Assembly (NCBI RefSeq): GCF_000317535.1
Contig: NC_019757.1
Span: 4,739,501-4,803,500, forward strand
From: Cylindrospermum stagnale PCC 7417
Lineage (GTDB): Bacteria > Cyanobacteriota > Cyanobacteriia > Cyanobacteriales > Nostocaceae
DNA length: 64,000 nucleotides
Reading direction: 5' to 3'
A program made the translations under genes and the position numbers. A model generated the notes under the pieces. That model was not told the DNA's origin and did no database searches. It saw nothing but the letters and a program-made list of their open reading frames with translations. Below, piece after piece: positions 1 to 64,000 of this stretch; positions within the stretch are counted from its first letter, which is position 1, and each line of letters opens with the position of its first letter.

Positions 1-863
1 TCTTGTTGAGAAGCAAGCACAGTAGCTACCGCCACACGCATTAAAGTCGGAATATCCTGCCGATTCCCCAAAAATCGAACCTGATGTTGCACTCCCAGTT
101 GGGACGCTAACTGCTGCATTTCTTGCATCAGCGGTCCATCCCCAGCAAAAGCCAAGCAGACTTCAGACCGAGCTAAGTGAGCAAATGCCTTTAAAATATC
201 TTGAGGTCGCTTACGGGGAATTAACTCTGCTACTGATAACAATAGTGGAGTTCCCAGTGCTAAACCCAATTCCTGACGCACCCGCTCAACTTCTGCTTTT
301 GAAATAGCATCAGGGTGATAAAAGTCTAAATCCACCCCAATTCCCGGCATATAGCGGATACGTTTAGGTAAAATCAGCCTATAGCGTTTCGCTGCTTCCT
401 CATCATCACGATTAATCACTACTAAATAGTCATTCCAATACCCTGCCAACTTCTCCATTGCCAAGAACAAAGCATTTTTTAATGGTTGGCCACCAGAATG
501 GAAGTGAAAACCGTGAGCAGTATAGATTACTTTAGTATTAAGCTGCTTTCTTAAATCCTTAAGGGCGTATCGGGTCACAAAAGCAGCAACTGGCGTGTGG
601 ACATGAACTATATTATATTTCTCTCGCTGCACCACCTCTTGGATAATCTGCGGAGCAACTACTAGATTGCGTGGGTCTAGGGGGTTGCGTGACCACTTTA
701 CATCCCAAACGCGATCAAACTCCTGCACACAATCTATACAAGTTGAAACGCCACAAGCCATTGCATCCACACGCCAACCTTGAGCATGAAAGTGGCGGGC
801 AAAAGGCAGGAGAAAGCCGCGTAAAGTATCAGGAATCGTAGCTACCATTAAAATTTTGTTCAT
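1..863 (-). CDS. GT-B glycosyltransferase (family 4 type), C-terminus outside window
   Basis: This gene probably transfers a sugar from a nucleotide-sugar donor to a lipid-linked glycan on the cytoplasmic side of the membrane. The ATG is at 861-863 and 287 residues are visible before the window edge. The N-terminal half opens MNKILMVATIPDTLRG and contains the acceptor-domain pattern YTAHGFHFHSGG. The second Rossmann domain begins with SVAELIPRKRPQDILKAF, typical of GT4 enzymes, followed by FAGDGPLM. The E-x7-E donor site would lie just beyond position 1. It heads the far end of the polysaccharide cluster, and its first codons overlap a decayed epimerase fragment. The donor and acceptor sugars cannot be told from sequence. 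Confidence 0.85.
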   Translation of the reverse strand, partial: MNKILMVATIPDTLRGFLLPFARHFHAQGWRVDAMACGVSTCIDCVQEFDRVWDVKWSRNPLDPRNLVVAPQIIQEVVQREKYNIVHVHTPVAAFVTRYALKDLRKQLNTKVIYTAHGFHFHSGGQPLKNALFLAMEKLAGYWNDYLVVINRDDEEAAKRYRLILPKRIRYMPGIGVDLDFYHPDAISKAEVERVRQELGLALGTPLLLSVAELIPRKRPQDILKAFAHLARSEVCLAFAGDGPLMQEMQQLASQLGVQHQVRFLGNRQDIPTLMRVAVATVLASQQ

Positions 864-1101
864 TTTTGACTTCAAAACATTTTTGTGTTGTCTTTAACAA
901 CTCTGCTAAACCTTCACAAATACTTGTAGTTGGCGACCATTCCAAAGCCGTAAGTGCTGTGTTATCAGCAAGACTCTGACGGATATTCCCAAGGCGCAAT
1001 TCCTTGTGGATGGGTTGCAAATTTTTACCTGTCAAACTAAGCTTTTCGCAATCACAAGCCACCTTGAAGTTTGGTCTTGATGGGTAGTAATTATCAACAG
1101 G
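829..1101 (-). pseudogene. C-terminal remnant of a nucleotide-sugar epimerase
   Basis: A short open stretch without a good start encodes LRLGNIRQSLADNTALTALEW followed by a PTTSICEGL segment. This is the characteristic C-terminal part of NAD-dependent epimerases of the WbpP/TviC/GalE type (family pattern RPGDIRHSLAD...LLGWEP...EGL). The Rossmann domain and YxxxK site are absent, and an in-frame TAG at 1102-1104 closes the frame. The fragment overlaps the start of the downstream glycosyltransferase by about 35 bases. It is best read as the tail of a deleted gene rather than a small functional protein. Confidence 0.65.
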
Positions 1102-1105
1102 CTAT

Positions 1106-2713
1106 TCATTGTGTAGAAATTCTCTCTATCTCTTCTCCCATCTGCCGCCGTGCTAATTCCAGCGCTTGTGGATCTCGCGTCCAATCCTTCCAGTCACGAC
1201 CAACCTTTCTACTTACTTCCAGCGCCCAATCTCCGCGTCCCAGTTCTTTAAGTATCTGTATGTACTCATAGTCTTCCACTCCGTCCCTTAGCCATTTCAA
1301 CCTCATGGATGGAACGACTCCTTCAATGCCTACCTGTTGACCGGGGTAGACTAACATTCCTTCTCCAGGGTAATGATTACCATCTTGAAACAAAGTTTCC
1401 ACATTGTTCCAAGGGTCATCTGTCCAAAAATCAACCCGCCAGTATAAAGCCCCCGTTAGTCCCAGACTTTGATTGATAAAACCATGGGGAATCCTAAAGT
1501 TGATTGGCTCAAAATCTACCTGCCATTTAGGGGAATAATCATCTGGTACTAAGGCAGTATAAAACCAAACTTTACCTTTATTTTTCAGCACATCGGAAAC
1601 GCTGCTGCCAGCCTGATAATACATCGGTGGCGATACTACCCAAACATCTACACCAGGACTGCCAGCAAAAAAATTATGATCATAAAGTTCAGATACTGGA
1701 GTCATCACAACCAGATTTGCCACTCCAGCCTGTTTAACATTACGCAGCCATTGTTTAATTGCTTGGTTAAGATTCTGACAATTATCTATTTCGTCTACTG
1801 AATACACATACAGAAATAGGTCTGATTGATGTTTGGCAGCAGAGGCTTTGATTTCTTCAACAGAAGGAGCTAGATTCATCCGACAAGTACGGTTGTTTGC
1901 TCCACTCCAAAAAGGTAGCCTGACCGAACTTAACCCCCATTTATCAATCAGTTCGCGCTCATCCGCTGGATTGATATTTCCTACTGGCATTATTTTGTGT
2001 TTGAGAAGCTCCACAAAGGTACTTTTACTTCTTGCTTCCCAGACCAAAAAAGAAGACTTTAACGACGGTTTAAGCGGTAATTCAAAATTCCAAACCTTTA
2101 GAGAAATTTCACCTGTGAAATTGCCTTGGTTGCTTCCAACAGTGAATGTACCTTTGTATAACCCTGGTTTAGCATTGTTGGGGACAAACACATCTACCCA
2201 AATTGGCTGGTTACTTCCAGCATCAAGTTTAAACGGCACTGCGTCTAACTTAGCCCCGGAAAGCTCCGCTTTTGTTTCGGGATTAACAAATGGAATCAGC
2301 CCATCAGCATACCATCCAGGTTGTAACGGCGGGTTGGAACTTCTGTTTTCTTTTGGGCTGGAATTAACGACACGAACGTAATGTTCTCTGTAGAGGGTAA
2401 TATTTGATTTGGGAATTACCTGATTGTTTAATCCAGACAAATCTGAGACAGATACATTTACATTTGTCAGACCACCTTGGAGTGATTTTATTCCTATCTG
2501 AAACGATTCATATTCTCCACGGGCTGCGTAAAGTTTGACGCTGCTAGAAGAACCGGGATTCTGACTTTGTGCTATCCTTTCCAAACTTTGGGCTACCCAG
2601 ATGGCTGGACCATTTGAGGAGGATTGTTTTGCTACTCCCAAAGCGCATGAAAAAGTTGCTAAGGCAAGCACCGTCCAGATGATAATTTGTGAAGTTAATT
2701 TAAATCCTTGCAT
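1106..2713 (-). CDS. Secreted DUF4091 / glycoside hydrolase-like protein
   Basis: A 535-residue protein with an N-terminal hydrophobic segment (about residues 8-28) ending TFSCALG, which looks like an export signal with a poor lipobox. The C-terminal part carries the DUF4091 hallmark LVYPGQQ...SMRLKWLRDGVEDYEY around residues 455-485. DUF4091 is often linked to GH123-type beta-hexosaminidase folds, so a role in trimming or modifying extracellular polysaccharide is plausible but inferred. The start codon lies inside the 3' end of the upstream epimerase gene (14-base overlap), which suggests translational coupling within the polysaccharide operon. Confidence 0.75.
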   Translation of the reverse strand: MQGFKLTSQIIIWTVLALATFSCALGVAKQSSSNGPAIWVAQSLERIAQSQNPGSSSSVKLYAARGEYESFQIGIKSLQGGLTNVNVSVSDLSGLNNQVIPKSNITLYREHYVRVVNSSPKENRSSNPPLQPGWYADGLIPFVNPETKAELSGAKLDAVPFKLDAGSNQPIWVDVFVPNNAKPGLYKGTFTVGSNQGNFTGEISLKVWNFELPLKPSLKSSFLVWEARSKSTFVELLKHKIMPVGNINPADERELIDKWGLSSVRLPFWSGANNRTCRMNLAPSVEEIKASAAKHQSDLFLYVYSVDEIDNCQNLNQAIKQWLRNVKQAGVANLVVMTPVSELYDHNFFAGSPGVDVWVVSPPMYYQAGSSVSDVLKNKGKVWFYTALVPDDYSPKWQVDFEPINFRIPHGFINQSLGLTGALYWRVDFWTDDPWNNVETLFQDGNHYPGEGMLVYPGQQVGIEGVVPSMRLKWLRDGVEDYEYIQILKELGRGDWALEVSRKVGRDWKDWTRDPQALELARRQMGEEIERISTQ

Positions 2714-3656
2714 ACAAAGACTTTATCCACTGCCATTCTTGTGTTAAACCTTCCTTGAGAGAAACTTGTGGCTTATATCCCAATATTTTCTGCGCCTTAG
2801 ACACATCAGCGGCGGTGTGACGTGCGTCTCCCATCGCTTTTTCAATGTGGTTTCTTGTGATGGGTTTGCCAATAATTTCTTCCATTGTGTTTAAAACTTC
2901 TGTTAACACCACTCTGCTACCACCGCCAATGTTGAAGATTTCACCCACTGCTTCAGGAACGGTGGCGGCTGCTAAATTGGCCGCGACAGCATCCTTAATA
3001 AAGGTAAAGTCCCGAGTTTGCAGTCCATCACCGTAAATGAGAATCGCCTCATCCTGCAAAACAGATTTGAAAAATTTATGAAATGCCATATCTGGTCGCT
3101 GTCTGGGACCATAAACGGTGAAATAGCGTAACGCCACAAACGGCACACCAAAGTTTTTATAATACAGTCCACACAATCGTTCAGCGGCTAGCTTGGTAAT
3201 GCCATAAGGTGAAATCGGTTTAGGACATATCTGTTCGTAGGTGGGTAATGTTTCGGCATCACCATAGACGCTAGAGGTAGAGGCAAAGACTAGCCTTTTT
3301 AGATGTTTGGCATCCTTTGCTGCTTCCAACAAAACTTGCGTAGCGTTAATATTACGTTCAGTATAGGCGCAGAAACCTTGACCCCAACTTGCTCTTACTC
3401 CTGCTTGTGCCGCCTGATGATAAATCACATCAACATCTTTTAGCAATGTCTGCCAGTCTAGAAATCGAATATCTGCCTCAATTAATTTAAAGTTGGGTGA
3501 CGAGTGCAAGTATGCAATATTTTTGCGCTTCAAAAAAGGGTCGTAGTAATCATTAAATTCATCAACCCCGATTACTTCTTCTCCTTGTTTCAATAAAGTT
3601 TCTACCAAGTGAGAACCAATAAATCCTGCGGCTCCGGTTACGATATATTTAGCCAT
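2700..3656 (-). CDS. NAD-dependent nucleotide-sugar epimerase/dehydratase (extended SDR)
   Basis: A 318-residue extended short-chain dehydrogenase. It has the NAD-binding GxxGxxG at residues 8-14 (GAAGFIG), the conserved VDEFNDYYDP acidic turn, serine in STSSVYGD near 128, and catalytic Tyr151/Lys155 in YGITK. The overall pattern (FNDYYDP, RYFTVYGPRQRPDMA, GDGLQTRDFTFIKDAV) is that of UDP-glucuronate 4-epimerase-like enzymes that supply sugar donors for exopolysaccharide. Full length for the family. It is followed with overlap by the DUF4091 gene. Exact substrate is not determinable. Confidence 0.85.
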   Translation of the reverse strand: MAKYIVTGAAGFIGSHLVETLLKQGEEVIGVDEFNDYYDPFLKRKNIAYLHSSPNFKLIEADIRFLDWQTLLKDVDVIYHQAAQAGVRASWGQGFCAYTERNINATQVLLEAAKDAKHLKRLVFASTSSVYGDAETLPTYEQICPKPISPYGITKLAAERLCGLYYKNFGVPFVALRYFTVYGPRQRPDMAFHKFFKSVLQDEAILIYGDGLQTRDFTFIKDAVAANLAAATVPEAVGEIFNIGGGSRVVLTEVLNTMEEIIGKPITRNHIEKAMGDARHTAADVSKAQKILGYKPQVSLKEGLTQEWQWIKSLYARI

Positions 3657-3876
3657 TAGCCATAATTCCTGGTTAATTTTTTGGGATCTATCACACCCTT
3701 ATGCAAAGTAGAGTCTAAAGTTCATAAAAATTCTTCACTTCAGCACAAGGGCATTAAAAGTTTTCAAGCTGTTAGTTTTTAAGTTGATCTGAAGGATCAA
3801 TAAAAACAGATTTGCTGAGATTAAATATCAAAATCTAATACCTCGATTCAGAGAATTTGGATTAGTTGTTGCTTAT

Positions 3877-4092
3877 TTACTTGCCAAAATTTTGATGACT
3901 TGGGATTCCGAGGTAAATAGTAGAAAATTTTAACCTATCCAGCCGTAATACAGAGGCTTTTATCCTTAGCAATCTCGCCTCAAATGCTCCCACACGCCCT
4001 TGACAATCCCACAGAGCAAAGGCAAACATGCCTTTAAGCTGATGTCCTTCTGGTGAAAGGTCTATAATCGCCAGTTGTCTTATATTTTTTGC
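3877..4092 (-). pseudogene. Decayed fragment of asparagine synthetase B (glutamine-hydrolysing)
   Basis: On the minus strand one frame reads RQLAIIDLSPEGHQ joined directly to LKGMFAFALWD. These are two conserved blocks of the AsnB glutaminase domain, normally separated by about 45 residues that include the NGEIYN block. A neighbouring frame continues with KPLYYGWIG, then NFLLFTSESQVIKILAS, matching the family segments RDRLGIKPLYY and LLFASEIKALLAHP. The reading frame is broken by TAA codons and a shift. An internal deletion and frameshifts therefore leave a non-functional piece. Similar amidotransferase genes are common in exopolysaccharide clusters. It overlaps the 3' end of the next glycosyltransferase gene in another frame. 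Confidence 0.75.
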
Positions 4093-5230
4093 TGAGTAGA
4101 CTTTCATGCAAATTCTCAAATTTATCTACCACAGACTCTAAAGAAAAACATTCAATAACTCTGGCTCTTGCTGCTTTCCCTAAAGCTTTTCTTTCCTCTT
4201 CACCCATCATAATCAACTCTTTCCAAGCATTAGCCAATGCCTCTGGATTCCGTGGAGGCACAATTTTACCTGTATTGCCAACAGCCCAGCTAGTATCACC
4301 AACATCTGTCATCACACAAGGTACGCAACAGGACATTGCTTCTCCGGCAATCATAGGAAATGCTTCTCCATAGGCAGAAGAAGAACAAGCAATGTCTAAA
4401 GCAGCAGTAATGATAGGTATATCACTACGCTCTCCTAGTAAGTTAATATGAGAAATTTTTAGCTTTTGAAGCAATTGCTGTAAAACTTTATTATTATTAT
4501 CAACATTTTGTCCAACTAAAATAAAATGAATATCCGGATAGTGTTTTTGCAACAATCTAGCCGCTTGCAGAAAATTATGATGGTCTTTCATTGGATGGAA
4601 GCGGCAGATAAGTCCAATCAAAAAAGCATCTGAAGGTAGACCAATCTCGAAGCGAAATCTTAATCTGGCTTCATCTGAAGGTTTAAATATTGAAGTATCG
4701 AAACCATTGGGAATTACACAAGAATTTTCAGAGCAATATCCCAAAGATTCATGTTCTGCTTTACTATTTTGAGATACATAAACAACTTGATTGGTATATT
4801 TAGAAATGACCCTACCAAATTTAATAATAGCCTGACTCATCCTTTTCTCAGAAGATAATCCATTAATTGAATGGTGAATATTCCAAATAACAGGAACTTT
4901 CTGGAAGGACAAAATATTCGCTATCCATGCTGCTATATTGGCATGATACATCCACCCTTGAATTAAATCAGGCTTATGCTGATTTATGGTTTTAATCAAT
5001 CGCCAAACCACCGCAGGTGTGGGAAATTCTCCTGGTTTCATACCAATTGTATAGACGGGAATACCTAATGATTCTATTCGTTCACCCAACACATCACGAT
5101 CCATAAGCGAAATCACAAGCGGGTTAAAAATGTCTCGATTAGTTTTAGATAAGAGATTATAAAGCATCATTTCAGCCCCAGCTTTGCTGAGTCCAGTGAT
5201 AACATGAGCTATAACGAATCTTTTGTTCAT
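4034..5230 (-). CDS. GT4 glycosyltransferase
   Basis: A 398-residue GT-B protein. The N-terminal glycine-rich segment HVITGLSKAGAEMMLYNLL and the C-terminal donor domain (GLICRFHPMKDHHNFLQAA, FILVGQ) fit glycosyltransferase family 4. The E-x7-E-type site is in GEAFPMIAGEAMSCCVP. Its last residues (about YKTTGDYRPFTRR onward) run into the decayed asnB fragment, so the present C-terminus may be an extension or replacement of the original one. It is closely similar in layout to the following gene at 5279-6418, and both probably add sugars to the same polymer. Substrate unknown. Confidence 0.88.
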   Translation of the reverse strand: MNKRFVIAHVITGLSKAGAEMMLYNLLSKTNRDIFNPLVISLMDRDVLGERIESLGIPVYTIGMKPGEFPTPAVVWRLIKTINQHKPDLIQGWMYHANIAAWIANILSFQKVPVIWNIHHSINGLSSEKRMSQAIIKFGRVISKYTNQVVYVSQNSKAEHESLGYCSENSCVIPNGFDTSIFKPSDEARLRFRFEIGLPSDAFLIGLICRFHPMKDHHNFLQAARLLQKHYPDIHFILVGQNVDNNNKVLQQLLQKLKISHINLLGERSDIPIITAALDIACSSSAYGEAFPMIAGEAMSCCVPCVMTDVGDTSWAVGNTGKIVPPRNPEALANAWKELIMMGEEERKALGKAARARVIECFSLESVVDKFENLHESLLSKKYKTTGDYRPFTRRTSA

Positions 5231-5278
5231 GACTATATCTCTATTAACTTATTCAATCCTAATTCGTATTATTTAATG

Positions 5279-6418
5279 TTATATGCTCAATATTTTTAAG
5301 CAATATAATTGGGTGGTTTCCACCAGATTTCTTACACTAAAATACTCAAGTATTTTTCTTCTTGCCTCTTCTTGTAAAACAAGTTTTTCTGGAAGAGATA
5401 AAGCGATTAACTGTCTACATCCTGCCGCTAAAGCCTCTGGATTTTGAGGTGGTACAACTATGCCTGTATCACCAACAATCCAAGCAGAATCTCCTACATT
5501 CGTAACCACACAAGTTACACTACAAGCCATTGCTTCACCAATCACATTCCCAAAGCCTTCCCCAAAAGCAGAAGCAGACACAGCAAGATCCAGAGCATTG
5601 TATACTGCACACATATCTTCATGTGCTCCCGCCCAGATAACTTTCTCTGAGAGACCCAGTTCTTCAGTTAGTTGATACAGTTGTTGAATATAGCTCTTGT
5701 CAGGTCCAGTACCCACACAGACAAAGCGCACATTTTGGTACTCTTTGCAGAGTAATGCTGCCGTCTGGAGGAAGTTGGGATGATCTTTTTGAGGGTATAA
5801 TCTCCCTACCAACCCAATCAAAATCTCTTGCTCTGAAATTCCCCATTTAGCTCTGACTTTTCTACCAGCTTCTCGGTCAGGCTGAAAACGTTCGGTATTA
5901 ATGCCATTGGAAATTACGACCATCTTTTCAGCAGGAAATCCACTACTCACATAATCTTCTTTACCTGCATGAGAATTGATAATTATTAAGTCAACAAGAT
6001 AGGATAAAAGGTTCTCTAATTTCCCAATTATATTCCCCAGCCAATCAAAAGCATCTCCAGGAGATTGGGATATACGTATTCCCCAAATTATCCTAATTGA
6101 TGGTAAAAATGGCTTTAAAAATATAGCCACTAGATTTGATTCTCCCATATATGTATGCAGCAAATCAGGCTCTATCTCTTTCAAAGACCGAATAAGACGT
6201 GAAAAAAAGCCGAGTATATCCCAACGTCCTCGTTTTTCTAAAGAAATAACATTAATGCTAGTATCTTTTAGATCCTTTACTAAGGGACCACCACCATAAA
6301 AGTGTAAAAGTGTTATTTCAAACTTTTTTTTATCTAACTCTTTTACTAGCGTCACTAATTGTCTTTGAGCACCGCCATATTCTAGGTCACGAATGAGGAA
6401 GACAATCTTTTTTTTCAT
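5279..6418 (-). CDS. GT4 glycosyltransferase
   Basis: A GT-B glycosyltransferase of about 379 residues. I place the start at the ATG 6416-6418 (MKKKIVFLIRDLEYGGAQRQ), where the family's N-terminal beta strand begins. The open frame continues upstream to 6577, but that part is a copied piece of the Wzy-like gene and does not belong to the family. Donor-domain motifs are ISNGINTERF, GLVGRLYPQKDHPNFL, CVGTGPD and the E-x7-E pair in GEGFGNVIGEAMA. A fragment of a paralogue of its central region survives at 7876-7988. The role is sugar addition in extracellular polysaccharide synthesis, substrate unknown. Confidence 0.88.
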   Translation of the reverse strand: MKKKIVFLIRDLEYGGAQRQLVTLVKELDKKKFEITLLHFYGGGPLVKDLKDTSINVISLEKRGRWDILGFFSRLIRSLKEIEPDLLHTYMGESNLVAIFLKPFLPSIRIIWGIRISQSPGDAFDWLGNIIGKLENLLSYLVDLIIINSHAGKEDYVSSGFPAEKMVVISNGINTERFQPDREAGRKVRAKWGISEQEILIGLVGRLYPQKDHPNFLQTAALLCKEYQNVRFVCVGTGPDKSYIQQLYQLTEELGLSEKVIWAGAHEDMCAVYNALDLAVSASAFGEGFGNVIGEAMACSVTCVVTNVGDSAWIVGDTGIVVPPQNPEALAAGCRQLIALSLPEKLVLQEEARRKILEYFSVRNLVETTQLYCLKILSI

Positions 6419-6509
6419 ATTTAAACAATAGGTACTTAAATTCAATAAATTTCGCACTGTAGTCAAGCTATTTTGGTTCATTTTTAACTGTTGTATTGGT
6501 ATATCTGTC

Positions 6510-6560
6510 ACAAAATAAATGATTACCTTTTTAGATAACATTTTATTGTAAAGTAACTGG
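6510..6560 (-). repeat. Copied fragment of the Wzy-like gene upstream of a glycosyltransferase
   Basis: About 50 bases match 8502-8552 inside the Wzy-like polymerase gene with only a handful of differences (shared core CTTTTTAGATAACATTTTAT). In the same sense they would encode YNKMLSKKVIIYF here and YNKMLSKKAIIYF there. The piece is in frame with, but not part of, the downstream glycosyltransferase. It marks a duplication or recombination inside the cluster. Confidence 0.75.
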
Positions 6561-6692
6561 CATAAATGGCATTTCAAATTTCATATTTATAGTAAAAAAT
6601 ATGTATGCCTAAAATATCTATCGCCTGACTTATTAATGTTTTTGAACTGGCTTATTTTGAAAAATTGACACAATTTTTAAGCTAAAATTTAG

Positions 6693-7790
6693 TCATCTAT
6701 CAACTAACAGATCCAGATATTTAGAAACTGATTCCTCACGAGAAAAATGCATTGCCCGTTGTACTAAAATATCCCGATTCACCGAAGTCTCCAGTATTTG
6801 TAACATAGCTCTAGACAGACTCTCTGCATCCCCCATTGGTACCAAAGATCCATACTTGCCATCTTCTAATATTTCTTTTGGACCGCTAGGGCAATCTGTA
6901 GCAATTACAGGACAACCACAAGCCATAGCTTCAATCAATACAGTTGGCAAACCTTCCCAGCGGGATGATAGTACAAAAGCGCTAGCATTACTCATATATG
7001 CATAGGGATTTTCTACAAAACCAGGGAGAGAAACATCTTTAGTGATACCTAATGCATTGATTGTTGCCTCTAATTCAGTCCTTAACTCTCCTTCCCCTAA
7101 AATTACTAAACGAGCTACAACCTGTTTTCTTAAAATTGCAAAAGCTTTGATTAGAGTTAAAAAATCCTTTTGTTCTGTCAATCGTCCCACAGCCAAAAAA
7201 ACAAGAGGAGATCCTTTTTGAAACCAGGGATGAACTAAAGGAGCTTTGGCTTTGGCAATTAACTCGTTATCGATAACTGGATTGTAGATCAAACTGACCT
7301 TTTCTTTTCCAAAACCGAATAGAATTTCTAGGTCATCTACGACACCTTGAGAAACTCCCACAATAGCTTCTACATGCGGATATAGCCATTTCATGAACGG
7401 TGGAAGGAACTTAGCCCTTGTTAAATTAGATTTAAAGGCTGATAAATTATTGTGTTCCACTACTATCAATGGAGTATTCGTGCGAGCTAAATCTCTTGCT
7501 AACAATGCCACTACGTTTGCATGAGATATGTGTGATATGAGTCCTCGTGGTTTGTTTTGTCTCAAATATTGAGACAAAGGCAATATAGCCTTTAGCACTC
7601 GTCCTGATTTCAGGTCAAATAAACGTACTTGCTTTGGCATTTGGCTTAAATAAAGTCCTGTTGCACTCACCAAAACTAGATCCAAAGGGATATCTCGTTC
7701 TAGCATACCTTTGAGTAAATTAATTACTACTCGTTCTGCACCACCACCAGCGAGAGTGGGAATAAAAAAAGCGATAGGTTGTCTATTCAT
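6693..7790 (-). CDS. GT4 glycosyltransferase
   Basis: A 365-residue GT-B enzyme beginning PIAFFIPTLAGGGAERVVINL, the typical GGGAER acceptor-domain start of GT4 proteins. Other blocks are SHISHANVVALLAR, VVEHNNLS, then the donor domain with AVGRLTEQKDFLTLIKAF and LGEGELR. The donor phosphate/ribose site is RWEGLPTVLIEAMACGCPVIATDCPSGPKEIL, cited here only for its E-x7-E pair. It is full length for the family. The neighbourhood (polymerase, flippase) points to assembly of a secreted glycan on a lipid carrier. The sugar is unknown. Confidence 0.9.
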   Translation of the reverse strand: MNRQPIAFFIPTLAGGGAERVVINLLKGMLERDIPLDLVLVSATGLYLSQMPKQVRLFDLKSGRVLKAILPLSQYLRQNKPRGLISHISHANVVALLARDLARTNTPLIVVEHNNLSAFKSNLTRAKFLPPFMKWLYPHVEAIVGVSQGVVDDLEILFGFGKEKVSLIYNPVIDNELIAKAKAPLVHPWFQKGSPLVFLAVGRLTEQKDFLTLIKAFAILRKQVVARLVILGEGELRTELEATINALGITKDVSLPGFVENPYAYMSNASAFVLSSRWEGLPTVLIEAMACGCPVIATDCPSGPKEILEDGKYGSLVPMGDAESLSRAMLQILETSVNRDILVQRAMHFSREESVSKYLDLLVDR

Positions 7791-7824
7791 AGGTTAAACT
7801 CTTAATTCCTATATGTTTTCATCA

Positions 7825-7990
7825 TCAGCCTGCGGTAATTACTTCATCGATTACTGCTTCCCACATAGCCATATTAATGCCATTAAAAATTACGACTATT
7901 CAGCAGAAGATCCATAAGTAACATAATTTTATTCGCTGCACAAACGTTGATATTTCTTAAGTCGGCAATATAGGATAAAAGGCTTTTTTA
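7825..7990 (-). pseudogene. Chimeric remnant of glycosyltransferase genes
   Basis: The part at about 7876-7988 aligns, with roughly three-quarters identity by eye, to 5896-6015 in the glycosyltransferase gene at 5279-6418 (shared GTAATTTCCAATGGCATTAA-like core, AGGATAAAAGG boundary). It no longer has an open frame. Immediately after it, 7825-7872 reads AMWEAVIDEVI and then a stop, resembling a GT4 C-terminus such as the SMWEALFKKVL end of the gene at 9547-10668. The stretch thus looks like two glycosyltransferase pieces fused by deletion, lying directly behind the polymerase gene. Confidence 0.6.
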
Positions 7991-9232
7991 TCATATATTA
8001 TTCCTTGGACAAATATGATTTAAATAGCTAGATTTGGACATGATACCTGTTAGAGCAAATAACATTAAATTCTGACGATCTAAAAGAACTGTGTGGCTAA
8101 ATATTGACCATATTAAAATAAAAACCCCAAACATAAAGCTGATTTTTTTAGATTCTCCATAGGCATTTTTAGTTACTGATATAATTAATAAAGGTAGAAT
8201 CATTATTCCTAAAATTCCATGTTCAACCATAAAATATAAATACATATTATGTGGCAGTATTTCTCCCCACTCATGCACATAACCAATTCCATTTCCAAAC
8301 AAAGGTTTTGCCATAATTTTTTCCCAAGCAAAACCAATTATATCCACACGAGATGTATCATCGGAAGCATCAGAGCTAGGATTAGAAAAAATGGAAAGTC
8401 TTGTTTCTAAATCCTTATTTAATAGACCCGAATTTGAAGCTTGATTTTCAACAAAAGATGCAAAATTATAACTATTAATAGCCATGATTAATCCAAATGT
8501 AATAAAATAAATAATTGCCTTTTTAGATAACATTTTATTGTAAATCAACAGCAAAATTAAAATTAAGATACAAAGAGTTGCTCCTCGCGAAAACGTTATA
8601 ATTACACCAAAAATTACTATCAAAATAAATGGTAATCTATACTTTTGTGGTACTAAATCAATTGAAAAAATCATGCTTGGAATTAATGCACAGGCTGCTT
8701 TATTAGCGTCTACATAAAATCCTGCTGGACGACCGGATGGATTTAATGTCATAAAAGTCTGCCATACCCCTGGATTTAATACTTCATAAACATAAGTATA
8801 AATGTTCCAGAATATAGTACAAAATAATGCCCATTTTACACATAATTGAACCAAGTTTTTTCCAGCAAAAATTAATAGTGCTATCAATAAAAATATTACT
8901 GCTAATATTCGATCACTTAATTCCTGTTGGACAACCTCATTATAATGACTAGAAAATAAATAATAAATTATAGTTAATAATGAATATAACCCTAGCCATT
9001 GAAATGTTGATTTAGGGACATACTTAATATTCTTAGACATAAAGCCAGGAAGTAATGGTATGGCTAATAGCCCATAAGCTATTACCATTTCATAAGGACG
9101 AGGTGTAATTCCTAAACCGAATAAATGATTATCCGCTTCTGTGTAGAAAAATAGCACAAATAGCACGGATAAAAGACACTGATAATACAAAAGTAAATTG
9201 TTATTTGACGATGATTTTACTTTTACTGTCAT
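7991..9232 (-). CDS. O-antigen polymerase/ligase-like membrane protein (Wzy type)
   Basis: A 413-residue protein made almost wholly of hydrophobic segments (about ten to twelve predicted by eye). There is one larger polar stretch around residues 255-300, followed by GNGIGYVHEWGEILPHNMYL and VEHGILGI. That arrangement (a long periplasmic loop followed by a His-containing LPHNMYL segment) is typical of the O-antigen polymerase/ligase superfamily. It probably links repeat units on undecaprenyl diphosphate at the outer face of the plasma membrane. Wzy and WaaL proteins are hard to separate by sequence; the adjacent flippase and glycosyltransferases favour Wzy. A 50-bp piece of this gene is copied at 6510-6560. 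Confidence 0.75.
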   Translation of the reverse strand: MTVKVKSSSNNNLLLYYQCLLSVLFVLFFYTEADNHLFGLGITPRPYEMVIAYGLLAIPLLPGFMSKNIKYVPKSTFQWLGLYSLLTIIYYLFSSHYNEVVQQELSDRILAVIFLLIALLIFAGKNLVQLCVKWALFCTIFWNIYTYVYEVLNPGVWQTFMTLNPSGRPAGFYVDANKAACALIPSMIFSIDLVPQKYRLPFILIVIFGVIITFSRGATLCILILILLLIYNKMLSKKAIIYFITFGLIMAINSYNFASFVENQASNSGLLNKDLETRLSIFSNPSSDASDDTSRVDIIGFAWEKIMAKPLFGNGIGYVHEWGEILPHNMYLYFMVEHGILGIMILPLLIISVTKNAYGESKKISFMFGVFILIWSIFSHTVLLDRQNLMLFALTGIMSKSSYLNHICPRNNI

Positions 9233-9546
9233 AAAATAATTTAGATATTTCCTGTTGATTACTGAGAATTAGCAATTAATTATGGTTCTAGTATTCCCCG
9301 TTTTCTCCGGCATTTAAATCAAGAATTTATAAATTTAAAACCTTAAAACGCAATCTTCATCAAGAACATAAACTATAATGCCGTTTTCTTTATTATTCGA
9401 TTCCATAATAGGTATAGCGATACTAAATTAGATGTGTGCCTCTTGCAGAGGATCTGCGCTAACGCGGAGCAAACGTTAAAAAAATACTGCTGTAATGACT
9501 CCGGCACGCTACGCGGACACAACTCAAATAGGATTGCTATAGATCC
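9233..9546. other. Intergenic stretch with dispersed Nostoc-type repeat
   Basis: No gene is seen. The first 170 bases are AT-rich. From about 9430 to 9535 lies a repeat-like sequence with short palindromic units (GCCTCTTGCAGAGG, CTGCGCTAACGCGGAG, GCACGCTACGCGGACAC) of the sort scattered in Nostoc genomes. It ends just before the stop of the next gene. Confidence 0.5.
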
Positions 9547-10668
9547 TTAATTATTATTACTTAATACCTTTTTGAATAATGCTTCCCACATTGAAATAAC
9601 ATTTTCCAAACTGAATCTTTCAGTTACTTCTGGTGCACGAATTGCTAAACGTTGCCGCTCTTTTTCATTAGACATTAAATGATCCATTGCCGTAGCTAAT
9701 GCTGATATATCTTCATTGGGTACTAAGATACCATCTAGATTGTGACGAATAATTTCCCTTGGACCACTATGACAATCTGTAGCAATAACTGGTAGACCAC
9801 AAGCCATAGCTTCACCATGAGCCATAGGAAAACCCTCTCGGCGCGAAGCCATAACAAATAGCTTGGCTTTCTTTAAGATAGGAAATGGATTTTTAATAGC
9901 TCCGGGTAAAATTACTTGCTTAGTTAAACCTAAATCTTCTTTCATTTTTTCCAGTTTCTCTTGCTGCTGGATATTCCCTTTTCCTAAAATTAACAACTGC
10001 CAAGTCGGATGCCGATCAGCAATTTTTGCAAATGCCGATAACAAAATATCAAAACCCTTTTGTTCACTTAGCCTACCCATACTAATAACCCATTTTTTAT
10101 TGATGTCAAAACCTTTAGGTAAATCGGTTATTATTTCTTGATCTTCTACCCGTAAAAATGGATTGTATATTACTGTTTTTTTGTTTATTGCTAACCAGTC
10201 AAATGCGTCATTAACTCCTCTGCTAACGCTGACAATTTTAGCTGCATAAGGATAGGTAAAACGTCGTAACCAGTCCCAAATTTTTCCACAAGCAATAAAC
10301 CGTGGATCGTTATGTTCAGTGGCAATTATAGGATACTTCGTTGCAATTAGAGATAGTAATGTCAAAACATTAGCTTCAGTTAAAAACGAGATAACTATAT
10401 CAGGGTCTGTAGAGCAAATGGCGTGCCTCAATTTTAACAATCTGTAGAAATTATTTCCTAAAGCATTAAGCAGGTTTGGAGAGGTTCTCATCATTCCTAA
10501 AGCTAATCTATAGGTACCCTTTGGTAAGCTGTAAAAATCAGTTTCTGTTGTCGATAGCGTCACCACTTTAACTTCATGTCCTTGGTCTCCAAATGCTTTG
10601 GCGAGCAAAACTAAAACTCGTTCTGCACCGCCATGTCCAAAATGTGAAATTACTAATGTTATTTTCAT
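9547..10668 (-). CDS. GT4 glycosyltransferase (PglA/PglH-like)
   Basis: A 373-residue GT-B protein with the N-terminal motif VISHFGHGGAERVLVLLAKAF. The acceptor region has SFLTEANVLTLL and ATEHNDPRF. The donor domain has SMGRLSEQKGFDILLSAFAKI, LLILGKGN and REGFPMAHGEAMACGLPVI, which contains the E-x7-E pair. The pattern is close to GalNAc-transferases of the PglA/PglH group, but the sugar cannot be assigned. It lies 20 bases downstream of the flippase gene in the same direction and is probably cotranscribed with it. Confidence 0.9.
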   Translation of the reverse strand: MKITLVISHFGHGGAERVLVLLAKAFGDQGHEVKVVTLSTTETDFYSLPKGTYRLALGMMRTSPNLLNALGNNFYRLLKLRHAICSTDPDIVISFLTEANVLTLLSLIATKYPIIATEHNDPRFIACGKIWDWLRRFTYPYAAKIVSVSRGVNDAFDWLAINKKTVIYNPFLRVEDQEIITDLPKGFDINKKWVISMGRLSEQKGFDILLSAFAKIADRHPTWQLLILGKGNIQQQEKLEKMKEDLGLTKQVILPGAIKNPFPILKKAKLFVMASRREGFPMAHGEAMACGLPVIATDCHSGPREIIRHNLDGILVPNEDISALATAMDHLMSNEKERQRLAIRAPEVTERFSLENVISMWEALFKKVLSNNN

Positions 10669-10687
10669 GACTGTAATTTAAGATAGG

Positions 10688-12064
10688 TTAGACAGATTTA
10701 CTTTCTTGATTCAGTTCAATTTGTTTCAAATACTTGAAAGCAAAGAATAATAAAAAACAAAATGATGTCAAGTATACACAACTAGTGGACAACGCAATTC
10801 CTTTAATACCTAGAAAATGCATAAAAAATAAATTTGCAGTAATATTGACTATTAAATTTAATCCAGAACCCCACATTAAAATGTGATTTTTTTGCAGAGA
10901 AATAATTAATTTAACTATAAAAACTGCGGAAACATAAAAAGGAATTTGCAACGCGTAAAGATTTTGAATTTGAGCAACTATTTGAGTATCACTAGCTGTA
11001 AAAGAACCTCTTTGTAATAGAAGTCGGGTAATTGGTTCAGAAAACGTAATCAAGACTCCTGTTAGTGGCACAGTCACTAAAAATATTAATTGCAGATAAT
11101 GTTTAAGTGTATGACGTATACCGGCCCAATCATTATTAGTTACCATTTTGGAGAAATAGGGAACCACTACAGTATTCAATGCTGTAGTAATTAAAAATAT
11201 CGGTAAAGTAACAAGCCTATCACTGTAGCTTAGTGCTGCTACACTTCCAGGGGATAACATTGCTGCCATCGATTTATCCACTAGACCAGCGCTACACATC
11301 AAAAAAGACCCGGCAACTGTGGGCATATACTGGCTGATAACCTGAAGCAGGTGAGGATTAAAACCATACCATTTTGGACGTATAGAAATTCCTTGGTGTT
11401 TTAGTCCTGCTGCTAAAACTGCGATTTCTACTACTGCACCACAGATTAATCCTGCAACTAAGGTAGAACTTCCATAAGACTCAAACCCTAAGAGGAATAT
11501 GATGGTAATTCCTGATGTCACCATTGGGGTGATAGCTGCTAGTGCAAAATGCTCTCCTGCATTCAAGACAGCACTAAAGATGACGGTAATTCCATTGAGC
11601 GAAATAATAGGCGCGATCACATATAACAGATGAAACGTCAGTTCTAATTTTTGCTGATCGAAGCCTGTAGCAATTAGCGGTAGATAAAATGGCGCGGTAA
11701 CCAGCATGAGTATGGTGGTAATGACCAGTAGTCCCAATGCCCAAATTGTCACTCCAGAAAAAAGCCTTTGACTTGCTTTTTTCCCTTCTTGCTCTTGTAC
11801 CTGAATATACTTGGGTATGAGGATCGCATGAAAAGAGCCGGCTACTACATTAATAATAAAAGAAGGAACCAGCAAGGCAATTAAAAATGCATCAATGTTA
11901 TCGCCAGTTCCAAACTTCCAGGCAACGATTAATTCTTTAATAACACCAGCACTTTTGACAAATAATGTTAATGAACCAACTATGATAGATGCACCCAATA
12001 TTTGGCGATTGACGGAGCCTTGAGTTAAATATTTCCATATTTTACTAATTTTTTGTAATAGCAT
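10688..12064 (-). CDS. MurJ/MviN-like lipid-linked oligosaccharide flippase
   Basis: A 458-residue polytopic membrane protein with about 12-14 hydrophobic segments. The start GASIIVGSLTLFVKSAGVIK, then ELIVAWKFGTGDNIDAFLIA and VPSFIINVVAGSF, matches the MviN/MurJ branch of the MOP exporter superfamily. In that branch the pattern ...KE...FGTG..DAF..A is typical of the first two helices. Within a polysaccharide cluster it most likely flips lipid-linked repeat units to the periplasmic face, the Wzx role, rather than lipid II for peptidoglycan; that choice is inferred from context. The family usually runs 450-550 residues, so it is full length. Confidence 0.85.
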   Translation of the reverse strand: MLLQKISKIWKYLTQGSVNRQILGASIIVGSLTLFVKSAGVIKELIVAWKFGTGDNIDAFLIALLVPSFIINVVAGSFHAILIPKYIQVQEQEGKKASQRLFSGVTIWALGLLVITTILMLVTAPFYLPLIATGFDQQKLELTFHLLYVIAPIISLNGITVIFSAVLNAGEHFALAAITPMVTSGITIIFLLGFESYGSSTLVAGLICGAVVEIAVLAAGLKHQGISIRPKWYGFNPHLLQVISQYMPTVAGSFLMCSAGLVDKSMAAMLSPGSVAALSYSDRLVTLPIFLITTALNTVVVPYFSKMVTNNDWAGIRHTLKHYLQLIFLVTVPLTGVLITFSEPITRLLLQRGSFTASDTQIVAQIQNLYALQIPFYVSAVFIVKLIISLQKNHILMWGSGLNLIVNITANLFFMHFLGIKGIALSTSCVYLTSFCFLLFFAFKYLKQIELNQESKSV

Positions 12065-12209
12065 TTTTTTCTTTATAGCTGGCTGGTGATTTTAGTTAAT
12101 TGCTAGCTTGTAAAGCTTCAAAAAATATGAAATGGTGATTATGTGAAATCCTTCCAATGTTAACATTTTTATGTTTTAACCTCTTTCAAATAAATGGCAT
12201 GCCAACTAT

Positions 12210-14183
12210 TTATTTTACTGCCATATTATTTTGTAAGTATTTAGGGCTATATCCTATCACTAATTGTTCCATCAAAAATAGGATAGTATTAACATCATTT
12301 TTTGTTGCCGCTTTACATAAGACTTCTACATTAATAGCTAAATTTTCAGGAATAATCCGACTGGCATTTTTGACAATGAACAGTTTTTTATGTTGGGTTT
12401 GTTCGTATTCCTCTCCTTCGATAAACAATTCTTCAAATAACTTTTCTCCAGGTCTTAACCCTGTAAATACAATGTCAATGTCTTTGTTTACTTCATAGCC
12501 CGAAAGATGAATGAGTTCTTTTGCTAAGTCCACAATTTTCACAGGTTCACCCATATTCATCATTAATACTTCACCACCATGACCAATTACCGCAGCTTGT
12601 AAAACAAGTTGAACTGCTTCCGGGATAGTCATAAAATAACGGGTGATATTGGGATGGGTAACTGTGACAGGTCCACCAGATGCAATTTGTTTTTTGAAAG
12701 TGGGAACCACACTACCTCGACTGCCTAAAACATTGCCAAAACGCACAGCGACGTAATGATTTCCACTTTGTTTGGCGGCTTGTAACACCAACATTTCTGC
12801 AACTCTCTTACTAGCACCCATAACATTGGTGGGATTAACAGCCTTGTCTGTGGAAATCATCACAAAATGTTTAACATTATATTGCAGAGCTAGGTCTATT
12901 AAATTTTTTGTTCCTATCACATTGTTAGTGATTGCTTCTGCTGGATTTAATTCCATTAAAGGGACGTGCTTGTGAGCTGCTGCGTGGAAAATAACATCTG
13001 GTTGAAATTGCTCAAAAGCGTGTTCTAATCGGGACTGAAAGCGAATATCAGCAATGAATGTAGAAATACGGGGAGTATTTCGTTGTCCTTTATTATCAGT
13101 TTTCAATACGTGGGCAAGTTGTTCTAATTCTTGTTGGATATTGAATACAGAATTTTCTCCATGTCCTATCAGGATAATTTCAGCGGGACTACATTGAAAA
13201 ATTTGCCGGCAAAGTTCACTCCCAATTGATCCGCCTGAACCTGTAATTAGTACTTTCTTGCCTAGGAGAAATTGGAAAACTCGCTCAATATTAGTCTGTA
13301 CAGGTTCACGTCGGAGTAAATCCTCAATTCTTACATCTCGAATGCTATCTACTCGCACAGGATTATTGAGGATTTCATGTATTCCTGGTAAGGTACTAGT
13401 CTGTGTTCCAGTTACTTTGCAAATATCTACAGTTTCTCGAATTATTTTTCCGGCAACCATAGGCATGGCAATGATAACTTTATGGATTTGGAAAGATTTC
13501 ACAATATCAGGAATTTGGTAGCGATCTCCTACTACAGGAATTCCCCGAATGTGTGCGTTTAATTTTTGAGGATCGTCGTCAATAAAAGCAACAGCATGAA
13601 AACCTAGTTGGGGATTTCTTTGCATATCTTGCACAAGAGAAACTCCCGCACTACCAGCACCAATAATCAGCACCCGCTCCCGTGGACTAAATACTGCTTT
13701 TTGTTGAATGACTCTTTCTACAACCCGAAAACTAAAACGCAGCCCCCCAATGAAAATACATGACAGAAACCCATCAATCAATGGTAGTGATTGTGGCAGA
13801 GTATTAACAGAAAAGTTTGGTATGTAATGAATAGCTTCAAATAGCATTATTTGGATGAATACCGCACTCACCATCAATATGGCTATATATGTCAGTTCCT
13901 CAATACTGGCATAACGCCAGTAACGCCGATAAAATCCACAACTCCCAAATACAATTAGTTTGACTACTAAAAACAAAATTGTGGCGATCGCTAGTTCTGA
14001 TATATCTGCATGTAGATAGAGATTTCCATCTAAATGCAAAAGTAGAGCTAATAATGGAGTGATAAAAAAAACAATGATATCAAAAAGAAACAAATGCCTG
14101 TTTCTCATCTTCAGCAATTTACTCAGTATACTGTTAATCGATTTTTGAACGATTCCTTGAGAAATAAAAGATAAGGAATTCAT
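12210..14183 (-). CDS. CapD/FlaA1/WbpM-type nucleoside-diphosphate-sugar epimerase/dehydratase
   Basis: A 657-residue membrane-anchored enzyme. Residues about 25-140 contain four hydrophobic segments. A first nucleotide-binding domain follows (VLIIGAGSAGVSLVQDM). The catalytic SDR domain then has VLITGSGGSIGSELCRQI near residues 308-325, the ISTDKAVNPTNVMGASKR active-site region in which Met replaces the usual Tyr of YxxxK, and RFGNVLGSRGSV. The replacement is normal in this UDP-GlcNAc 4,6-dehydratase group. It supplies deoxy-sugar precursors for the glycan. As first gene of the minus-strand run it probably marks the 5' end of the polysaccharide operon. Confidence 0.9.
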   Translation of the reverse strand: MNSLSFISQGIVQKSINSILSKLLKMRNRHLFLFDIIVFFITPLLALLLHLDGNLYLHADISELAIATILFLVVKLIVFGSCGFYRRYWRYASIEELTYIAILMVSAVFIQIMLFEAIHYIPNFSVNTLPQSLPLIDGFLSCIFIGGLRFSFRVVERVIQQKAVFSPRERVLIIGAGSAGVSLVQDMQRNPQLGFHAVAFIDDDPQKLNAHIRGIPVVGDRYQIPDIVKSFQIHKVIIAMPMVAGKIIRETVDICKVTGTQTSTLPGIHEILNNPVRVDSIRDVRIEDLLRREPVQTNIERVFQFLLGKKVLITGSGGSIGSELCRQIFQCSPAEIILIGHGENSVFNIQQELEQLAHVLKTDNKGQRNTPRISTFIADIRFQSRLEHAFEQFQPDVIFHAAAHKHVPLMELNPAEAITNNVIGTKNLIDLALQYNVKHFVMISTDKAVNPTNVMGASKRVAEMLVLQAAKQSGNHYVAVRFGNVLGSRGSVVPTFKKQIASGGPVTVTHPNITRYFMTIPEAVQLVLQAAVIGHGGEVLMMNMGEPVKIVDLAKELIHLSGYEVNKDIDIVFTGLRPGEKLFEELFIEGEEYEQTQHKKLFIVKNASRIIPENLAINVEVLCKAATKNDVNTILFLMEQLVIGYSPKYLQNNMAVK

Positions 14184-15271
14184 ACCTGCAAAGACCTCCA
14201 GGGCAAGCTACAGAATTATCTCAATTGCGTAGAAAAATTCAATTTCAGACAATATTCAATATCATCAATTTCATCAAAAAAAGGTTTTGGCACGGTTGAA
14301 TTGCCCTATTAAATGATCACATACTGGGAATTTCAACAGGCGGCAAGCATTTTGTTTAATTGACCTTAGACTTTACTGAAACTTAACCAAATAGCACAGC
14401 GGTTTTCCGATGAATAGACTACAGTGGTCAAATACGGTTTGGTGAACCAAAACTCTCAATTTCTGGAATCTTAAAAGGTTGATTATTACGTTATCTTGTT
14501 GTGAATAATGTTAATTACCAACCTGATCTGCATCGTATTGACAGTGGGTAAAACAGCTACAAGCAGGATTGGACAATATGTGCAATAATCGGCGTTTAGA
14601 CGGAGAATAACACGATTCAAAAAGAAGATACACCAATATGCTTAAAGTTGCCTCTAACCCATTTAAATCAAGAAAAGGTGGCTCACCAATTTCAAGCTCT
14701 TGTGATGTCTACGGTTAAGACGAATTTGTACATAGCTGCTTACCAAGTTCCATTAGGCTGCTCAACTCCTCACTTGATAAATACAATACAAGGAAGTATT
14801 GAGCTGAGTCACTAGCAGTTTCTACCAACTTAATTACAAGATTAAGAAAACTCGATTGCTAAATTCAGTAAGTAGCATTTCCGAAAAAGACATAAACAGC
14901 AGACATAGTAAAAATAGTTACCATATCTACTGCCTCCTTTGCTTGTGGAATTTAGGACTGACGCACTGTACAAATTGCCCCTCGTTCCAGGCTTTTTCAG
15001 TGGTTTTTGGGTGCGTCCCCTGACGCATTCTACCCTTACTGTGCCTTAGGGAAGGTACTGTCTTGGCTCACATCTCTTCCTAAGAAAAATTTTTATAATT
15101 TAATCACTCACTATTAATTTTAAAACCCTTATATTTATACTCAATATTTTATATTTCCAAAATTTTATTTACCCCCGATTAGAAATCAGGGGGTTCTTGC
15201 TTCCACGAGGCTGCTTCCTTTGACAGGACGTATCCAGCCCATATATAAAGACCAGCTTTTTTAATGCCCGA
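14184..15271. other. Long intergenic region without a convincing gene
   Basis: About 1.1 kb separates the polysaccharide cluster from ilvH. One plus-strand frame is open from about 14597 to 14816 (around CLKLPLTHLNQEKVAHQFQA) but lacks a plausible start after the upstream stop and matches nothing I recognise. It may be a gene remnant. At 14990-15060 lies a dispersed GTGCGTCCCCTGACGCATTC-type repeat, and a related unit occurs near 37520-37570. Around 15170-15194 the palindrome CCCCCGATTAGAAATCAGGGGG can form a hairpin that may end transcription from ilvH. Confidence 0.5.
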
Positions 15272-15790
15272 CTAAACCTTTGCTTCCAAAGACTTGAGCA
15301 ACTCAGTATTCACACCCGATTCACGAGTGAGAGCAATTTTGCCAGTGCGGGCGATTTCCCTGAGTCCAAATTTTTGCAACACTTGCACGATCGCCACCAT
15401 CTTCCCTGGATCGCCGACAACTTCTAGAGTCAGAGAATCTTCCGCCACGTCTACGACTCGCGCCCGGAAAATTTGAGACAGTTCGATCACTTCTGAGCGA
15501 TTGCTGCTGGTAGCATTCACCTTCAAAAGCATCAATTCTCTCTCTACGCAAGGAATTTCGGTAATGTCTTGTACTTTGAGGACGTTAACGAGTTTGTATA
15601 GTTGCTTGGTGAGTTGCTCGATTACGCGATCGTCTCCAGGTACAACCATTGTAATTCGGGAAACTCCTCCCTGTTCAGCTGGGCCAACAGCAAGGCTTTC
15701 AATATTAAAGCCGCGACGGGCAAATAAACTAGAAATGCGGGATAGAACCCCCGCTTCATCTTCTACGAGCACTGAAAGTGTATGTTTCAT
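15272..15790 (-). CDS. ilvH: Acetolactate synthase small (regulatory) subunit
   Basis: IlvH binds the catalytic subunit IlvB/IlvI, raises its activity and confers valine feedback inhibition in branched-chain amino acid synthesis. The N-terminal ACT domain is clear: [20 protein letters not shown], then [12 protein letters not shown] and [12 protein letters not shown]. It is followed by a second ACT-like domain ([25 protein letters not shown]). I choose the ATG at 15788-15790 because the family begins at MKHTLSVLV; a GTG at 15800-15802 would add four residues. At 172 residues it is normal length. No catalytic subunit gene is nearby, as is common in cyanobacteria. Confidence 0.95.
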
Positions 15791-16060
15791 CTTCGCCGAC
15801 ACAGGCTAGGGAGCATTTAACGCAGACCAGAATTTAGGGCTACGCTAGACGTACTACCACACTAAATTTAAAATTGTAGGTCTAAACTCCTATTTTAAAC
15901 TCAATAGAGGCACTCATTACATCTTAAGATAGAAGTTGTGTAGAGATTATACCGCTAGTAGGACTCTTGCTTGGTACATATCTTTATAGCGGTAGATGCT
16001 ACTTTTTTACCAAGCTTTTATACTTCCGTCTCAAGAACCTTTATTCGGAGAAACTTTATT

Positions 16061-16423
16061 ATGGGTTGGTTACAAAGACTTTTTGGATTGGAAAAACCGG
16101 AAAATGCCCAAGTAAATCCGACGCCACAGCCGGTGCCACAAGCTCCTACTGCCACCGCGACTGCAACGCAAGCAATTCCCCCAGAGCGTCTTGGATTGAA
16201 TGGAGAGTATGACCAGAGTGGGTTGGCAAAACGAGTGGCATTGGCCTTTGATCAAGATCCCCAACTTGATGATGTTAATACCCTCTGGGTTGCTCAGACT
16301 GGAAGCACTGTAGTCTTAAAAGGCAAAGTTCCTAGTCAGGCTATTCTCAACAAGATGACTTCTGTCGCCCGGTCAGTAAATGGCACTACAGACGTTGACT
16401 CTACCCAAGTCTCAATTGGCTAG
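16061..16423 (+). CDS. BON-domain protein
   Basis: A protein of 120 residues starting MGWLQRLFGLEKPENAQ, preceded by CGGAGAAAC as ribosome-binding site. A Pro/Thr/Ala-rich linker (residues about 18-40) is followed by a BON-like domain (GLAKRVALAFDQDPQLDD, LWVAQTGSTVVLKGKVPS, NGTTDVDSTQVSI). This fold is found in osmotically induced and envelope-associated proteins such as OsmY and Kbp. There is no signal peptide, so it is probably cytoplasmic like Kbp. The open frame extends upstream to 15971, but that part lacks family similarity and a good ribosome-binding site. Confidence 0.8.
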   Translation: MGWLQRLFGLEKPENAQVNPTPQPVPQAPTATATATQAIPPERLGLNGEYDQSGLAKRVALAFDQDPQLDDVNTLWVAQTGSTVVLKGKVPSQAILNKMTSVARSVNGTTDVDSTQVSIG

Positions 16424-16445
16424 GTGCTGTCACTTTTAACGTAAA

Positions 16446-17390
16446 CTACTGGCGATTGCTTAATAAACGGCGCGAATCGCGATCGCCTACTGTTCTCTCA
16501 AGCCAAGCCAAAATCGCCTGGTTGACCTGTTCTGGCGACTCATCATGAGGACAGTGTCCCACATCTTCTAGATTGAGCAGTTCTAATTTCTCGTTGCACA
16601 AAGCAAACTGGCTAGCCAATACAGGGGGTACAAATCGGTCTTTTTGCCCCCAAATTAAGAGCATAGGAATTGTTAAGTTTGGTAAAACTAACTTGACACT
16701 GGGACTGAAGTTGATGCCAATTGTAGCTTTGAAGAGGGCAGCAAAAGCACGGGCAGAACCCCGGTCTTGGGGAGGCCCAGCTAAAATGTCTATGAGTTCA
16801 TCGGTGATCGCCTCTGGGTTAGCGTAGGCCAAACTAGCCCAGCGACGCAGCACACCAGGCCGGCGCACTAAGTGAAACACAGGTTTTAGTATCAGCCTCG
16901 AAGCGACAATATTTTTAATAGCCCTAACAATGGGTTGGAGGACAACGGGGATCGCCTCTTGTTCCAGTGCAGGATCAGGCAAACTCATCATCACGATGCC
17001 TTGCACCATGTCGGGATGAGCGGCGGCAGCGGCTAAGGAAATCAGCGAACCATTGGAATTGCCTACCAATACCACTGGTTGGCGGATGAATGCCTTCCAA
17101 AAGTCGTAAACCTGCTCTACCCAGAGTCCGATGCTGTAATTAACTGGGGCTTTTTCCGAAGCGCCAAAACCCAGCATATCCAGGGCGTAGACTGTGTGGT
17201 GTTCGCCCAAAACCTCTAAATTATGTCGCCAATGACCAATGGAAGCGCCAAACCCATGTAGCAGAATTATGGGGGTGTTTTTTTGCTGATTTTGTCCAGG
17301 ACGAATGTAGGTGTAGCGGGTTTGCCAACCCCGCCAAACCCAGTCCCTTTGATTACCAACCCGTTGCTGCCAATGTATTGCGGTGGTCAC
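16446..17390 (-). CDS. Alpha/beta-fold hydrolase
   Basis: A 314-residue soluble hydrolase of the alpha/beta superfamily. The oxyanion-hole motif is LLHGFGASIGHW, the nucleophile elbow GNSNGS (Ser), the acid is Asp in LLIWGQKDRF, and the base is His in VGHCPHDE. All triad residues are present, so it should be active. The subgroup is that of cyanobacterial and plastid hydrolases resembling pheophytinase/haloperoxidase-like proteins, but the substrate is not evident. It converges with the BON gene 22 bases away. Confidence 0.85.
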   Translation of the reverse strand: MTTAIHWQQRVGNQRDWVWRGWQTRYTYIRPGQNQQKNTPIILLHGFGASIGHWRHNLEVLGEHHTVYALDMLGFGASEKAPVNYSIGLWVEQVYDFWKAFIRQPVVLVGNSNGSLISLAAAAAHPDMVQGIVMMSLPDPALEQEAIPVVLQPIVRAIKNIVASRLILKPVFHLVRRPGVLRRWASLAYANPEAITDELIDILAGPPQDRGSARAFAALFKATIGINFSPSVKLVLPNLTIPMLLIWGQKDRFVPPVLASQFALCNEKLELLNLEDVGHCPHDESPEQVNQAILAWLERTVGDRDSRRLLSNRQ

Positions 17391-17834
17391 ACTTAAGATG
17401 CTCCATAAAACTTAATCAATGCGCTTAAATATGAGAATTTCCCAGTTCACTGTTTTATTCAAGACTATCGACGTCATTTTCTCTATAGATGTTTTTGCCA
17501 GAAACTAGAAGCCCTACTAATTCCAATAATAAGTGCCTAATTGCAAATTTTTAGTGCTAATGTTGGTGAAGTTGTGGCTATTGTCTGCCTGTAAAATACA
17601 GCTACCGCAGTTTTTAACCGTAAATCTATTTATAGGTTTTGTGTAAATATATTATACTTATTTTAAGTATAATTACATAATACGGCTCTGTATATGTACT
17701 CTGGCTATTCTGGGGATATGCTGCCATCTTTAACCGTCAATGTATTGACAAAAAATTGTCACAATAGTTAACATTGCTCGAAGTTGTGTAATTTAGATTA
17801 ACTATTGCAGAGAAATTCTCTCAGAGTGAGTAAA
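17391..17834. other. Intergenic region upstream of infC
   Basis: Roughly 440 bases with no gene. It is AT-rich around 17640-17690 (TATATTATACTTATTTTAAG), likely promoter territory for the infC unit and/or for the hydrolase on the other strand. Near 17810-17827 AGAGAAATTCTCTC can form a small hairpin. Confidence 0.4.
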
Positions 17835-17987
17835 ATGACAAAAATAACGACGCAACTAATGTATGGATTAGCTAACCTAGAACTAGAGACTCATTGCTCA
17901 CATATGAGTTATTTGAATATTTTGCCTCTGAGGCATACCAATCAAGACCAAGCCAAATCCTTAACTAAGAGCTCCCACAAATCATAA
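17835..17987 (+). CDS. Possible upstream small ORF coupled to infC
   Basis: A 50-codon frame from ATG 17835 ([20 protein letters not shown]...) ends with a TAA whose last base is the A of the infC ATG (TAATG). GAGTGAG lies a few bases before its ATG. infC itself lacks a strong Shine-Dalgarno just upstream, so coupled re-initiation is conceivable. I recognise no protein family, and conservation would decide whether it is translated. Confidence 0.3.
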
Positions 17988-18520
17988 TGCCTGTGATTGA
18001 GAAAAAACGAACTCGCGATCTGCCCCAAATTAATGAACGGATTCGCTTCCCGAAAATTCGGGTTATTGACACTGATGGCGCCCAACTGGGAATTATGCCG
18101 CCGCAGGAAGCACTACAACTAGCAGAAGAAAAAGAACTAGATCTGGTGCTACTCAGTGACAAAGCTGACCCACCGGTTTGCCGGATCATGGACTATGGGA
18201 AATACAAGTTTGAGCAGGAAAAAAAGGCGCGGGAAGCCCGGAAGAAGCAGCACACGGCTGACGTAAAGGAAGTGAAGATGCGCTACAAGATAGAAGAACA
18301 CGACTATAACGTGCGTGTTAAGCAAGCAGAGCGCTTTCTGAAAGATGGCGATAAAGTCAAAGCTACTGTGATGTTCCGGGGTCGAGAAATTCAACACAGT
18401 GATTTAGCAGAAGATTTGCTCAAGCGGATGGCAACTGATTTGGAGCCATTTGGTGAAGTGCAGCAAGCGCCGAAAAAAGAAGGACGCAACATGATGATGC
18501 TCCTCTCACCCAAAAAGTAA
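17987..18520 (+). CDS. infC: Translation initiation factor IF-3
   Basis: IF-3 binds the 30S subunit, prevents premature 50S joining and checks the start codon. The 177-residue protein begins [19 protein letters not shown] and shows the N-domain ([20 protein letters not shown]), the lysine-rich linker helix ([16 protein letters not shown]) and the C-domain ([34 protein letters not shown]). Length and sequence are typical of cyanobacterial IF-3. Unlike many bacteria, rpmI and rplT do not follow. It uses an ordinary ATG rather than the AUU start of E. coli infC. Confidence 0.97.
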
Positions 18521-18726
18521 TCCTTTGAGTGTTCTACAGACGTAGAATAACTCAACCTCAAAATAGACCATTGACTCCAAGGTCGTGGAAATTTATCTAA
18601 AACCGATAGTCCTGAGCGCTGAGTGGGAAACATAATACTCAGATACTCAGGACTTTTGCCTTATGAATAACTGTTATGCTTTTTACGTGCCTGTGGCGCT
18701 GTGATTACACCAGAAACTAAAACTGC

Positions 18727-21700
18727 ATGGAATTGAAAAATCACTGGTTAACTGCAAATAAAGGCGCTCTGGCACGATTGCTTCAGTGGGTGAATCTGCG
18801 ACCAGAGGAGGGCGAACGAACTTGGATGATGTTTGCCTTCTACACCACTGTATCTGTAGGATTACGGTGGGCTGAGGACAGTACAGTAGCGCTGTTTTTG
18901 GACGAACATGGGGCTGGCACACTGCCTTGGATTTATATTGCTAGTGCAGCAATTGGTACTGGACTAGTAGTAATATATTCTTGGTTGCAAAAGGTTTTCC
19001 CCTTGCGTTGGGTGATTGTGGCGATCGCACCTTGTATGGTGACGCCCTTATTTTTATTAGTCTTATTGCATTGGAAAATACACGCTAACTACCTAGCAGT
19101 GATTATCGTATTTCTGCTCAGGCTGTGGGTAGATGCGTTTTACGTGGTCAATGACCTCAACACCTCGATCATTGCCAATCAACTATTTAATATTCGGGAG
19201 ATTAAGCGCACTTACCCACTGGTTAGTAGTGGTCTGTTAGTGGCTGACGTGATCAGTGGCTTTAGTCTGCCTTGGCTGTTGCAATTCGCCAAGCTAAATC
19301 AGGTGATCCTGATCGCCTGTATTGTGATTATGTTCGGGGCAGGAATTTTATTTTATTTAAGTTATCACTATCGAGAAGCTTTTCCCGATACCCCGCAACG
19401 GACAATTCCCGAAGAACAAGCCTCTAGACATCGTCGCCTGAAAACTCCTCTCAAGCGCTATGCCTGGCAGTTATTTGCTTTTGTGGCTTTGTTGCAGGTG
19501 ATTGGGTCGTTAATCGACTTTCAGTATCTGCGAGAACTCGAGTCTACGTTGACCAACCAAGAACTCGCTAGCTTCTTGGGTCTATTTGGTGGGATTGTCG
19601 GACTGTGTGAGTTAGTGACACAGTGGTTTGTTTCCAGCCGACTGATCGAACGAATCGGGGTGTTTTTTACGGCTGCACTTTTACCAATCACTGTCGGGTT
19701 GCTACTCCCCTGTGCGATCGCCTTGCTGACTTTATTACCAGCCACCCAATCCCAAGGGTTTTTCTGGGGTTTGATCAGTCTCAAGTTCTGCGATGAACTT
19801 CTCCGCTACACCTTTATTATTAGTAGCGGGCCTGTGCTCTACCAGCCAATCCCAGAGCGAATTCGCAGCCGGATGCAGACATTATCTGGTGGTACTGCCG
19901 AAGCGATCGCCACCGGGTTGACAGGAATACTGATTATTGTCACTTTGTTTTTCAGCGCGCGATTTGTACCCACATCACTACAAAGATGGGTATTGATCGG
20001 CGAAACAACCATTGTCGCTGGCATTTGTTTAAAAGTAGCTTGGGAATTGCGATCGCGCTACGTAGACCTATTAGTCTTGAGTGCAGAACGGGGAGAACTG
20101 AGTGCGGCCAATGTGGGATTGCGTGTCTTCAAACAGGGGGTAGTCAAAGCTTTAGGGGAAAAAGGCAGCGAGGCAGATAAACGCTCTTGTCTGGAACTTT
20201 TAGCCCAAATTGATCTCCCAGGTGCGGCGGAAGTTTTAGCACCCCTGCTAATTAAGTTAACCCCAGATTTGCAGCGCCAAAGTTTAGAAGTAATGCTCTT
20301 AGGAGGGGCAAATCTCGCTTATGTGCCGCAAGTTCGTTATTTGTTAGATCAGCCTTCAATAACTATTGACCCCGAAGTTTTTGCCTTGGCTCTCCGCTAC
20401 GTTTGGCTAGCAGATCCAAATCCCAATTTAAGCGTACTAGAAGAATACCTCCACCCCCGACAAAACTCACTCATCCGCGCCACCGCTGCCGCTTTGTTGT
20501 TACGTCAGGGAACGCCAATGCAAAAGGTAGCAGCTACCAAAACCATGCGCCGGATGCTGACTCATAAACAAGAACGGGAACGGATGAATGGAGTCAAAGC
20601 ACTCAGAGAAGCCGTTTATTTACAGGCGCTGCGAATTCACATTCCGAATTTGTTACAGGATGTGTCCTTACGAGTGCGCTGTGCTGTATTGGAAATGATC
20701 GCCGCCACTCATTTGGAAGAGTACTATTCCGCACTACTAGCAGCACTCTACTACAAGTCAACCCGCACTACAGCCATGCGTGCCCTAGTGCGACTGGAGA
20801 ATGAAGCGCTGAAAATGCTGTTGGAACTAGCTACGGATATTTACAAACCGGAAGTAGTGCGGATGTACGCTTGGCGTACCATTGCCCAAATCGGCACTTC
20901 CGAAGCAATGGAGACTTTATGGCAAAACTTGGAAATATCTAGGGGCACCAATAGGGATTATATCCTCCGTAGCTTACTAAAAATTAACCAACAACCCGGA
21001 ATCACCAGTTTTGTGGATCGGTTTTATGAAAATAGAGTAGAAGCTTTAATTGAGCAAGAATTAAGAGCTTTAGGTGAGATTTACTCCGCCTATATAGACT
21101 TCCAAACAGCAGATTCTCTGAAACCCAGTCAAGCAAATGAGCGGGTAACGATTGTTAGTGAATTAATGCGACGCTCACTCCTAGAGTTGGAAATCGATGT
21201 CAAGGAGCGGTTACTGCTGCTATTAAAGCTGCTTTACCCACCAGAAAAAATGCAGGCGGCGGCTTTTAATCTCCGGTCTCAGTCAGTGGTCAGTTTAGCG
21301 CGGGGGTTAGAGATTTTAGACCATACTGTGTACTTGTCTTGCAAGTCTCTGTTGCTGAATATTTTAGATCGGCGATCGCAACAAGAAAAACTCCAATATC
21401 TTGTAGAAGCTGGAATTGTCAAATATGAAAATATGTTAGTTAGCGATCGCCTCCGCAGATTGATCATGCTAGGTGATTTGCTTTCTGACTGGTGCTTGGC
21501 TTGCTGTTTTCATTTTGCACAAGTTGCGCGCATCCGATTGACAGCTAGCGAAATTGTGGTCACACTGCGTCATCCTACAGGCTTTGTCCGGGAAGCAGCC
21601 ATCTCCTATCTCAGTGTAGTTTCACATCGCGTCTTTCGTGAGCTTCTTCCTCACTTGCAACAAGATCCTCATCCACTTGTAGCGGCTCAAGTTAAGGAAT

Positions 21701-21732
21701 TGATGCAAAAATACCACCTCAACCAACAGTAA
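18727..21732 (+). CDS. MFS/ADP-ATP-carrier-like membrane domain fused to HEAT repeats
   Basis: A 1001-residue protein. The first 430 residues hold about 11-12 hydrophobic segments arranged like an MFS or bacterial/plastid ATP:ADP translocase-type domain. Residues about 450-1000 are soluble, leucine-rich paired helices resembling HEAT/armadillo-type repeats (for example SLRVRCAVLEMIAATHLEEY, VVRMYAWRTIAQIGTSEAME). HEAT repeats usually bind other proteins, so the cytoplasmic tail may scaffold or gate the membrane part. Related MFS-HEAT proteins occur in cyanobacteria. The transported substrate is unknown. It stands as its own unit about 200 bases after infC. Confidence 0.75.
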   Translation: MELKNHWLTANKGALARLLQWVNLRPEEGERTWMMFAFYTTVSVGLRWAEDSTVALFLDEHGAGTLPWIYIASAAIGTGLVVIYSWLQKVFPLRWVIVAIAPCMVTPLFLLVLLHWKIHANYLAVIIVFLLRLWVDAFYVVNDLNTSIIANQLFNIREIKRTYPLVSSGLLVADVISGFSLPWLLQFAKLNQVILIACIVIMFGAGILFYLSYHYREAFPDTPQRTIPEEQASRHRRLKTPLKRYAWQLFAFVALLQVIGSLIDFQYLRELESTLTNQELASFLGLFGGIVGLCELVTQWFVSSRLIERIGVFFTAALLPITVGLLLPCAIALLTLLPATQSQGFFWGLISLKFCDELLRYTFIISSGPVLYQPIPERIRSRMQTLSGGTAEAIATGLTGILIIVTLFFSARFVPTSLQRWVLIGETTIVAGICLKVAWELRSRYVDLLVLSAERGELSAANVGLRVFKQGVVKALGEKGSEADKRSCLELLAQIDLPGAAEVLAPLLIKLTPDLQRQSLEVMLLGGANLAYVPQVRYLLDQPSITIDPEVFALALRYVWLADPNPNLSVLEEYLHPRQNSLIRATAAALLLRQGTPMQKVAATKTMRRMLTHKQERERMNGVKALREAVYLQALRIHIPNLLQDVSLRVRCAVLEMIAATHLEEYYSALLAALYYKSTRTTAMRALVRLENEALKMLLELATDIYKPEVVRMYAWRTIAQIGTSEAMETLWQNLEISRGTNRDYILRSLLKINQQPGITSFVDRFYENRVEALIEQELRALGEIYSAYIDFQTADSLKPSQANERVTIVSELMRRSLLELEIDVKERLLLLLKLLYPPEKMQAAAFNLRSQSVVSLARGLEILDHTVYLSCKSLLLNILDRRSQQEKLQYLVEAGIVKYENMLVSDRLRRLIMLGDLLSDWCLACCFHFAQVARIRLTASEIVVTLRHPTGFVREAAISYLSVVSHRVFRELLPHLQQDPHPLVAAQVKELMQKYHLNQQ

Positions 21733-21819
21733 TTATCTCAAAACCTCAGAGTATTGACGTCAAAGCCAAAGTACACATTAGGGGCTTCGGCGATCGCCCC
21801 GTGTTTTGGCTACTCACTC

Positions 21820-22053
21820 ATGATATTATATGCGTGTATATACAGACAAGCGCGAGGTAAACCATGCACTCTTCACGAACGCTATGGTTCCAGTGGTCAA
21901 AGTTATGCTTCAACTGATCCCTCTTCTAAAGAACGGGTTCGCTATCTAGAAGAATTGATTACTCGCAATGGCTACAATCGTTATGCGTTTGAGGGTGCAG
22001 AAAAACATGCTCTTATTCAGAAACGAGTCAAACAGTTGAGAGGAGACTCGTGA
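21820..22053 (+). CDS. Small hypothetical protein
   Basis: A frame of 77 codons from ATG 21820 (MILYACIYRQARGKPCTLHE). The C-terminal half, ERVRYLEELITRNGYNRYAF followed by EGAEKHALIQKRVKQLRG, looks like a genuine folded or helical segment rather than chance sequence. The frame extends upstream to a TTG at 21754, and a later start is also possible since the first 25 codons are less protein-like. No family recognised. It sits between the HEAT-fusion gene and the CAP lipoprotein gene on the same strand. Confidence 0.45.
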   Translation: MILYACIYRQARGKPCTLHERYGSSGQSYASTDPSSKERVRYLEELITRNGYNRYAFEGAEKHALIQKRVKQLRGDS

Positions 22054-22110
22054 AACCGAGAAACCCTGCCAAGCTAGTATGGTAGTCCGTCAATTTTTTA
22101 TTAGAGGACT

Positions 22111-22668
22111 GTGAGACAGAAGCGCCAAAGCCAATTACCCCGGCTGATTTGGGTAGCATGGATAGCAAGCGCACTTTTCGCCACAGGATGTGAGGAAGCT
22201 ATTCAATATTTGCCGCCCTTACCTAGAGTGGAAGTGCCATCAACTAAACCGCCACTTGCGCCCGAATCAGCTAAAACTGCCCAAATGGAAGCAGCAGTTC
22301 GCCAACGCATCAACCAAGTACGCCAAAAAAACGGATTGTCACCGCTAGAAAATCATGAAAAACTAGCGCTGGTTGCTCGATACTACAGCCGTCAAATGGC
22401 AGAAAAAAACTTCTTTAGCCACACAGGTGCAGATGGTAGTACCCTGCAAGATAGAGTCAGGGCAGGAGGTATCCCTTACTGGATGGTGGGTGAGAACTTA
22501 TTCAAAAGTCGGAATGTGCCGCAACCCGTGCCGGCATCTGTCGAAGGTTGGATGAAAAGTCCCGGACACAGAGCTAATATCCTCCGTCCGGTGTTCACAG
22601 AAACAGGTGTAGGAGTGTGGCGCGTTGGCAATACTTACTACATTACCCAGTTGTTTTTACGGCGTTAG
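22111..22668 (+). CDS. CAP/SCP-domain lipoprotein
   Basis: A 185-residue protein starting with GTG at 22111 (AGAGGAC upstream). Residues 11-27 form a signal sequence ending in the lipobox FATGC, so it is probably lipidated and exported. Residues about 55-185 are a CAP domain: RQRINQVRQKNGLSPLENHE, FFSHTGADGSTLQDRV, GENLF and SPGHRANIL, with the conserved His (SHTG), Glu (GEN) and His (GHR) of the CAP cavity. Bacterial CAP proteins are secreted and of uncertain biochemical role, with sterol or lipid binding and proteolysis proposed for relatives. Confidence 0.9.
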   Translation: MRQKRQSQLPRLIWVAWIASALFATGCEEAIQYLPPLPRVEVPSTKPPLAPESAKTAQMEAAVRQRINQVRQKNGLSPLENHEKLALVARYYSRQMAEKNFFSHTGADGSTLQDRVRAGGIPYWMVGENLFKSRNVPQPVPASVEGWMKSPGHRANILRPVFTETGVGVWRVGNTYYITQLFLRR

Positions 22669-22932
22669 CGAGCAGTTCCCTAATAGGCTAAGAGAGCAGT
22701 TTTAGCTTGAGGGTGGTGTTCCCATCGGCATGCTGTGGTGAAATCTGGCGACTTTGGGGTATAGCAGCAATCCAAGGCAATTAGCTTGATTTCAACAGTA
22801 GCCTAAGAGAGAAATAGGCCAGGTTTTCCCTGAGGATATATTTTCGATGTCGCAATTTGTCTTGGCTATTAATTTTCTTGCTCCCCTTTTTTTTGAGGTG
22901 GAAATGTTTTCATATCGGGATTAAGCACAGCG

Positions 22933-23322
22933 CTATCCAAAGAAGTTTTTTGGCGGGAATTTCCCCTTTTTTGGCGAGTATTCCTGACAATTTATCGCTT
23001 CTTCAGTCAGAACAGTATCCGGTTTGACCGCACACTTGAGATAATGATTATTAGAAAAAAACCGACAGTTTTTACAGGGAACTTGCTGTAAACTATTGAT
23101 TGTAAAAACCATCTTGTTGTCTAAATTTGTGCGTAGCTTTCGCAAAGCAAGCAGCAATATAGCCCAACTGAAGATAAAGCTCAGGGGAGTTAAAGATATC
23201 ACTAAATCTGGGACATTTAACCCATCCGATTTGGCAGGCTCCTGTTTAACTTCACTTTTTGTTACGGGATGAAAATTACTATTTGCTGCTACATTCTGTA
23301 GTAGTATCTGCTCAACAGACAT
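22933..23322 (-). CDS. Cyanobacterial membrane protein with Cys-rich tail
   Basis: A 129-residue protein with one hydrophobic segment (about residues 38-62, VISLTPLSFIFSWAILLLAL). It has a C-terminal four-cysteine motif: CKNC at about 84-87, then LKCAV and AINCQEYSP. The tail pattern C-x2-C-x-F-F-x-N-x-Y-L-K-C-A-V recurs in small cyanobacterial proteins and could bind a metal or form disulfides; its function is not known. The predicted orientation is not clear from charge distribution. Well separated from neighbours, so probably monocistronic. Confidence 0.6.
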   Translation of the reverse strand: MSVEQILLQNVAANSNFHPVTKSEVKQEPAKSDGLNVPDLVISLTPLSFIFSWAILLLALRKLRTNLDNKMVFTINSLQQVPCKNCRFFSNNHYLKCAVKPDTVLTEEAINCQEYSPKKGKFPPKNFFG

Positions 23323-23869
23323 ATTATCTACCCTTCTCTATAGATTTTTATCGTCTGATTTTTGATAACAAGGTAATTTCTGATTTGTCAGTGTGTACCC
23401 AGTGATAATTTGAGATTTTAGATTTAGTAAATAATTTTTATCTAAACTCACAGATTAATCGGATTAGGGTAATTATAAAAACTACTGACTCCTGACTATA
23501 GACTGCCATGCAAGCTCTTTCCTTCTGAGGCTGGCATTTCTACTGAGTATGTTTTTATTAAATGCCTTTAACTTCATACAGATAGGGAAATACGTGAAGA
23601 TGAATATCTCAATTGCTGCTTCAAAGATTAATTTTTTGCAAGGTTTTAATTATAGGTGTAGCAAAATAAAAGTTCACATATCTCTGTCGATAGTTTTGCT
23701 TGTTATTTGATGAATGTGTATCAAAAGGCATAAATTTCTGAACAGACTAATAACTGGATACTTTTGTGTTAAAATCTTTCGAGAGATAGGGCAATTGTTA
23801 CTTACCTGCGAAAGCACTGTTAATTTTTATTCACAAAGTTTCAGAAGTATTACAAAGCAAGCAAAATAT
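23323..23869. other. Intergenic region between divergent membrane-protein genes
   Basis: About 550 AT-rich bases. The plus frame upstream of 23870 is open to 23714 but reads like untranslated sequence. No RNA gene or repeat recognised. Confidence 0.4.
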
Positions 23870-24298
23870 ATGAATTTGGGATTTTTCCGGAGGATTCCCG
23901 TAACGTCTCTAGTATTACTCTGGCTGGCTTATGGTCTCTTGGGGTGGTATATTGCTGCTCACCACATTGTTTGGTTGGTGGGAGCTTTTGTCGCGGCGAT
24001 CGCTCTAGTGGTAGTGCGGAAGAGTTTGTTCTGGTTAGACGGTTTGGTTGCTTTTGGTTCTCAAACCTTAGTTGTGATCTTAGCCTTAAGTGCATCAATT
24101 GCTTTAATAGCAACTTGGTCGTTATTATTCAGACTTTTTCTCATACCCGTAGCAACTACGGTCTTAGCTGATTTAGAAATGCGTTTTGCCGGCTTCAGCA
24201 AACTCGATTCTTTTTGTGTTTTAACAGTAATTGCAGTATTGGGTTTGGGCGTTGGCGAAATGATAGACATTCTACTTTTACCCAGTAGCAGGTACTAA
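23870..24298 (+). CDS. Small polytopic membrane protein
   Basis: A 142-residue protein from ATG 23870 (MNLGFFRRIPVTSLVLLWLA) with four hydrophobic segments at about residues 10-30, 33-53, 62-100 and 115-138. The charged residues RR near the start and KLDSF before the last helix are the only notable polar parts. I recognise no family. The upstream extension to 23714 is open but has no clear ribosome-binding site. It is located between a Cys-rich membrane protein and an SDR gene, neither of which suggests its role. Confidence 0.55.
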   Translation: MNLGFFRRIPVTSLVLLWLAYGLLGWYIAAHHIVWLVGAFVAAIALVVVRKSLFWLDGLVAFGSQTLVVILALSASIALIATWSLLFRLFLIPVATTVLADLEMRFAGFSKLDSFCVLTVIAVLGLGVGEMIDILLLPSSRY

Positions 24299-24497
24299 CG
24301 GGGGTTCGAGGGAGAGGAATTTTCCCCCTAACCTCTTCTTCCCCAATCTGCTGGATATCCTACTGCTGGAAGACGTTTGACTGAGTTGACTTGTCTATCC
24401 TGAAACAGAGTCCTGAAAATATTGAGGGAAAAACTATTTATTACTGGGTAGTGCCGCAGCAAGTACCAGCAAATTCACGTTAAGCAATAGCCGAGAA

Positions 24498-25307
24498 ATG
24501 AAAGGATTAACCGGAAAAAACGCTTTAATTACAGGTGCTAGTTCAGGCATTGGACAAGCGATCGCCATTCGACTAGCCCAAGAAGGCTGCAACATCGCCA
24601 TTAACTACCGCAAACAGGCAGAAGATGCGGAAAATACTGAAGAGTTGGCAATGCAAAAAGCCTGTGCAGATATCGAAAATTGCCGTGTCAAGTCACTGCT
24701 GGTTCAGGGAGATGTTTCCCAGGAAGAAGATATCACGGAAATTGTGAATCATGTTGTTGAGAAATTTGGCAGTGTGGATATTTTAGTTAATAATGCCGGA
24801 ATTCAAACAGAATGCCCATCCCACGAAATCACCGCCGCAGATTTTGACCAAGTGATTGCAGTCAATCTCCGGGGAGCTTTTCTCTGTGCCCGTGAAACTA
24901 TTAAACACCTTTTATCCTCCAAGCGTCCGGGAGTAATTATCAATATTTCCAGCGTCCATGAAATTATTCCCAGACCAATGTATCTCAGCTACTCCATTAG
25001 CAAAGGCGGCATGGAAAACCTGACCAAAACCCTAGCCTTGGAATATGCTAACCAAAATATTCGCGTTAACGCTGTGGCGCCGGGAGCGACGATTACGCCC
25101 ATCAATGAAGCCTGGACAGATGATCCTGAAAAAAAGGCGATCGTTGAAAGTCACATTCCCATGAATCGGGCTGGTACTGCGGCAGAAATGGCAGCAGCAG
25201 TAGCTTTTTTAGCTTCAGACGAAGCCGCCTACATCACCGGACAAACCCTGTTTGTAGATGGTGGGTTGACCCTATATGCAGACTTTCGAGAAGCTTGGTC
25301 AGCGTAG
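24498..25307 (+). CDS. SDR oxidoreductase, glucose 1-dehydrogenase-like
   Basis: A 269-residue classical short-chain dehydrogenase. NAD(P) is bound by TGASSGIGQAI (residues 13-23); NNAG is near 98-101; the catalytic Ser is in INISSVHEI, with Tyr and Lys in YSISKGG. Later blocks ALEYANQNIRVNAVAPGAT and DGGLTLYADF are typical. The sequence NYRK after the second strand suggests NADP preference. It resembles Bacillus glucose 1-dehydrogenases, although SDR substrates are hard to assign. No operon partner is evident. Confidence 0.88.
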   Translation: MKGLTGKNALITGASSGIGQAIAIRLAQEGCNIAINYRKQAEDAENTEELAMQKACADIENCRVKSLLVQGDVSQEEDITEIVNHVVEKFGSVDILVNNAGIQTECPSHEITAADFDQVIAVNLRGAFLCARETIKHLLSSKRPGVIINISSVHEIIPRPMYLSYSISKGGMENLTKTLALEYANQNIRVNAVAPGATITPINEAWTDDPEKKAIVESHIPMNRAGTAAEMAAAVAFLASDEAAYITGQTLFVDGGLTLYADFREAWSA

Positions 25308-25391
25308 AGCCATCAATTGACTCACATTACACCTAACTCATTCATCCATACTAAAATGATGGTGAGGGATATTAAACCTTGTGCTTAAGCC

Positions 25392-25612
25392 ATGCCTAAA
25401 AAAATCAGAGAGTTAAAAAGTTTATTAAAAAAAGCAGGTTTTGTTTATCGTTCAGCAAAAGGAAGTCATACCCGTTGGTATCATCCTTTATTACCAAGTG
25501 ATCCTATTACAATTTCTGGTAAAGAGATGACGCTAAACCTTATATAGAAAAAGAAGTTATTGAGAAATTAGATAAATTAAAATTAATTCAAGAACAGGAG
25601 TCAGACGAATGA
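25392..25612 (+). pseudogene. hicA: hicA toxin gene, frameshifted
   Basis: Starting at ATG 25392 the protein reads MPKKIRELKSLLKKAGFVYR, then SAKGSHTRWYHP and DPITISGKE, the HicA dsRNA-binding-fold pattern with the catalytic His in GSHTRWYHP. After GGTAAAGA the frame shifts and stops at 25545-25547. The +1 frame restores the family ending DDAKPYIEKEVIEKL, then QEQESDE and TGA at 25610-25612 overlapping the hicB ATG. The usual SGKDGDDAK is shortened, consistent with a loss of 4 (or 1) bases. The toxin's last third is therefore lost unless the shift is a sequencing error. Confidence 0.8.
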
Positions 25613-25836
25613 ATTTACCTTACACAATTATTATTCAATGGAGTGGTGAAGACCAATGTTATTTAGTTCATTTACCAGAATTTCCCACCCAAAAATATCA
25701 TACTCATGGTGAAACTTATGAAGAGGCTTTACATAATGCTCAGGAAGTTTTAGAAATGCTAGTTGAAGAATATCAGCAAGACAGCAAAGCTTTACCATTA
25801 ACTAAATCTTTAGAACAGTTAATCAATGTTGCTTGA
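25609..25836 (+). CDS. hicB: HicB-family antitoxin
   Basis: A 75-residue protein with the HicB partial RNase-H-like fold: YTIIIQWSGEDQCYLVHLPE, FPTQKYHTHGETYEEALHNA, QEVLEMLVEEYQ. HicB proteins neutralise HicA mRNA interferase. This one lacks a C-terminal DNA-binding domain, as in many short HicB proteins. Its ATG overlaps the hicA stop (ATGA), the standard operon layout. Since hicA is frameshifted, the antitoxin may now be an orphan. Confidence 0.85.
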   Translation: MNLPYTIIIQWSGEDQCYLVHLPEFPTQKYHTHGETYEEALHNAQEVLEMLVEEYQQDSKALPLTKSLEQLINVA

Positions 25837-25905
25837 AAATCTCGCGTCAATTGCTTTTTTAGGTAGGTTTGGGTGGGCGATTCCCCGCCTCAAAGATATT
25901 TTTAA

Positions 25906-28893
25906 CTAACCCGGTGGCGTTCCCTCCTCTAAAGGACGAATAATCGCCGGCGCTGGTGTAACCTCTGGTTGAAAAATTGCCTGCAATGCTTGTTCCAAAG
26001 TTTGCGCCATGACAATTCGGTTTTCGTAAGCCACAACTACCCGCACCAAAGTTGGCAAACTGTTTTGTGTTGCTTCTAAATAAATTGGCTCAACATATAG
26101 CAGAGATTCCTCAATGGGAATCACCAAAAGATTACCCTGAATCGCTCTCGAACCCTGGCGATTCCACAGAGAAATTTGCTGAGAAATTACGGGATCTTGG
26201 TTAATCCGCGCTTCAATTTGCTCTGTTCCGTAAATCAGACGTTCTTTAGGAAAGACATACAGCAGCAACTTTCCGTAGTTCTCACCATCTGACCGCGCCG
26301 CTAACCAAGCAATTAAATTTGTCCGCTGTTTGGGGGTGTAGGGCAAAAATAGAATAAATTCCTCAAAGGGGACGGTGGGGAGGCTGGTAATTAAGTAATA
26401 TGGCTCTACCTGACGGGTTTCACTGCCATAGATTTCATTCGGTATTTGCCACTGGTCTTCCCGGTTATAAAACACTTGGGCGTCAGTCATGTGGTAAATC
26501 ATCAACCGCTCAGATTGAATTTTGAATAAGTCCTCCGGGTAACGGATATGGTTGCGGAGGTTGACTGGCATGGCACTCAGCGGTTTGAACAGCTTGGGAA
26601 ATATCGCTGACCAAGTGGCAATTATCGGGTCTTTGGCATCGGCAATGTAAAAGGTAATGCTGCCGTGGTAGGCATCAATCACTACTTTGACGGAGTTACG
26701 AATGTAGTTGATCCCATCGTTACCCGTGTCTGAGTAGGGATAGCGATCGCTTATTGTATAGCCATCAACAATCCAATAAAGGTAATTTTCTTTACCAGGA
26801 AACTGTTGATTAGCATCATCAGAATTGGCATCAACCGCAACTAAATAGGGATCTTTGTCAAATTGCAAGAAAGGTGCGATCGCGCGAATTCGTTGATTAA
26901 TATTCCGCCGAAATAATACCTTCGTCTCTGGCAAAAAGTCCCGTGTGAGTACCATCTGCCAATCCTTCAGGTACATGGCAAATAGCCACCGTCGCCACAG
27001 CGAACCGATTTGAATTCCACCCAAGCCATCGTAAGTATTGTAAACATTGTCTCTGCCACTGGGATAATCTAGTTCTCTAACCCTGGTGCCAGTCATCACA
27101 TAATTATTAGTAATTTCACCAAAATAAATCCGGGGTTGCCCAATGGGAATGCTTTCACGAATAGCTTCACTGGAAGTGGTGAGGGCGCTTTCATTACCGC
27201 TAATATCTTTAACAAAATATTCTGGTAGTCCACCGGAAGCAACTGTATTTACTGGACTGACTGTAAAACCATAACCGTGAGTATAAATTAAACTGCGGTT
27301 AACCCAGGTCTGAGCTTGCTGCGGCACAGCACTGTAGTCTAATTCCCGTGCAGCGAGCAGTACCTGCCGCCGTTCTGTTGGTTCGATTGCTTCTTGGTCT
27401 GGTGGCTTTTGGGGGCGAGGTGCAGTTACATCTGTTTTGATGGTGTAGCGGTCAATATCGGCGTCAGGAAACTTATAGTATGGTCGAATTTGTTGCAGCT
27501 GGCGGTTAGTTGCTAACAGAGGCCGCTGATCCCAAAGGCGAATATTGCGAATGGTTAACTCATTGGCTTTGATATCAGCTTCAGTCAGTTTTCCTTGGGG
27601 GTTGAAGGTTCTGGCATCAATTGCTTCTAAATTGAATGCCTGCCGAGTTAAAGCAATAGTCCGCTGAATGTAGGGTTCTTCACGTTGCAATTCGTTGGGC
27701 TGGACTATTAAATATTGCACCAACTCAGGTAAAACAAAGTCACCTGCTACAACCAGCAATAAATAAGCCCCCAATCCATAAACTACGAAGCGCTGATGCT
27801 GAGATTTTGGTTGCCAAAAGATTGTTCGCCATAGCAGGTAAAATGCGATCGCTACTGCCAAAATGGACAAAACCTTGTAGGCTGGCAACTCTGCCATCAC
27901 ATCGGTATAGCTGGCACCATAACTCACCCCACGGGACGAATAAACTAGTTCATAACAACTCAGCCAATAACTCAGGGATACCACCAACAGCAAACAGCCC
28001 CCCAAACCGGATAAATGACGCAGCTGCTGCTGGGAAAAACCCGGAAAAACTCCCTGACTCAGACTGTCTCCCGATAGCAAATAGGTAAGAGTAACGGCGA
28101 CCAAAGCATACAAACATAATCCTGTCAACCAAAGTTCCAGCAGTTCCCAGACTGGTAGCGAAAAGATGTAGAAGCTGATATCTCGACCGAATAAAGGCTC
28201 TGTATTGTTGAAGGGGGTAGGGTGGAAATATTGCAACACCTTGGCCCAGTGTTGAGACAGCATCAGCCCAAACCCGACACTTAACAAAATAGCGATCGCC
28301 CTGAGGAAAAATTGGGGATAAATTAATAATGCGATCGCCATTCCCAAAACCAAGCCAAAATACCAAGTTTGGGAAGCCATCCGCCTCAATTGTTGCCAAA
28401 TTATCTCTGCGCGAAACCAGCCAGGAACGGCTAAACTAGCCTGATTAACTTCCGAATGCCAGTAAGCAACAGCAATTTCACCATAATGTACCAGTATTAA
28501 CCCTACCAACAAACTCAATCCCAAAGCTAACGGTAACAGCCAAGGCAATCTTAATTGCCAATGTTGCGATTCAAGTATCCGGGTTTCATTTCCTCTGGTA
28601 TAAAGAGGACTGAGAAAATTTTTTAGCTCCCTAGCCCTGACTTGCTCCGTCTTTAAAGACTGGGGATACTTCAGCCGTTGAGCCACTGCCAAGTTTCCCA
28701 GTAAATAAGCAGCCGTTATACCAGCTACGACTACCCATAAACTACCTTGGGTTACTATCCGCAGCAGAAATACTTGTAAATATCCGACTTCCTGAAACCA
28801 GAAAATCTCAGCACCCAATCGGGAACCCAGATCCCAAAGTAGTAACAACCCCAGGAATACTACAAATACTCGAAAGCACCATTTCCACAACAT
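25906..28893 (-). CDS. UPF0182 family membrane protein
   Basis: A 995-residue protein of the UPF0182 (COG1615) family. The first 400 residues contain about seven to eight hydrophobic segments (for example [51 protein letters not shown]). The remainder is a large, probably extracytoplasmic domain with family blocks such as [47 protein letters not shown] and [11 protein letters not shown]-like [15 protein letters not shown]. Length agrees with the family. No biochemical function is established for it. Confidence 0.92.
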
Positions 28894-29228
28894 TCCTTAG
28901 CAATTGGTAATTGGTAATTAAAATTACTGCCACTGGCGCATACTGAGGCGCATCACTTATTTTTGCTGCCCTATATCTGATTTTAGCGGCGAAGCCTTGA
29001 CAAAATTGCTGATGCTCATCAGATAAACTATCTATTGGAACAGCGAAGTAATGTAGAGACGTTGCATGCAAAGTCTCTACTTTCGCTTTGATTGTTAAGT
29101 TGTCTGTGTATCGCTGTGATATTCTTGGCATCTCGCGATAAAAATTGATTAATTCGGTTAGTATGGCTAATCACCCTCTTACTTCAGGTTGGAGATTTTG
29201 GCCAGTGTTTTATTTGTAACCTGTAATT
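28894..29228. other. Intergenic region with heptamer repeat and hairpin repeat
   Basis: Just upstream of the UPF0182 start lies CAATTGGTAATTGGTAATTA, a short stretch of the Nostoc heptamer repeat. At 29053-29080 GTAGAGAC...GTCTCTAC forms a perfect 8-bp stem around GTTGCATGCAAA, a hairpin repeat common in Nostoc. A minus-strand frame crosses the region but is shadow sequence. Confidence 0.55.
29053..29080. repeat. Dispersed palindromic repeat
   Basis: The arms GTAGAGAC and GTCTCTAC enclose GTTGCATGCAAA, giving a short hairpin on either strand. This unit is one of the common dispersed repeats of heterocystous cyanobacteria. Confidence 0.7.
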
Positions 29229-29669
29229 ATGCTTACCAGCGTTGACCGTTTATTATTTGTCCGGCGAGTCCCAATTTTTAAGGAATTGCGGGATGACTTT
29301 ATTGTGCGACTGGCTTCAGTGATGAACGAACTGTCATATCCAGCTAATTACAGCATCTTTAAACAGGGAGAAGAGGGGCGATCGCTCTATATTGTTGTTT
29401 CAGGGCGCGTCAAAGTTCACATTGGGGATACAAAATTAGCAGAGGTGGAACAAGGAAAATACTTTGGGGAAATGGCAGTATTTGATACTGAACCCCGTTC
29501 CGCTTCTGTAACCACCTTGGAACCTTGCGAATGTTTGGAACTCACACAAGAGCAACTTTATGACGCCATTGAAGAAACTCCGGAAATTGCCGTGAATATT
29601 ATTCGTGAGTTATCTCGTCTGGTTCGCAGACTGAATGACAACATGAATGCAATCCGGTTAAACAATTAA
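29229..29669 (+). CDS. Cyclic nucleotide-binding domain protein without DNA-binding domain
   Basis: A 146-residue protein consisting of a single CRP-type beta-barrel. It starts DRLLFVRRVPIFKELRDDFI and has FKQGEEGRSLYIVVSGRVKV. The phosphate-binding cassette is YFGEMAVFDTEPRSASVTTL, in which FGE and RSA match the cNMP-contacting residues. There is no helix-turn-helix after the C-helix (EIAVNIIRELSRLVRRL), so it is a sensor/adaptor rather than a transcription factor. The stop directly abuts the convergent cobB stop. Partner unknown. Confidence 0.88.
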   Translation: MLTSVDRLLFVRRVPIFKELRDDFIVRLASVMNELSYPANYSIFKQGEEGRSLYIVVSGRVKVHIGDTKLAEVEQGKYFGEMAVFDTEPRSASVTTLEPCECLELTQEQLYDAIEETPEIAVNIIRELSRLVRRLNDNMNAIRLNN

Positions 29670-31064
29670 CTACGAAAGTCTAAATTCCCGACATTGCCGA
29701 AGAAACCGCTGGGGAATCTCCACAGTTTCCCCCCAGTGTTGATGCACATAAGAGGCGTGGAGAGTCGGTAAACTCCAACCCTCAAATCCCGTATTTTCCT
29801 CACAATCGTAGCGAGAAGTGGCAAATAAGGGCTGATTGGGGGGTGATATTAAACGGGAACGATGAAACTCGTGTCCGTAAACATTCGCCCCTACTGGTAC
29901 TAACAGACTATCTTGCAATGCGATCGCGCGACGATAGCCTAAAGTTAAACTTCCACCCATTTGAGCAGATGTCGGCAAAACCCCCACCATCGACCAAGGT
30001 TTAGCCTCAAAATCGACAATTTGCTCACACAAATACATCAAGCCCCCACATTCGGCGATGGTTGGCATTAGAGCCAATATTGCTGTTTTCACTGCATCAC
30101 GGGCGCTGGTATTTTCTGCTAGTTGCTGGGCAAAAACTTCGGGAAAACCACCGCCGAAATACATTCCCTGCACGTTCTGTGGTAAGAGAGCATCTGTAAG
30201 CGGACTCCATTCGACTAGTTCTGCGCCTAACTGTTGTAGTAAATCAAGATTATCTTGGTAGTAGAAATTAAAAGCGCGATCGCGTGCAACTGCAATTTTA
30301 ACTGGGTAATGGGTGATGGGTAATGGGTAATGGGTAATGGGTAATGATTGTGATTGCAAGATTGGTAGTAGTTGATCCCAGTCAAAGCAGGTATCGCCCA
30401 AATCAGCCAGACGATCAATAACAGCATTCAGTTCTGGGAGTTCATCTGACGGTATTAAACCCAAATGGCGATCGGGTATAGTGATGTTATCTTGTCGCCG
30501 CAAAACGCCGAGAACGGGTAATTGTAGAGGTTCTAGGGAACTTTTGAGCAAAGATAAATGGCGATCGCTTCCCACACGATTCAGCACCACGCCAATTATC
30601 TTAATTCTGGCATCAAAAGAAGAATAACCGTGTGCGATCGCTGCCACCGAACCAGACAAGCGACTGCAATCAATTACTAATACCACAGGGATATCTAATA
30701 ACCGTGCAATGTGCGCTGTACTAGCAAAGTCAGTAGGTAATGGGTAATTGGTAATTGGTAATTGGTTTTCTTTACCATATCCAACACCATCAAAAAGTCC
30801 CATCACCCCTTCTACAAGCGCATATTCACATTCTTGAGAATGACGCTTAAAACATTGCTGTACATAACTTTCCGAAGTCAGCACCGTGTCTAAATTCCGA
30901 CAAGCGCGACCAGTAACACGCTGATGAAACATCGGGTCAATATAATCTGGCCCCACCTTAAAAGATTGTACCTTTGCACCGCGACGGCATAAAGATGCTA
31001 AAAGGGTGAGCGTTACTGTTGTCTTACCCACCCCACTACGTTCTCCAGCAATAATTATAGACAT
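29670..31064 (-). CDS. cobB/cbiA: Cobyrinate a,c-diamide synthase
   Basis: It amidates the a and c side chains of cobyrinate in cobalamin synthesis, using ATP and glutamine. The N-terminal P-loop domain has IIAGERSGVGKTTVTLTLLA, KVGPDYIDPMFHQ and VEGVMGLFDGVG. The C-terminal triad-type GATase domain begins KIAVARDRAFNFYYQDN and carries the family's MYFGGGFPEVFAQQLA and CGGLMYLCE (nucleophile Cys). The 464 residues include two unusual insertions, [11 protein letters not shown] at about 99-111 and LPITHYPLPITHYP at about 240-254, coded by heptamer DNA repeats. The window also encodes a B12-dependent ribonucleotide reductase that would need this cofactor. Confidence 0.93.
   Translation of the reverse strand: MSIIIAGERSGVGKTTVTLTLLASLCRRGAKVQSFKVGPDYIDPMFHQRVTGRACRNLDTVLTSESYVQQCFKRHSQECEYALVEGVMGLFDGVGYGKENQLPITNYPLPTDFASTAHIARLLDIPVVLVIDCSRLSGSVAAIAHGYSSFDARIKIIGVVLNRVGSDRHLSLLKSSLEPLQLPVLGVLRRQDNITIPDRHLGLIPSDELPELNAVIDRLADLGDTCFDWDQLLPILQSQSLPITHYPLPITHYPVKIAVARDRAFNFYYQDNLDLLQQLGAELVEWSPLTDALLPQNVQGMYFGGGFPEVFAQQLAENTSARDAVKTAILALMPTIAECGGLMYLCEQIVDFEAKPWSMVGVLPTSAQMGGSLTLGYRRAIALQDSLLVPVGANVYGHEFHRSRLISPPNQPLFATSRYDCEENTGFEGWSLPTLHASYVHQHWGETVEIPQRFLRQCREFRLS
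30303..30346. repeat. Heptanucleotide tandem repeat inside cobB
   Basis: About six units of GGGTAAT (TGGGTGA once). Read on the minus strand the 7-base unit gives a 7-codon period, coding LPITHYP repeats in the linker between the ATPase and GATase domains. The frame is kept. Confidence 0.85.
30734..30767. repeat. Second heptanucleotide repeat inside cobB
   Basis: GGTAATGGGTAATTGGTAAT and following units code for LPITNYPLP in a surface loop after the VEGVMGLFDGVG motif. Frame is kept. Confidence 0.8.
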
Positions 31065-31142
31065 TCCTTAATTGGTGATTGGTAAACTAAGATGGCTCCC
31101 AGATTTAGCATAGCCATATCTAGGAGCACTTAATTTACTTAC

Positions 31143-31238
31143 TTGTAGCGGTTCCCGACCTAGAGAGGTACGTTTTCAAAGCTACTAGTCTTGGTAAACA
31201 AGATTTGGGTGTACCTCAGTTGCTTAGGAACCGCTATA
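31143..31238. repeat. Imperfect inverted-repeat element (MITE-like)
   Basis: The left arm TAGCGGTTCCCGACCTAGAG followed by AGGTAC faces the right arm, whose complement is TAGCGGTTCCTAAGCAACTG followed by AGGTAC. The outer 10 and the inner 8 bases match and the middle differs. Total about 95 bases between cobB and the lectin gene. The right end supplies the TAG stop codon of the lectin gene. Confidence 0.6.
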
Positions 31239-31458
31239 CACAACCACAGACAGAACTTTGGTTTGGAATATTTGAATCCCACTGGCCATTCCATGTCGCA
31301 CCGACTGAACCGCAGGTTCTAGGACATTTGTCTTTCGCGTCAAGCCTGTTGTAGATAGGGCCGGCGTTAACATCTCGACCTCCAGAAAGAAACTGCTGTT
31401 CTGCTATGGATAGCTCTACAAATAGACCCGAGCTAATTTTGGTGATTTGAATTGACAT
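31234..31458 (-). CDS. MVL-type mannan-binding lectin domain with double-glycine leader
   Basis: A 74-residue precursor. I place the start at ATG 31456-31458 because AGAGGAG lies 9 bases upstream; an upstream frame adds 8 residues without a site. The N-terminal 27 residues end ELSIAEQQFLSGG, a GG-type leader of the kind cleaved by C39-peptidase ABC exporters (E-L-x8-G-G pattern). The mature part (about 47 residues) contains AGPIYNRLDAKDKCPRTCGS, WNGQW and SVCGC, the pattern of the Microcystis viridis lectin (MVL) repeat, with four cysteines likely in disulfides. It would be exported and bind high-mannose glycans. No exporter gene lies next to it. The stop codon comes from an adjacent repeat. 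Confidence 0.75.
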   Translation of the reverse strand: MSIQITKISSGLFVELSIAEQQFLSGGRDVNAGPIYNRLDAKDKCPRTCGSVGATWNGQWDSNIPNQSSVCGCV

Positions 31459-31689
31459 GATTGTAGCTCCTCTAAGGTACATAACCTAACCTATAAGTAC
31501 CCAGTCACCATCAATCTCACACTGTCTCTTAGCTATCGGGAGCATTTGAGACGATTTTGGGGTGAGATTTAAATTACATGACTACTTATTTATCCGAATA
31601 CTAAATATGTTTTTTTTAGATAAAATTATCCCCACGATAGAAATTAAAAAGCTCAATTTCTATCTTGTGACTGAATCAAATAAATAGTT
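31459..31689. other. Region upstream of lectin gene
   Basis: No gene. It must hold the lectin promoter on the minus strand. A notable AT-rich segment lies around 31590-31630. AGAGGAG at about 31467-31473 (minus strand) is the lectin ribosome-binding site. Confidence 0.4.
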
Positions 31690-31724
31690 AAAAAAATACC
31701 CTCCTTTCCAAAGCAGAAAGGAGG
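31690..31724 (-). terminator. Rho-independent terminator of the opcA operon
   Basis: On the minus strand CCTCCTTTC and GAAAGGAGG form a perfect 9-bp stem around a 7-base loop, followed by GTATTTTTTT. It lies about 20 bases beyond the opcA stop. Confidence 0.88.
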
Positions 31725-31744
31725 ATAGAGGGGTTAGGTTTGAA

Positions 31745-33103
31745 TTAATTAGCCAACTTTAAAGTTTTCGCGATCGCACCCAGGCTTTCTTCAAACAGAG
31801 CCTCACGACCCCAGCGTTGTACCTGCTGACTCAACAACACTTCCGCCTTTTGTTCCGAAAGTGAACTTACCTGTTGATACAGACCTGCGGACTGAGCACC
31901 ACCATGTGTTTCCATCCGCATACAACCACCAGTTTCTGAGCAAATGACTGTACCACAGTCTGCCTTGGGATTAGTGGAACTTAGACGCAGAGCAATCAAG
32001 TCACCAACAATGTCACCGACATCAGCAACCGGGACTCCTGCTAACTCTGCTTCTACTTGTCGTTGATCTTGAGCAACAAACTGAATGCGAGTTATATCAT
32101 AATCTCCGCTTTCCCTTTGATAAGAAACTGGCTCCCAATTTAAGCGACTTGCCAGCCAACCCAAAAACAACAATCCTTGAGCAGGGTTGCCTTTTTCATA
32201 ATCAATCGTCACGCGGTCAACTTCCCTCAAAGCAGCCCGACGGTTAGGAGAGTCGTAAGCCTCAGCTGTCAACTCCTGCCATGCTGCCAAACGTCGCCAG
32301 TTTAAGTCAGCTAGAGGTATACCATTTTCTACCAACTCTTCTAAGCTGAGTAGAACACTTTCTGGCTCGTTAAAGTGGCAAGAATCGACAATCACATTAT
32401 TGCAGACTGCTGCCAGTCGTTTGAATAAAGAGTTATTCGGGTCTGGTGTTGCCTTCCACCAGAGAAACTTCGGCAAGCCACCAATCAACAATGCTGGAAT
32501 CATGCCACCTATACGTTCCAAGGCGGAGGCGGTGCCGCTGAGAGTTATATATTCACAGCAGATGAGTGTACTAGAAGATTGCTTTTGAATCGGGCAATAA
32601 GCAGAAACTTGCGCCTTGACCCCTTCATCTTCCCCAGCAACTGGACATAGGGCAATAATGCGGCAGGGGTTGCGGATAGCGATTTCATCGGCAATCGTCG
32701 GGCTGGAGTTATAGCTAATACCGCCACCATTAATAGATCCACCATTGCGCTGACGTTTGGCTGCTTCTTCTCGCAAGATGGCGAGGGTGTCCCTTGTCGG
32801 TGTACCAGTTTCTGGAAGTTCATATTGCTTTTGAACTTCCCGTAGGGCTGTTTCTGTTTGCGGCCCTAAAATCCCATCAATTGGCCCATTGTAAAATCCC
32901 GAAGCAGCCAACAGATATTGGGTTTCTTCCGGTTCGTAAACCACTAAAGTAAATGTCGTGGCGCGGGTAGCAGCAGGCAGCCCACCGTCCTCGCCGGTCA
33001 TGCCGTAACTTTGCCAAATTTGAGTTAGTTCCGCTTCTATTTCTGTGAGCGAAACATCCTTTGGTGCCTGAAGTGAAAAAATGGTAGGAGCTTGGGGAGC
33101 CAT
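31745..33103 (-). CDS. opcA: Glucose-6-phosphate dehydrogenase assembly protein OpcA
   Basis: OpcA activates and assembles G6PDH in cyanobacteria and is tied to redox control of the oxidative pentose phosphate pathway. The 452-residue protein has a peptidoglycan-binding-1-like segment near residues 60-105 (SGFYNGPIDGILGPQTETAL), then the OpcA core (NPCRIIALCPVAGEDEG, LIGGLPKFLWWKATPDPN, VIVDSCHFNEP). The C-terminal part has RMETHGGAQSAGLYQQ and several cysteines (CGTVICSETGGC) that could take part in redox regulation. It is the last gene of fbp-tal-zwf-opcA and is followed by a strong terminator. Confidence 0.95.
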   Translation of the reverse strand: MAPQAPTIFSLQAPKDVSLTEIEAELTQIWQSYGMTGEDGGLPAATRATTFTLVVYEPEETQYLLAASGFYNGPIDGILGPQTETALREVQKQYELPETGTPTRDTLAILREEAAKRQRNGGSINGGGISYNSSPTIADEIAIRNPCRIIALCPVAGEDEGVKAQVSAYCPIQKQSSSTLICCEYITLSGTASALERIGGMIPALLIGGLPKFLWWKATPDPNNSLFKRLAAVCNNVIVDSCHFNEPESVLLSLEELVENGIPLADLNWRRLAAWQELTAEAYDSPNRRAALREVDRVTIDYEKGNPAQGLLFLGWLASRLNWEPVSYQRESGDYDITRIQFVAQDQRQVEAELAGVPVADVGDIVGDLIALRLSSTNPKADCGTVICSETGGCMRMETHGGAQSAGLYQQVSSLSEQKAEVLLSQQVQRWGREALFEESLGAIAKTLKLAN

Positions 33104-33109
33104 AGTCTA

Positions 33110-33270
33110 TTTTGGATTTTGGATTTTGGATTTGAGATTTCGAGATTTGAGATTTTGAGATTTTGGATTAGCGGTTGAGTAACGGGTAATAGGTAATAAC
33201 TATTTTCCTCTTTCCCAATTACCTGTTTCCCAATTACCAATTCCCCAATCCAAAATCTAAAATCTAAAAT
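33110..33270. repeat. Facing A/T-rich heptamer repeats between zwf and opcA
   Basis: From about 33112 to 33168 units of GGATTTT/GAGATTT repeat; at 33247-33269 CAAAATCTAAAATCTAAAAT is their complement. Between them lie GGTAATA and CCCAATTACC-type units that can also pair. The transcript of the operon would form a long imperfect hairpin here. Confidence 0.75.
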
Positions 33271-33272
33271 TC

Positions 33273-34802
33273 TTAGAGTCTGCGCCAGCGACGATTATCT
33301 TGGTTAATGAGGAATTCTGCTTCTGCTGGTTCCCAAGTACCGGCTTCGTACTGAGGAATAGAGGCTGGGTCTGCGGGCGCATCCCAAACAGAAAGGGCTG
33401 GTGTAACTACCTGCCAAGCGGCTTCCACTTCGTCCGCCCGTGTAAACAAAGTCTGATCGCCCATCATACAATCAAGAAATAGGCGATCGTAGGCATCGGA
33501 AGTTGCTTGGATGCCAAAGGAACCATAACTAAAGTCCATGTCAACAGCACGGGTGCGGAATTCTGCCCCTGGCATTTTCACATCAAACCGCAGGGAAATT
33601 CCCTCATTCGGTTGAATCCGCATTGTCAAAATGTTGGCGTTTGCCTGTTGTGCTGCGGAGGTAAACATACTGGAAGGAACTTCGCGGAAGTGGATGGCAA
33701 TTTCACTGACTTTTTTCGGCATCCGCTTTCCGGTTCGTAGATAGAAAGGTACACCTTGCCAGCGCCAGTTATCCACCATAAACTTCATTGCCACATAAGT
33801 GGGCGTTGTTGATTTAGGATTGACTCCCGGTTCTTCCCGATACCCTGCTACTGGTTGACCTTTCATCCAACCAGCGCTGTATTGCCCACGGATTGCTGAA
33901 CGGGACAGATTATGAACGTCAGCTAAACGCGTAGCTTGCAGTACTTTTACTTTTTCCGTGCGGATACTGTCAGCATCCATCGAGTTGGGCGCTTCCATCG
34001 CCGTCAGACAGTAAAGTTGCATCAAGTGGTTTTGCAACATATCCCGCAGGGCGCCGGCGCTTTCATAATATCCCGCCCGGTCTTCAACGCCGACTGTTTC
34101 TGCTACGGTAATTTGGACATGGTCAACAAATTGACGATTCCACAAGGGTTCAAAAATCGCATTGGCAAAGCGAAACACCAGCAAATTCTGAACAGTTTCT
34201 TTACCCAAGTAGTGGTCAATGCGGTAGACTTGGTGTTCTTTGCAATATTTCTGCACTACTTGGTTGAGACTTTGGGCCGAGGCTAAGTCCCGACCAAAGG
34301 GTTTCTCAATTACCAACCGATGCTTGTAGGGATCTTCTAGCATCCCACCTGCCCCTAGTTGCTTAATAGCTTCTGGGAAGAAGTTGGGGGCGACGGAAAG
34401 ATAGAACATCCGGTTTCCCCTTGTTCCTCGTTTCTCGTCTAATTCGCTTAATAATTTTTTCAGTTTCTGGTAACTCTCTGGATTGTCTATGTCCCCAGGA
34501 CAGTAGAACAGACCTTGAGAGAAGTCTTGCCAAAGTTCTCCCAGTTCGACGCTACTATGAGCTTCTTCCATGCCCTTCTGCATTTGCTCGCGGAAGTATT
34601 CGTGGCTCCATTCTCGACGAGCTACGCCAACTATGGTAGTTTCAGGGGGAATGCGTCTCTCCCGCCGCAATTTGTAAAGTGCTGGCACTAGTTTACGCCA
34701 GGTAAGATCCCCAGAAGCGCCAAAGATAACTATAATTTGGGGTTCGGGCATCCCTTGCTGTTGTAGACCAACGCGTAGGGGATTTTCTAGCAGACTGGGC
34801 AT
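33273..34802 (-). CDS. zwf: Glucose-6-phosphate 1-dehydrogenase
   Basis: It oxidises glucose 6-phosphate to 6-phosphogluconolactone with NADP, the entry step of the oxidative pentose phosphate pathway, used in the dark and in heterocysts. The 509 residues show the NADP site [20 protein letters not shown] and the substrate-binding [19 protein letters not shown]. Conserved later blocks include [38 protein letters not shown] and YLRTGKRM. Length is typical. It is followed by opcA, whose product activates it, and preceded by tal. Confidence 0.97.
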
Positions 34803-34834
34803 AACAATTTTGGAGTTTAGATTAGGGATTTTGG

Positions 34835-34924
34835 GTTGGGGATTGGTAATGGGTAATTAGTAATTGGGAAAAAGGAAAAGAAATATTACCCATTACCCAT
34901 TACCTATTAGCCATTACCAATTAC
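34835..34924. repeat. Facing heptamer repeats between tal and zwf
   Basis: The plus strand has GGTAATGGGTAATTAGTAAT at about 34845-34865. It then has the complementary ATTACCCATTACCCATTACC and TTACCAATTACC at about 34888-34924. The arms can pair, forming a hairpin in the operon mRNA between tal and zwf. Confidence 0.8.
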
Positions 34925-36070
34925 CTACACTGGTGACAATACCTTGATTTTGCTTTCTAAAGAGTTCATCAAGGATTGAAACGGCTTGATAAACTTGTCA
35001 ATGCCTTCAATGAGAAGTTCGTCCATCACGGCATCGATATTGATGTTGATGTCGGGGTCTTTCAAGCTTTCGATCAGCCTGTAAGCTTCTTGTGTGAGAG
35101 TTTCTAGGCGATTGGCTACATCGCAGTGATCCGCGCAAGCTTTAATTGTCGCTGGTGGTAAGGTGTTAACTGTGTCTGGGCCAATCAATTCATTGACATA
35201 CATGACATCGTTGTAGTTGGGGTCTTTGGTGCTAGTGCTGGCCCAAAGTAGCCGCTGCACTTTTGCCCCTTTTGATGCCAAAGCCTGCCAACGGTCGCTT
35301 TGAATGATCTGTTTGTATTCTTGATAGGCAATCTTAGCGTTAGCGATCGCAATTTTCCCTCTGACAGCTCGCAGCTTGGCTTGCTGGGTAATATCATCAA
35401 CGCCTCGCTTCAACTTAGCATCGATCTTAGCGTCAATGTTGTTATCAATCCGGCTCAGGAAAAAGCTAGCTACAGAAGCAATTTTGCTGATGTCTTTACC
35501 CTCACTTACCCGCTTTTCTAAGCCACGAATATATGCCCAAGCTGTGTTGATGTAACTTGAGACTGAGAACAGCAGCGTGATATTGACATTAATTCCTTCG
35601 GCGATCGCGGTTTCCACTGCTGGCAAACCAGCCGCTGTCCCAGGAATCTTAATCATCACATTTTCTCGCCCAATTTCTGCGAAATAGCGACGGGCTTCGG
35701 CTATCGTCGCTTGCGTATCTTCAGCGATGGTTGGTGGTACTTCTATACTCACATAACCATCCAGTCTATTCGTGGCTTCATAAACAGGGCGTAAAATATC
35801 ACAAGCATTGCGGATATCTGCAAAAACTAGCGATTCATAAATTTTGTATGTCGGTAATCCGGCACGAACTCCCGCAGCAATATCGGCGTCATAAATGGCA
35901 TTACCAGCGATCGCTTTTTCAAAGATGGCAGGGTTGGATGTAATACCAGAGATTCCTTGATTTTCAACCAGGTCTTTGAGTTCACCTGATTGAATAATGT
36001 CACGGCTCAAATTATCCATCCAGATACTCTGACCGTATTGTTTAATCTCTAATAAATGATTGGTAGTCAT
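34925..36070 (-). CDS. tal: Transaldolase
   Basis: It moves dihydroxyacetone units between sedoheptulose 7-phosphate and glyceraldehyde 3-phosphate in the pentose phosphate pathway. The 381-residue protein has the family blocks SIWMDNLSRDII, GITSNPAIFEKAI, VSIEVPPTIAEDT, VMIKIPGTAAGLPAVE (Schiff-base Lys in MIKIPGT), GINVNITLLFS, and LLWASTSTKDPNYNDVMYVN. The length fits the longer bacterial transaldolase subgroup. It is transcribed with fbp upstream and zwf downstream. Confidence 0.95.
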   Translation of the reverse strand: MTTNHLLEIKQYGQSIWMDNLSRDIIQSGELKDLVENQGISGITSNPAIFEKAIAGNAIYDADIAAGVRAGLPTYKIYESLVFADIRNACDILRPVYEATNRLDGYVSIEVPPTIAEDTQATIAEARRYFAEIGRENVMIKIPGTAAGLPAVETAIAEGINVNITLLFSVSSYINTAWAYIRGLEKRVSEGKDISKIASVASFFLSRIDNNIDAKIDAKLKRGVDDITQQAKLRAVRGKIAIANAKIAYQEYKQIIQSDRWQALASKGAKVQRLLWASTSTKDPNYNDVMYVNELIGPDTVNTLPPATIKACADHCDVANRLETLTQEAYRLIESLKDPDININIDAVMDELLIEGIDKFIKPFQSLMNSLESKIKVLSPV

Positions 36071-36308
36071 AGCTGTCTTCTTTAACTCCTGTTAACAATG
36101 TTTCCAAGTGTTGGAAAGCAAAACTCATCAGTTGATGGTGTCTATTGCATTTTGGCGTTACCAATCATGTATCGCATCGACCAACTGAGGTAGTCTTTAA
36201 TTCACATTCAAACAGCGCTATTCCTACATCCCCAACTCCAAACTCCCCATCCTCACTGCTAATTACTGGCGAATGCTCAACACACTTTTGATACTTTTTT
36301 ACCCGCTT

Positions 36309-37358
36309 CTAGTGACCGTTTTGAATAAAAGACTCCACCTTCGCCACATCCTCTTTGCTACCAATAATCAGAGGCGTGCGCTGGTGCAATTTTTTCGGCA
36401 CCACTTCCAATATATCTACCAGTCCTGTAGTAGCACGACCACCTGCTTGTTCAATCAAAAAGGCCAAAGGAGCAGATTCATAAAGCAGCCGCAATTTACC
36501 TTCTGGTTTTTGAACGGTGCCTGGGTAGAGAAACACACCGCCTTGAACTAAAATTCTATGAATATCGCTCACCATCGCCCCGCTATAACGAGCGGTATAG
36601 CCTTCGGTGCGATGAACGTAGCGGATGTATTCGCGAATTGATTCTTCCCACTGCCAAAAATTGCCTTCATTAACACTGTAAACAGCGCCGTGATTAGGAA
36701 TGCGGATATTTTCTTCAGTGAGAATAAACTCCCCTAGGCTGGGATCAAGGGTAAAGGAATGAACGCCCTTACCTATAGTATAGACCAGCATCGTACAAGG
36801 CCCGTACAGTATGTACCCAGCGGCCAGTTGCTTACGTCCATTGGTCAGGAGGTCTGTAGCTTTACCATCGCTATCATCTCCTTCTTGCTGGCGAATGGAA
36901 AAGATAGAACCCAAACTGAGGTTGGTATCGGTGTTAGATGAGCCATCAATCGGATCATACAGCAAGGTATAGCGACCAATGGGGCAATTTTCGGGTATGT
37001 AGTAGGGGTTTTCCATTTCCTCGGAAGCTAGGCGACAAACTAAACCGCTTTGCTTAAACACCGAGATAAAGACATCGTTGGCGTAGACATCCAACTTTTT
37101 AACCGATTCTCCCTGGACGTTGACTTCCCCAGTAAATCCGAGAACTCCTTCCACTAACCCAGCGTTGCTCATCCGACGGGCAATTAGTTTCCCAGCCAAG
37201 GCGATGCGATTCATCAGCGCACTCAAATCCTGTGCATCTCCTGAAAAACTGTGAAGTTGCTGGAGAACGTGACGAGATAAGGTTGTACAATCACGATCTA
37301 GAGATTTATCTGTAGCGTAGTCCATAGACAAATTTAAAGATTCTGGCGCTTGAGCCAT
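36309..37358 (-). CDS. fbp: Fructose-1,6-bisphosphatase, class I
   Basis: It hydrolyses fructose 1,6-bisphosphate to fructose 6-phosphate in the Calvin cycle and gluconeogenesis. The 349-residue protein shows the metal and substrate site [20 protein letters not shown]. Other blocks are the active-site [23 protein letters not shown] (family NEGN), [20 protein letters not shown] and [21 protein letters not shown]. The first gene of the fbp-tal-zwf-opcA group, it links the Calvin cycle with the oxidative pathway. The promoter is probably in 37359-37600. Confidence 0.96.
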
Positions 37359-37764
37359 TTTGTTAACTTCCTAGCGAGTTGCTGTTGGGTTGGTGTTATG
37401 CATCGCAACTTGAGGTTGCTGCCTCTATCTTAGAAAGGTAATTTGATAACTTAAATGTGATTTTAGATAAACTAAAGAAATGGATAATGCTGGGCAGCCC
37501 ATCCCAAAGCTTAGTGTTCTGATGCCTCAGGGGATGCGTCCTACCTGTAGAGTGCGTTAGGGAAGGCACGAATGAAAATTTTCAATGAATAAAGCCAAAA
37601 TGTTGGCATGGTAAAAACCGACTAGCTGTAAAATTTGCCTATTGTTTACAACTAGTCGGGCTGAGTGCTATGAGATTTGTTTCTCGGAATATTTAGCGAA
37701 TTAGTCTTGTGTAACTAGAGACTAATATGCTGCATTAACAGTCCATCTTTTCTAAAATTTTTTT
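37359..37764. other. Intergenic region upstream of fbp and downstream of rbp
   Basis: No gene. It contains a dispersed repeat at about 37520-37572 (GGGGATGCGTCCTACCTGTA and GCGTTAGGGAAGGCACG, related to one near 15010-15055) and a terminator-like hairpin at 37613-37659. The fbp promoter should lie on the minus strand between 37359 and 37520. Confidence 0.45.
37613..37659 (-). terminator. Terminator-like hairpin downstream of rbp
   Basis: On the minus strand CCGACTAGTTGTAAA pairs with TTTACAGCTAGTCGG (one mismatch) and is followed by TTTTT. It lies about 105 bases beyond the rbp stop. Confidence 0.65.
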
Positions 37765-38049
37765 TTACCCCCAACTACCTCGTCGGTTATCGTCTCGTCG
37801 GTTATCCTCTCGCGGTTTGGCTTTATTGACTCTCAGTTGACGACCCATCCATTCTGCGCCATCTAGTTCAGTGATAGCTTTATCTTCTTGAGAGTCTTCC
37901 ATCATATCAACAAAAGCAAACCCGCGTAGCCGTCCGGTTTCACGGTCTGTAGGTAAGACAACTCTTTTCACTTCGCCATAATCTGCAAACACGGATTTTA
38001 AGTCTGCTTCAGTAGCTTGGTAAGAGAGATTTCCAACGTAAATAGTCAT
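37765..38049 (-). CDS. rbp: RRM-type RNA-binding protein
   Basis: A 94-residue single RRM protein. RNP2 is IYVGNL (residues 3-8) and RNP1 is RGFAFVDM (about 42-49). A short C-terminal tail is rich in Arg/Asp/Gly (EDNRRDDNRRGSWG). These cyanobacterial Rbp proteins resemble eukaryotic RRM proteins; several are cold-induced and bind mRNAs, including photosynthesis mRNAs. About 320 bases of non-coding sequence lie upstream, enough for the long leader seen in cold-regulated family members; whether that applies here is not shown. Confidence 0.95.
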   Translation of the reverse strand: MTIYVGNLSYQATEADLKSVFADYGEVKRVVLPTDRETGRLRGFAFVDMMEDSQEDKAITELDGAEWMGRQLRVNKAKPREDNRRDDNRRGSWG

Positions 38050-38369
38050 GTTCGATCACGTAATTTTCGACAAAGAGGCATTAGTTCAGCTGGAATACAG
38101 ATCTAAACAAATTGCAAATATTGCCTAGTCTCTTCTGATTCACGGTTGGCGAATTTTGTAGAGCAGCAACCATAATCCTGGTGTTGTCTACTACTCAGCG
38201 TCCCATGTGGCTGAACATACATACACGCTCATATCATAACTGATTGTGAGATTTTTCCCAGTATGGGATATTACAATCTCTTATAAAATTTAACGCTTTC
38301 GCCTACTGATCAAATGCTAACTAGCAGCCGGCGCTGTCCCCAAGGGTAGCGCCGGCACTATGTCTTCCG
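38050..38369. other. Region upstream of rbp with a strong hairpin
   Basis: No gene seen. It holds the rbp promoter/leader. At 38327-38356 GCCGGCGCT and AGCGCCGGC form a 9-bp GC-rich stem around a 12-base loop, lying just beyond the stop of the gene at 38370-38588; there is no T-run after it. Confidence 0.5.
38327..38356. repeat. GC-rich hairpin between two minus-strand genes
   Basis: Perfect 9-bp stem GCCGGCGCT/AGCGCCGGC. It could act as a 3'-end structure for the gene at 38370-38588, but lacks a U-tract. Confidence 0.6.
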
Positions 38370-38588
38370 TCAATCAATTGAAATCTGCTGAGGGCCAGAG
38401 GCTTTGCCATTATTTACCCCAGTTGTGGGGGTAATATAACCAGTTGAGCCGATTTGTTTGTCTAGCCAGCTTTTAACTGGATCTTCTGCTAGGTTCAGTC
38501 GCAGCACACCAGAGAAGAAGCCGCCGAAAAATGAGACTGGGTGGTGGGTAGCTTGTTTAAATATTGGTGACAGTTCATCAAGGAACAT
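38370..38588 (-). CDS. Small conserved cyanobacterial protein
   Basis: A 72-residue protein: MFLDELSPIFKQATHHPVSF, then FGGFFSGVLRLNLAEDPVKS, WLDKQ and a polar C-terminal tail rich in Thr/Gly/Asn. The LRLNLAEDPVKSWLDKQ block looks conserved and is familiar from small cyanobacterial proteins with no assigned function. One moderately hydrophobic stretch (PVSFFGGFFSGVLRL) may associate with a membrane. AGGAGACTTTTAA precedes the ATG, a good ribosome-binding site. Confidence 0.65.
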   Translation of the reverse strand: MFLDELSPIFKQATHHPVSFFGGFFSGVLRLNLAEDPVKSWLDKQIGSTGYITPTTGVNNGKASGPQQISID

Positions 38589-39018
38589 TTAAAAGTCTCC
38601 TGGCCTTGCCATAAAAAATATTACTTCTGAAGCGATCGTAACCTGGAAATCTATTTTGGGTGCTTCTATGTACGGATTTGGGTAAAATACTTGGTGTTTT
38701 TTAACGCAGAGGTACGCGGGGGAAAGCGCAAAGGTACGCTGAGGGTTTTTTGGCGTCGCTGAGTGGTGGGATGAAATATGGTGATTAGGTGAGAATTAAT
38801 AAGTGCTTGCGATATGATATGAAGGCTGAAAGTGTTTGAACACAAGCATTTTAGGTACTAATGCTGCTCAAATCTCTTCCTAGCTCGAAATTGAACAGAG
38901 TTGAGAAGCTTGACTATGATTACATTTGTGATAGTATATATTTGTAAGGCAAATTGCCGTACGTTATTTGTACGCAGTTGAATATGAGCCATTTATGTAA
39001 ATCATGTAGAGATTTATT
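38589..39018. other. Intergenic region upstream of the toxin-antitoxin pair
   Basis: No gene. At about 38701-38755 is an ACGCAGAGGTACGCGGGGGA-type dispersed repeat. From about 38800 to 38872 lies a sequence that recurs downstream of the TacA/TacT genes. Confidence 0.5.
38821..38872 (+). repeat. Left copy of direct repeat flanking the tacA-tacT module
   Basis: The 52 bases ending ...CTAATGCTGCTCAA (to 38872) align without gaps to 39841-39892 downstream of the toxin gene with 37 matches by eye. Shared blocks include GCTG, AAGC, TTTTA and TAAT. Confidence 0.5.
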
Positions 39019-39294
39019 ATGACTATTACAAAGAGCGAACGTTTGGAAGCGCGTATTAGTAAAGAACAAAAAGAACTGTTTCAGCGTGCTGCTGATATTC
39101 AGGGTAGAACGCTAACAGACTTTGTGATTAGTGGCGTAGCCCAGGCTGCGAACCAAGTAATTCAAGAACAAGAAATGATGAGATTAAGTAAGCAAGATCA
39201 AGAATTTTTTGTTAAAGCGTTGCTTAATCCTCCATCTCCTAATAGTAAGTTGCGGAATGCTGCTCAAAGATATCAGCAAAATATGGGTGTATAA
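39019..39294 (+). CDS. TacA-like antitoxin (DUF1778, ribbon-helix-helix)
   Basis: A 91-residue protein with the DUF1778 start SERLEARISKEQKELFQRAA, then DIQGRTLTDFVISGVAQAAN. This is an RHH DNA-binding fold that also binds and inhibits a GNAT toxin. The C-terminal part (FFVKALLNPPSPNSKLRNAA) is the toxin-neutralising segment. Its stop is directly followed by the GTG start of the toxin gene, the usual layout. The pair probably represses its own promoter upstream of 39019. Confidence 0.88.
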   Translation: MTITKSERLEARISKEQKELFQRAADIQGRTLTDFVISGVAQAANQVIQEQEMMRLSKQDQEFFVKALLNPPSPNSKLRNAAQRYQQNMGV

Positions 39295-39819
39295 GTGATA
39301 GCACCTGATAATGTTGATATTTTTGATGATTATTTAATCAAGCCGCTAGAGAAAGAAAACCGAGCGGCTTTTTGCTGTGGAGTAGATGCACTTGATAATT
39401 ATTTAAAACAGCGTGCTAAACAAGATGCTGATAAATATGTTGCTGCTCCTTTTGTGCTGATTGAAAAAAGCTCTGGTGCGATAGCTGGGTATTATACTTT
39501 ATCTGCAACCAGTATTTTATTTGATGAATTACCACCTGAGATAAATAAAAAACTGCCAAAATATTCCAAGGTTCCTGCAACTCTTTTGGGTAGATTGGCT
39601 GTTGATAAAAAATATCGGGGGAAGGGTTTAGGAGAAAGGCTGTTAATGGATGCACTTTATCGAAGTTTTCAAAGTGAGATAGCGTCAATAGCTGTGGTGG
39701 TTGATGCTAAGGATGATGGAGCTATTTCATTTTATGAGTATTACGATTTTGTGCAATTCCCTGATTCTCGTTTTAAGTTATTTTTATTGATGAAAACTAT
39801 TGGTGAGATTTTTAAGTAA
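39295..39819 (+). CDS. TacT-like GNAT acetyltransferase toxin
   Basis: A 174-residue GNAT protein with GTG start at 39295. GNAT toxins of the TacT/AtaT group acetylate the amino acid on charged tRNA and stop translation. Features: FCCGVDALDNYLKQRAKQDA, the acetyl-CoA-binding LGRLAVDKKYRGKGLGERLL (RGKGLG), and the C-terminal catalytic Tyr region ISFYEYYDFVQFPD. Length and antitoxin pairing match the family. All catalytic motifs are intact, so it should be active. Confidence 0.88.
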   Translation: MIAPDNVDIFDDYLIKPLEKENRAAFCCGVDALDNYLKQRAKQDADKYVAAPFVLIEKSSGAIAGYYTLSATSILFDELPPEINKKLPKYSKVPATLLGRLAVDKKYRGKGLGERLLMDALYRSFQSEIASIAVVVDAKDDGAISFYEYYDFVQFPDSRFKLFLLMKTIGEIFK

Positions 39820-39840
39820 AATTTAAAATCGCTTTCGATG

Positions 39841-39892
39841 TGAAAGCTGTATGTGCTTTACCGCAAGCGTTTTAAGAGTTAATACTACTTAA
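39841..39892 (+). repeat. Right copy of direct repeat flanking the tacA-tacT module
   Basis: Counterpart of 38821-38872, 37 of 52 positions identical by eye, about 1.02 kb away and beginning some 20 bases after the toxin stop codon. Confidence 0.5.
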
Positions 39893-39894
39893 CT

Positions 39895-40317
39895 TTATTG
39901 CTCGGCTGAATATATTTCAGATAGTTTTTTATAATATGTTTGAAAAGGCTCATAAGTATCTAATGATTCACATACATTATCACTATCATAAAGATATATC
40001 ACTACTTTTTCGGAATCTATCAGTTCTTTTATTCTAGGTATTTTAATTAGTTCTTCAAACTCAGACTCAATTACACTGAGACAGAGTATTTCTTTTGTGG
40101 TTACAATTTTTATTTCATCTTGCGTTATAATAAATGGATATGTCACTTCTTTATCTGAATCGAAATAACAAATTTGCCAATCCCCATTTGGTAAATTCTG
40201 AATATTTTCTTTGTTTACAATTAATTCTTGTCCTGCCTGAAAGTCTTGTGGTTGGTTGAAAGGTTTATTTTCTATATAATGTCTTGCGTAAACATTATGA
40301 GAAAGTTTGATTTTCAT
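39895..40317 (-). CDS. Hypothetical protein
   Basis: A 140-residue soluble protein, MKIKLSHNVYARHYIENKPF at the start, then LPNGDWQICYFDSDKEVTYP. Acidic, with alternating hydrophobic residues suggesting a beta-rich fold and a helical C-terminus (SEFEELIKIPRIKELIDSEK). No family recognised. AT-rich like its toxin-antitoxin neighbours, which suggests a shared mobile origin. It could be a third component or passenger of either module, but nothing in the sequence shows that. Confidence 0.5.
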   Translation of the reverse strand: MKIKLSHNVYARHYIENKPFNQPQDFQAGQELIVNKENIQNLPNGDWQICYFDSDKEVTYPFIITQDEIKIVTTKEILCLSVIESEFEELIKIPRIKELIDSEKVVIYLYDSDNVCESLDTYEPFQTYYKKLSEIYSAEQ

Positions 40318-40410
40318 TTTAATTATTATAGTATTTAAGTAAACACGGTGTTAATAATATTATACATATCTACCTAATGTAACACAAGATAATAAAGTAA
40401 AATATTGTTA

Positions 40411-40878
40411 TCACTCAGGATCTTCTGAAAACAATTCGAGATTATTTGAAACATTTAAAAGTTCATCCCAGCTATCGGGAGGATTTCCATTTTCTAGCAT
40501 TTTCGTAAAAATTTGATATGGATCTGTTTTAGATCCCTCTTTGCGAAGTGAAAATTCATCATTCACCCAAGCATAAATAATAATTTTCTTTGCAGTACTG
40601 TAACGAAAGAACAAGCGAAATCTTCTATTAAATTTAGCTCGAAACCAATGCTTTCTTTCTGTCCCTAATGTTTTACCTTGTCTAAACTCTGGTGCAGTTG
40701 GATCTTCAGGTATACGCTTAAAAATAAGCTCTGTAATGTTGTTGAGCAGCTTTGTAGCTGGATGCATTTGATATTCTTCAGGATTTTTTTCCTTCAGCTG
40801 CTCAACCTGATTAATCAACTTCTGATATTGTTCACCGAAAGCGGGATGAATTTTTAGTGTCCACCCATTAACATTCAT
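40411..40878 (-). CDS. YhaV-family toxin (RelE-like mRNA interferase)
   Basis: A 155-residue protein. The match to YhaV is strong along its length: NGWTLKIHPAFGEQYQKLIN, NPEEYQMHPATKLLNNITEL, APEFRQGKTLGTERKHWFRA, FRLFFRYSTAKKIIIYAWVN and a DPYQIFTKMLENGNPPDSW ending. YhaV is a RelE-fold endoribonuclease that cleaves mRNA on the ribosome. Its start overlaps the stop of the upstream antitoxin gene by four bases (ATGA), the expected antitoxin-toxin order. Likely active. Confidence 0.9.
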   Translation of the reverse strand: MNVNGWTLKIHPAFGEQYQKLINQVEQLKEKNPEEYQMHPATKLLNNITELIFKRIPEDPTAPEFRQGKTLGTERKHWFRAKFNRRFRLFFRYSTAKKIIIYAWVNDEFSLRKEGSKTDPYQIFTKMLENGNPPDSWDELLNVSNNLELFSEDPE

Positions 40879-41183
40879 GCAAGTATGAAATCCTCTGGTA
40901 ATTCTTCATCCAGATCAACTTCCATACCTTCGGTAAGTACTGAGGCACGAAGAAACATATCTTCTGTTAGTGGTTGAATGATGCTGGGATTATTCTTGAT
41001 ATCTCTAGCAAGAAAATCCAAAAAAACATTCACAAAAGCACATTGTTCCATTAATTGCAATATTTTATCCATTTCTCTTGTTTTGCTATTGCTGTGATAA
41101 ACGACTCTGTAGACTCTGTAATTGATGGAACGACTGACAGCAGCAGGAAAAGGATTTACATTCTTGCGAAGCTTAAGTTTCAT
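40875..41183 (-). CDS. PrlF-like antitoxin with atypical N-terminus
   Basis: A 102-residue protein whose C-terminal half (VNVFLDFLARDIKNNPSIIQ, then GMEVDLDEELPED) corresponds to the toxin-binding part of PrlF (SohA) antitoxins. The N-terminal half (LKLRKNVNPFPAAVSRSINY) does not show the AbrB-type GQ-T-IP--VR hairpin used for DNA binding, and no such sequence continues in frame upstream; a stop precedes. It may have a different DNA-binding end or none. It lies upstream of and overlaps the yhaV-like gene. Confidence 0.65.
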   Translation of the reverse strand: MKLKLRKNVNPFPAAVSRSINYRVYRVVYHSNSKTREMDKILQLMEQCAFVNVFLDFLARDIKNNPSIIQPLTEDMFLRASVLTEGMEVDLDEELPEDFILA

Positions 41184-41325
41184 TACTTGAATTAGTTTTT
41201 TGGGCGATAAAAGATGTAATATTTAACTTTTTAGGTTGATCATAGCTTATTTTCCATGAAAAGTCATTGGTGAGTTAATCGTAGTCAAATGTATGATTTT
41301 CGTCACCGTAACTCCTGAAAAGTAA

Positions 41326-41397
41326 GATGTTGGGTTGAGGGACGAAACCCAACATTCCCGAAAAATTAGTTGGGTTTCACTTCGTTCAACCCAACCT
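41326..41397. repeat. Two adjacent hairpin repeats (TTGGGTT type)
   Basis: ATGTTGGGTT/AACCCAACAT at 41327-41355 and TTGGGTT/AACCCAA at about 41370-41394 form two hairpins. This TGTTGGGTTTCGT-like element is a common dispersed repeat in Nostoc-type genomes. Confidence 0.7.
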
Positions 41398-41442
41398 ACA
41401 ATTTTATTAATTTTTTTACTATGTCAACCGTCAATCAGTGCA

Positions 41443-42045
41443 TTACTCCACAGAACCCCAAAACCAGTTGCCTACAGCACCGGGTTCCTTTTCAGCTAGA
41501 AATTCTCTCTTAGCAGAAACAAACTCTTTTTTAGAGAGGATGCCGTCCTGATCGATATCAAGCTTGGAGAAGACAAAAGCTGATTTTTCAGCATCTAGGT
41601 CAAACACACTGAAGAAGAGACGATGCTCTTGTTGTGATATATGACCATCACTGTCTAAATCAACAATGTCAAACAAAGTCTCTATTAAAGGGTCGTTGTA
41701 ATCTGGATTTGAAACCGTTTTCTCTATGCCCTGACAAAATTCTTCGGAACTTACCTTACCATCTCCATCCAAATCCGCTTTAGACCAAAAATTCTCCCAA
41801 ACATGAAGCCACTTAAACAACAAATCTTTGTGAATATCTGAACCAAGTTCTGCGCTACGGATCTTGGCGAACCTCTCAGCAAAAATCTCAGCATCTTCTT
41901 TCCCAATGAAGCCTGAATTATCGGCATCCAAACAGTAAAAGTGATGCAGTAACTTTTTTCTATGATATTCGCTTAACAATGCTTTTCCCTTTTGCTTACC
42001 AAACACACCTACATTATCACATCCGTACGTAGTCCATAACCACAA
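41443..42045 (-). CDS. Four-EF-hand calcium-binding protein
   Basis: A soluble protein of 200 residues with four EF-hand loops. They are DADNSGFIGKED (40-51), DLDGDGKVSSEE (91-102), DLDSDGHISQQE (129-140) and DIDQDGILSKKE (163-174). All four keep the acidic positions 1, 3, 5 and 12 needed for Ca2+, with Ser at position 5 and Asp at 12 in the first. The arrangement resembles calerythrin/sarcoplasmic Ca-binding proteins, which buffer or sense calcium. No signal peptide, so it is probably cytoplasmic. The exact start is uncertain because the first 20 residues are not conserved-looking. Confidence 0.88.
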   Translation of the reverse strand: MWLWTTYGCDNVGVFGKQKGKALLSEYHRKKLLHHFYCLDADNSGFIGKEDAEIFAERFAKIRSAELGSDIHKDLLFKWLHVWENFWSKADLDGDGKVSSEEFCQGIEKTVSNPDYNDPLIETLFDIVDLDSDGHISQQEHRLFFSVFDLDAEKSAFVFSKLDIDQDGILSKKEFVSAKREFLAEKEPGAVGNWFWGSVE

Positions 42046-42098
42046 TTTCCAGTACGGATTGAAGGAGTCGGTTCTTAAAATGGGTCTTAATTTTCTGC

Positions 42099-42118
42099 AA
42101 CCCCCTTTTTAAGGGGGT
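42099..42118. repeat. AACCCCC/GGGGGT hairpin
   Basis: AACCCCCTTTTTAAGGGGGT forms a short stable hairpin some 30 bases past the nrdJ stop. It is a frequent dispersed repeat. It could end nrdJ transcription but has no T-run on the minus strand. Confidence 0.5.
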
Positions 42119-42150
42119 CGCCGCAGGCAGGGGATCTTGTTGATTTCGGG

Positions 42151-44770
42151 TTAAGAAGTTGGTTCTTGACTTGGGAACATACACTTATCAGAATCACAGC
42201 CACTTGGGCCAGCTTCTGATAATTCGCCGGAGTCGTAGCGGCTTAAGACAGCACAGAAATCATCTGTTTTGCGTCGCACTAAAACCTCTTCAGATAAAGT
42301 GTCATAGGTTGATTTATCGATTGGTTCAAAGGGCAAACGGGGGAATGATTGCAAATCGTCAAACCGGGCTAAAAGGGCGGCGGAAATATATCCTTCATCG
42401 TTTTGGATGGCTTCGTAAATTCGCTTTCCTAATGGTTCTATTTCTTCAGAACGGAGTTCTAAAGTAGCTGAGGTGTTGTGAGTGACGTAGTAACCCTGAA
42501 CTTGAAGGATAAAATCCAATTGAGCTAAAACTGAGAACTGAGAAACATCAATTTGATCGCATCCGTCTAAATCAGCCCAAGATACAGCTACGGGGATTTC
42601 TACTAACCATTCGGTAACGCGGGAATCAAAGGGATCATTGAGCAAATTACCCTGTTCGTCTTTGTCAGATTGGGAGGGGATGACGTTGTAACCGTAGTCT
42701 ATGCAAGCTAAGGCTACTGGGTCATTTTTGCGGAAGGTGATGCGACGCAGAAATCTTTGGGCTTTGGGGGGATGCCATCCGGGGCTAGCACCTGTTAATA
42801 AGGACTTTGTACCGCTTGGTTGGACGGTGGTGCAGCGATTGGGACGTTTGAGATGATGGCGATCGCAATATTCCCACACAACCCGATGCACTGTATCTTT
42901 CCAGAAGCTGAGATATTTCTGTTCTTTTTGCTTAAAAGCCAGTCCTTGGAGGGTTTCCGGTCTACCTTCTGACCACCAACGCAACCAATCAACACCAAAT
43001 GCATGAACAAAGAAATCAAATAAACCAGTGAAGGAAACCCCGACAATTGGGTCTAATTCACGGCTGTATTGATAGCGCGGTTCTAGAAATTTGTGATTTA
43101 AAAGTGCTGCTACAGACAGCGCCCCAGCAGTGAAAGCTTCTTCTTGTTCTTTGTAGTTATTTGGGTCGAGTTGGTTTAAGTGAACTTCTGAAAGATTACA
43201 GTGAAAATCGCTACCAGTAATTTCCTGATTGTTATCCTAAAGGCTTTTTATCCTCTAGTTCTACTGCTTGATCATTCGCAGTAGTTCCGACTATATTTTC
43301 TACTAAAGAGCGAAATTAAAATTTAGTAGCCGGGGACTCGTGGAGCCGTTGAAAAACGGGGGTTAAACCCAGATTATATTCTTTTTACATTTCAAAATGA
43401 ATCAGAGAATTTTGAATTGTAAACAGTTTCACTCTCTAGTCTGTACGGTGTCAAAGGTGCTTTAATTCCTCTGATTACCTCGGTATTCCCAATCGCAGGG
43501 TTCACCGATTTTCCCCGGTGTTTAACGTGAGGCAAAATTACTTACCACACGGATTTAAAGCATATCGCTGCAAACGATGCTCTAATTCATTTGCATCTAA
43601 ATTAGGGTAGCGTTCTTGTAACCACTGTTTTCCTTGACCTTGGTCATAAGCTTGCAAAAAGTCAGTTTTTAATGCTGGTGTTAATAGCAAGTCAGCGTTG
43701 GCTCTAGCTACAGCTTCACCAGCCCATTGAATCGCACCTTCACCGCTGTAATATTGTTTGCGGACAGCTTCAATTGATTCTTCTAGTGTTGGCTTGCGGT
43801 GAAATACTCTGGTGTGGTTGGCCATTCTCAAAGCATCACGCTCTGGGTCAATGCGCCAGTTGCCATTTTCATCCTGCTGCCATAAATTATCTTTAGCGGT
43901 GGCTGCTTGTTGATCGTCAGCAGCGAACTGTCTCATCCCGGCACTTCTTCGGATATTGCCTGCAACAATTGTTACAGCGGCTTGATCAATTAACAAACAG
44001 CATTCAACTGAAGTTAATTGTCGCCCTACAGCTTTATTGAGGATGGATGCACAACGCTCATACAGTCCGGGCAATTTCACCGGATTTGCCATGCCACCAA
44101 AGCCTTTGAGTGTTTCCCCGGCTTGGCGCACGTCGCTGATATCAATGCATACATTAACTTCACCAGCAAAGCGTTCATCGGTGGAGATTTCCAAAAGGGT
44201 TTGATAAGATTTTACCCAGCCTTCTCGGCTATCTCCAACATGAATAGTAACGCTGTTGCCTTCTATATCGGTTTCTGTAAATTCACGACGCTGTTGCTTA
44301 GGAGTACTACCAATTTCACCTTTTACGCTAATATGCAGATGATTGCGGATGGGAGGCAGTTGGTTAATATATTGCGGTTCTATGACTGCTCCTGTACCAC
44401 AGCCCATCATTGCCAAGTCCATCATCAACCCGAAGGCTTTCCAGTCTTCTAGGTTGGTGGAGGTGCAATTGTAAGCCCCGGAAAAGTTTTTGGGCTTGGC
44501 TAACCAATCTGTGCCGCCGACCCATAACCAGCGCCCACTGGGTAAGGATCTCATGTTGCGTTGCATCTTTTCCAGGATGGCAACTTCTTCGCGGCTGAGT
44601 TTTCCCAACTCGATGATACCTTGGAGAGTGCGATCGCACACCTCATCCCATGATTCTCTCAGCCCTGCCTGTGTACGGCGGCTATATGTTCTAAAAAATA
44701 CAGGATTGGCAGCTGGGGCAGTTTCTGGGAACTTTGCACTCTGACGTTTTCTTTCAAGCTCTCGAACCAT
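42151..44770 (-). CDS. nrdJ: Adenosylcobalamin-dependent (class II) ribonucleotide reductase, interrupted by group I intron
   Basis: It reduces ribonucleotides to deoxyribonucleotides with a B12-generated thiyl radical. Exon 1 is 44770-43544 (409 codons, ending ALNPCG). Exon 2 is 43224-42151 (357 codons plus stop, beginning EITGSDFHCNLSEV). Joined, they give 766 residues, close to monomeric RTPR-type enzymes (about 740). Motifs: GRWLWVGG, YNCTSTNLEDW, GCGTG, restored NPCGEI with the radical cysteine, PSGTKSLLTGASPGWHPP, and the C-terminal redox pair in GCDSDKC. Without splicing, exon 1 would end after one extra Lys. Neighbouring cobB makes part of the cofactor pathway, though it is 13 kb away. 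Confidence 0.92.
43225..43543 (-). ncRNA. Group I self-splicing intron in nrdJ
   Basis: A 319-base intron lies between the GGT (Gly) and GAA (Glu) codons of NPCGEI. The upstream exon ends in U and the intron ends in G, as group I requires. The guide GCCTCACG (intron 11-18, 43533-43526) pairs with exon end CGTGTGGT, giving P1 with a U-G at the splice site and one mismatch. GTAATTTT (3-10) pairs with the 3' exon start GAAATTAC, giving P10. P2 is CACCG/CGGTG. The R element CCGTACAGACTA (43448-43437) and S element ATATAGTCGG (43296-43287) form P7. CTACTAAA/TTTAGTAG fits P8 and CTACTGC/GCAGTAG fits P9. No endonuclease ORF. Confidence 0.92.
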
Positions 44771-44949
44771 AATGATCTGTTGTTGCTGGCGGACAAATTA
44801 TGACTATACGCCAAGTAGATTGAGGATTAAAGATTGCCAAAATGGCCACTTTAGGCTACCTCTTCGCTGTCCCAATTGCAACAGAACTTCATGTTGTATA
44901 ATGTCTCTTCTAAGTTACTAAAATCTTTATACTGAGTTATAATTTTACA

Positions 44950-45534
44950 ATGTCACTTGCACCTTGGCGAAGTGCTCTAGCTAACGCACTCCATCGCAAC
45001 CGCAGTCTGGTTTATGCCCGTTACCTACAACTGGCTACAGTACGGGATAATAATTTTCCTGCTAACCGCACCGTCGTTTTTCGCGGCTTTTTAGAAGATT
45101 CCAATCAGCTAAAATTTATTACTGATATCCGTAGCGAAAAAGCCGACCAAATAGAAAATAACTCAGCGGCGGAGGTTTGTTGGTACTTCCCGAAGACACG
45201 AGAGCAATTTCGGATTACTGGTGATTTAACTTTGGTAAGTGGTGATGATTCTTACCCAGTTTTACAACTAGCCCGGATTAATATGTGGCAAGAATTGAGT
45301 GATGCAGCGCGTTTACAGTTCGCTTGGCCTGATTCGGGTAAACCGAGAGTCAAAGAGCCAGAAGCTTTTTCACCACCAGCACCTAATGCTATTCAACCAC
45401 TAGCAAATTTCTGTCTATTGCTATTTGAGCCAATACAGGTAGACCATTTAGAATTGCGTGGTGAACCGCAGAATAGAAGAATTTACCGTTTCGATGAAAA
45501 TCAAAGTTGGTTTTGTGAAGAAATTAATCCTTGA
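44950..45534 (+). CDS. PPOX-class FMN-dependent flavoprotein (cyanobacterial type)
   Basis: A 194-residue split-barrel protein related to pyridoxamine 5'-phosphate oxidase. Blocks: APWRSALANALHRNRSLVYA, LATVRDNNFPANRTVVFRGF, ITDIRSEKADQIENNSAAEV and CWYFPKTREQFRITGDLTLV. Those are the FMN-binding strands and the RSEK phosphate contacts of the alr4036-like family found in cyanobacteria and plants. True PNPOx substrate residues are not evident, so the substrate is unknown. Transcribed away from nrdJ with about 180 bases between them. Confidence 0.88.
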   Translation: MSLAPWRSALANALHRNRSLVYARYLQLATVRDNNFPANRTVVFRGFLEDSNQLKFITDIRSEKADQIENNSAAEVCWYFPKTREQFRITGDLTLVSGDDSYPVLQLARINMWQELSDAARLQFAWPDSGKPRVKEPEAFSPPAPNAIQPLANFCLLLFEPIQVDHLELRGEPQNRRIYRFDENQSWFCEEINP

Positions 45535-45535
45535 T

Positions 45536-46231
45536 TTAGGGGAGAATTTCGACAACTGTACCTTTCTGCACATATTGATATAGTTCATCGACATCTTGGT
45601 TTTTGAGAGATGGACAACCCCAAGTCCAATTTTGGCGATAGCTAATCATGTTATCAGCACCGGCAGGCACACCATGAATTCCCACCTCCCCACCAATGGG
45701 AATATACCAACCTAACTCACCACTAGCCTTAGACTGAAAATGCTTGCGCCAAGATTGCACATTTGGATAGTTAAGCCAGAGAAACTTTGACCATTGGGGA
45801 TGGGGGTAAAGGTCTTGGATTTGTAAAATTCCTTCCGGTGTTCTTCTGTCACCTTCTCCCCGCTTGTCACCAGTAGGATTAGTGCCAAAAACTACGGGGT
45901 ATGATTTGACTGGTTTTTGGTCGTCATAAAGCGTCAATCGATGTTGAGATTTCTCGATGAGGAGAGAAATTTTTTGTTGATTATTTCCAGTTACTAACTG
46001 CTCAAGTGGTTTGTCATAATTTAATAACTGGTTTCCTGCTGGGGGCGTGTGCATCTGTGATTCAGGTGGACAAGCGGGGATGCACAACACCGCAGGAAGT
46101 TCCCCAAGGGGAAATATCAACCCTAATCGCACTAGAAGCAGGTAGAATATAGAGCCACTAATTAACGACAGAAAAATTATGAGTATCTGTTGACGATGCC
46201 AATAAGTTTTCTTAAGTGGCTCTTGAGTCAT
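45536..46231 (-). CDS. L,D-transpeptidase (YkuD domain), membrane-anchored
   Basis: A 231-residue protein with an N-terminal transmembrane segment (about residues 14-36, ILIIFLSLISGSIFYLLLV). The periplasmic YkuD domain follows from about residue 95: SQHRLTLYDDQKPVKSYPVV, GDRRTPEGILQI, and the catalytic region GIHGVPAGAD...NWTWGCPSLKN with the conserved His and Cys. The residue before GC is Trp rather than the commoner His. It forms 3-3 cross-links in peptidoglycan or attaches proteins to it. The start is 3 bases downstream of the cysE stop, so the two are probably cotranscribed. Confidence 0.88.
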   Translation of the reverse strand: MTQEPLKKTYWHRQQILIIFLSLISGSIFYLLLVRLGLIFPLGELPAVLCIPACPPESQMHTPPAGNQLLNYDKPLEQLVTGNNQQKISLLIEKSQHRLTLYDDQKPVKSYPVVFGTNPTGDKRGEGDRRTPEGILQIQDLYPHPQWSKFLWLNYPNVQSWRKHFQSKASGELGWYIPIGGEVGIHGVPAGADNMISYRQNWTWGCPSLKNQDVDELYQYVQKGTVVEILP

Positions 46232-46233
46232 GT

Positions 46234-47001
46234 TTAAATGCCCGCACCATCGAGAAATTCCTGTATCGCCTTATCTCTGAGGTTACATTTGGGGGAATCT
46301 TGTGGTGATGAATCATTGTCTTTGAGGGCTAACATACCCACCAAGACAGGAGTTTTTGCCGGAACATGAAGATTTTGGAGAGTTTGGATTTGTTCTTCCA
46401 AAGATTCAATTCGATCAACTAAGGCGCGAATAACTTCAGCTTCCGAATCTGGTAAATTGCTGTGTTCTAGGGGAGAAACCCGAACTCCAGAACGATAAAT
46501 GATCCGACCGGGTACGCCTACCACTGTGCAACTAGAAGGCACATCCCTCAGCACAACTGAACCGGCACCAATGCGGACATTATTCCCAACTTGGATATTG
46601 CCCAGGACTTTTGCACCTGCTCCAACTACGACATTTTCACCTAAAGTGGGATGGCGTTTGCCGCTTTCTTTACCAGTACCCCCAAGGGTGACACCTTGAT
46701 AAATCAGGGCATAGTCCCCGACGATCGCTGTTTCGCCAATCACCACGCCCATTCCGTGGTCAATAAACACCCCCTGCCCAATTGCAGCGCCAGGGTGGAT
46801 TTCAATTCCTGTCAAAAATCGAGCTATGTGAGAAATCAGACGAGGGATAAAGGGAATACCAATACTGTGCAGCCAGTGAGCGAGCCGATGGAATAGCAGG
46901 GCTTGCAACCCGGGGTAGCAAAACAAAACTTCTAACCAATTACGAGCAGCCGGGTCACGTTCAAAGATGATGCGGAAGTCAACACGGAGTGTAGATAGCA
47001 C
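46234..47001 (-). CDS. cysE: Serine O-acetyltransferase
   Basis: It makes O-acetylserine for cysteine synthesis. I place the start at the GTG 46999-47001 (reading [20 protein letters not shown]) because the family starts close to this point; the frame opens earlier with a TTG. Left-handed beta-helix hexapeptides run through [51 protein letters not shown] and [16 protein letters not shown]; the catalytic His is in FIDHG. A C-terminal extension of about 70 residues beyond VPGRII ends [12 protein letters not shown], whose final Ile is the type of tail that docks in O-acetylserine sulfhydrylase. Confidence 0.94.
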
Positions 47002-47129
47002 GAGATAGTACCCAAGGATAAGCAAAACAAGCTACTCTCCCATATTATCGTCCCAGGTGTTCTCAATAAAAACTTGGTAATAAAGAAATGTGGGATTTGT
47101 GGGGTAAGACTTATTCAAGCCACATACTT

Positions 47130-48437
47130 TTACCAGGTGGGGTTTTTGGCCGCATTGTAGAACATCCTGGCGATGTCGCCATCGTAGTTTGTCAAATTGG
47201 TACCGGCTCCCGCTGCATGGTTTTTATATCGCTTGAAATGAGCAACAGTTAACTTATCCTTTAGTGTGAAGTGAATATGAAGCACCCAAGGGCCATGCTG
47301 CTTGTTCGTTTTTGGGTTGGGCTTCCATTTGATTTCGTACATCCGGACAATATCCTTCTGCACCGTCTTTTCTGGATCTGAATAGGTGTAATCTTCTCCG
47401 TAAACATTCACCCGATACGGGACTGTTTCCAGTGTTTTAAAACCTACATACGATCCAGCACTCTCTTTCGCTTTTTCTTGTTGTTCTTCTTCTTTTGTCA
47501 AAGGTTCTTGAACCGCTTTACCTTTAACTTTAGCAGTAGGCAAATCTTCCTTCCTGTGTCGCCTAGCCAATTCCAGCAAAGAGTTCAGAGTATTTGCTCC
47601 TCTTTCCTGAACAATATCAGACAGCTCTTCATATTTAAGGTTGAACTCAAAATTATCAATTCGCTTTTCAAGTTCAATTTCTGCCTGTTTATTATCCACA
47701 CCTGCGGCAAAGATTTTTTTTGCTTCGTCTAAAGCTTCACTATATTGTTTGACCTGATCAAGCTTTTCACTAAATTGATTTAATAGATCGCTAAAAGATT
47801 CACTAGTAGTATTCTCTGCTTCATATGCTATCTTGATAGTATCAAAGTCTCTGATTAAGCCATCTTTAACTGGTTTAGAGATATCTTTGTTTTCAGTGAA
47901 CGACTTAAATTCTGCTTTTAGTTGCAGAATGACTGTTCCAAACCCCTTTTTTTCTTCTGGTGATAACTTGCATTGGATGTAGGGTTCACCCTGCCTAGAG
48001 GTCAGTTGTGCTGCCTGAGTCGACTGTGAAAGTTGTAACCCAGCCCTGCCTATTGTTCGGTCTTTGTCGTTTTCTGGTGTCTGGCGCTGGACACTTTCAC
48101 TCTCAGGGGCGTTAATCTGCTGCACTACATTTGCAGCCATTTTGTCTGCTTCTTGCTCATACTTATCGCCTGGCTGACCGACGGTGAGCTTCATCTGCAA
48201 TCTTGGTGGCTTTGGTGGTATTGGACGATAAGCAAATATCGCTCCATCAATGAAACTCTTACCAACTTCCTTTGATCTTTCGGCTTTAGCCTGTGCATCT
48301 GGTGTTTGGTCTTGTGCTGGCTTCACTTCCTCTGTTTTGGGCTGAACGACAAAGCGACGCGGCGCGAATTGATTCGGTGCTGGTGTGTCAGAAGAATTGG
48401 AAGAATTTTTGGAGGTTCTGTGCTGTCTGCTATACAT
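47130..48437 (-). CDS. eCIS-associated-type protein with unknown C-terminal domain
   Basis: A 435-residue protein without signal peptide. The N-terminal 90 residues are polar and Pro-rich (PNQFAPRRFVVQPK, IPPKPPRLQ). They end in MKLTVGQPGDKYEQEADKMA, the signature found before the DUF4157 domain of proteins linked to extracellular contractile injection systems. The DUF4157 HExxH-type domain itself is missing. Residues about 150-310 are helical/coiled-coil-like. The last 100 residues (VPYRVNVYGEDYTYSDPEKT, GPWVLHIHFTLKDKLTVAHF) form a separate domain that I do not recognise. A cargo or toxin role is an inference from the signature. No sheath or baseplate genes are in the window. Confidence 0.7.
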   Translation of the reverse strand: MYSRQHRTSKNSSNSSDTPAPNQFAPRRFVVQPKTEEVKPAQDQTPDAQAKAERSKEVGKSFIDGAIFAYRPIPPKPPRLQMKLTVGQPGDKYEQEADKMAANVVQQINAPESESVQRQTPENDKDRTIGRAGLQLSQSTQAAQLTSRQGEPYIQCKLSPEEKKGFGTVILQLKAEFKSFTENKDISKPVKDGLIRDFDTIKIAYEAENTTSESFSDLLNQFSEKLDQVKQYSEALDEAKKIFAAGVDNKQAEIELEKRIDNFEFNLKYEELSDIVQERGANTLNSLLELARRHRKEDLPTAKVKGKAVQEPLTKEEEQQEKAKESAGSYVGFKTLETVPYRVNVYGEDYTYSDPEKTVQKDIVRMYEIKWKPNPKTNKQHGPWVLHIHFTLKDKLTVAHFKRYKNHAAGAGTNLTNYDGDIARMFYNAAKNPTW

Positions 48438-48678
48438 TTACCCAGTCCTCTAGTATTTTTACTGTCTTCCCACTCAATATATACCCCACGTTGTTTTTTC
48501 TCTGAGTAAAGAAAAAAAGCTTCATATAAAAATCAAGCACGTCAATGGGTGTAGCGATGTTGCACAGCGTACTGGATGCGATCGCCTTTCAATGAGTAAT
48601 TGGGAAAAAGGTAATGGGGATTAGGGATGGTGAAAGAGCTAATATCACGCTATTTCTGCCAATTCCCCTTCTTCCCAA

Positions 48679-49173
48679 TCATGGCTGCTGTACTGTCAAA
48701 GTATAGTTACCCTTAACTCCAGGATTAAATGTACCTACCCAAACCCGATAGGTGCCACTTTTCCATTTGCTGTCGCTGACGCTGGCATCTTTACTTTTAC
48801 CAGTGTCATCACCGCAACGAATTGTTGTTTGCTCTGGCCCTTGAATGAGTAAAGTTGTATCGTACCCACCACTGTTGACTAATATTTTTAGTTGAGCAAA
48901 GTCTTTGTCCAAAATTAGGATGTGATCGGGAGTGGGGTCAGCAAAGCCAATACAGGCTTTCTTATCGCGATCGCGGTTGCTAATGGCAGATAAGGAGTAA
49001 GAACCGCCTGTATAGCCAGAAACTATACCTTGTGCTGGATTAAAATCTGGTAACAACTTGAGGGTAGCAAAATTTGCTGCTGTCTCAGCTATTGTCGGTG
49101 TTGCTGTAATAGCCGTAACCATAGCCAAAAGACAGCCTGCTTGGAAAAACATTTGGGGGCGACGATATTTCAT
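48679..49173 (-). CDS. Secreted protein with C-terminal PPC-like domain
   Basis: A 164-residue protein from ATG 49171-49173, chosen because GGAGG lies 8 bases upstream and a signal peptide (RPQMFFQAGCLLAMVTAITA) follows; the frame extends upstream to 49395 without such features. The mature part has PDFNPAQGIVSGYTGGSYSL, CIGFADPTPDHILIL, DTTLLIQGPEQTTIRCGDD and GTYRVWVGTFNPGVKGNYTL. That alternating beta pattern with DTTLLI and GTYRVWVG resembles bacterial pre-peptidase C-terminal domains. Probably an extracytoplasmic binding protein. Two cysteines may form a disulfide. Confidence 0.75.
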   Translation of the reverse strand: MKYRRPQMFFQAGCLLAMVTAITATPTIAETAANFATLKLLPDFNPAQGIVSGYTGGSYSLSAISNRDRDKKACIGFADPTPDHILILDKDFAQLKILVNSGGYDTTLLIQGPEQTTIRCGDDTGKSKDASVSDSKWKSGTYRVWVGTFNPGVKGNYTLTVQQP

Positions 49174-49336
49174 AGCAGCCCTCCGATAGGCTCTTATCGT
49201 GATTATATATACTATTGTTATGGGAAAAACTGTGATTTTCCAGTGTGTGTGCCACATTGGAAGGTGACACAAAGGGTGCTTTTCCCAACAGAGAAGGCGG
49301 GATTCAAAAGTGTCCCCGCTTCCCTTGTCGTTTAAC

Positions 49337-50971
49337 TCATCGCCCCTGGAGTTGGAAGAAGACGCCGCCTTTAAGGGCTGTTGTCTCATTACCATAACTA
49401 CTGACTGTGAGCGATCGCAAATTATTGAAAAGCGGTTTACCTAATATTTCCACAAATTTAAGAATCGGTAGCTGACGCTCTAAGAGACTTTTGCTCTTTG
49501 TCCAGTCAAGATATATATAGCCTTGGTTCGGTTGGGGGATGAGTGCAACACTATCTTGGAAATCGGGATTGTCAATTAAGGCGGTTTCCTTAGCTGTGAG
49601 GATTTTATCCATCGTTTCCAAGTTAGAGGTAAAAATTTCGTAATTGTCTATGGTTGTATGTGCCCCCTTAACTTTGGCTTCGACGGTGAGGGATAATTGG
49701 TCTTTAGTCGCAGCTGTTAACTCTGTCCAGGCGGAGACTTTTTGCTTTCCTAGGGTGAGAGAGCTAATATTGAATCCATTGGCTGAGGCGATCGCATCTA
49801 AACGCCCAACGCCTTCTACTACTGCCGGCAATTTTTCCACCGCAAACACCCAAGCAGGAGTTGTTTTACCTGCACTAGGCAATAAAGCGATCGCATATTC
49901 CCCGCCAACCCAGCTAAAAATATCCGACGCCAAGTTTATACCCCAACGTTTTTGAATATCTACCAAAGGTTGAGCCAATCGAACAAGGGCATCTTCCCCA
50001 GAACCATATATAGTTGCAGTTGCTTGTCTCCAGAATTGAGCGAGATTACTATCACCTAAATTCCGCAAATTCGCACCGGAAATTGCCAACCCCGCTGATG
50101 CTGGAATATATTTTAATGCTCCTACAGGCTGAGAAAGTGGTGGCGATGGGGGAACAACTTCTGATCTACTCAGAAAAGTGGTTTCCGCTAGCAATCCTTG
50201 AGGGTTTAATACCAGAGAAATTATTTGGCTGTCGTATGTTGGTTCTGATAGTTGTAAACCTTGCCATGCTGCCACCGTGGGCAGATTCAGAAAAGCCAAA
50301 GCAACAGCACCTTTGGGCAATTGTTGAGTGGCTTTTTGATATTTGGCAGAACTGGTCAAATTCTCATCAGGCGCTTGGACATTATTAATCGCGGCTCGCA
50401 GCACCTTCAGATCATTAGCAAACAATACAAATTTATCTCCAACAACCGCACCAGCTAAATTTTCCTGGTTGTCATAAATCAGCTTCACGCCCTTGTATTG
50501 TTCAACGGCTAAGTTTGCACCAGCTAAAACCCGTCGGGAAAACAACAACTCGACAAACTCGCGGCTTTTCTCCGGTTTCTCCGTTGCTAGTGCCATCAGA
50601 TACCCCGGCTGCTGTCCGTTTTCTGGTTCACGGTCAATGTCTAAAGTAGTTACAGCCAGTGTAATTTCTTTGCCTAGCCAAGGTTGAATATCTTGTTTGT
50701 AATTTATGCTACTTTTAGCCAATAAACTGGTTTTGAGTTGGGAAAGTTCTCCATCACGCTCCAACGCCTGCAAACGGTCTGGATTTGCCAGCAATGACAC
50801 CATCACAGGGGCCAGCTTCGACACGAATATAGCAGCACCAGGCTGTCCGGTAGAAGCGACGAGGTTAACTGGAGTTTTGGCGAAAAACCAGTAAAAGCCA
50901 GTAATACCAATTAGTAGTAGCGCGATCGCACCAGCTACTAGGAAACCAAAGAATGAGCTTTGCCTGTTCAC
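49337..50971 (-). CDS. DUF3352 family membrane-anchored protein
   Basis: A protein of about 544 residues. I start it at the GTG 50969-50971 (reading VNRQSSFFGFLVAGAIALLL), where a transmembrane segment begins; the frame opens earlier with TTG at 51011. The large outer domain has the DUF3352 features ASTGQPGAAIFVSKLAPVMV, LLANPDRLQAL, DIQPWLGKEITLAVT, GWVGGEY-like FSWVGGEYAIALLPSAG, and QPNQGYIYLDWTKSKSLLER. DUF3352 proteins are widespread in cyanobacteria without a known function. The fold looks like repeated beta-alpha units. Stands alone between a secreted protein and a rhodanese gene. Confidence 0.85.
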   Translation of the reverse strand: MNRQSSFFGFLVAGAIALLLIGITGFYWFFAKTPVNLVASTGQPGAAIFVSKLAPVMVSLLANPDRLQALERDGELSQLKTSLLAKSSINYKQDIQPWLGKEITLAVTTLDIDREPENGQQPGYLMALATEKPEKSREFVELLFSRRVLAGANLAVEQYKGVKLIYDNQENLAGAVVGDKFVLFANDLKVLRAAINNVQAPDENLTSSAKYQKATQQLPKGAVALAFLNLPTVAAWQGLQLSEPTYDSQIISLVLNPQGLLAETTFLSRSEVVPPSPPLSQPVGALKYIPASAGLAISGANLRNLGDSNLAQFWRQATATIYGSGEDALVRLAQPLVDIQKRWGINLASDIFSWVGGEYAIALLPSAGKTTPAWVFAVEKLPAVVEGVGRLDAIASANGFNISSLTLGKQKVSAWTELTAATKDQLSLTVEAKVKGAHTTIDNYEIFTSNLETMDKILTAKETALIDNPDFQDSVALIPQPNQGYIYLDWTKSKSLLERQLPILKFVEILGKPLFNNLRSLTVSSYGNETTALKGGVFFQLQGR

Positions 50972-51096
50972 GCTAGACCTAGTAAATGCTCCGTTTTTGA
51001 TCTTATGGTACAAAAGCAGCTTCTAGGGATTGGACGGCAGCATTTTTCCGGCTTTTCTGCCAACATGAATAATATATGATTGTTTAGAAAAATTGC

Positions 51097-51456
51097 ATGA
51101 CAGGGAATTCTTTTGGTCAAACCTTTAGCCAAATTAGTGTAGAGGAACTAGCACAACGTCTGTCTTCAGGCGAGCAGGGGATTCAGTTGGTGGATGTGCG
51201 CGAACCCCAAGAAGTTGACACAGCTAGTATTCAAGGCTTTGTCAACCTTCCCCTGAGTCAATTTGCCGAGTGGAGCGAGCTAGTATTGAGTCGCTTCAAT
51301 GCCGATGCCGAAACTTTAGTGCTGTGTCACCACGGTATCCGCTCTGCCCAGATGTGTCAGTGGTTAGTTGCTCAAGGATTTACAAATGTTAAAAATATTG
51401 GAGGTGGTATTGCGGCCTACTCTATATTAGTTGACCCTTCCATTCCCCAATATTAA
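51097..51456 (+). CDS. Rhodanese-like sulfurtransferase
   Basis: A 119-residue single rhodanese domain: QISVEELAQRLSS, QLVDVREPQEVDTASIQGFV, NLPLSQFAEW, and the active-site loop LCHHGIRSAQMCQW in which the Cys of CHHGIRS carries the persulfide. GGIAAYSILVDPSIPQY closes the domain. Small cyanobacterial proteins of this type are soluble; the sulfur acceptor is unknown. No sulfur-metabolism gene is adjacent. Confidence 0.93.
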   Translation: MTGNSFGQTFSQISVEELAQRLSSGEQGIQLVDVREPQEVDTASIQGFVNLPLSQFAEWSELVLSRFNADAETLVLCHHGIRSAQMCQWLVAQGFTNVKNIGGGIAAYSILVDPSIPQY

Positions 51457-51895
51457 CCGCTGATTGCCGAAACATAACGCAAAAACCAGACGGGGTGAAC
51501 TCTTGCCTCAGCTATTCACCATTCTGAAGCTATCAAGGACAAAATCTCGATTATGGTCTAAAAGCTTGGTAATGTTGGCTTTGGAGACATTTCCAGAGCC
51601 ATTCTTTCCCCAATCGAAAAAATCCGTATCTAAAAATACAGGTTATGGTGAAATATTATGGGATAATACGGAAAAATAGCGGATTTAACCCTCAACTACA
51701 GCTTTTGTGGCAACAGGCAAGCTGTTAGCTGAAAATTATCTCGAAAAATGCTGAAGGGGAACTTAGTGTTTACTTACTATAATAGAAGTATATAATTTAT
51801 CCTTAAAAATTAATTATTATTAAATTCTTTCTGTGGTTAGATCCACAACTTTTTTCAAATTTTGATTAAGATTTGCCTTCAGCAAAAAATCACCT
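51457..51895. other. Intergenic region upstream of hrcA
   Basis: About 440 bases with no gene of recognisable family. I looked for a CIRCE operator (TTAGCACTC-N9-GAGTGCTAA) and did not find one. AT-rich sequence at 51765-51830 probably holds the hrcA promoter. Confidence 0.45.
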
Positions 51896-52993
51896 ATGCA
51901 AGTCCAGCTGACCAATCGACAACAGCATATACTTTGGGCAACTGTACGCCACTACATTGCTACAGCAGAGCCTGTGGGTTCCAAAGCTCTGATTGAGGAG
52001 TTTGACCTGGGTGTAAGTTCCGCCACTATTCGCAATGTCATGGGCGTTTTAGAAAAATCTGGGTTACTTTACCAACCCCACACCTCAGCCGGCAGAATAC
52101 CTTCTGATTCTGGTTATCGGATGTATGTTGACCAGTTGATTACACCTTCTGGAGCGTCCGCTCCGCGAACAGAAGCTTTAGCTAAAGAGGTAGAAGACAC
52201 ACTGCAAAAGCGACTCCATTGGGAAGATTGGAGTTTGGAAACTCTGCTGCAAGGAGCCGCACAAATTTTGGCAACTTTAAGCGGCTGCATTAGCTTGATT
52301 ACCATGCCGCAAACTCACACGGCTCAGTTGCGACATTTGCAATTAATGCAAATTGAAGCGGGTAGAATCATGCTGATTGTGGTGACAGATGGTTACGAGA
52401 CACATTCTAAGTTAATGGATTTGCTATCAGAATCGGCAGAAACTCAGCCAGATCCAGAGGTAATAGATCGCGAGTTGCAGATAGTTACTAACTTTTTGAA
52501 TAGCCACTTACGGGGGCGGAGTCTGTTGGAATTAGCTACCCTAGATTGGAGTGAATTAGATCAAGAGTTCCAACGCTATGGCGAATTCTTAAAAAAATCA
52601 GTGGCAGAATTAACTCGTCGCACTCTGGCACCATCTGCGACACAAATTATGGTGCGGGGTGTGGCTGAAGTTTTGCGTCAGCCGGAATTTTCCCAATTGC
52701 AGCAAGTGAAAACGATTATCCACCTGCTGGAGGAAGAACAAGACCAATTGTGGCGATTAATCTTTGAGGCATCAGAGCCGGAGGACTTGGGTAAGTCACG
52801 GGTAACGGTTCGGATTGGTGCAGAAAACCCTCTAGAACCGATACGCACCTGCACGTTGATTACTTCTACTTATCGCCGAGGTTCTGTACCAGTTGGCAGT
52901 GTGGGAGTTTTGGGGCCAACGCGTCTAGACTATGAAAGTGCGATCGCAGTTGTAGCTGCTGCTGCCGATTACCTCTCAGAAGCTTTCAGTTAA
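51896..52993 (+). CDS. hrcA: Heat-inducible transcription repressor HrcA
   Basis: HrcA represses groESL and related chaperone genes by binding CIRCE operators and is stabilised by GroEL. The 365-residue protein shows the winged-helix domain ([67 protein letters not shown]) and the C-terminal GAF-like dimerisation region ([42 protein letters not shown]). Length typical. It is not next to chaperone genes and no CIRCE lies in its own upstream region. Confidence 0.96.
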
Positions 52994-53005
52994 CTAGCTT
53001 AAATC

Positions 53006-53686
53006 ATGCCGAAAAACATTGCCTTTAGTTTACTATGGCTAGGATTTATTTCCTATGCCTTTTTCTTTGCTCCTCCCGACCAACCCGATACCTTCGAGTT
53101 AATTAAAAATCTTTCCACCGGTCAGTTGCAAGGCATTAACCCTTTAGTTATTGCCCTATTCAATATTATGGGCATTTGGCCTTTAATCTACAGCACAGTA
53201 TTGTTTACTGATGGTAGATGCCAAAAAGTACCCGCTTGGCCGTTTGCTACTGCTTCTTTTGGCGTTGGCGCATTTGCCCTATTGCCTTATTTAGCCTTAA
53301 GAGAATCAAATAAACAGTTTATTGGCAAAAAGAATATCCTTATCAAACTTTTAGATTCCCGCTTCACTGGAATTGCCCTAACTATAGGCGCAGCTCTTTT
53401 AGTTATCTATGGTTTACAAAAAGGAGATTGGGTAAATTTTATCCAACAGTGGCAAACTAGCCGTTTTATCCATGTGATGAGTTTAGATTTCTGTCTACTT
53501 AGCCTATTATTTCCGGCATTGCTGGGAGATGATATGGCGCGTCGTGGTTGGAAAGATCATCCATTATTTTGGCTATTTGCTTTGATTCCTCTATTCGGCC
53601 CTTTATTATATTTGTGTGTACGTCCACCTCTACCAGAAGTTGGCGTCGAATTAATAACCAATCAGCAACAACTAGCCGCAAACTAA
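53006..53686 (+). CDS. Conserved polytopic membrane protein of cyanobacteria
   Basis: A 226-residue protein with about six hydrophobic segments. Conserved-looking blocks are FISYAFFFAPPDQPDTFELI, INPLVIALFNIMGIWPLIYS, PAWPFATASFGVGAFALLPY and HPLFWLFALIPLFGPLLYLC. The pattern is familiar from cyanobacterial and plastid membrane proteins of unknown function; I cannot name the family with certainty. It begins 12 bases after the hrcA stop on the same strand, so it may be cotranscribed with it, though a heat-shock link is only suggestive. Confidence 0.7.
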   Translation: MPKNIAFSLLWLGFISYAFFFAPPDQPDTFELIKNLSTGQLQGINPLVIALFNIMGIWPLIYSTVLFTDGRCQKVPAWPFATASFGVGAFALLPYLALRESNKQFIGKKNILIKLLDSRFTGIALTIGAALLVIYGLQKGDWVNFIQQWQTSRFIHVMSLDFCLLSLLFPALLGDDMARRGWKDHPLFWLFALIPLFGPLLYLCVRPPLPEVGVELITNQQQLAAN

Positions 53687-53714
53687 GCAATTTTTAATTA
53701 CCCAAGCACAGAAA

Positions 53715-54479
53715 TTATTTAGACATTTCATAAACTTCTGGAAGCTGCCACCAAGGAGCATGGGGGTGTTCATGATGCTCTTTGTGGTAGCCGAAATGAT
53801 AGCAGGTAATAAATGACCACCAAATTGGGCGGTTAATAGTTTGGGCACAATGAGGCTGAATATAACCGCCTATTGGTTTGCTATGTGGTAGGAAAGTACC
53901 AAAATAAAATAATTGTAATGAACTGACAATCGAGGGAATTACCCAGAAGTAAGTTAGATTATCACTGGGTATATTGAGGATACGATTGGTAAAATGAAAA
54001 ATAATTATTAGGGTGATAATTTGCCGCCAACTCCAGTAACTCTTCATGAAATGAAAATACCAAGCAAAGAAATTTGCATGTTTACCATCATGGAAATCAG
54101 GGTCTATTTCACTAGCTGGATTGTGGTGGTGTAACCAATGTTTTTTTAACAGTGTTTTGTATGGTAAAAGACCATAAAGAAAAAGGCATAATGAGCCAAA
54201 AAAATGGTTTATTTTGGTATTTTGGGGAAACACTACCCCATGCATGGCATCATGAGCTGTAATAAATAATCCCGTATATAAAAATGTTTGCCAAACTATG
54301 ATAGGCATTAACATCAAGAATTTGAACTGAGAAATGTCAAGGAAAAGTAGGAAACCCAGGCTAATAGCCCAGACGCTAATAATGACAATAGCAATGGAAA
54401 GTCCCCCAAAAGGTGATTTAGTTTTTAGTACCGGGGCTAGTTTTATTTGAAGACTGGGTGGTTGTTCTAAATCGATCAC
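53715..54479 (-). CDS. crtW: Beta-carotene ketolase, CrtW type
   Basis: CrtW adds keto groups at C-4/C-4' of beta-ionone rings, producing echinenone, canthaxanthin or, from zeaxanthin, astaxanthin. The 254-residue membrane-bound di-iron enzyme shows the His boxes FITAHDAMHG (HDxxH), LLKKHWLHHHNPASEIDPD (HxxxHHH...) and HFGYHKEHHEHPHAPWWQLP (HxxxHH), which together identify the CrtW family. Four hydrophobic segments flank the boxes. Length is standard. No other carotenoid gene is adjacent, as is usual in Nostoc-type genomes. Confidence 0.95.
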   Translation of the reverse strand: MIDLEQPPSLQIKLAPVLKTKSPFGGLSIAIVIISVWAISLGFLLFLDISQFKFLMLMPIIVWQTFLYTGLFITAHDAMHGVVFPQNTKINHFFGSLCLFLYGLLPYKTLLKKHWLHHHNPASEIDPDFHDGKHANFFAWYFHFMKSYWSWRQIITLIIIFHFTNRILNIPSDNLTYFWVIPSIVSSLQLFYFGTFLPHSKPIGGYIQPHCAQTINRPIWWSFITCYHFGYHKEHHEHPHAPWWQLPEVYEMSK

Positions 54480-55259
54480 GTTTTTACTCCGCGTAGAATT
54501 CAGGTGAAAATTCCCAAAACATAGTCATGGTAAAAGCACCAGCCACCAGCTAGACAAGTGCATTAGTGGATAGTGTCAATAATCTAAAAATGTTTAGAAT
54601 TATTAAGATGCTTTAAGTATTATTGCACATACGGCCGCCATACAAAAATTGTTTTCAGTTGAGAGGTCGGGTAATATGGGTGGCAAAACTGCTGTCTTAG
54701 GTATCACAAGTAGCCAATGTTAGCGCGTTGTTACTTTGTAAAGATCTGAAGCCTGCAACAAAGACCGTCAATCGTAAGTTGAAAATTGTAGGAAATGAAG
54801 TGGAGTAATTTGTGCATTACACTCAACCGTTGATATCTCAAAATAGGTAAGCCATAAAACCGATGCCAGTGCTAAAAATGCTTTCAGGCATTACGATCTA
54901 TTTGATTATTTGTGTTTTCAGTTATATCGCTTTTGTCAAGACACATTAATTTTTTTACTGAAAAATAAAATACTTTTTCATTATCTTGACCTAATGAATT
55001 AGCGGCATCTGCCTTAATATCAAAATGTAAGTAAGTCTAAAGGATGAATCTTTGCATATTTTCAGGAAAAACCTCGGCTAAAAAATAACCTATTGAGTAG
55101 AGGTGTCTTGACTAGAGTTACTAGACGATGCTGGCAATGAAAGCAAAAAAATAATCCTCTCTATGCCACGACAAATCTAACGAAAGTCAGAAGGTTTTTA
55201 CAGAGTTTTTGCCCAAACTGATAGACAGAAAATAAAATAATTTTTTTCAAACTTAGAGT
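54480..55259. other. Intergenic region upstream of crtW and of an SDR gene
   Basis: A 780-base divergent gap. It must hold the crtW promoter (minus strand) and the SDR promoter (plus strand). Apart from a possible 28-codon membrane peptide at 54863-54949, nothing is recognised. The part from about 54940 to 55260 is AT-rich. Confidence 0.4.
54863..54949 (+). CDS. Possible single-span membrane micropeptide
   Basis: A 28-codon frame with ATG at 54863: MPVLKMLSG, then a hydrophobic run ITIYLIICVFSYIAF, and a short basic end VKTH. It would make a single membrane span like the small subunits of photosynthetic complexes, but I cannot match it to PetL/PetM/PetN, PsbT or similar. AGGTAAG lies about 16 bases upstream, rather far for a ribosome-binding site. 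Could be chance. Confidence 0.25.
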   Translation: MPVLKMLSGITIYLIICVFSYIAFVKTH

Positions 55260-56075
55260 ATGGCTCCTACAATACTGATTACAGGTGCGTCTCAAGGCAT
55301 TGGCAAAGCAACAGCGCTTTTATTTTCCCGGAAAGGATATGACCTCGTACTTGCAGCCCGTCAAACTGAACGCTTGGAAGCTACAGCGCAGGAGGTGCAA
55401 AGCCTTGGACTTGCAGCACCATTGACTGTAACTTGTGATGTCACAAATCCCTCCCAGGTAGAGATGTTGGTGCAAAAAGCATTGGAGCATTATGGTTATA
55501 TCGACGTGCTAGTGAATAATGCAGGCATCTTTGCATCTGGGCCAGTAGAGCAATTTTCTCTTAGTGATTGGCACCAGGTTATAGACACTAATTTATGGGG
55601 ATATATCCACACCATTCAGGCACTTTTGCCTCATTTTCTCCAACGGGGAAGTGGAACAATTGTTAATTTAAGTTCCATTGGGGGTAAAGTGCCTACGGCG
55701 TATTTAGTTGCTTACTGCACTAGTAAATTTGGCGTGACAGGATTGACGGAAGCACTACAAGCAGAATTACAGCCAAAAGGTATTCATGTTTGTGGGATTT
55801 ATCCAAATTTGATCAAGAGTAGTTTGATGGAACGGGCAATTTTTCGGGGTAAGGATGAGGAAGAATTGCAAACTCGTCGAGAACAACTCAATAATGTGCT
55901 GAAAAATCCCGTAGTGGAGAAGCCTGAAGATGTGGCAAATGCAATCTGGGATGCAGTCAATAATCAGAAGTCGGAAGTAATGGTTGGTTCTGCGAATTTT
56001 TCGCAGTCATTGTATCGGTTATTTCCTGGTTTGATGAAATGGGTTTCTCGGCAAACCTTAAAAAATCAGGAATAG
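55260..56075 (+). CDS. SDR-family oxidoreductase
   Basis: A 271-residue classical SDR: TILITGASQGIGKATALLFS (TGxxxGIG at residues 8-15), AARQ after the second strand suggesting NADP, VNNAG near 87-91, INLSSIGG-like VNLSSIGGKVPTAY with the catalytic Ser, and YCTSKFG with Tyr and Lys. The C-terminal part EKPEDVANAIWDAVNNQKSE, then LYRLFPGLMKWV, resembles DltE/YqjQ-like SDRs. Substrate unknown. No coding partner upstream; the next gene is convergent. Confidence 0.88.
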   Translation: MAPTILITGASQGIGKATALLFSRKGYDLVLAARQTERLEATAQEVQSLGLAAPLTVTCDVTNPSQVEMLVQKALEHYGYIDVLVNNAGIFASGPVEQFSLSDWHQVIDTNLWGYIHTIQALLPHFLQRGSGTIVNLSSIGGKVPTAYLVAYCTSKFGVTGLTEALQAELQPKGIHVCGIYPNLIKSSLMERAIFRGKDEEELQTRREQLNNVLKNPVVEKPEDVANAIWDAVNNQKSEVMVGSANFSQSLYRLFPGLMKWVSRQTLKNQE

Positions 56076-56103
56076 TAATTATTGGATTCTTCAGCGCCTT
56101 CTG

Positions 56104-56553
56104 CTATCGTGACTCGCACTCCCGCTTTGTCACATAATGGCGGTAGCGGAACATCGCTTCTAGTTGAGCTTGCAGTAACCAACCGCTAACGAATTCTACG
56201 GCATCGCCACCAGGCATAGAAAAAGAAATAGCATCAGTTAATCTGGTTTTGTCATTTTCTAGGACAAATTCATGTCGATGTGTCCAAGACTCGAAAGGGC
56301 CAGATATCTGTTCGTCGATAAATAGATTATTTTTTTCGCATTCAGTGTGACGCGCTAACCAAGTCAAAGGCAATAGTCCCAGAAAAAGCCGAAATTCGGT
56401 GATTGCACCGACTGCAAGTCCCCCCTCGCGGCGGACTACCTGGACTGGTTGCCAAGGTGGAGTCAGCAGTTGCAAAATATCTGGTCTTTCGTGAAATTTC
56501 CAAACTACTTCTAGTGGCGCATCAATGACTGAAGAATGTTTAAAGTGCAGCAT
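56104..56553 (-). CDS. SRPBCC (START-like) ligand-binding protein
   Basis: A 149-residue protein of the polyketide cyclase/START-like superfamily: FKHSSVIDAPLEVVWKFHER, PDILQLLTPPWQPV, VGAITEFRLFL, DEQISGPFESWTHRHEF, and LTDAISFSMPGGDAVEFVSG. The opening with AP-x-V-W and the LTPPW pattern match the group annotated as SRPBCC or cell-division-inhibitor-like proteins in cyanobacteria. It should have a hydrophobic cavity for a lipid or pigment; the ligand is unknown. Its stop lies 28 bases from the convergent SDR stop. Confidence 0.85.
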   Translation of the reverse strand: MLHFKHSSVIDAPLEVVWKFHERPDILQLLTPPWQPVQVVRREGGLAVGAITEFRLFLGLLPLTWLARHTECEKNNLFIDEQISGPFESWTHRHEFVLENDKTRLTDAISFSMPGGDAVEFVSGWLLQAQLEAMFRYRHYVTKRECESR

Positions 56554-56572
56554 GGAAAGAAAACCCTAAAAT

Positions 56573-56761
56573 TTATTCTTCATATTCGGTATCAATTTCA
56601 ATATCTAGGGTATCTTCATCAACCCGCACATACAAAATATTTGGACGACAGCAAACTTGACAATCTTCTACATATTTTTGTTGTAGTCCCGCACTCAAAT
56701 CAATAAAAGTTAAGCTTGGTTCGCCACAATAGGCGCAGTAATACTCAGCCGTATTTTGCAT
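56573..56761 (-). CDS. CPXCG-motif Cys-rich small protein
   Basis: A 62-residue protein with two CxxC pairs: YCAYCGEPSL (residues about 8-17) and CQVCCRPN (about 34-41), followed by an acidic tail (DEDTLDIEIDTEYEE). This is the CPXCG zinc-ribbon-like family of bacteria, binding one metal. Role unknown. It lies just upstream of and in the same direction as the SRPBCC gene, with 19 bases between them, so the two probably form a unit. Confidence 0.85.
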   Translation of the reverse strand: MQNTAEYYCAYCGEPSLTFIDLSAGLQQKYVEDCQVCCRPNILYVRVDEDTLDIEIDTEYEE

Positions 56762-56814
56762 TTCTAGATATTATCCTCAATTTTATAACTTTGCGCCCCT
56801 TTGCGTTTAAAAAA

Positions 56815-58461
56815 TTATAAATTTAACGCCTGTAGTTGCTTCTGACATGAATGGAAATAACTCTTAGCCTCAGCCAAATGCTTTAGTAGTGTAGACTGTG
56901 GTAAAGGCCCTTGCAAGTGACTCCAAGGTAAAACTTGCTCTGTTGACCATTCGGCGTGAACGTAGAAATCTAAGTCGGGTATTTGGCCTTTTAGTTGTTT
57001 GAAAGCGCGTTTGTAGCTACCCAAGGAGTCACCAAAGTCGCGGGTAAGTTCGAGAAGCTGGGAAAGCCTGCGATCGCCTCTCGACAACAAAGCCTGTATA
57101 ATTGACCAATTATAGCTTTCTGGACGAAACTCTATCCCTTGGGGTTTTAGCTGTTTTTGTAACATCTGCAACCGCTTTTCTGCTTGACGATTTACCCCAA
57201 ACCATTGAAAAGGCGTGTGTGCTTTCGGTACAAAGGTGCTGCATCCGAATGTTAACCGCAGTCCAGGTACAGATTTTTTAATACCGCGCATCATTGCGAC
57301 AGTTGCATCTAAATCTTCTGGTTCCTCACCGGGAATTCCCGCCATCCCGTAGAGTTTCAGATTGGTTAATCCTCCAGCTTTGGCATTTACTGCCGCTTGG
57401 ATGATTTCATCGTTATGTAACTTTTTATTGATGATTTGCCGCAATTTCTCGGAACCACTTTCTACGGCAATGGTAAGCGATCGCGTATCTCTTTGGGCTA
57501 AAGTCTTTGCTAGCTGCACCGTTACCGTATTTGTTCGCACCGAAGCAATACTCAAGCGGACATCATCATATTTTGGCTGACTGATATAATCTAGCAATTC
57601 TGTAAACTCTGGATGTTGGGTAACAGAAGCACCCAATAAACCCAGGCGATTTGTAACTTTTAACCCTCTCTCAATTGCGGGAATTAAAGAACCTTCCAAA
57701 CTCGCAGTTCTAAAAGGCAAGGTTAAATAACTCGCTAGACAAAAGCGGCACATTTCCGGACAACTCCGCACCACTTCCACCATGTAGATATTTTCCCAAG
57801 CCGCCTTTTCTGTAACCACAGTTGAAGCTGAGAGAGTATTTCCTCGGTAAGTTTGCTTTTGCACTACTGCGGGAATTTCGGCAGAAATTGGGTTTATTGA
57901 CTTTACCGCCCCATCTTTGGCAAGATATTCCACCGCATACAAACTAGGAACGTAAATTCCCGGTACTTGTGCCAATCTTTTTAATTGAAATTCTCTAGAA
58001 GCGCTTCTTACTTCCTTATACGCTTCAATGAAATCTCCCAGCAGGTTTTCCCCATCTCCTAACAAAATTACATCAAAAAACTCGGCAAAAGGTTCAGGGT
58101 TAGCGGTGAGAACAGGTCCACCGCCAAAAATTAGGGGATGACGTTCATTACGGAAATCTGCCCTAATGGGAATTGACAAAGATTCCAACAAATTTAAAAT
58201 ATTCACATAATCCAATTCCCAGGACATAGAAAAGCCAAGTATTTCTGGTTCTCTAGGGAGTTGTTCGTGAGTATCGGTAAACAAGCGACTTACCTGCACA
58301 TCATCCCGCATAGCCAAAGTTGCCCACACCACCTGATAGCCAAGGCTAGTTATCCCGACGCTGTACTCATTGGGAAAGGCAAAAATCAGGGGGATAGCGT
58401 CGGTGTTAGGGGTAGCGGGGGTGAATAACAGGCGTTCGGAGTCAAACACAGATGATGTCAC
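56815..58461 (-). CDS. Radical SAM protein with B12-binding-like N-terminal domain
   Basis: A 548-residue protein. The N-terminal 200 residues form a Rossmann-like B12-binding-type domain (FAFPNEYSVGITSLGYQVVW, ILGFSMSWELDYVNILNLLE, LIFGGGPVLTANPEPFAEFF, LLGDGENLL). The radical SAM cluster is CPEMCRFC (Cys-x3-Cys-x2-Cys) in VRSCPEMCRFCLASYL at about residue 233-240. Later blocks are SIASVRTN, LTIAVESGSEKLRQIINK and LKLYGMAGIPGEEPED. The same architecture occurs in TIGR03960-like enzymes. Substrate unknown; the classical cobalamin DxHxxG motif is not seen, so B12 binding is not certain. Confidence 0.87.
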   Translation of the reverse strand: MTSSVFDSERLLFTPATPNTDAIPLIFAFPNEYSVGITSLGYQVVWATLAMRDDVQVSRLFTDTHEQLPREPEILGFSMSWELDYVNILNLLESLSIPIRADFRNERHPLIFGGGPVLTANPEPFAEFFDVILLGDGENLLGDFIEAYKEVRSASREFQLKRLAQVPGIYVPSLYAVEYLAKDGAVKSINPISAEIPAVVQKQTYRGNTLSASTVVTEKAAWENIYMVEVVRSCPEMCRFCLASYLTLPFRTASLEGSLIPAIERGLKVTNRLGLLGASVTQHPEFTELLDYISQPKYDDVRLSIASVRTNTVTVQLAKTLAQRDTRSLTIAVESGSEKLRQIINKKLHNDEIIQAAVNAKAGGLTNLKLYGMAGIPGEEPEDLDATVAMMRGIKKSVPGLRLTFGCSTFVPKAHTPFQWFGVNRQAEKRLQMLQKQLKPQGIEFRPESYNWSIIQALLSRGDRRLSQLLELTRDFGDSLGSYKRAFKQLKGQIPDLDFYVHAEWSTEQVLPWSHLQGPLPQSTLLKHLAEAKSYFHSCQKQLQALNL

Positions 58462-58467
58462 AAGCTT

Positions 58468-58731
58468 TTATGGGCGTTTTCTATATCTAATTTTAAGCCA
58501 TAGAATTATAAAGTTAAAACCCAAGGTCACGCCGTTAGCCAGAATAATCGGCCAAGCACCAAGAATGATTCCGTAGATTAACCATAAAAAAAGACCACTC
58601 ATGAAAGTTATCAGCATGAGGAAGGAAACATCTTTAGCTGATTTTGAACGCCAGATTTTCAACATCTGGGGTAAGAAAGAGATAGTCGTTAAAATCGCGG
58701 CAAATAATCCTAAAACCGTAATTAAATCCAT
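58468..58731 (-). CDS. SemiSWEET sugar transporter
   Basis: An 87-residue protein with three hydrophobic helices and the PQ motif in FLPQMLKIWRSKSAKDVSFL at residues about 20-39, followed by WLIYGIILGAWPIILANGVT. SemiSWEETs dimerise to form a sugar uniporter in bacteria. Length agrees. It sits 6 bases upstream of the radical SAM gene start on the same strand and could be transcribed with it. The sugar is not known. Confidence 0.9.
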   Translation of the reverse strand: MDLITVLGLFAAILTTISFLPQMLKIWRSKSAKDVSFLMLITFMSGLFLWLIYGIILGAWPIILANGVTLGFNFIILWLKIRYRKRP

Positions 58732-58756
58732 ATTTGATGATTTAAGTTTAAATAAG

Positions 58757-58810
58757 CCTTGGCGATTGGAAATCGCGGCTACACAAACAAAGTCCGCCTG
58801 CGCGGACTAA
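58757..58810. repeat. Dispersed repeat with two hairpins
   Basis: GGCGATTGGAAATCGC and AGTCCGCCTGCGCGGACT form consecutive hairpins joined by GGCTACACAAACAA. This ATCGCGGCTACACAAACAAA-type element is a familiar dispersed repeat of Nostoc-like genomes. Confidence 0.7.
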
Positions 58811-58961
58811 ATGATTAAAAAGCATTGTAGATTTTGAAAGAATGAAATAGCTGCTATATTCTAATATAGCAACACTAGATAATTTATGAACAGTATTGAA
58901 ACCAGCAAAGACATTAAATGCAATATTTATACAATAAAAATACTCCTAAAGGAATATTACT

Positions 58962-59570
58962 ATGATTGCAGCCATATCCCAGCCAGTCAAATTTGCTGAT
59001 TTTCTAGAATGGTATCCAGAAAATGGACGTTATGAATTAATTAATGGGTGTGTAGTTGAAATGCAACCAACGGGTAAGCATGAAGAAGTTACTGACTTTC
59101 TAGGAATATCAATAACTGTAGAAAGTCAAAGGTTAAAACTACCTTATAGTTTCCCTAGACACGCACTGGTGAAAGCACCTGATTGGGAAACGGCTTATCT
59201 TCCCGATTTGATAGTAGTAAATAAAAATAATCTCTCAAATGAACCACTTTGGGAAAAATATTCAACCATTACCAAAGGTGAATCAATTCAATTAATTGTC
59301 GAAGTAGTGAGTACAAATTGGCGTAATGATTACGGACACAAACTCACGGACTACGAAGCGTTAGGAATTTCTGAATATTGGATAGCTGATTATTTAGGTT
59401 TAGGTGGAAGGAGATATATTGGATTTCCCAAAGAACCAACTTTTACAGTTTATCAATTAGTTGACGGGGAATATCAATTTCAGCAATTTAGAGGAAATCA
59501 AAGAATTATTTCTCTTACTTTTCCTGAGTTAAATATCACTGCTGAACAAGTGTTTAAAGCAGGTGAATAG
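58962..59570 (+). CDS. Uma2-family (DUF820) restriction-endonuclease-fold protein
   Basis: A 202-residue protein of the abundant cyanobacterial Uma2/DUF820 family. Blocks: FADFLEWYPENGRYELINGC, VVEMQPTGKHEEVTDFLGI, AYLPDLIVVNKNNL (Asp of the PD site), IQLIVEVVSTNWRNDYGHKL (Glu of ExV, then Lys in the family's D--K pattern), and YEALGISEYWIADYL. These keep the PD-(D/E)XK residues. Such proteins occur in dozens of copies in Nostocales; their biological role is unclear, with links to transposons or defence proposed. Confidence 0.9.
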   Translation: MIAAISQPVKFADFLEWYPENGRYELINGCVVEMQPTGKHEEVTDFLGISITVESQRLKLPYSFPRHALVKAPDWETAYLPDLIVVNKNNLSNEPLWEKYSTITKGESIQLIVEVVSTNWRNDYGHKLTDYEALGISEYWIADYLGLGGRRYIGFPKEPTFTVYQLVDGEYQFQQFRGNQRIISLTFPELNITAEQVFKAGE

Positions 59571-59678
59571 TAGATTATAGAAATTTTAATTTAACTTCAT
59601 AAAATGTCAAATTTCTGCCCATGATATTGAAAAAATACAGGCTAAAATATTTATTTTACTTACAACTGTACTTGTGAA

Positions 59679-60323
59679 TTACATGATGCTTTCAAGATGG
59701 GTTAACCATTTATTGAAATGCTGACACTGCTGACGTATTACATCCAAACCGATATCCATTGCAATCAGAGATCCATGATATGGTTTATCATATTGAGGGC
59801 AACATCTAATAATCCTTTTAGATGGGGCTGTTATCGGACTTTCATTAATATGTTCAGGTGAAGCAAATGAGTCACGCTCACTTTGTAGCTGATTTACTAC
59901 GCTTTGATCAAACCATCCCAGAAAAGCTTGCGGATTGCTATACAGAAGTCCCTCAAACTCATGTACCAGTAGATTTGGAATAAAATTTTTGTGCCCAATA
60001 TCTGCACCCATTTGCTGTTCAAGATATTCAACTTTATTAAATGGGTCATTCGTCTTTGGCACAGAATCTTTTCCGGGAAAGTCTTTTGGTAATGCATACA
60101 AATCAAACATCGTAGTGACGAATGCCGAATTATCCTTAAGGCATTGACGATTCAATTGAGGCTTGATTTTTTCATAGCTCACCACACCACCTTTAGCAGT
60201 TTGACTAGTTCTTACAAGGATTGGGTTGAGGTAGATATTTTGTCGCTGAAAATGCTCGTAAAGTAATTCTCTAACAAAAGTTTCTTCAGTCTGTCCTTCC
60301 ACAAAAACGTTTACTCGAATCAT
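59679..60323 (-). CDS. DUF4276 (TOPRIM-like) protein of an ATPase-nuclease pair
   Basis: A 214-residue protein from ATG 60321-60323 (MIRVNVFVEGQTEETFVREL). It overlaps the ATPase stop (ATGA); the frame opens earlier at 60359. The EGQTEE start followed by a DLYALP acidic motif and LLVHEFEGLLYSNP are hallmarks of DUF4276, a family with a TOPRIM-like fold whose acidic residues (Glu in VEG, Asp in MFDLY) could bind Mg2+ for nucleic-acid cleavage. Paired with an AAA ATPase in this order, it resembles OLD/PARIS-type two-gene defence modules in which the TOPRIM protein is the effector. Nuclease activity and the trigger are inferred. Confidence 0.85.
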   Translation of the reverse strand: MIRVNVFVEGQTEETFVRELLYEHFQRQNIYLNPILVRTSQTAKGGVVSYEKIKPQLNRQCLKDNSAFVTTMFDLYALPKDFPGKDSVPKTNDPFNKVEYLEQQMGADIGHKNFIPNLLVHEFEGLLYSNPQAFLGWFDQSVVNQLQSERDSFASPEHINESPITAPSKRIIRCCPQYDKPYHGSLIAMDIGLDVIRQQCQHFNKWLTHLESIM

Positions 60324-61411
60324 CTTGAAGGTCTTCCTCCAAGGATGTTCTTTTTCCACAATTCTCCTAAGCTATAGTCTTCTAGCCACTCATGTAAATC
60401 ATCTTCCTTCAATCTTCGGAGTAATGATTTACCATCTTTTCTGTCTACTACAATTACATCATCTGCGCTAAATTCATTCAGCAGTTCAACCGACTGAGTG
60501 GAAACAATAACTTGTTTTTCTATTGCAGCAGCACGCATTAATGATGCAAGAATAGTAATTGCATAAGGGTGAAGACCTAACTCAGGTTCATCAACTAAAA
60601 TTGTTTCTGGTTGAAGAGAAGTAGGTTGTAAAAAAACGGTTGCCAAACATATAAAACGCAGCGTTCCATCAGAAAGAAGATGAGCTTTAAAGGGAATATC
60701 TTGACCTTGCTCAAACCATTCAAGTTCTATCATATCCTTATTTTGTGGGGAAGGTCGTAGATAGAAATCACTAAAGAAAGGTGCAACAAGTCGAATTGTT
60801 TTGACAATTCGTTGATAATATTCAGGATGATTTTGTTTTAATAAATACAAGAAAGCCGCAAGATTACGAGCATCTGAACGCAGGTAATTATTAACATTAA
60901 TGCCATGTATTTGTTTTACATAAGCACTGTCGCTTGTATCGTGGAAATGATAAACTCGCCACTGTTGCATAGCAGGTAATACATATTCGTCAATTCTTGT
61001 CCCAGTACCTCGTGGAGCTTGAGTTTCAAAATGACCACTACCTATTTCCCACTCAGTATTATTCCATCCAAAAGATTCTTTAGAGAACATCAGACGGTTA
61101 TCCTGAGTTGGTTCAAAAGTAGCGAAATAACTGTTGGTTCCGAAGTAAAGTTTAACTTCTAATTGTTCAGTTGTTTTCCTACCAAAATGCAAAATCGCAT
61201 CGGGGCCACCCTGACGGCTGACAAAAACTTGCAGATTTCCCTCAAGCATCTGCTGAACCATGCGAAAAAAGCCGATGAAGTTAGATTTACCAGCGCCATT
61301 GCAGCCAATGAGTACGTTAAGTTGAGCAAGCTTAATGTCGCATTCAGCAATAGACTTAAAGCCCTTCAAAACAATTCTGGATAGTTGCTGTCTACTAATC
61401 AATCTCGGCAT
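60320..61411 (-). CDS. AAA-family (OLD/RecF-like) ATPase of the DUF4276 pair
   Basis: A 363-residue ABC-type ATPase of the AAA_21 group. Walker A is VLIGCNGAGKSNFIGFF at about residues 33-49. An ABC-signature-like AHLLSDGTLRFICLATVF is near 240-257, Walker B/D-loop is ILVDEPELGLHP near 268-280, and the H-loop-like IVSTQSVELLNEF follows. The inserted region between holds FHDTSDSAYVKQIHGINVNN. Such ATPases act as sensors in OLD, Gabija-like and PARIS systems. The stop overlaps the DUF4276 start by four bases. The two genes stand alone between Uma2 and aroC. Confidence 0.9.
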   Translation of the reverse strand: MPRLISRQQLSRIVLKGFKSIAECDIKLAQLNVLIGCNGAGKSNFIGFFRMVQQMLEGNLQVFVSRQGGPDAILHFGRKTTEQLEVKLYFGTNSYFATFEPTQDNRLMFSKESFGWNNTEWEIGSGHFETQAPRGTGTRIDEYVLPAMQQWRVYHFHDTSDSAYVKQIHGINVNNYLRSDARNLAAFLYLLKQNHPEYYQRIVKTIRLVAPFFSDFYLRPSPQNKDMIELEWFEQGQDIPFKAHLLSDGTLRFICLATVFLQPTSLQPETILVDEPELGLHPYAITILASLMRAAAIEKQVIVSTQSVELLNEFSADDVIVVDRKDGKSLLRRLKEDDLHEWLEDYSLGELWKKNILGGRPSR

Positions 61412-61539
61412 AGAATAGCCTCCTGATTTTTAAGCTTTCCGGCTGCTGATGTCGCTGAACTTGCGCCATTCTGAAGCACGAAAAAGTTTGGCAAATCATT
61501 ACTTTGTTTAGTTATCAAAATTTCCTGAAAGTTTAATCC

Positions 61540-62628
61540 CTATAACACCTTACATTGTGCCTGTTGCCGCAATAGATGATCGCACAAAACCAAAGCTACC
61601 ATCGCGTCAACCATTGGCACAGCGCGGGGTAGCACACAAGGATCATGGCGTCCTTTGGCAGCTAATAGGGTTTCTTCACCTTCACGAGTTACTGTTTTTT
61701 GCTCTTTTCTAATTGTGGCTGTGGGTTTAAATGCAACTCGCAAAATGATGTTTTCGCCGTTGGAAATTCCCCCTTGAATACCGCCAGAACGATTAGTTAC
61801 AGTGCGGATTTCCCCTTGTTCGTCAATATAAAATTCGTCGTTATGTTCAATTCCTGTTAACAGGGTTCCTGCAAAACCGGAACCAATTTCAAAACCTTTA
61901 CTCGCAGGAAGAGACATTACAGCTTTCGCTATATCTGCTTCCAATTTATCAAAAACTGGTTCGCCTAAACCTTTGGGCACATTTCGCGCCACACATTCTA
62001 CTACACCGCCGATGGAATCACCTTGTCTGCCAGTTTGTTCAATTAATTCAATCATGCGCGTGGCAGTTTCGCCATCTGGACAGCGGACAATGTTGCTTTC
62101 CACTTGTTCTAAGGTGACGGTGTTAGGATCTACTATGCCTTCTAAGTCTTTGATGCGCTTGACGTAAGCGATAATTTCGATATTGGCGACTTGACGGAGA
62201 ATCTTTTTAGCGATCGCACCCGCTGCCACTCTTCCTATTGTCTCACGCGCTGACGACCTGCCGCCACCTTGCCAATTTCTAATCCCATATTTAGCATCAT
62301 AAGTCGCATCTGCGTGGGAAGGGCGATACTTTTGCGCCATCTCGTCGTAATCTTGGGGACGAGTATCTTTGTTCCGCACTAAAATTGCAATTGGTGTTCC
62401 TAAAGTTTTTCCCTCAAATACCCCAGACAATATTTCGCAGGTATCCGCTTCCTTGCGGGGAGTCGTAATTTTACTTTGTCCAGGACGCCTTCTATCTAGT
62501 TCTACTTGAATTTCTTCAGCCGAAATTTCCAGTTGTGGAGGACAACCATCAATCACAACCCCCACACCGCCGCCGTGGGACTCGCCAAAAGTAGTAATGC
62601 GAAATAGATGACCAAAAGTGCTGCCCAT
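61540..62628 (-). CDS. aroC: Chorismate synthase
   Basis: It converts 5-enolpyruvylshikimate 3-phosphate to chorismate with reduced FMN, the last shared step for aromatic amino acids. The 362-residue protein has all signature blocks: [80 protein letters not shown], and [20 protein letters not shown], then [19 protein letters not shown]. Length is typical. It is the gene downstream of psbA, separated by a terminator. Confidence 0.98.
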
Positions 62629-62715
62629 GATGTTGAGAAAAAATATCGGCTGTTGTAATTGTATCGGGAGTTATGGCAAAAGATGATTTTAGCGCAATAC
62701 AGTTCAGTTAAGCAT

Positions 62716-62760
62716 TTCTTCCTTCTCTTCCTTCTCTTCCTTCTCTTCCTTCTCTTCCTT
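62716..62760. repeat. 9-bp tandem repeat (TTCTCTTCC)n
   Basis: About five near-perfect copies of a purine/pyrimidine-biased 9-base unit, 90 bases upstream of the aroC ATG on the minus strand (read as GGAAGAGAA). It lies outside any coding frame. Confidence 0.8.
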
Positions 62761-62919
62761 TGCGTTCTACAGCCCTTTGGGCATCGCTGCGCGCGTGCGT
62801 CCTTTGCGGTTTGTTAAAAAAATTGACTTTGACAAAGAGTTAAGCCTTAACTGAACAGTATTGGATTTTAGCGATGCGATCGCTCTTTTTTCTACATAAA
62901 TAGCAAAACATAGTGCCAA

Positions 62920-62956
62920 TAAAAAACGCCCTCCCAATCCAGGAGAGCGTTTTTTA
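62920..62956 (-). terminator. Rho-independent terminator of psbA
   Basis: On the minus strand AACGCTCTCC and GGGAGGGCGTT form a stem with small mismatch around TGGATT, followed by TTTT. It lies about 20 bases past the psbA stop. The A-run on the other side lets it work in both directions. Confidence 0.85.
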
Positions 62957-62974
62957 TTCAGCTAGAATTTCGGA

Positions 62975-64000
62975 TTAACCGTTGATTGCAGGAGCAGTCA
63001 GAGCTACGGGAGCAACATCAGCAGCAGCCAAGTCTAGAGGGAAGTTGTGAGCGTTACGCTCGTGCATCACTTCCATACCCAGGTTAGCGCGGTTGATGAC
63101 GTCAGCCCATGTACCGATGACGCGACCTTGAGAATCAATGATTGATTGGTTGAAGTTGAAACCGTTGAGGTTGAAAGCCATTGTGCTCACACCCAAAGCG
63201 GTGAACCAGATGCCGATTACAGGCCATGCTGCCAACAAGAAGTGTAGTTGACGGCTGTTGTTGAATGAGGCGTATTGGAAGATTAAGCGACCGAAGTAGC
63301 CGTGGGCTGCAACGATGTTGTAGGTTTCTTCTTCTTGTCCGAACTTGTAACCGTAGTTCAAGGATTCGGTTTCGGTTGTTTCCCGAACTAAGGAAGAAGT
63401 TACGAGTGAACCGTGCATTGCTGAGAATAAGCTTCCACCGAATACACCAGCTACACCTAACATGTGGAAGGGGTGCATCAGGATGTTATGTTCAGCTTGG
63501 AACACAATCATGAAGTTGAATGTTCCGGAGATCCCCAAAGGCATACCGTCGGAGAATGAACCTTGACCAATTGGGTAGATCAAGAATACTGCTGTAGCAG
63601 ATGCCAAAGGTGCAGAGTAAGCTACGCAGATCCAAGGACGCATTCCCAAGCGGTAAGATAGTTCCCACTGACGACCGAGGTAGCAAGCGCATCCGATCAA
63701 GAAGTGGAAAATTACCAGTTGGTAAGGACCGCCGTTGTACAACCACTCATCTAAGGAAGCTGCTTCCCAGATTGGGTAGAAGTGTAAACCGATAGCGTTG
63801 GAGGAAGGAACAACCGCACCGGAAATGATGTTGTTTCCGTAAATCAAGGAACCTGCTACTGGCTCACGGATACCGTCGATGTCAACGGGAGGCGCAGCGA
63901 TGAAGGCGATGATGAAGCAGGTGGTTGCAGCCAGTAGGGTAGGAATCATCAACACGCCGAACCAACCGATATAAATCCGGTTTTCGGTGCTGGTGATCCA
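62975..64000 (-). CDS. psbA: Photosystem II D1 protein, first ~19 residues outside window
   Basis: D1 carries the P680 chlorophylls, the QB site and most ligands of the Mn4CaO5 cluster in the thylakoid membrane. 341 residues are present, starting at Trp20 ([20 protein letters not shown]). Mn ligands are intact: Asp170 in FSDGMPLG, Glu189/His190-region [11 protein letters not shown], His332/Glu333 in VMHERNAH, Asp342 and Ala344 in [10 protein letters not shown]. Tyr161 is in LIYPIGQ. Position 130 is Gln ([11 protein letters not shown]), as in the D1:1 low-light form rather than the Glu130 of D1:2. Processing after Ala344 would remove [16 protein letters not shown]. It is a canonical, functional-looking copy, one of several usual in cyanobacteria. 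Confidence 0.97.

Follow-up and report, generated by a model that had tools for sequence, protein, structure and literature searches.

An insertion in the active-site codons of nrdJ from Cylindrospermum stagnale PCC 7417, read as a group I intron

Can a ribonucleotide reductase gene that is interrupted in its active-site codons still be a working gene? The question is raised by nrdJ of Cylindrospermum stagnale PCC 7417, located in the 64,000-nucleotide stretch of DNA analysed here (the window), where an open reading frame on the minus strand (44770-43538) yields 410 amino acids with the C-terminal end ...LNPCGK-stop, and the next listed frame of the same protein opens with a TTG start at 42984, 554 bases further. 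This agrees with the initial annotation, which had described a gene looking broken, with a 410-codon frame and a second frame some 550 bases on. Both halves exceed the cut-off of TIGR02505 (positions 16-378 and 379-723), the model for adenosylcobalamin-dependent ribonucleoside-triphosphate reductase, and between them 319 nt of the minus strand, 43543-43225, interrupt nrdJ between Gly and Glu (NPCG|EI). The boundaries first proposed for this segment proved exact to the base, and so did the claim that its removal restores the frame: GGT (43546-43544) as the last codon of the 5' exon then meets GAA (from 43224) as the first codon of the 3' exon, giving on translation one stop-free frame of 766 residues. 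The insert itself contains eight in-frame stops and, in the open reading frame list, no frame of 60 amino acids or more. That it is a group I intron whose excision restores NPCGEI is held here with high confidence; its features are collected in Table 1. Beside nrdJ lies a gene for a 200-aa protein with EF-hand calcium-binding motifs (41443-42045, minus strand; Pfam EF-hand).

Table 1. Coordinates of nrdJ and of the putative intron elements in the window, with the evidence for each
Feature	Position	Strand	Evidence
nrdJ 5' exon, residues 1-409, end ...LNPCG	43544..44770	-	TIGR02505 16-378, 361 bits; translation
Insertion read as group I intron, 319 nt	43225..43543	-	frame restored, same-site homologues, covariation, RF00028 22.6 bits
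nrdJ 3' exon, 357 aa, start EITGSDF	42154..43224	-	TIGR02505 379-723, 387.8 bits
nrdJ stop codon	42151-42153	-	
In-frame stop TAA, intron codon 2	43538..43540	-	stop in first three intron codons, 43/43 carriers
P1 5' strand in exon, CGTGTGGT	43544..43551	-	CCGTGTGGT in 43/43 carriers, 7/28 non-carriers with uninterrupted 5' site
Internal guide sequence GCCTCACG, P1 3' strand	43526..43533	-	7/8 P1 positions pair
P10 intron strand AATTTT	43534..43539	-	pairs with exon GAAATT; positions 1 and 4 covary with exon wobble bases
P10 exon strand GAAATT, codons Glu-Ile	43219..43224	-	helix survey
P3 5' strand CCGGGG	43513..43518	-	partner 43330-43335; 262/264 cells paired
P3 3' strand CCCCGG	43330..43335	-	helix survey
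P4 5' strand TCGGT	43504..43508	-	partner 43480-43484; 220/220 cells paired, 3' strand picked by best pairing
P4 3' strand ACCGA	43480..43484	-	helix survey
P7 5' strand / R element GACTA	43437..43441	-	partner TAGTC 43289-43293; strands located by motif
P7 3' strand / S element TAGTC	43289..43293	-	helix survey
P8 hairpin, CTACTAAA / TTTAGTAG	43300..43329	-	255/264 cells paired, six pairs counted
P9 hairpin, CTACTGC / GCAGTAG	43261..43284	-	292/308 cells paired
P9.1 hairpin, CTAGAGG / CCTTTAG	43237..43258	-	306/308 cells paired; motif AACTARRGGATAAARAGCC also in viral contigs

The class assignment owes little to existing models. At the Rfam gathering score, a curated threshold and not a biological feature, no family matches anywhere in the window; cmscan aligns the intron over the whole of RF00028 (Intron_gpI), yet at 22.6 bits (E 0.0015 in a 601-base search) against a gathering score of 50; the alignment starts inside the exon and, on the 3' side, stops before it reaches the splice site. 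Because this score is so low, the case for a group I intron rests on comparison. The comparison set comprises the best 80 of 563 relatives found by a search with the 3' exon protein, a sample that therefore leans to near kin, in which 43 loci (the carriers) have a non-coding insertion at the same site, 22 are empty and 15 have inteins within 30 bp; some of the 80 come from the same genomes as those with G numbers (L062/G099, L026/G012), and the two sets are not summed. None of the 13 carriers scanned, of the 43, matches RF00028 at the gathering score. The intron region of the window folds better than 100 of 100 shuffles (z -3.96).

Ten helices were located in 44 introns (the window and the 43 carriers), including five introns longer than 400 nt that are absent from one intron alignment. 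In the window P1 is formed by CGUGUGGU with GCCUCACG, which match apart from a single U-U and have U.G at the splice site; P10 is formed by GAAAUU of the 3' exon with AAUUUU of the intron. Beyond the counts in Table 1, pairing holds in 307/352 cells of P1, 132/132 each of P5 and P6, 220/220 of P7 and 248/264 of P10; the counts for P4, P5, P7 and P9.1 lean towards pairing, since motif or best pairing helped to locate these helices. The P1 and P10 pairings and the R/S (P7), P8 and P9 elements of the initial annotation are thus all recovered. Seven of the eight P1 positions pair, one of these in 43 of 44 rows, while the eighth is U-U and the splice site U.G in all 44; P1 is so nearly invariant that covariation cannot test it. 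P7 occurs as GACTA/TAGTC in 13 introns, GCGTA/TACGC in 25, GCATA/TATGC in five and GAGTA/TACTC in one. Two-sided pair changes were observed in P3, P4, P5, P6, P7, P8, P9 and P10, and P3 to P9 and P10 each include at least one two-sided changing pair with a degree of pairing unreached by 1000 shuffles, which ignore kinship. On the nrdJ tree, nine such pairs (P3, two in P4, P5, P6, two in P7, P8 and P9) represent two to four independent events each, with none opposed and all compensated in every pairing except for P5, one of whose three events goes uncompensated in 26 of 200 pairings. The last intron base is G in 43/43 carriers and in the window, whose intron has the complete P3-P8 core with the P7 (R/S) pseudoknot. 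Introns of subgroup IA, which are phage-like, have extra hairpins P7.1/P7.2 between the P7 5' strand and the P3 3' strand; the window intron has about 100 nt with predicted hairpins in this region, and on this anatomy it may putatively be labelled IA. A covariance-model search had been proposed as a check, with the lack of a significant group I score as grounds for doubt: a match to RF00028 is present and falls below the gathering score, so that Rfam partly bears out the doubt, which is outweighed by the covariation within the family.

Dependence of the cell on splicing, also claimed at the outset, is supported by the rest of the genome (7.61 Mb, rated 99.99% complete), where TIGR02505 matches only the two halves of the interrupted gene, giving no second nrdJ, and PF02867, PF13597 and PF00268 match nothing, so that no class I or III reductase was found. 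In the control Synechococcus elongatus TIGR02505 matches and PF02867 does not, so the silence of PF02867 on the window enzyme is expected. Since no other reductase was found, splicing very probably works, as far as sequence can tell, and with it a gene that looks broken; were the intron overlooked, the only reductase gene found here would be annotated as a pseudogene, a misannotation that could recur in related genomes.

The alternative that survives best, though still very unlikely, is a split gene, the 410-aa and C-terminal polypeptides of which assemble into active enzyme with no RNA splicing; both frames are open over their length, and excerpts of PMC3653736 describe a split nrdA in Aeromonas phage Aeh1 that stays functional, but the first ATG, GTG or TTG of the 3' frame lies 80 codons in (42984), leaving a possible rare ATT start at codon 2, and the insertion has the fold of a group I core with covarying helices, P1 and P10 pairing to the exons. 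Slightly less credible again is a dead relic that no longer splices in a cell living on another reductase: the failure to find another reductase in a genome rated so nearly complete, the two open exons and the paired core helices all weigh against it, set against a poor Rfam score and a window copy devoid of an endonuclease gene. An intein or another element in place of a group I intron is exceedingly improbable, for while NP|C and FH|C inteins interrupt nrdJ at 15 loci among the best 80 of 563 relatives, the window insert is a third of the length of the nrdJ inteins (about 970-1150 nt) and one of its eight in-frame stops is its second codon.

For the reading as a spliced group I intron, a course of events can be proposed from the structure. 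In the transcript the guide GCCUCACG would pair with CGUGUGGU at the 5' exon end to form P1, and the stretch before the guide with GAAAUU of the 3' exon to form P10. P7 of group I introns binds the guanosine cofactor, and by what holds for this class the cofactor would be bound at P7 of the P3-P8 core, after which two transesterifications would join ...UGU GGU to GAA AUU..., restoring NPCGEI. In 43/43 carriers a stop is found among the first three intron codons; in most of them it overlaps the P10 strand, so the two may not be conserved independently. A 2014 review (PMC3984707) gives the view that stops in many group I introns aid folding and splicing by stalling ribosomes, and the stop just inside the present intron may likewise keep ribosomes off the ribozyme until it is spliced. 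Spread was probably by homing in endonuclease-carrying forms such as those of five relatives, and persistence in this lineage would follow from the need for any loss to be exact.

The exon codons that flank the intron are themselves associated with it: CCG TGT GGT precedes the intron in 43/43 carriers versus 7/28 non-carriers with an uninterrupted 5' site, nine loci with the NP|C intein being left out. Across 15 independent pairs on the tree, presence of the intron and exon target agree in a mean of 11.7, show no difference in 3.3 and oppose in none (median p 0.0005). Such a link is expected alike from P1 constraint, from target choice by a homing enzyme and from exon co-conversion. In P10 (n=44), the Ile third base and its guide base are T with A in 21 introns, C with G in 19 and other in four (one a G.U), and the Glu third base and its partner are A with T in 38, G with C in five and other in one. 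On the tree the Ile wobble has three exon changes and two guide changes, with one of three independent pairs agreeing and two showing no change, and the Glu position is a single event; the P10 covariation therefore rests on few events. The exon codon-guide link offers a direct test of whether an active-site intron limits synonymous change in an essential gene.

In the cyanobacterial nrdJ setting the intron is common, contrary to the rarity noted in the initial annotation: beside the 43 carriers among the best 80 of 563 relatives, each of these 43 having the guide sequence GCCTCAC, a DNA comparison with the intron region gives matches in 113 of the family's 217 genomes, that of the window among them, and in 33 of 56 genera, some matches possibly not being introns since the query held 32 exon bases and the weakest lie near E 0.001. 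The nrdJ tree implies 19 changes in intron presence, of which starred branches force at least 17. In the nrdJ comparison the row closest to the window is that of Cylindrospermum sp. NIES-4074 (87% over 1416 columns), which carries not the intron but the FH|C intein; the intron tree places the window copy with the GACTA type of other genera. A one-clade constraint for Scytonemataceae, applied as a tree test of horizontal transfer, was not rejected (AU p 0.197), which leaves the patchy distribution, more than conflict between trees, as the support for transfer. Arrays of NsiR1 small RNA copies were observed downstream of nrdJ at two Dolichospermum loci (L062, 6870-8137; L077, 8347-9282).

A single 30-bp stretch of this gene has insertion sites for three self-splicing elements: intein a enters ahead of the catalytic Cys, the intron follows 6 bp later, and another 24 bp separate the intron from intein b. 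Among the best 80 of 563 relatives, eight loci have an intein at NP|C, six have one at FH|C, and one further locus has both (L084; intein loci L070-L083 and L025-L102). Intron and either intein are never found together in the 80 loci (hypergeometric 0.0005 and 0.003, kinship ignored); against exclusion, L016, outside the 80, carries the intron and the FH|C intein (intein b) together. Elsewhere in nrdJ, an intein-like open-frame insertion of 391-407 aa is present at residues 275/276 in 17 of the 80 loci (L023, L035, L039, L099 and others), several of which also carry the group I intron, and near residues 124/125 three loci (L044, L066, L096) have insertions of about 2.4-2.5 kb with an ORF of about 600 aa and in-frame stops, that of L096 including a group II intron end by Rfam.

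No homing endonuclease is encoded in the window intron by open reading frames and translation, and no transposase or TnpB frame of an IStron or insertion sequence, there being no ORF of at least 60 aa. Some relatives are larger: introns of 1156 nt at L034 and L099 have a 322-aa ORF, close relatives of which are found in introns of 1153 and 1159 nt (L136 and L137, the source genome of L137 being rated 38% contaminated). This ORF matches Pfam NUMOD3 over and Phage_endo_I under the cut-off, as well as PHROG families named endonuclease, Holliday junction resolvase and homing endonuclease, while the best match to PDB endonuclease I chains (E 0.066) is not significant; from these matches it may be a PD-(D/E)XK-like enzyme. 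The reading frame extends from P8 almost to the 3' splice site, overlapping P7, P9 and P9.1 of the core. A GIY-YIG ORF occupies a different place in the intron of L052, shortly after R, and the 506-nt intron of L062 holds a decayed piece of the 322-aa ORF. Matches to the latter occur in 12 of 291 genomes of the order, one at full length (G305) and several others covering only its end, which overlaps the intron core; no viral relative was found, and none in the genome of the window in a search made without a positive control. With endonuclease-bearing, decayed, endonuclease-less and empty states coexisting, a single gene allows the homing cycle to be traced.

The 3' motif AACTARRGGATAAARAGCC, present once in the window, recurs in at least 120 stretches of viral contigs (IMG/VR, L149-L268), with 125 matches, 104 of them distinct, among the matches listed. 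Of the 104, 87 have an S motif and more than 400 nt upstream, the other 17 being left out. A matching P7 5' strand was found within 400 nt in 50 of these 87 versus 2.8 in swapped controls, and within 1500 nt in 68 versus 14.0, by patterns widened after the sequence context had been seen; the narrow pattern gave 3/62 partners against a control mean of 3.1. At the gathering score, RF00028 has no match over the motif in the 18 viral stretches scanned of the at least 120; it is found in two of the 18 (L172 and L153), overlapping the motif in neither, the match in L153 covering a possible R of the same intron. The shared viral 3' domain suggests a broad class of group I introns, and both this sharing with many viral introns and the escape of the tested relatives from Rfam were among the less expected results. 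A tentative proposal, to which we would give somewhat less than an even chance, is that a large virus-borne class of group I introns, with a shared P9-P9.1 end and interchangeable P7 pairs and mostly missed by the Rfam gathering score, has the nrdJ intron as its branch in cyanobacteria; that in Nostocales this intron and two inteins compete for one active-site target of 30 bp; and that P1 and P10 hold the choice of synonymous codons, CCG TGT GGT | GAR ATY, at the catalytic site of an essential enzyme. For the class suggested by the viral matches a separate covariance model would be worthwhile.

Among described systems, the intron in the reductase gene of Nostoc punctiforme PCC 73102 is of the same gene, host group and group I type as that of the window. 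By the title of Meng, Zhang and Liu 2007 (J Bacteriol 189:2150), it reportedly holds an insertion sequence, and the window copy and the homologous 288-nt intron at the same codons in N. punctiforme NIES-2108 (L048) are too short for one. A 2025 review (PMC12702839) credits the PCC 73102 intron to Meng 2007, and the 2014 review states, on the authority of Meng 2007 and Fujisawa 2010, that some nrdE genes of cyanobacteria contain group I introns (PMC3984707), in agreement with the initial remark that a few have been described in cyanobacterial reductases; RNRdb reports more than 100 curated group I introns in reductase entries (PMC2795772). Novelty had been made to depend on the insertion site, which, going by the NIES-2108 intron at the same position and the 2025 review, is probably the published one of PCC 73102 (PMC12702839). 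No account of the exact site, the codon link or the endonuclease forms was found in the literature searched, most subscription papers being outside its scope.

Two other group I introns of the same genome, at G000:C2:2717452-2717719 and 3459794-3459979 (L001, L002), interrupt tRNA-like genes, one of them tRNA-Met(cat) by ARAGORN with introns allowed, and score 77.5 and 58.8 bits with RF00028, whereas the nrdJ intron is absent from the results of that search. The viral introns of group I type (L149-L268) have the P9.1 motif in common with the nrdJ intron and mostly an S motif with a matching P7 5' strand, but sit in other genes, with 3' exons that by eye are dUTPase- and DNA polymerase-like, and L178 is the sole viral locus with a weak nrdJ match, far from the motif. 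The NP|C and FH|C inteins of nrdJ, two examples of which were scanned and have LAGLIDADG-type domains, share the same 30 bp and the self-splicing habit with the intron, but are spliced as protein.
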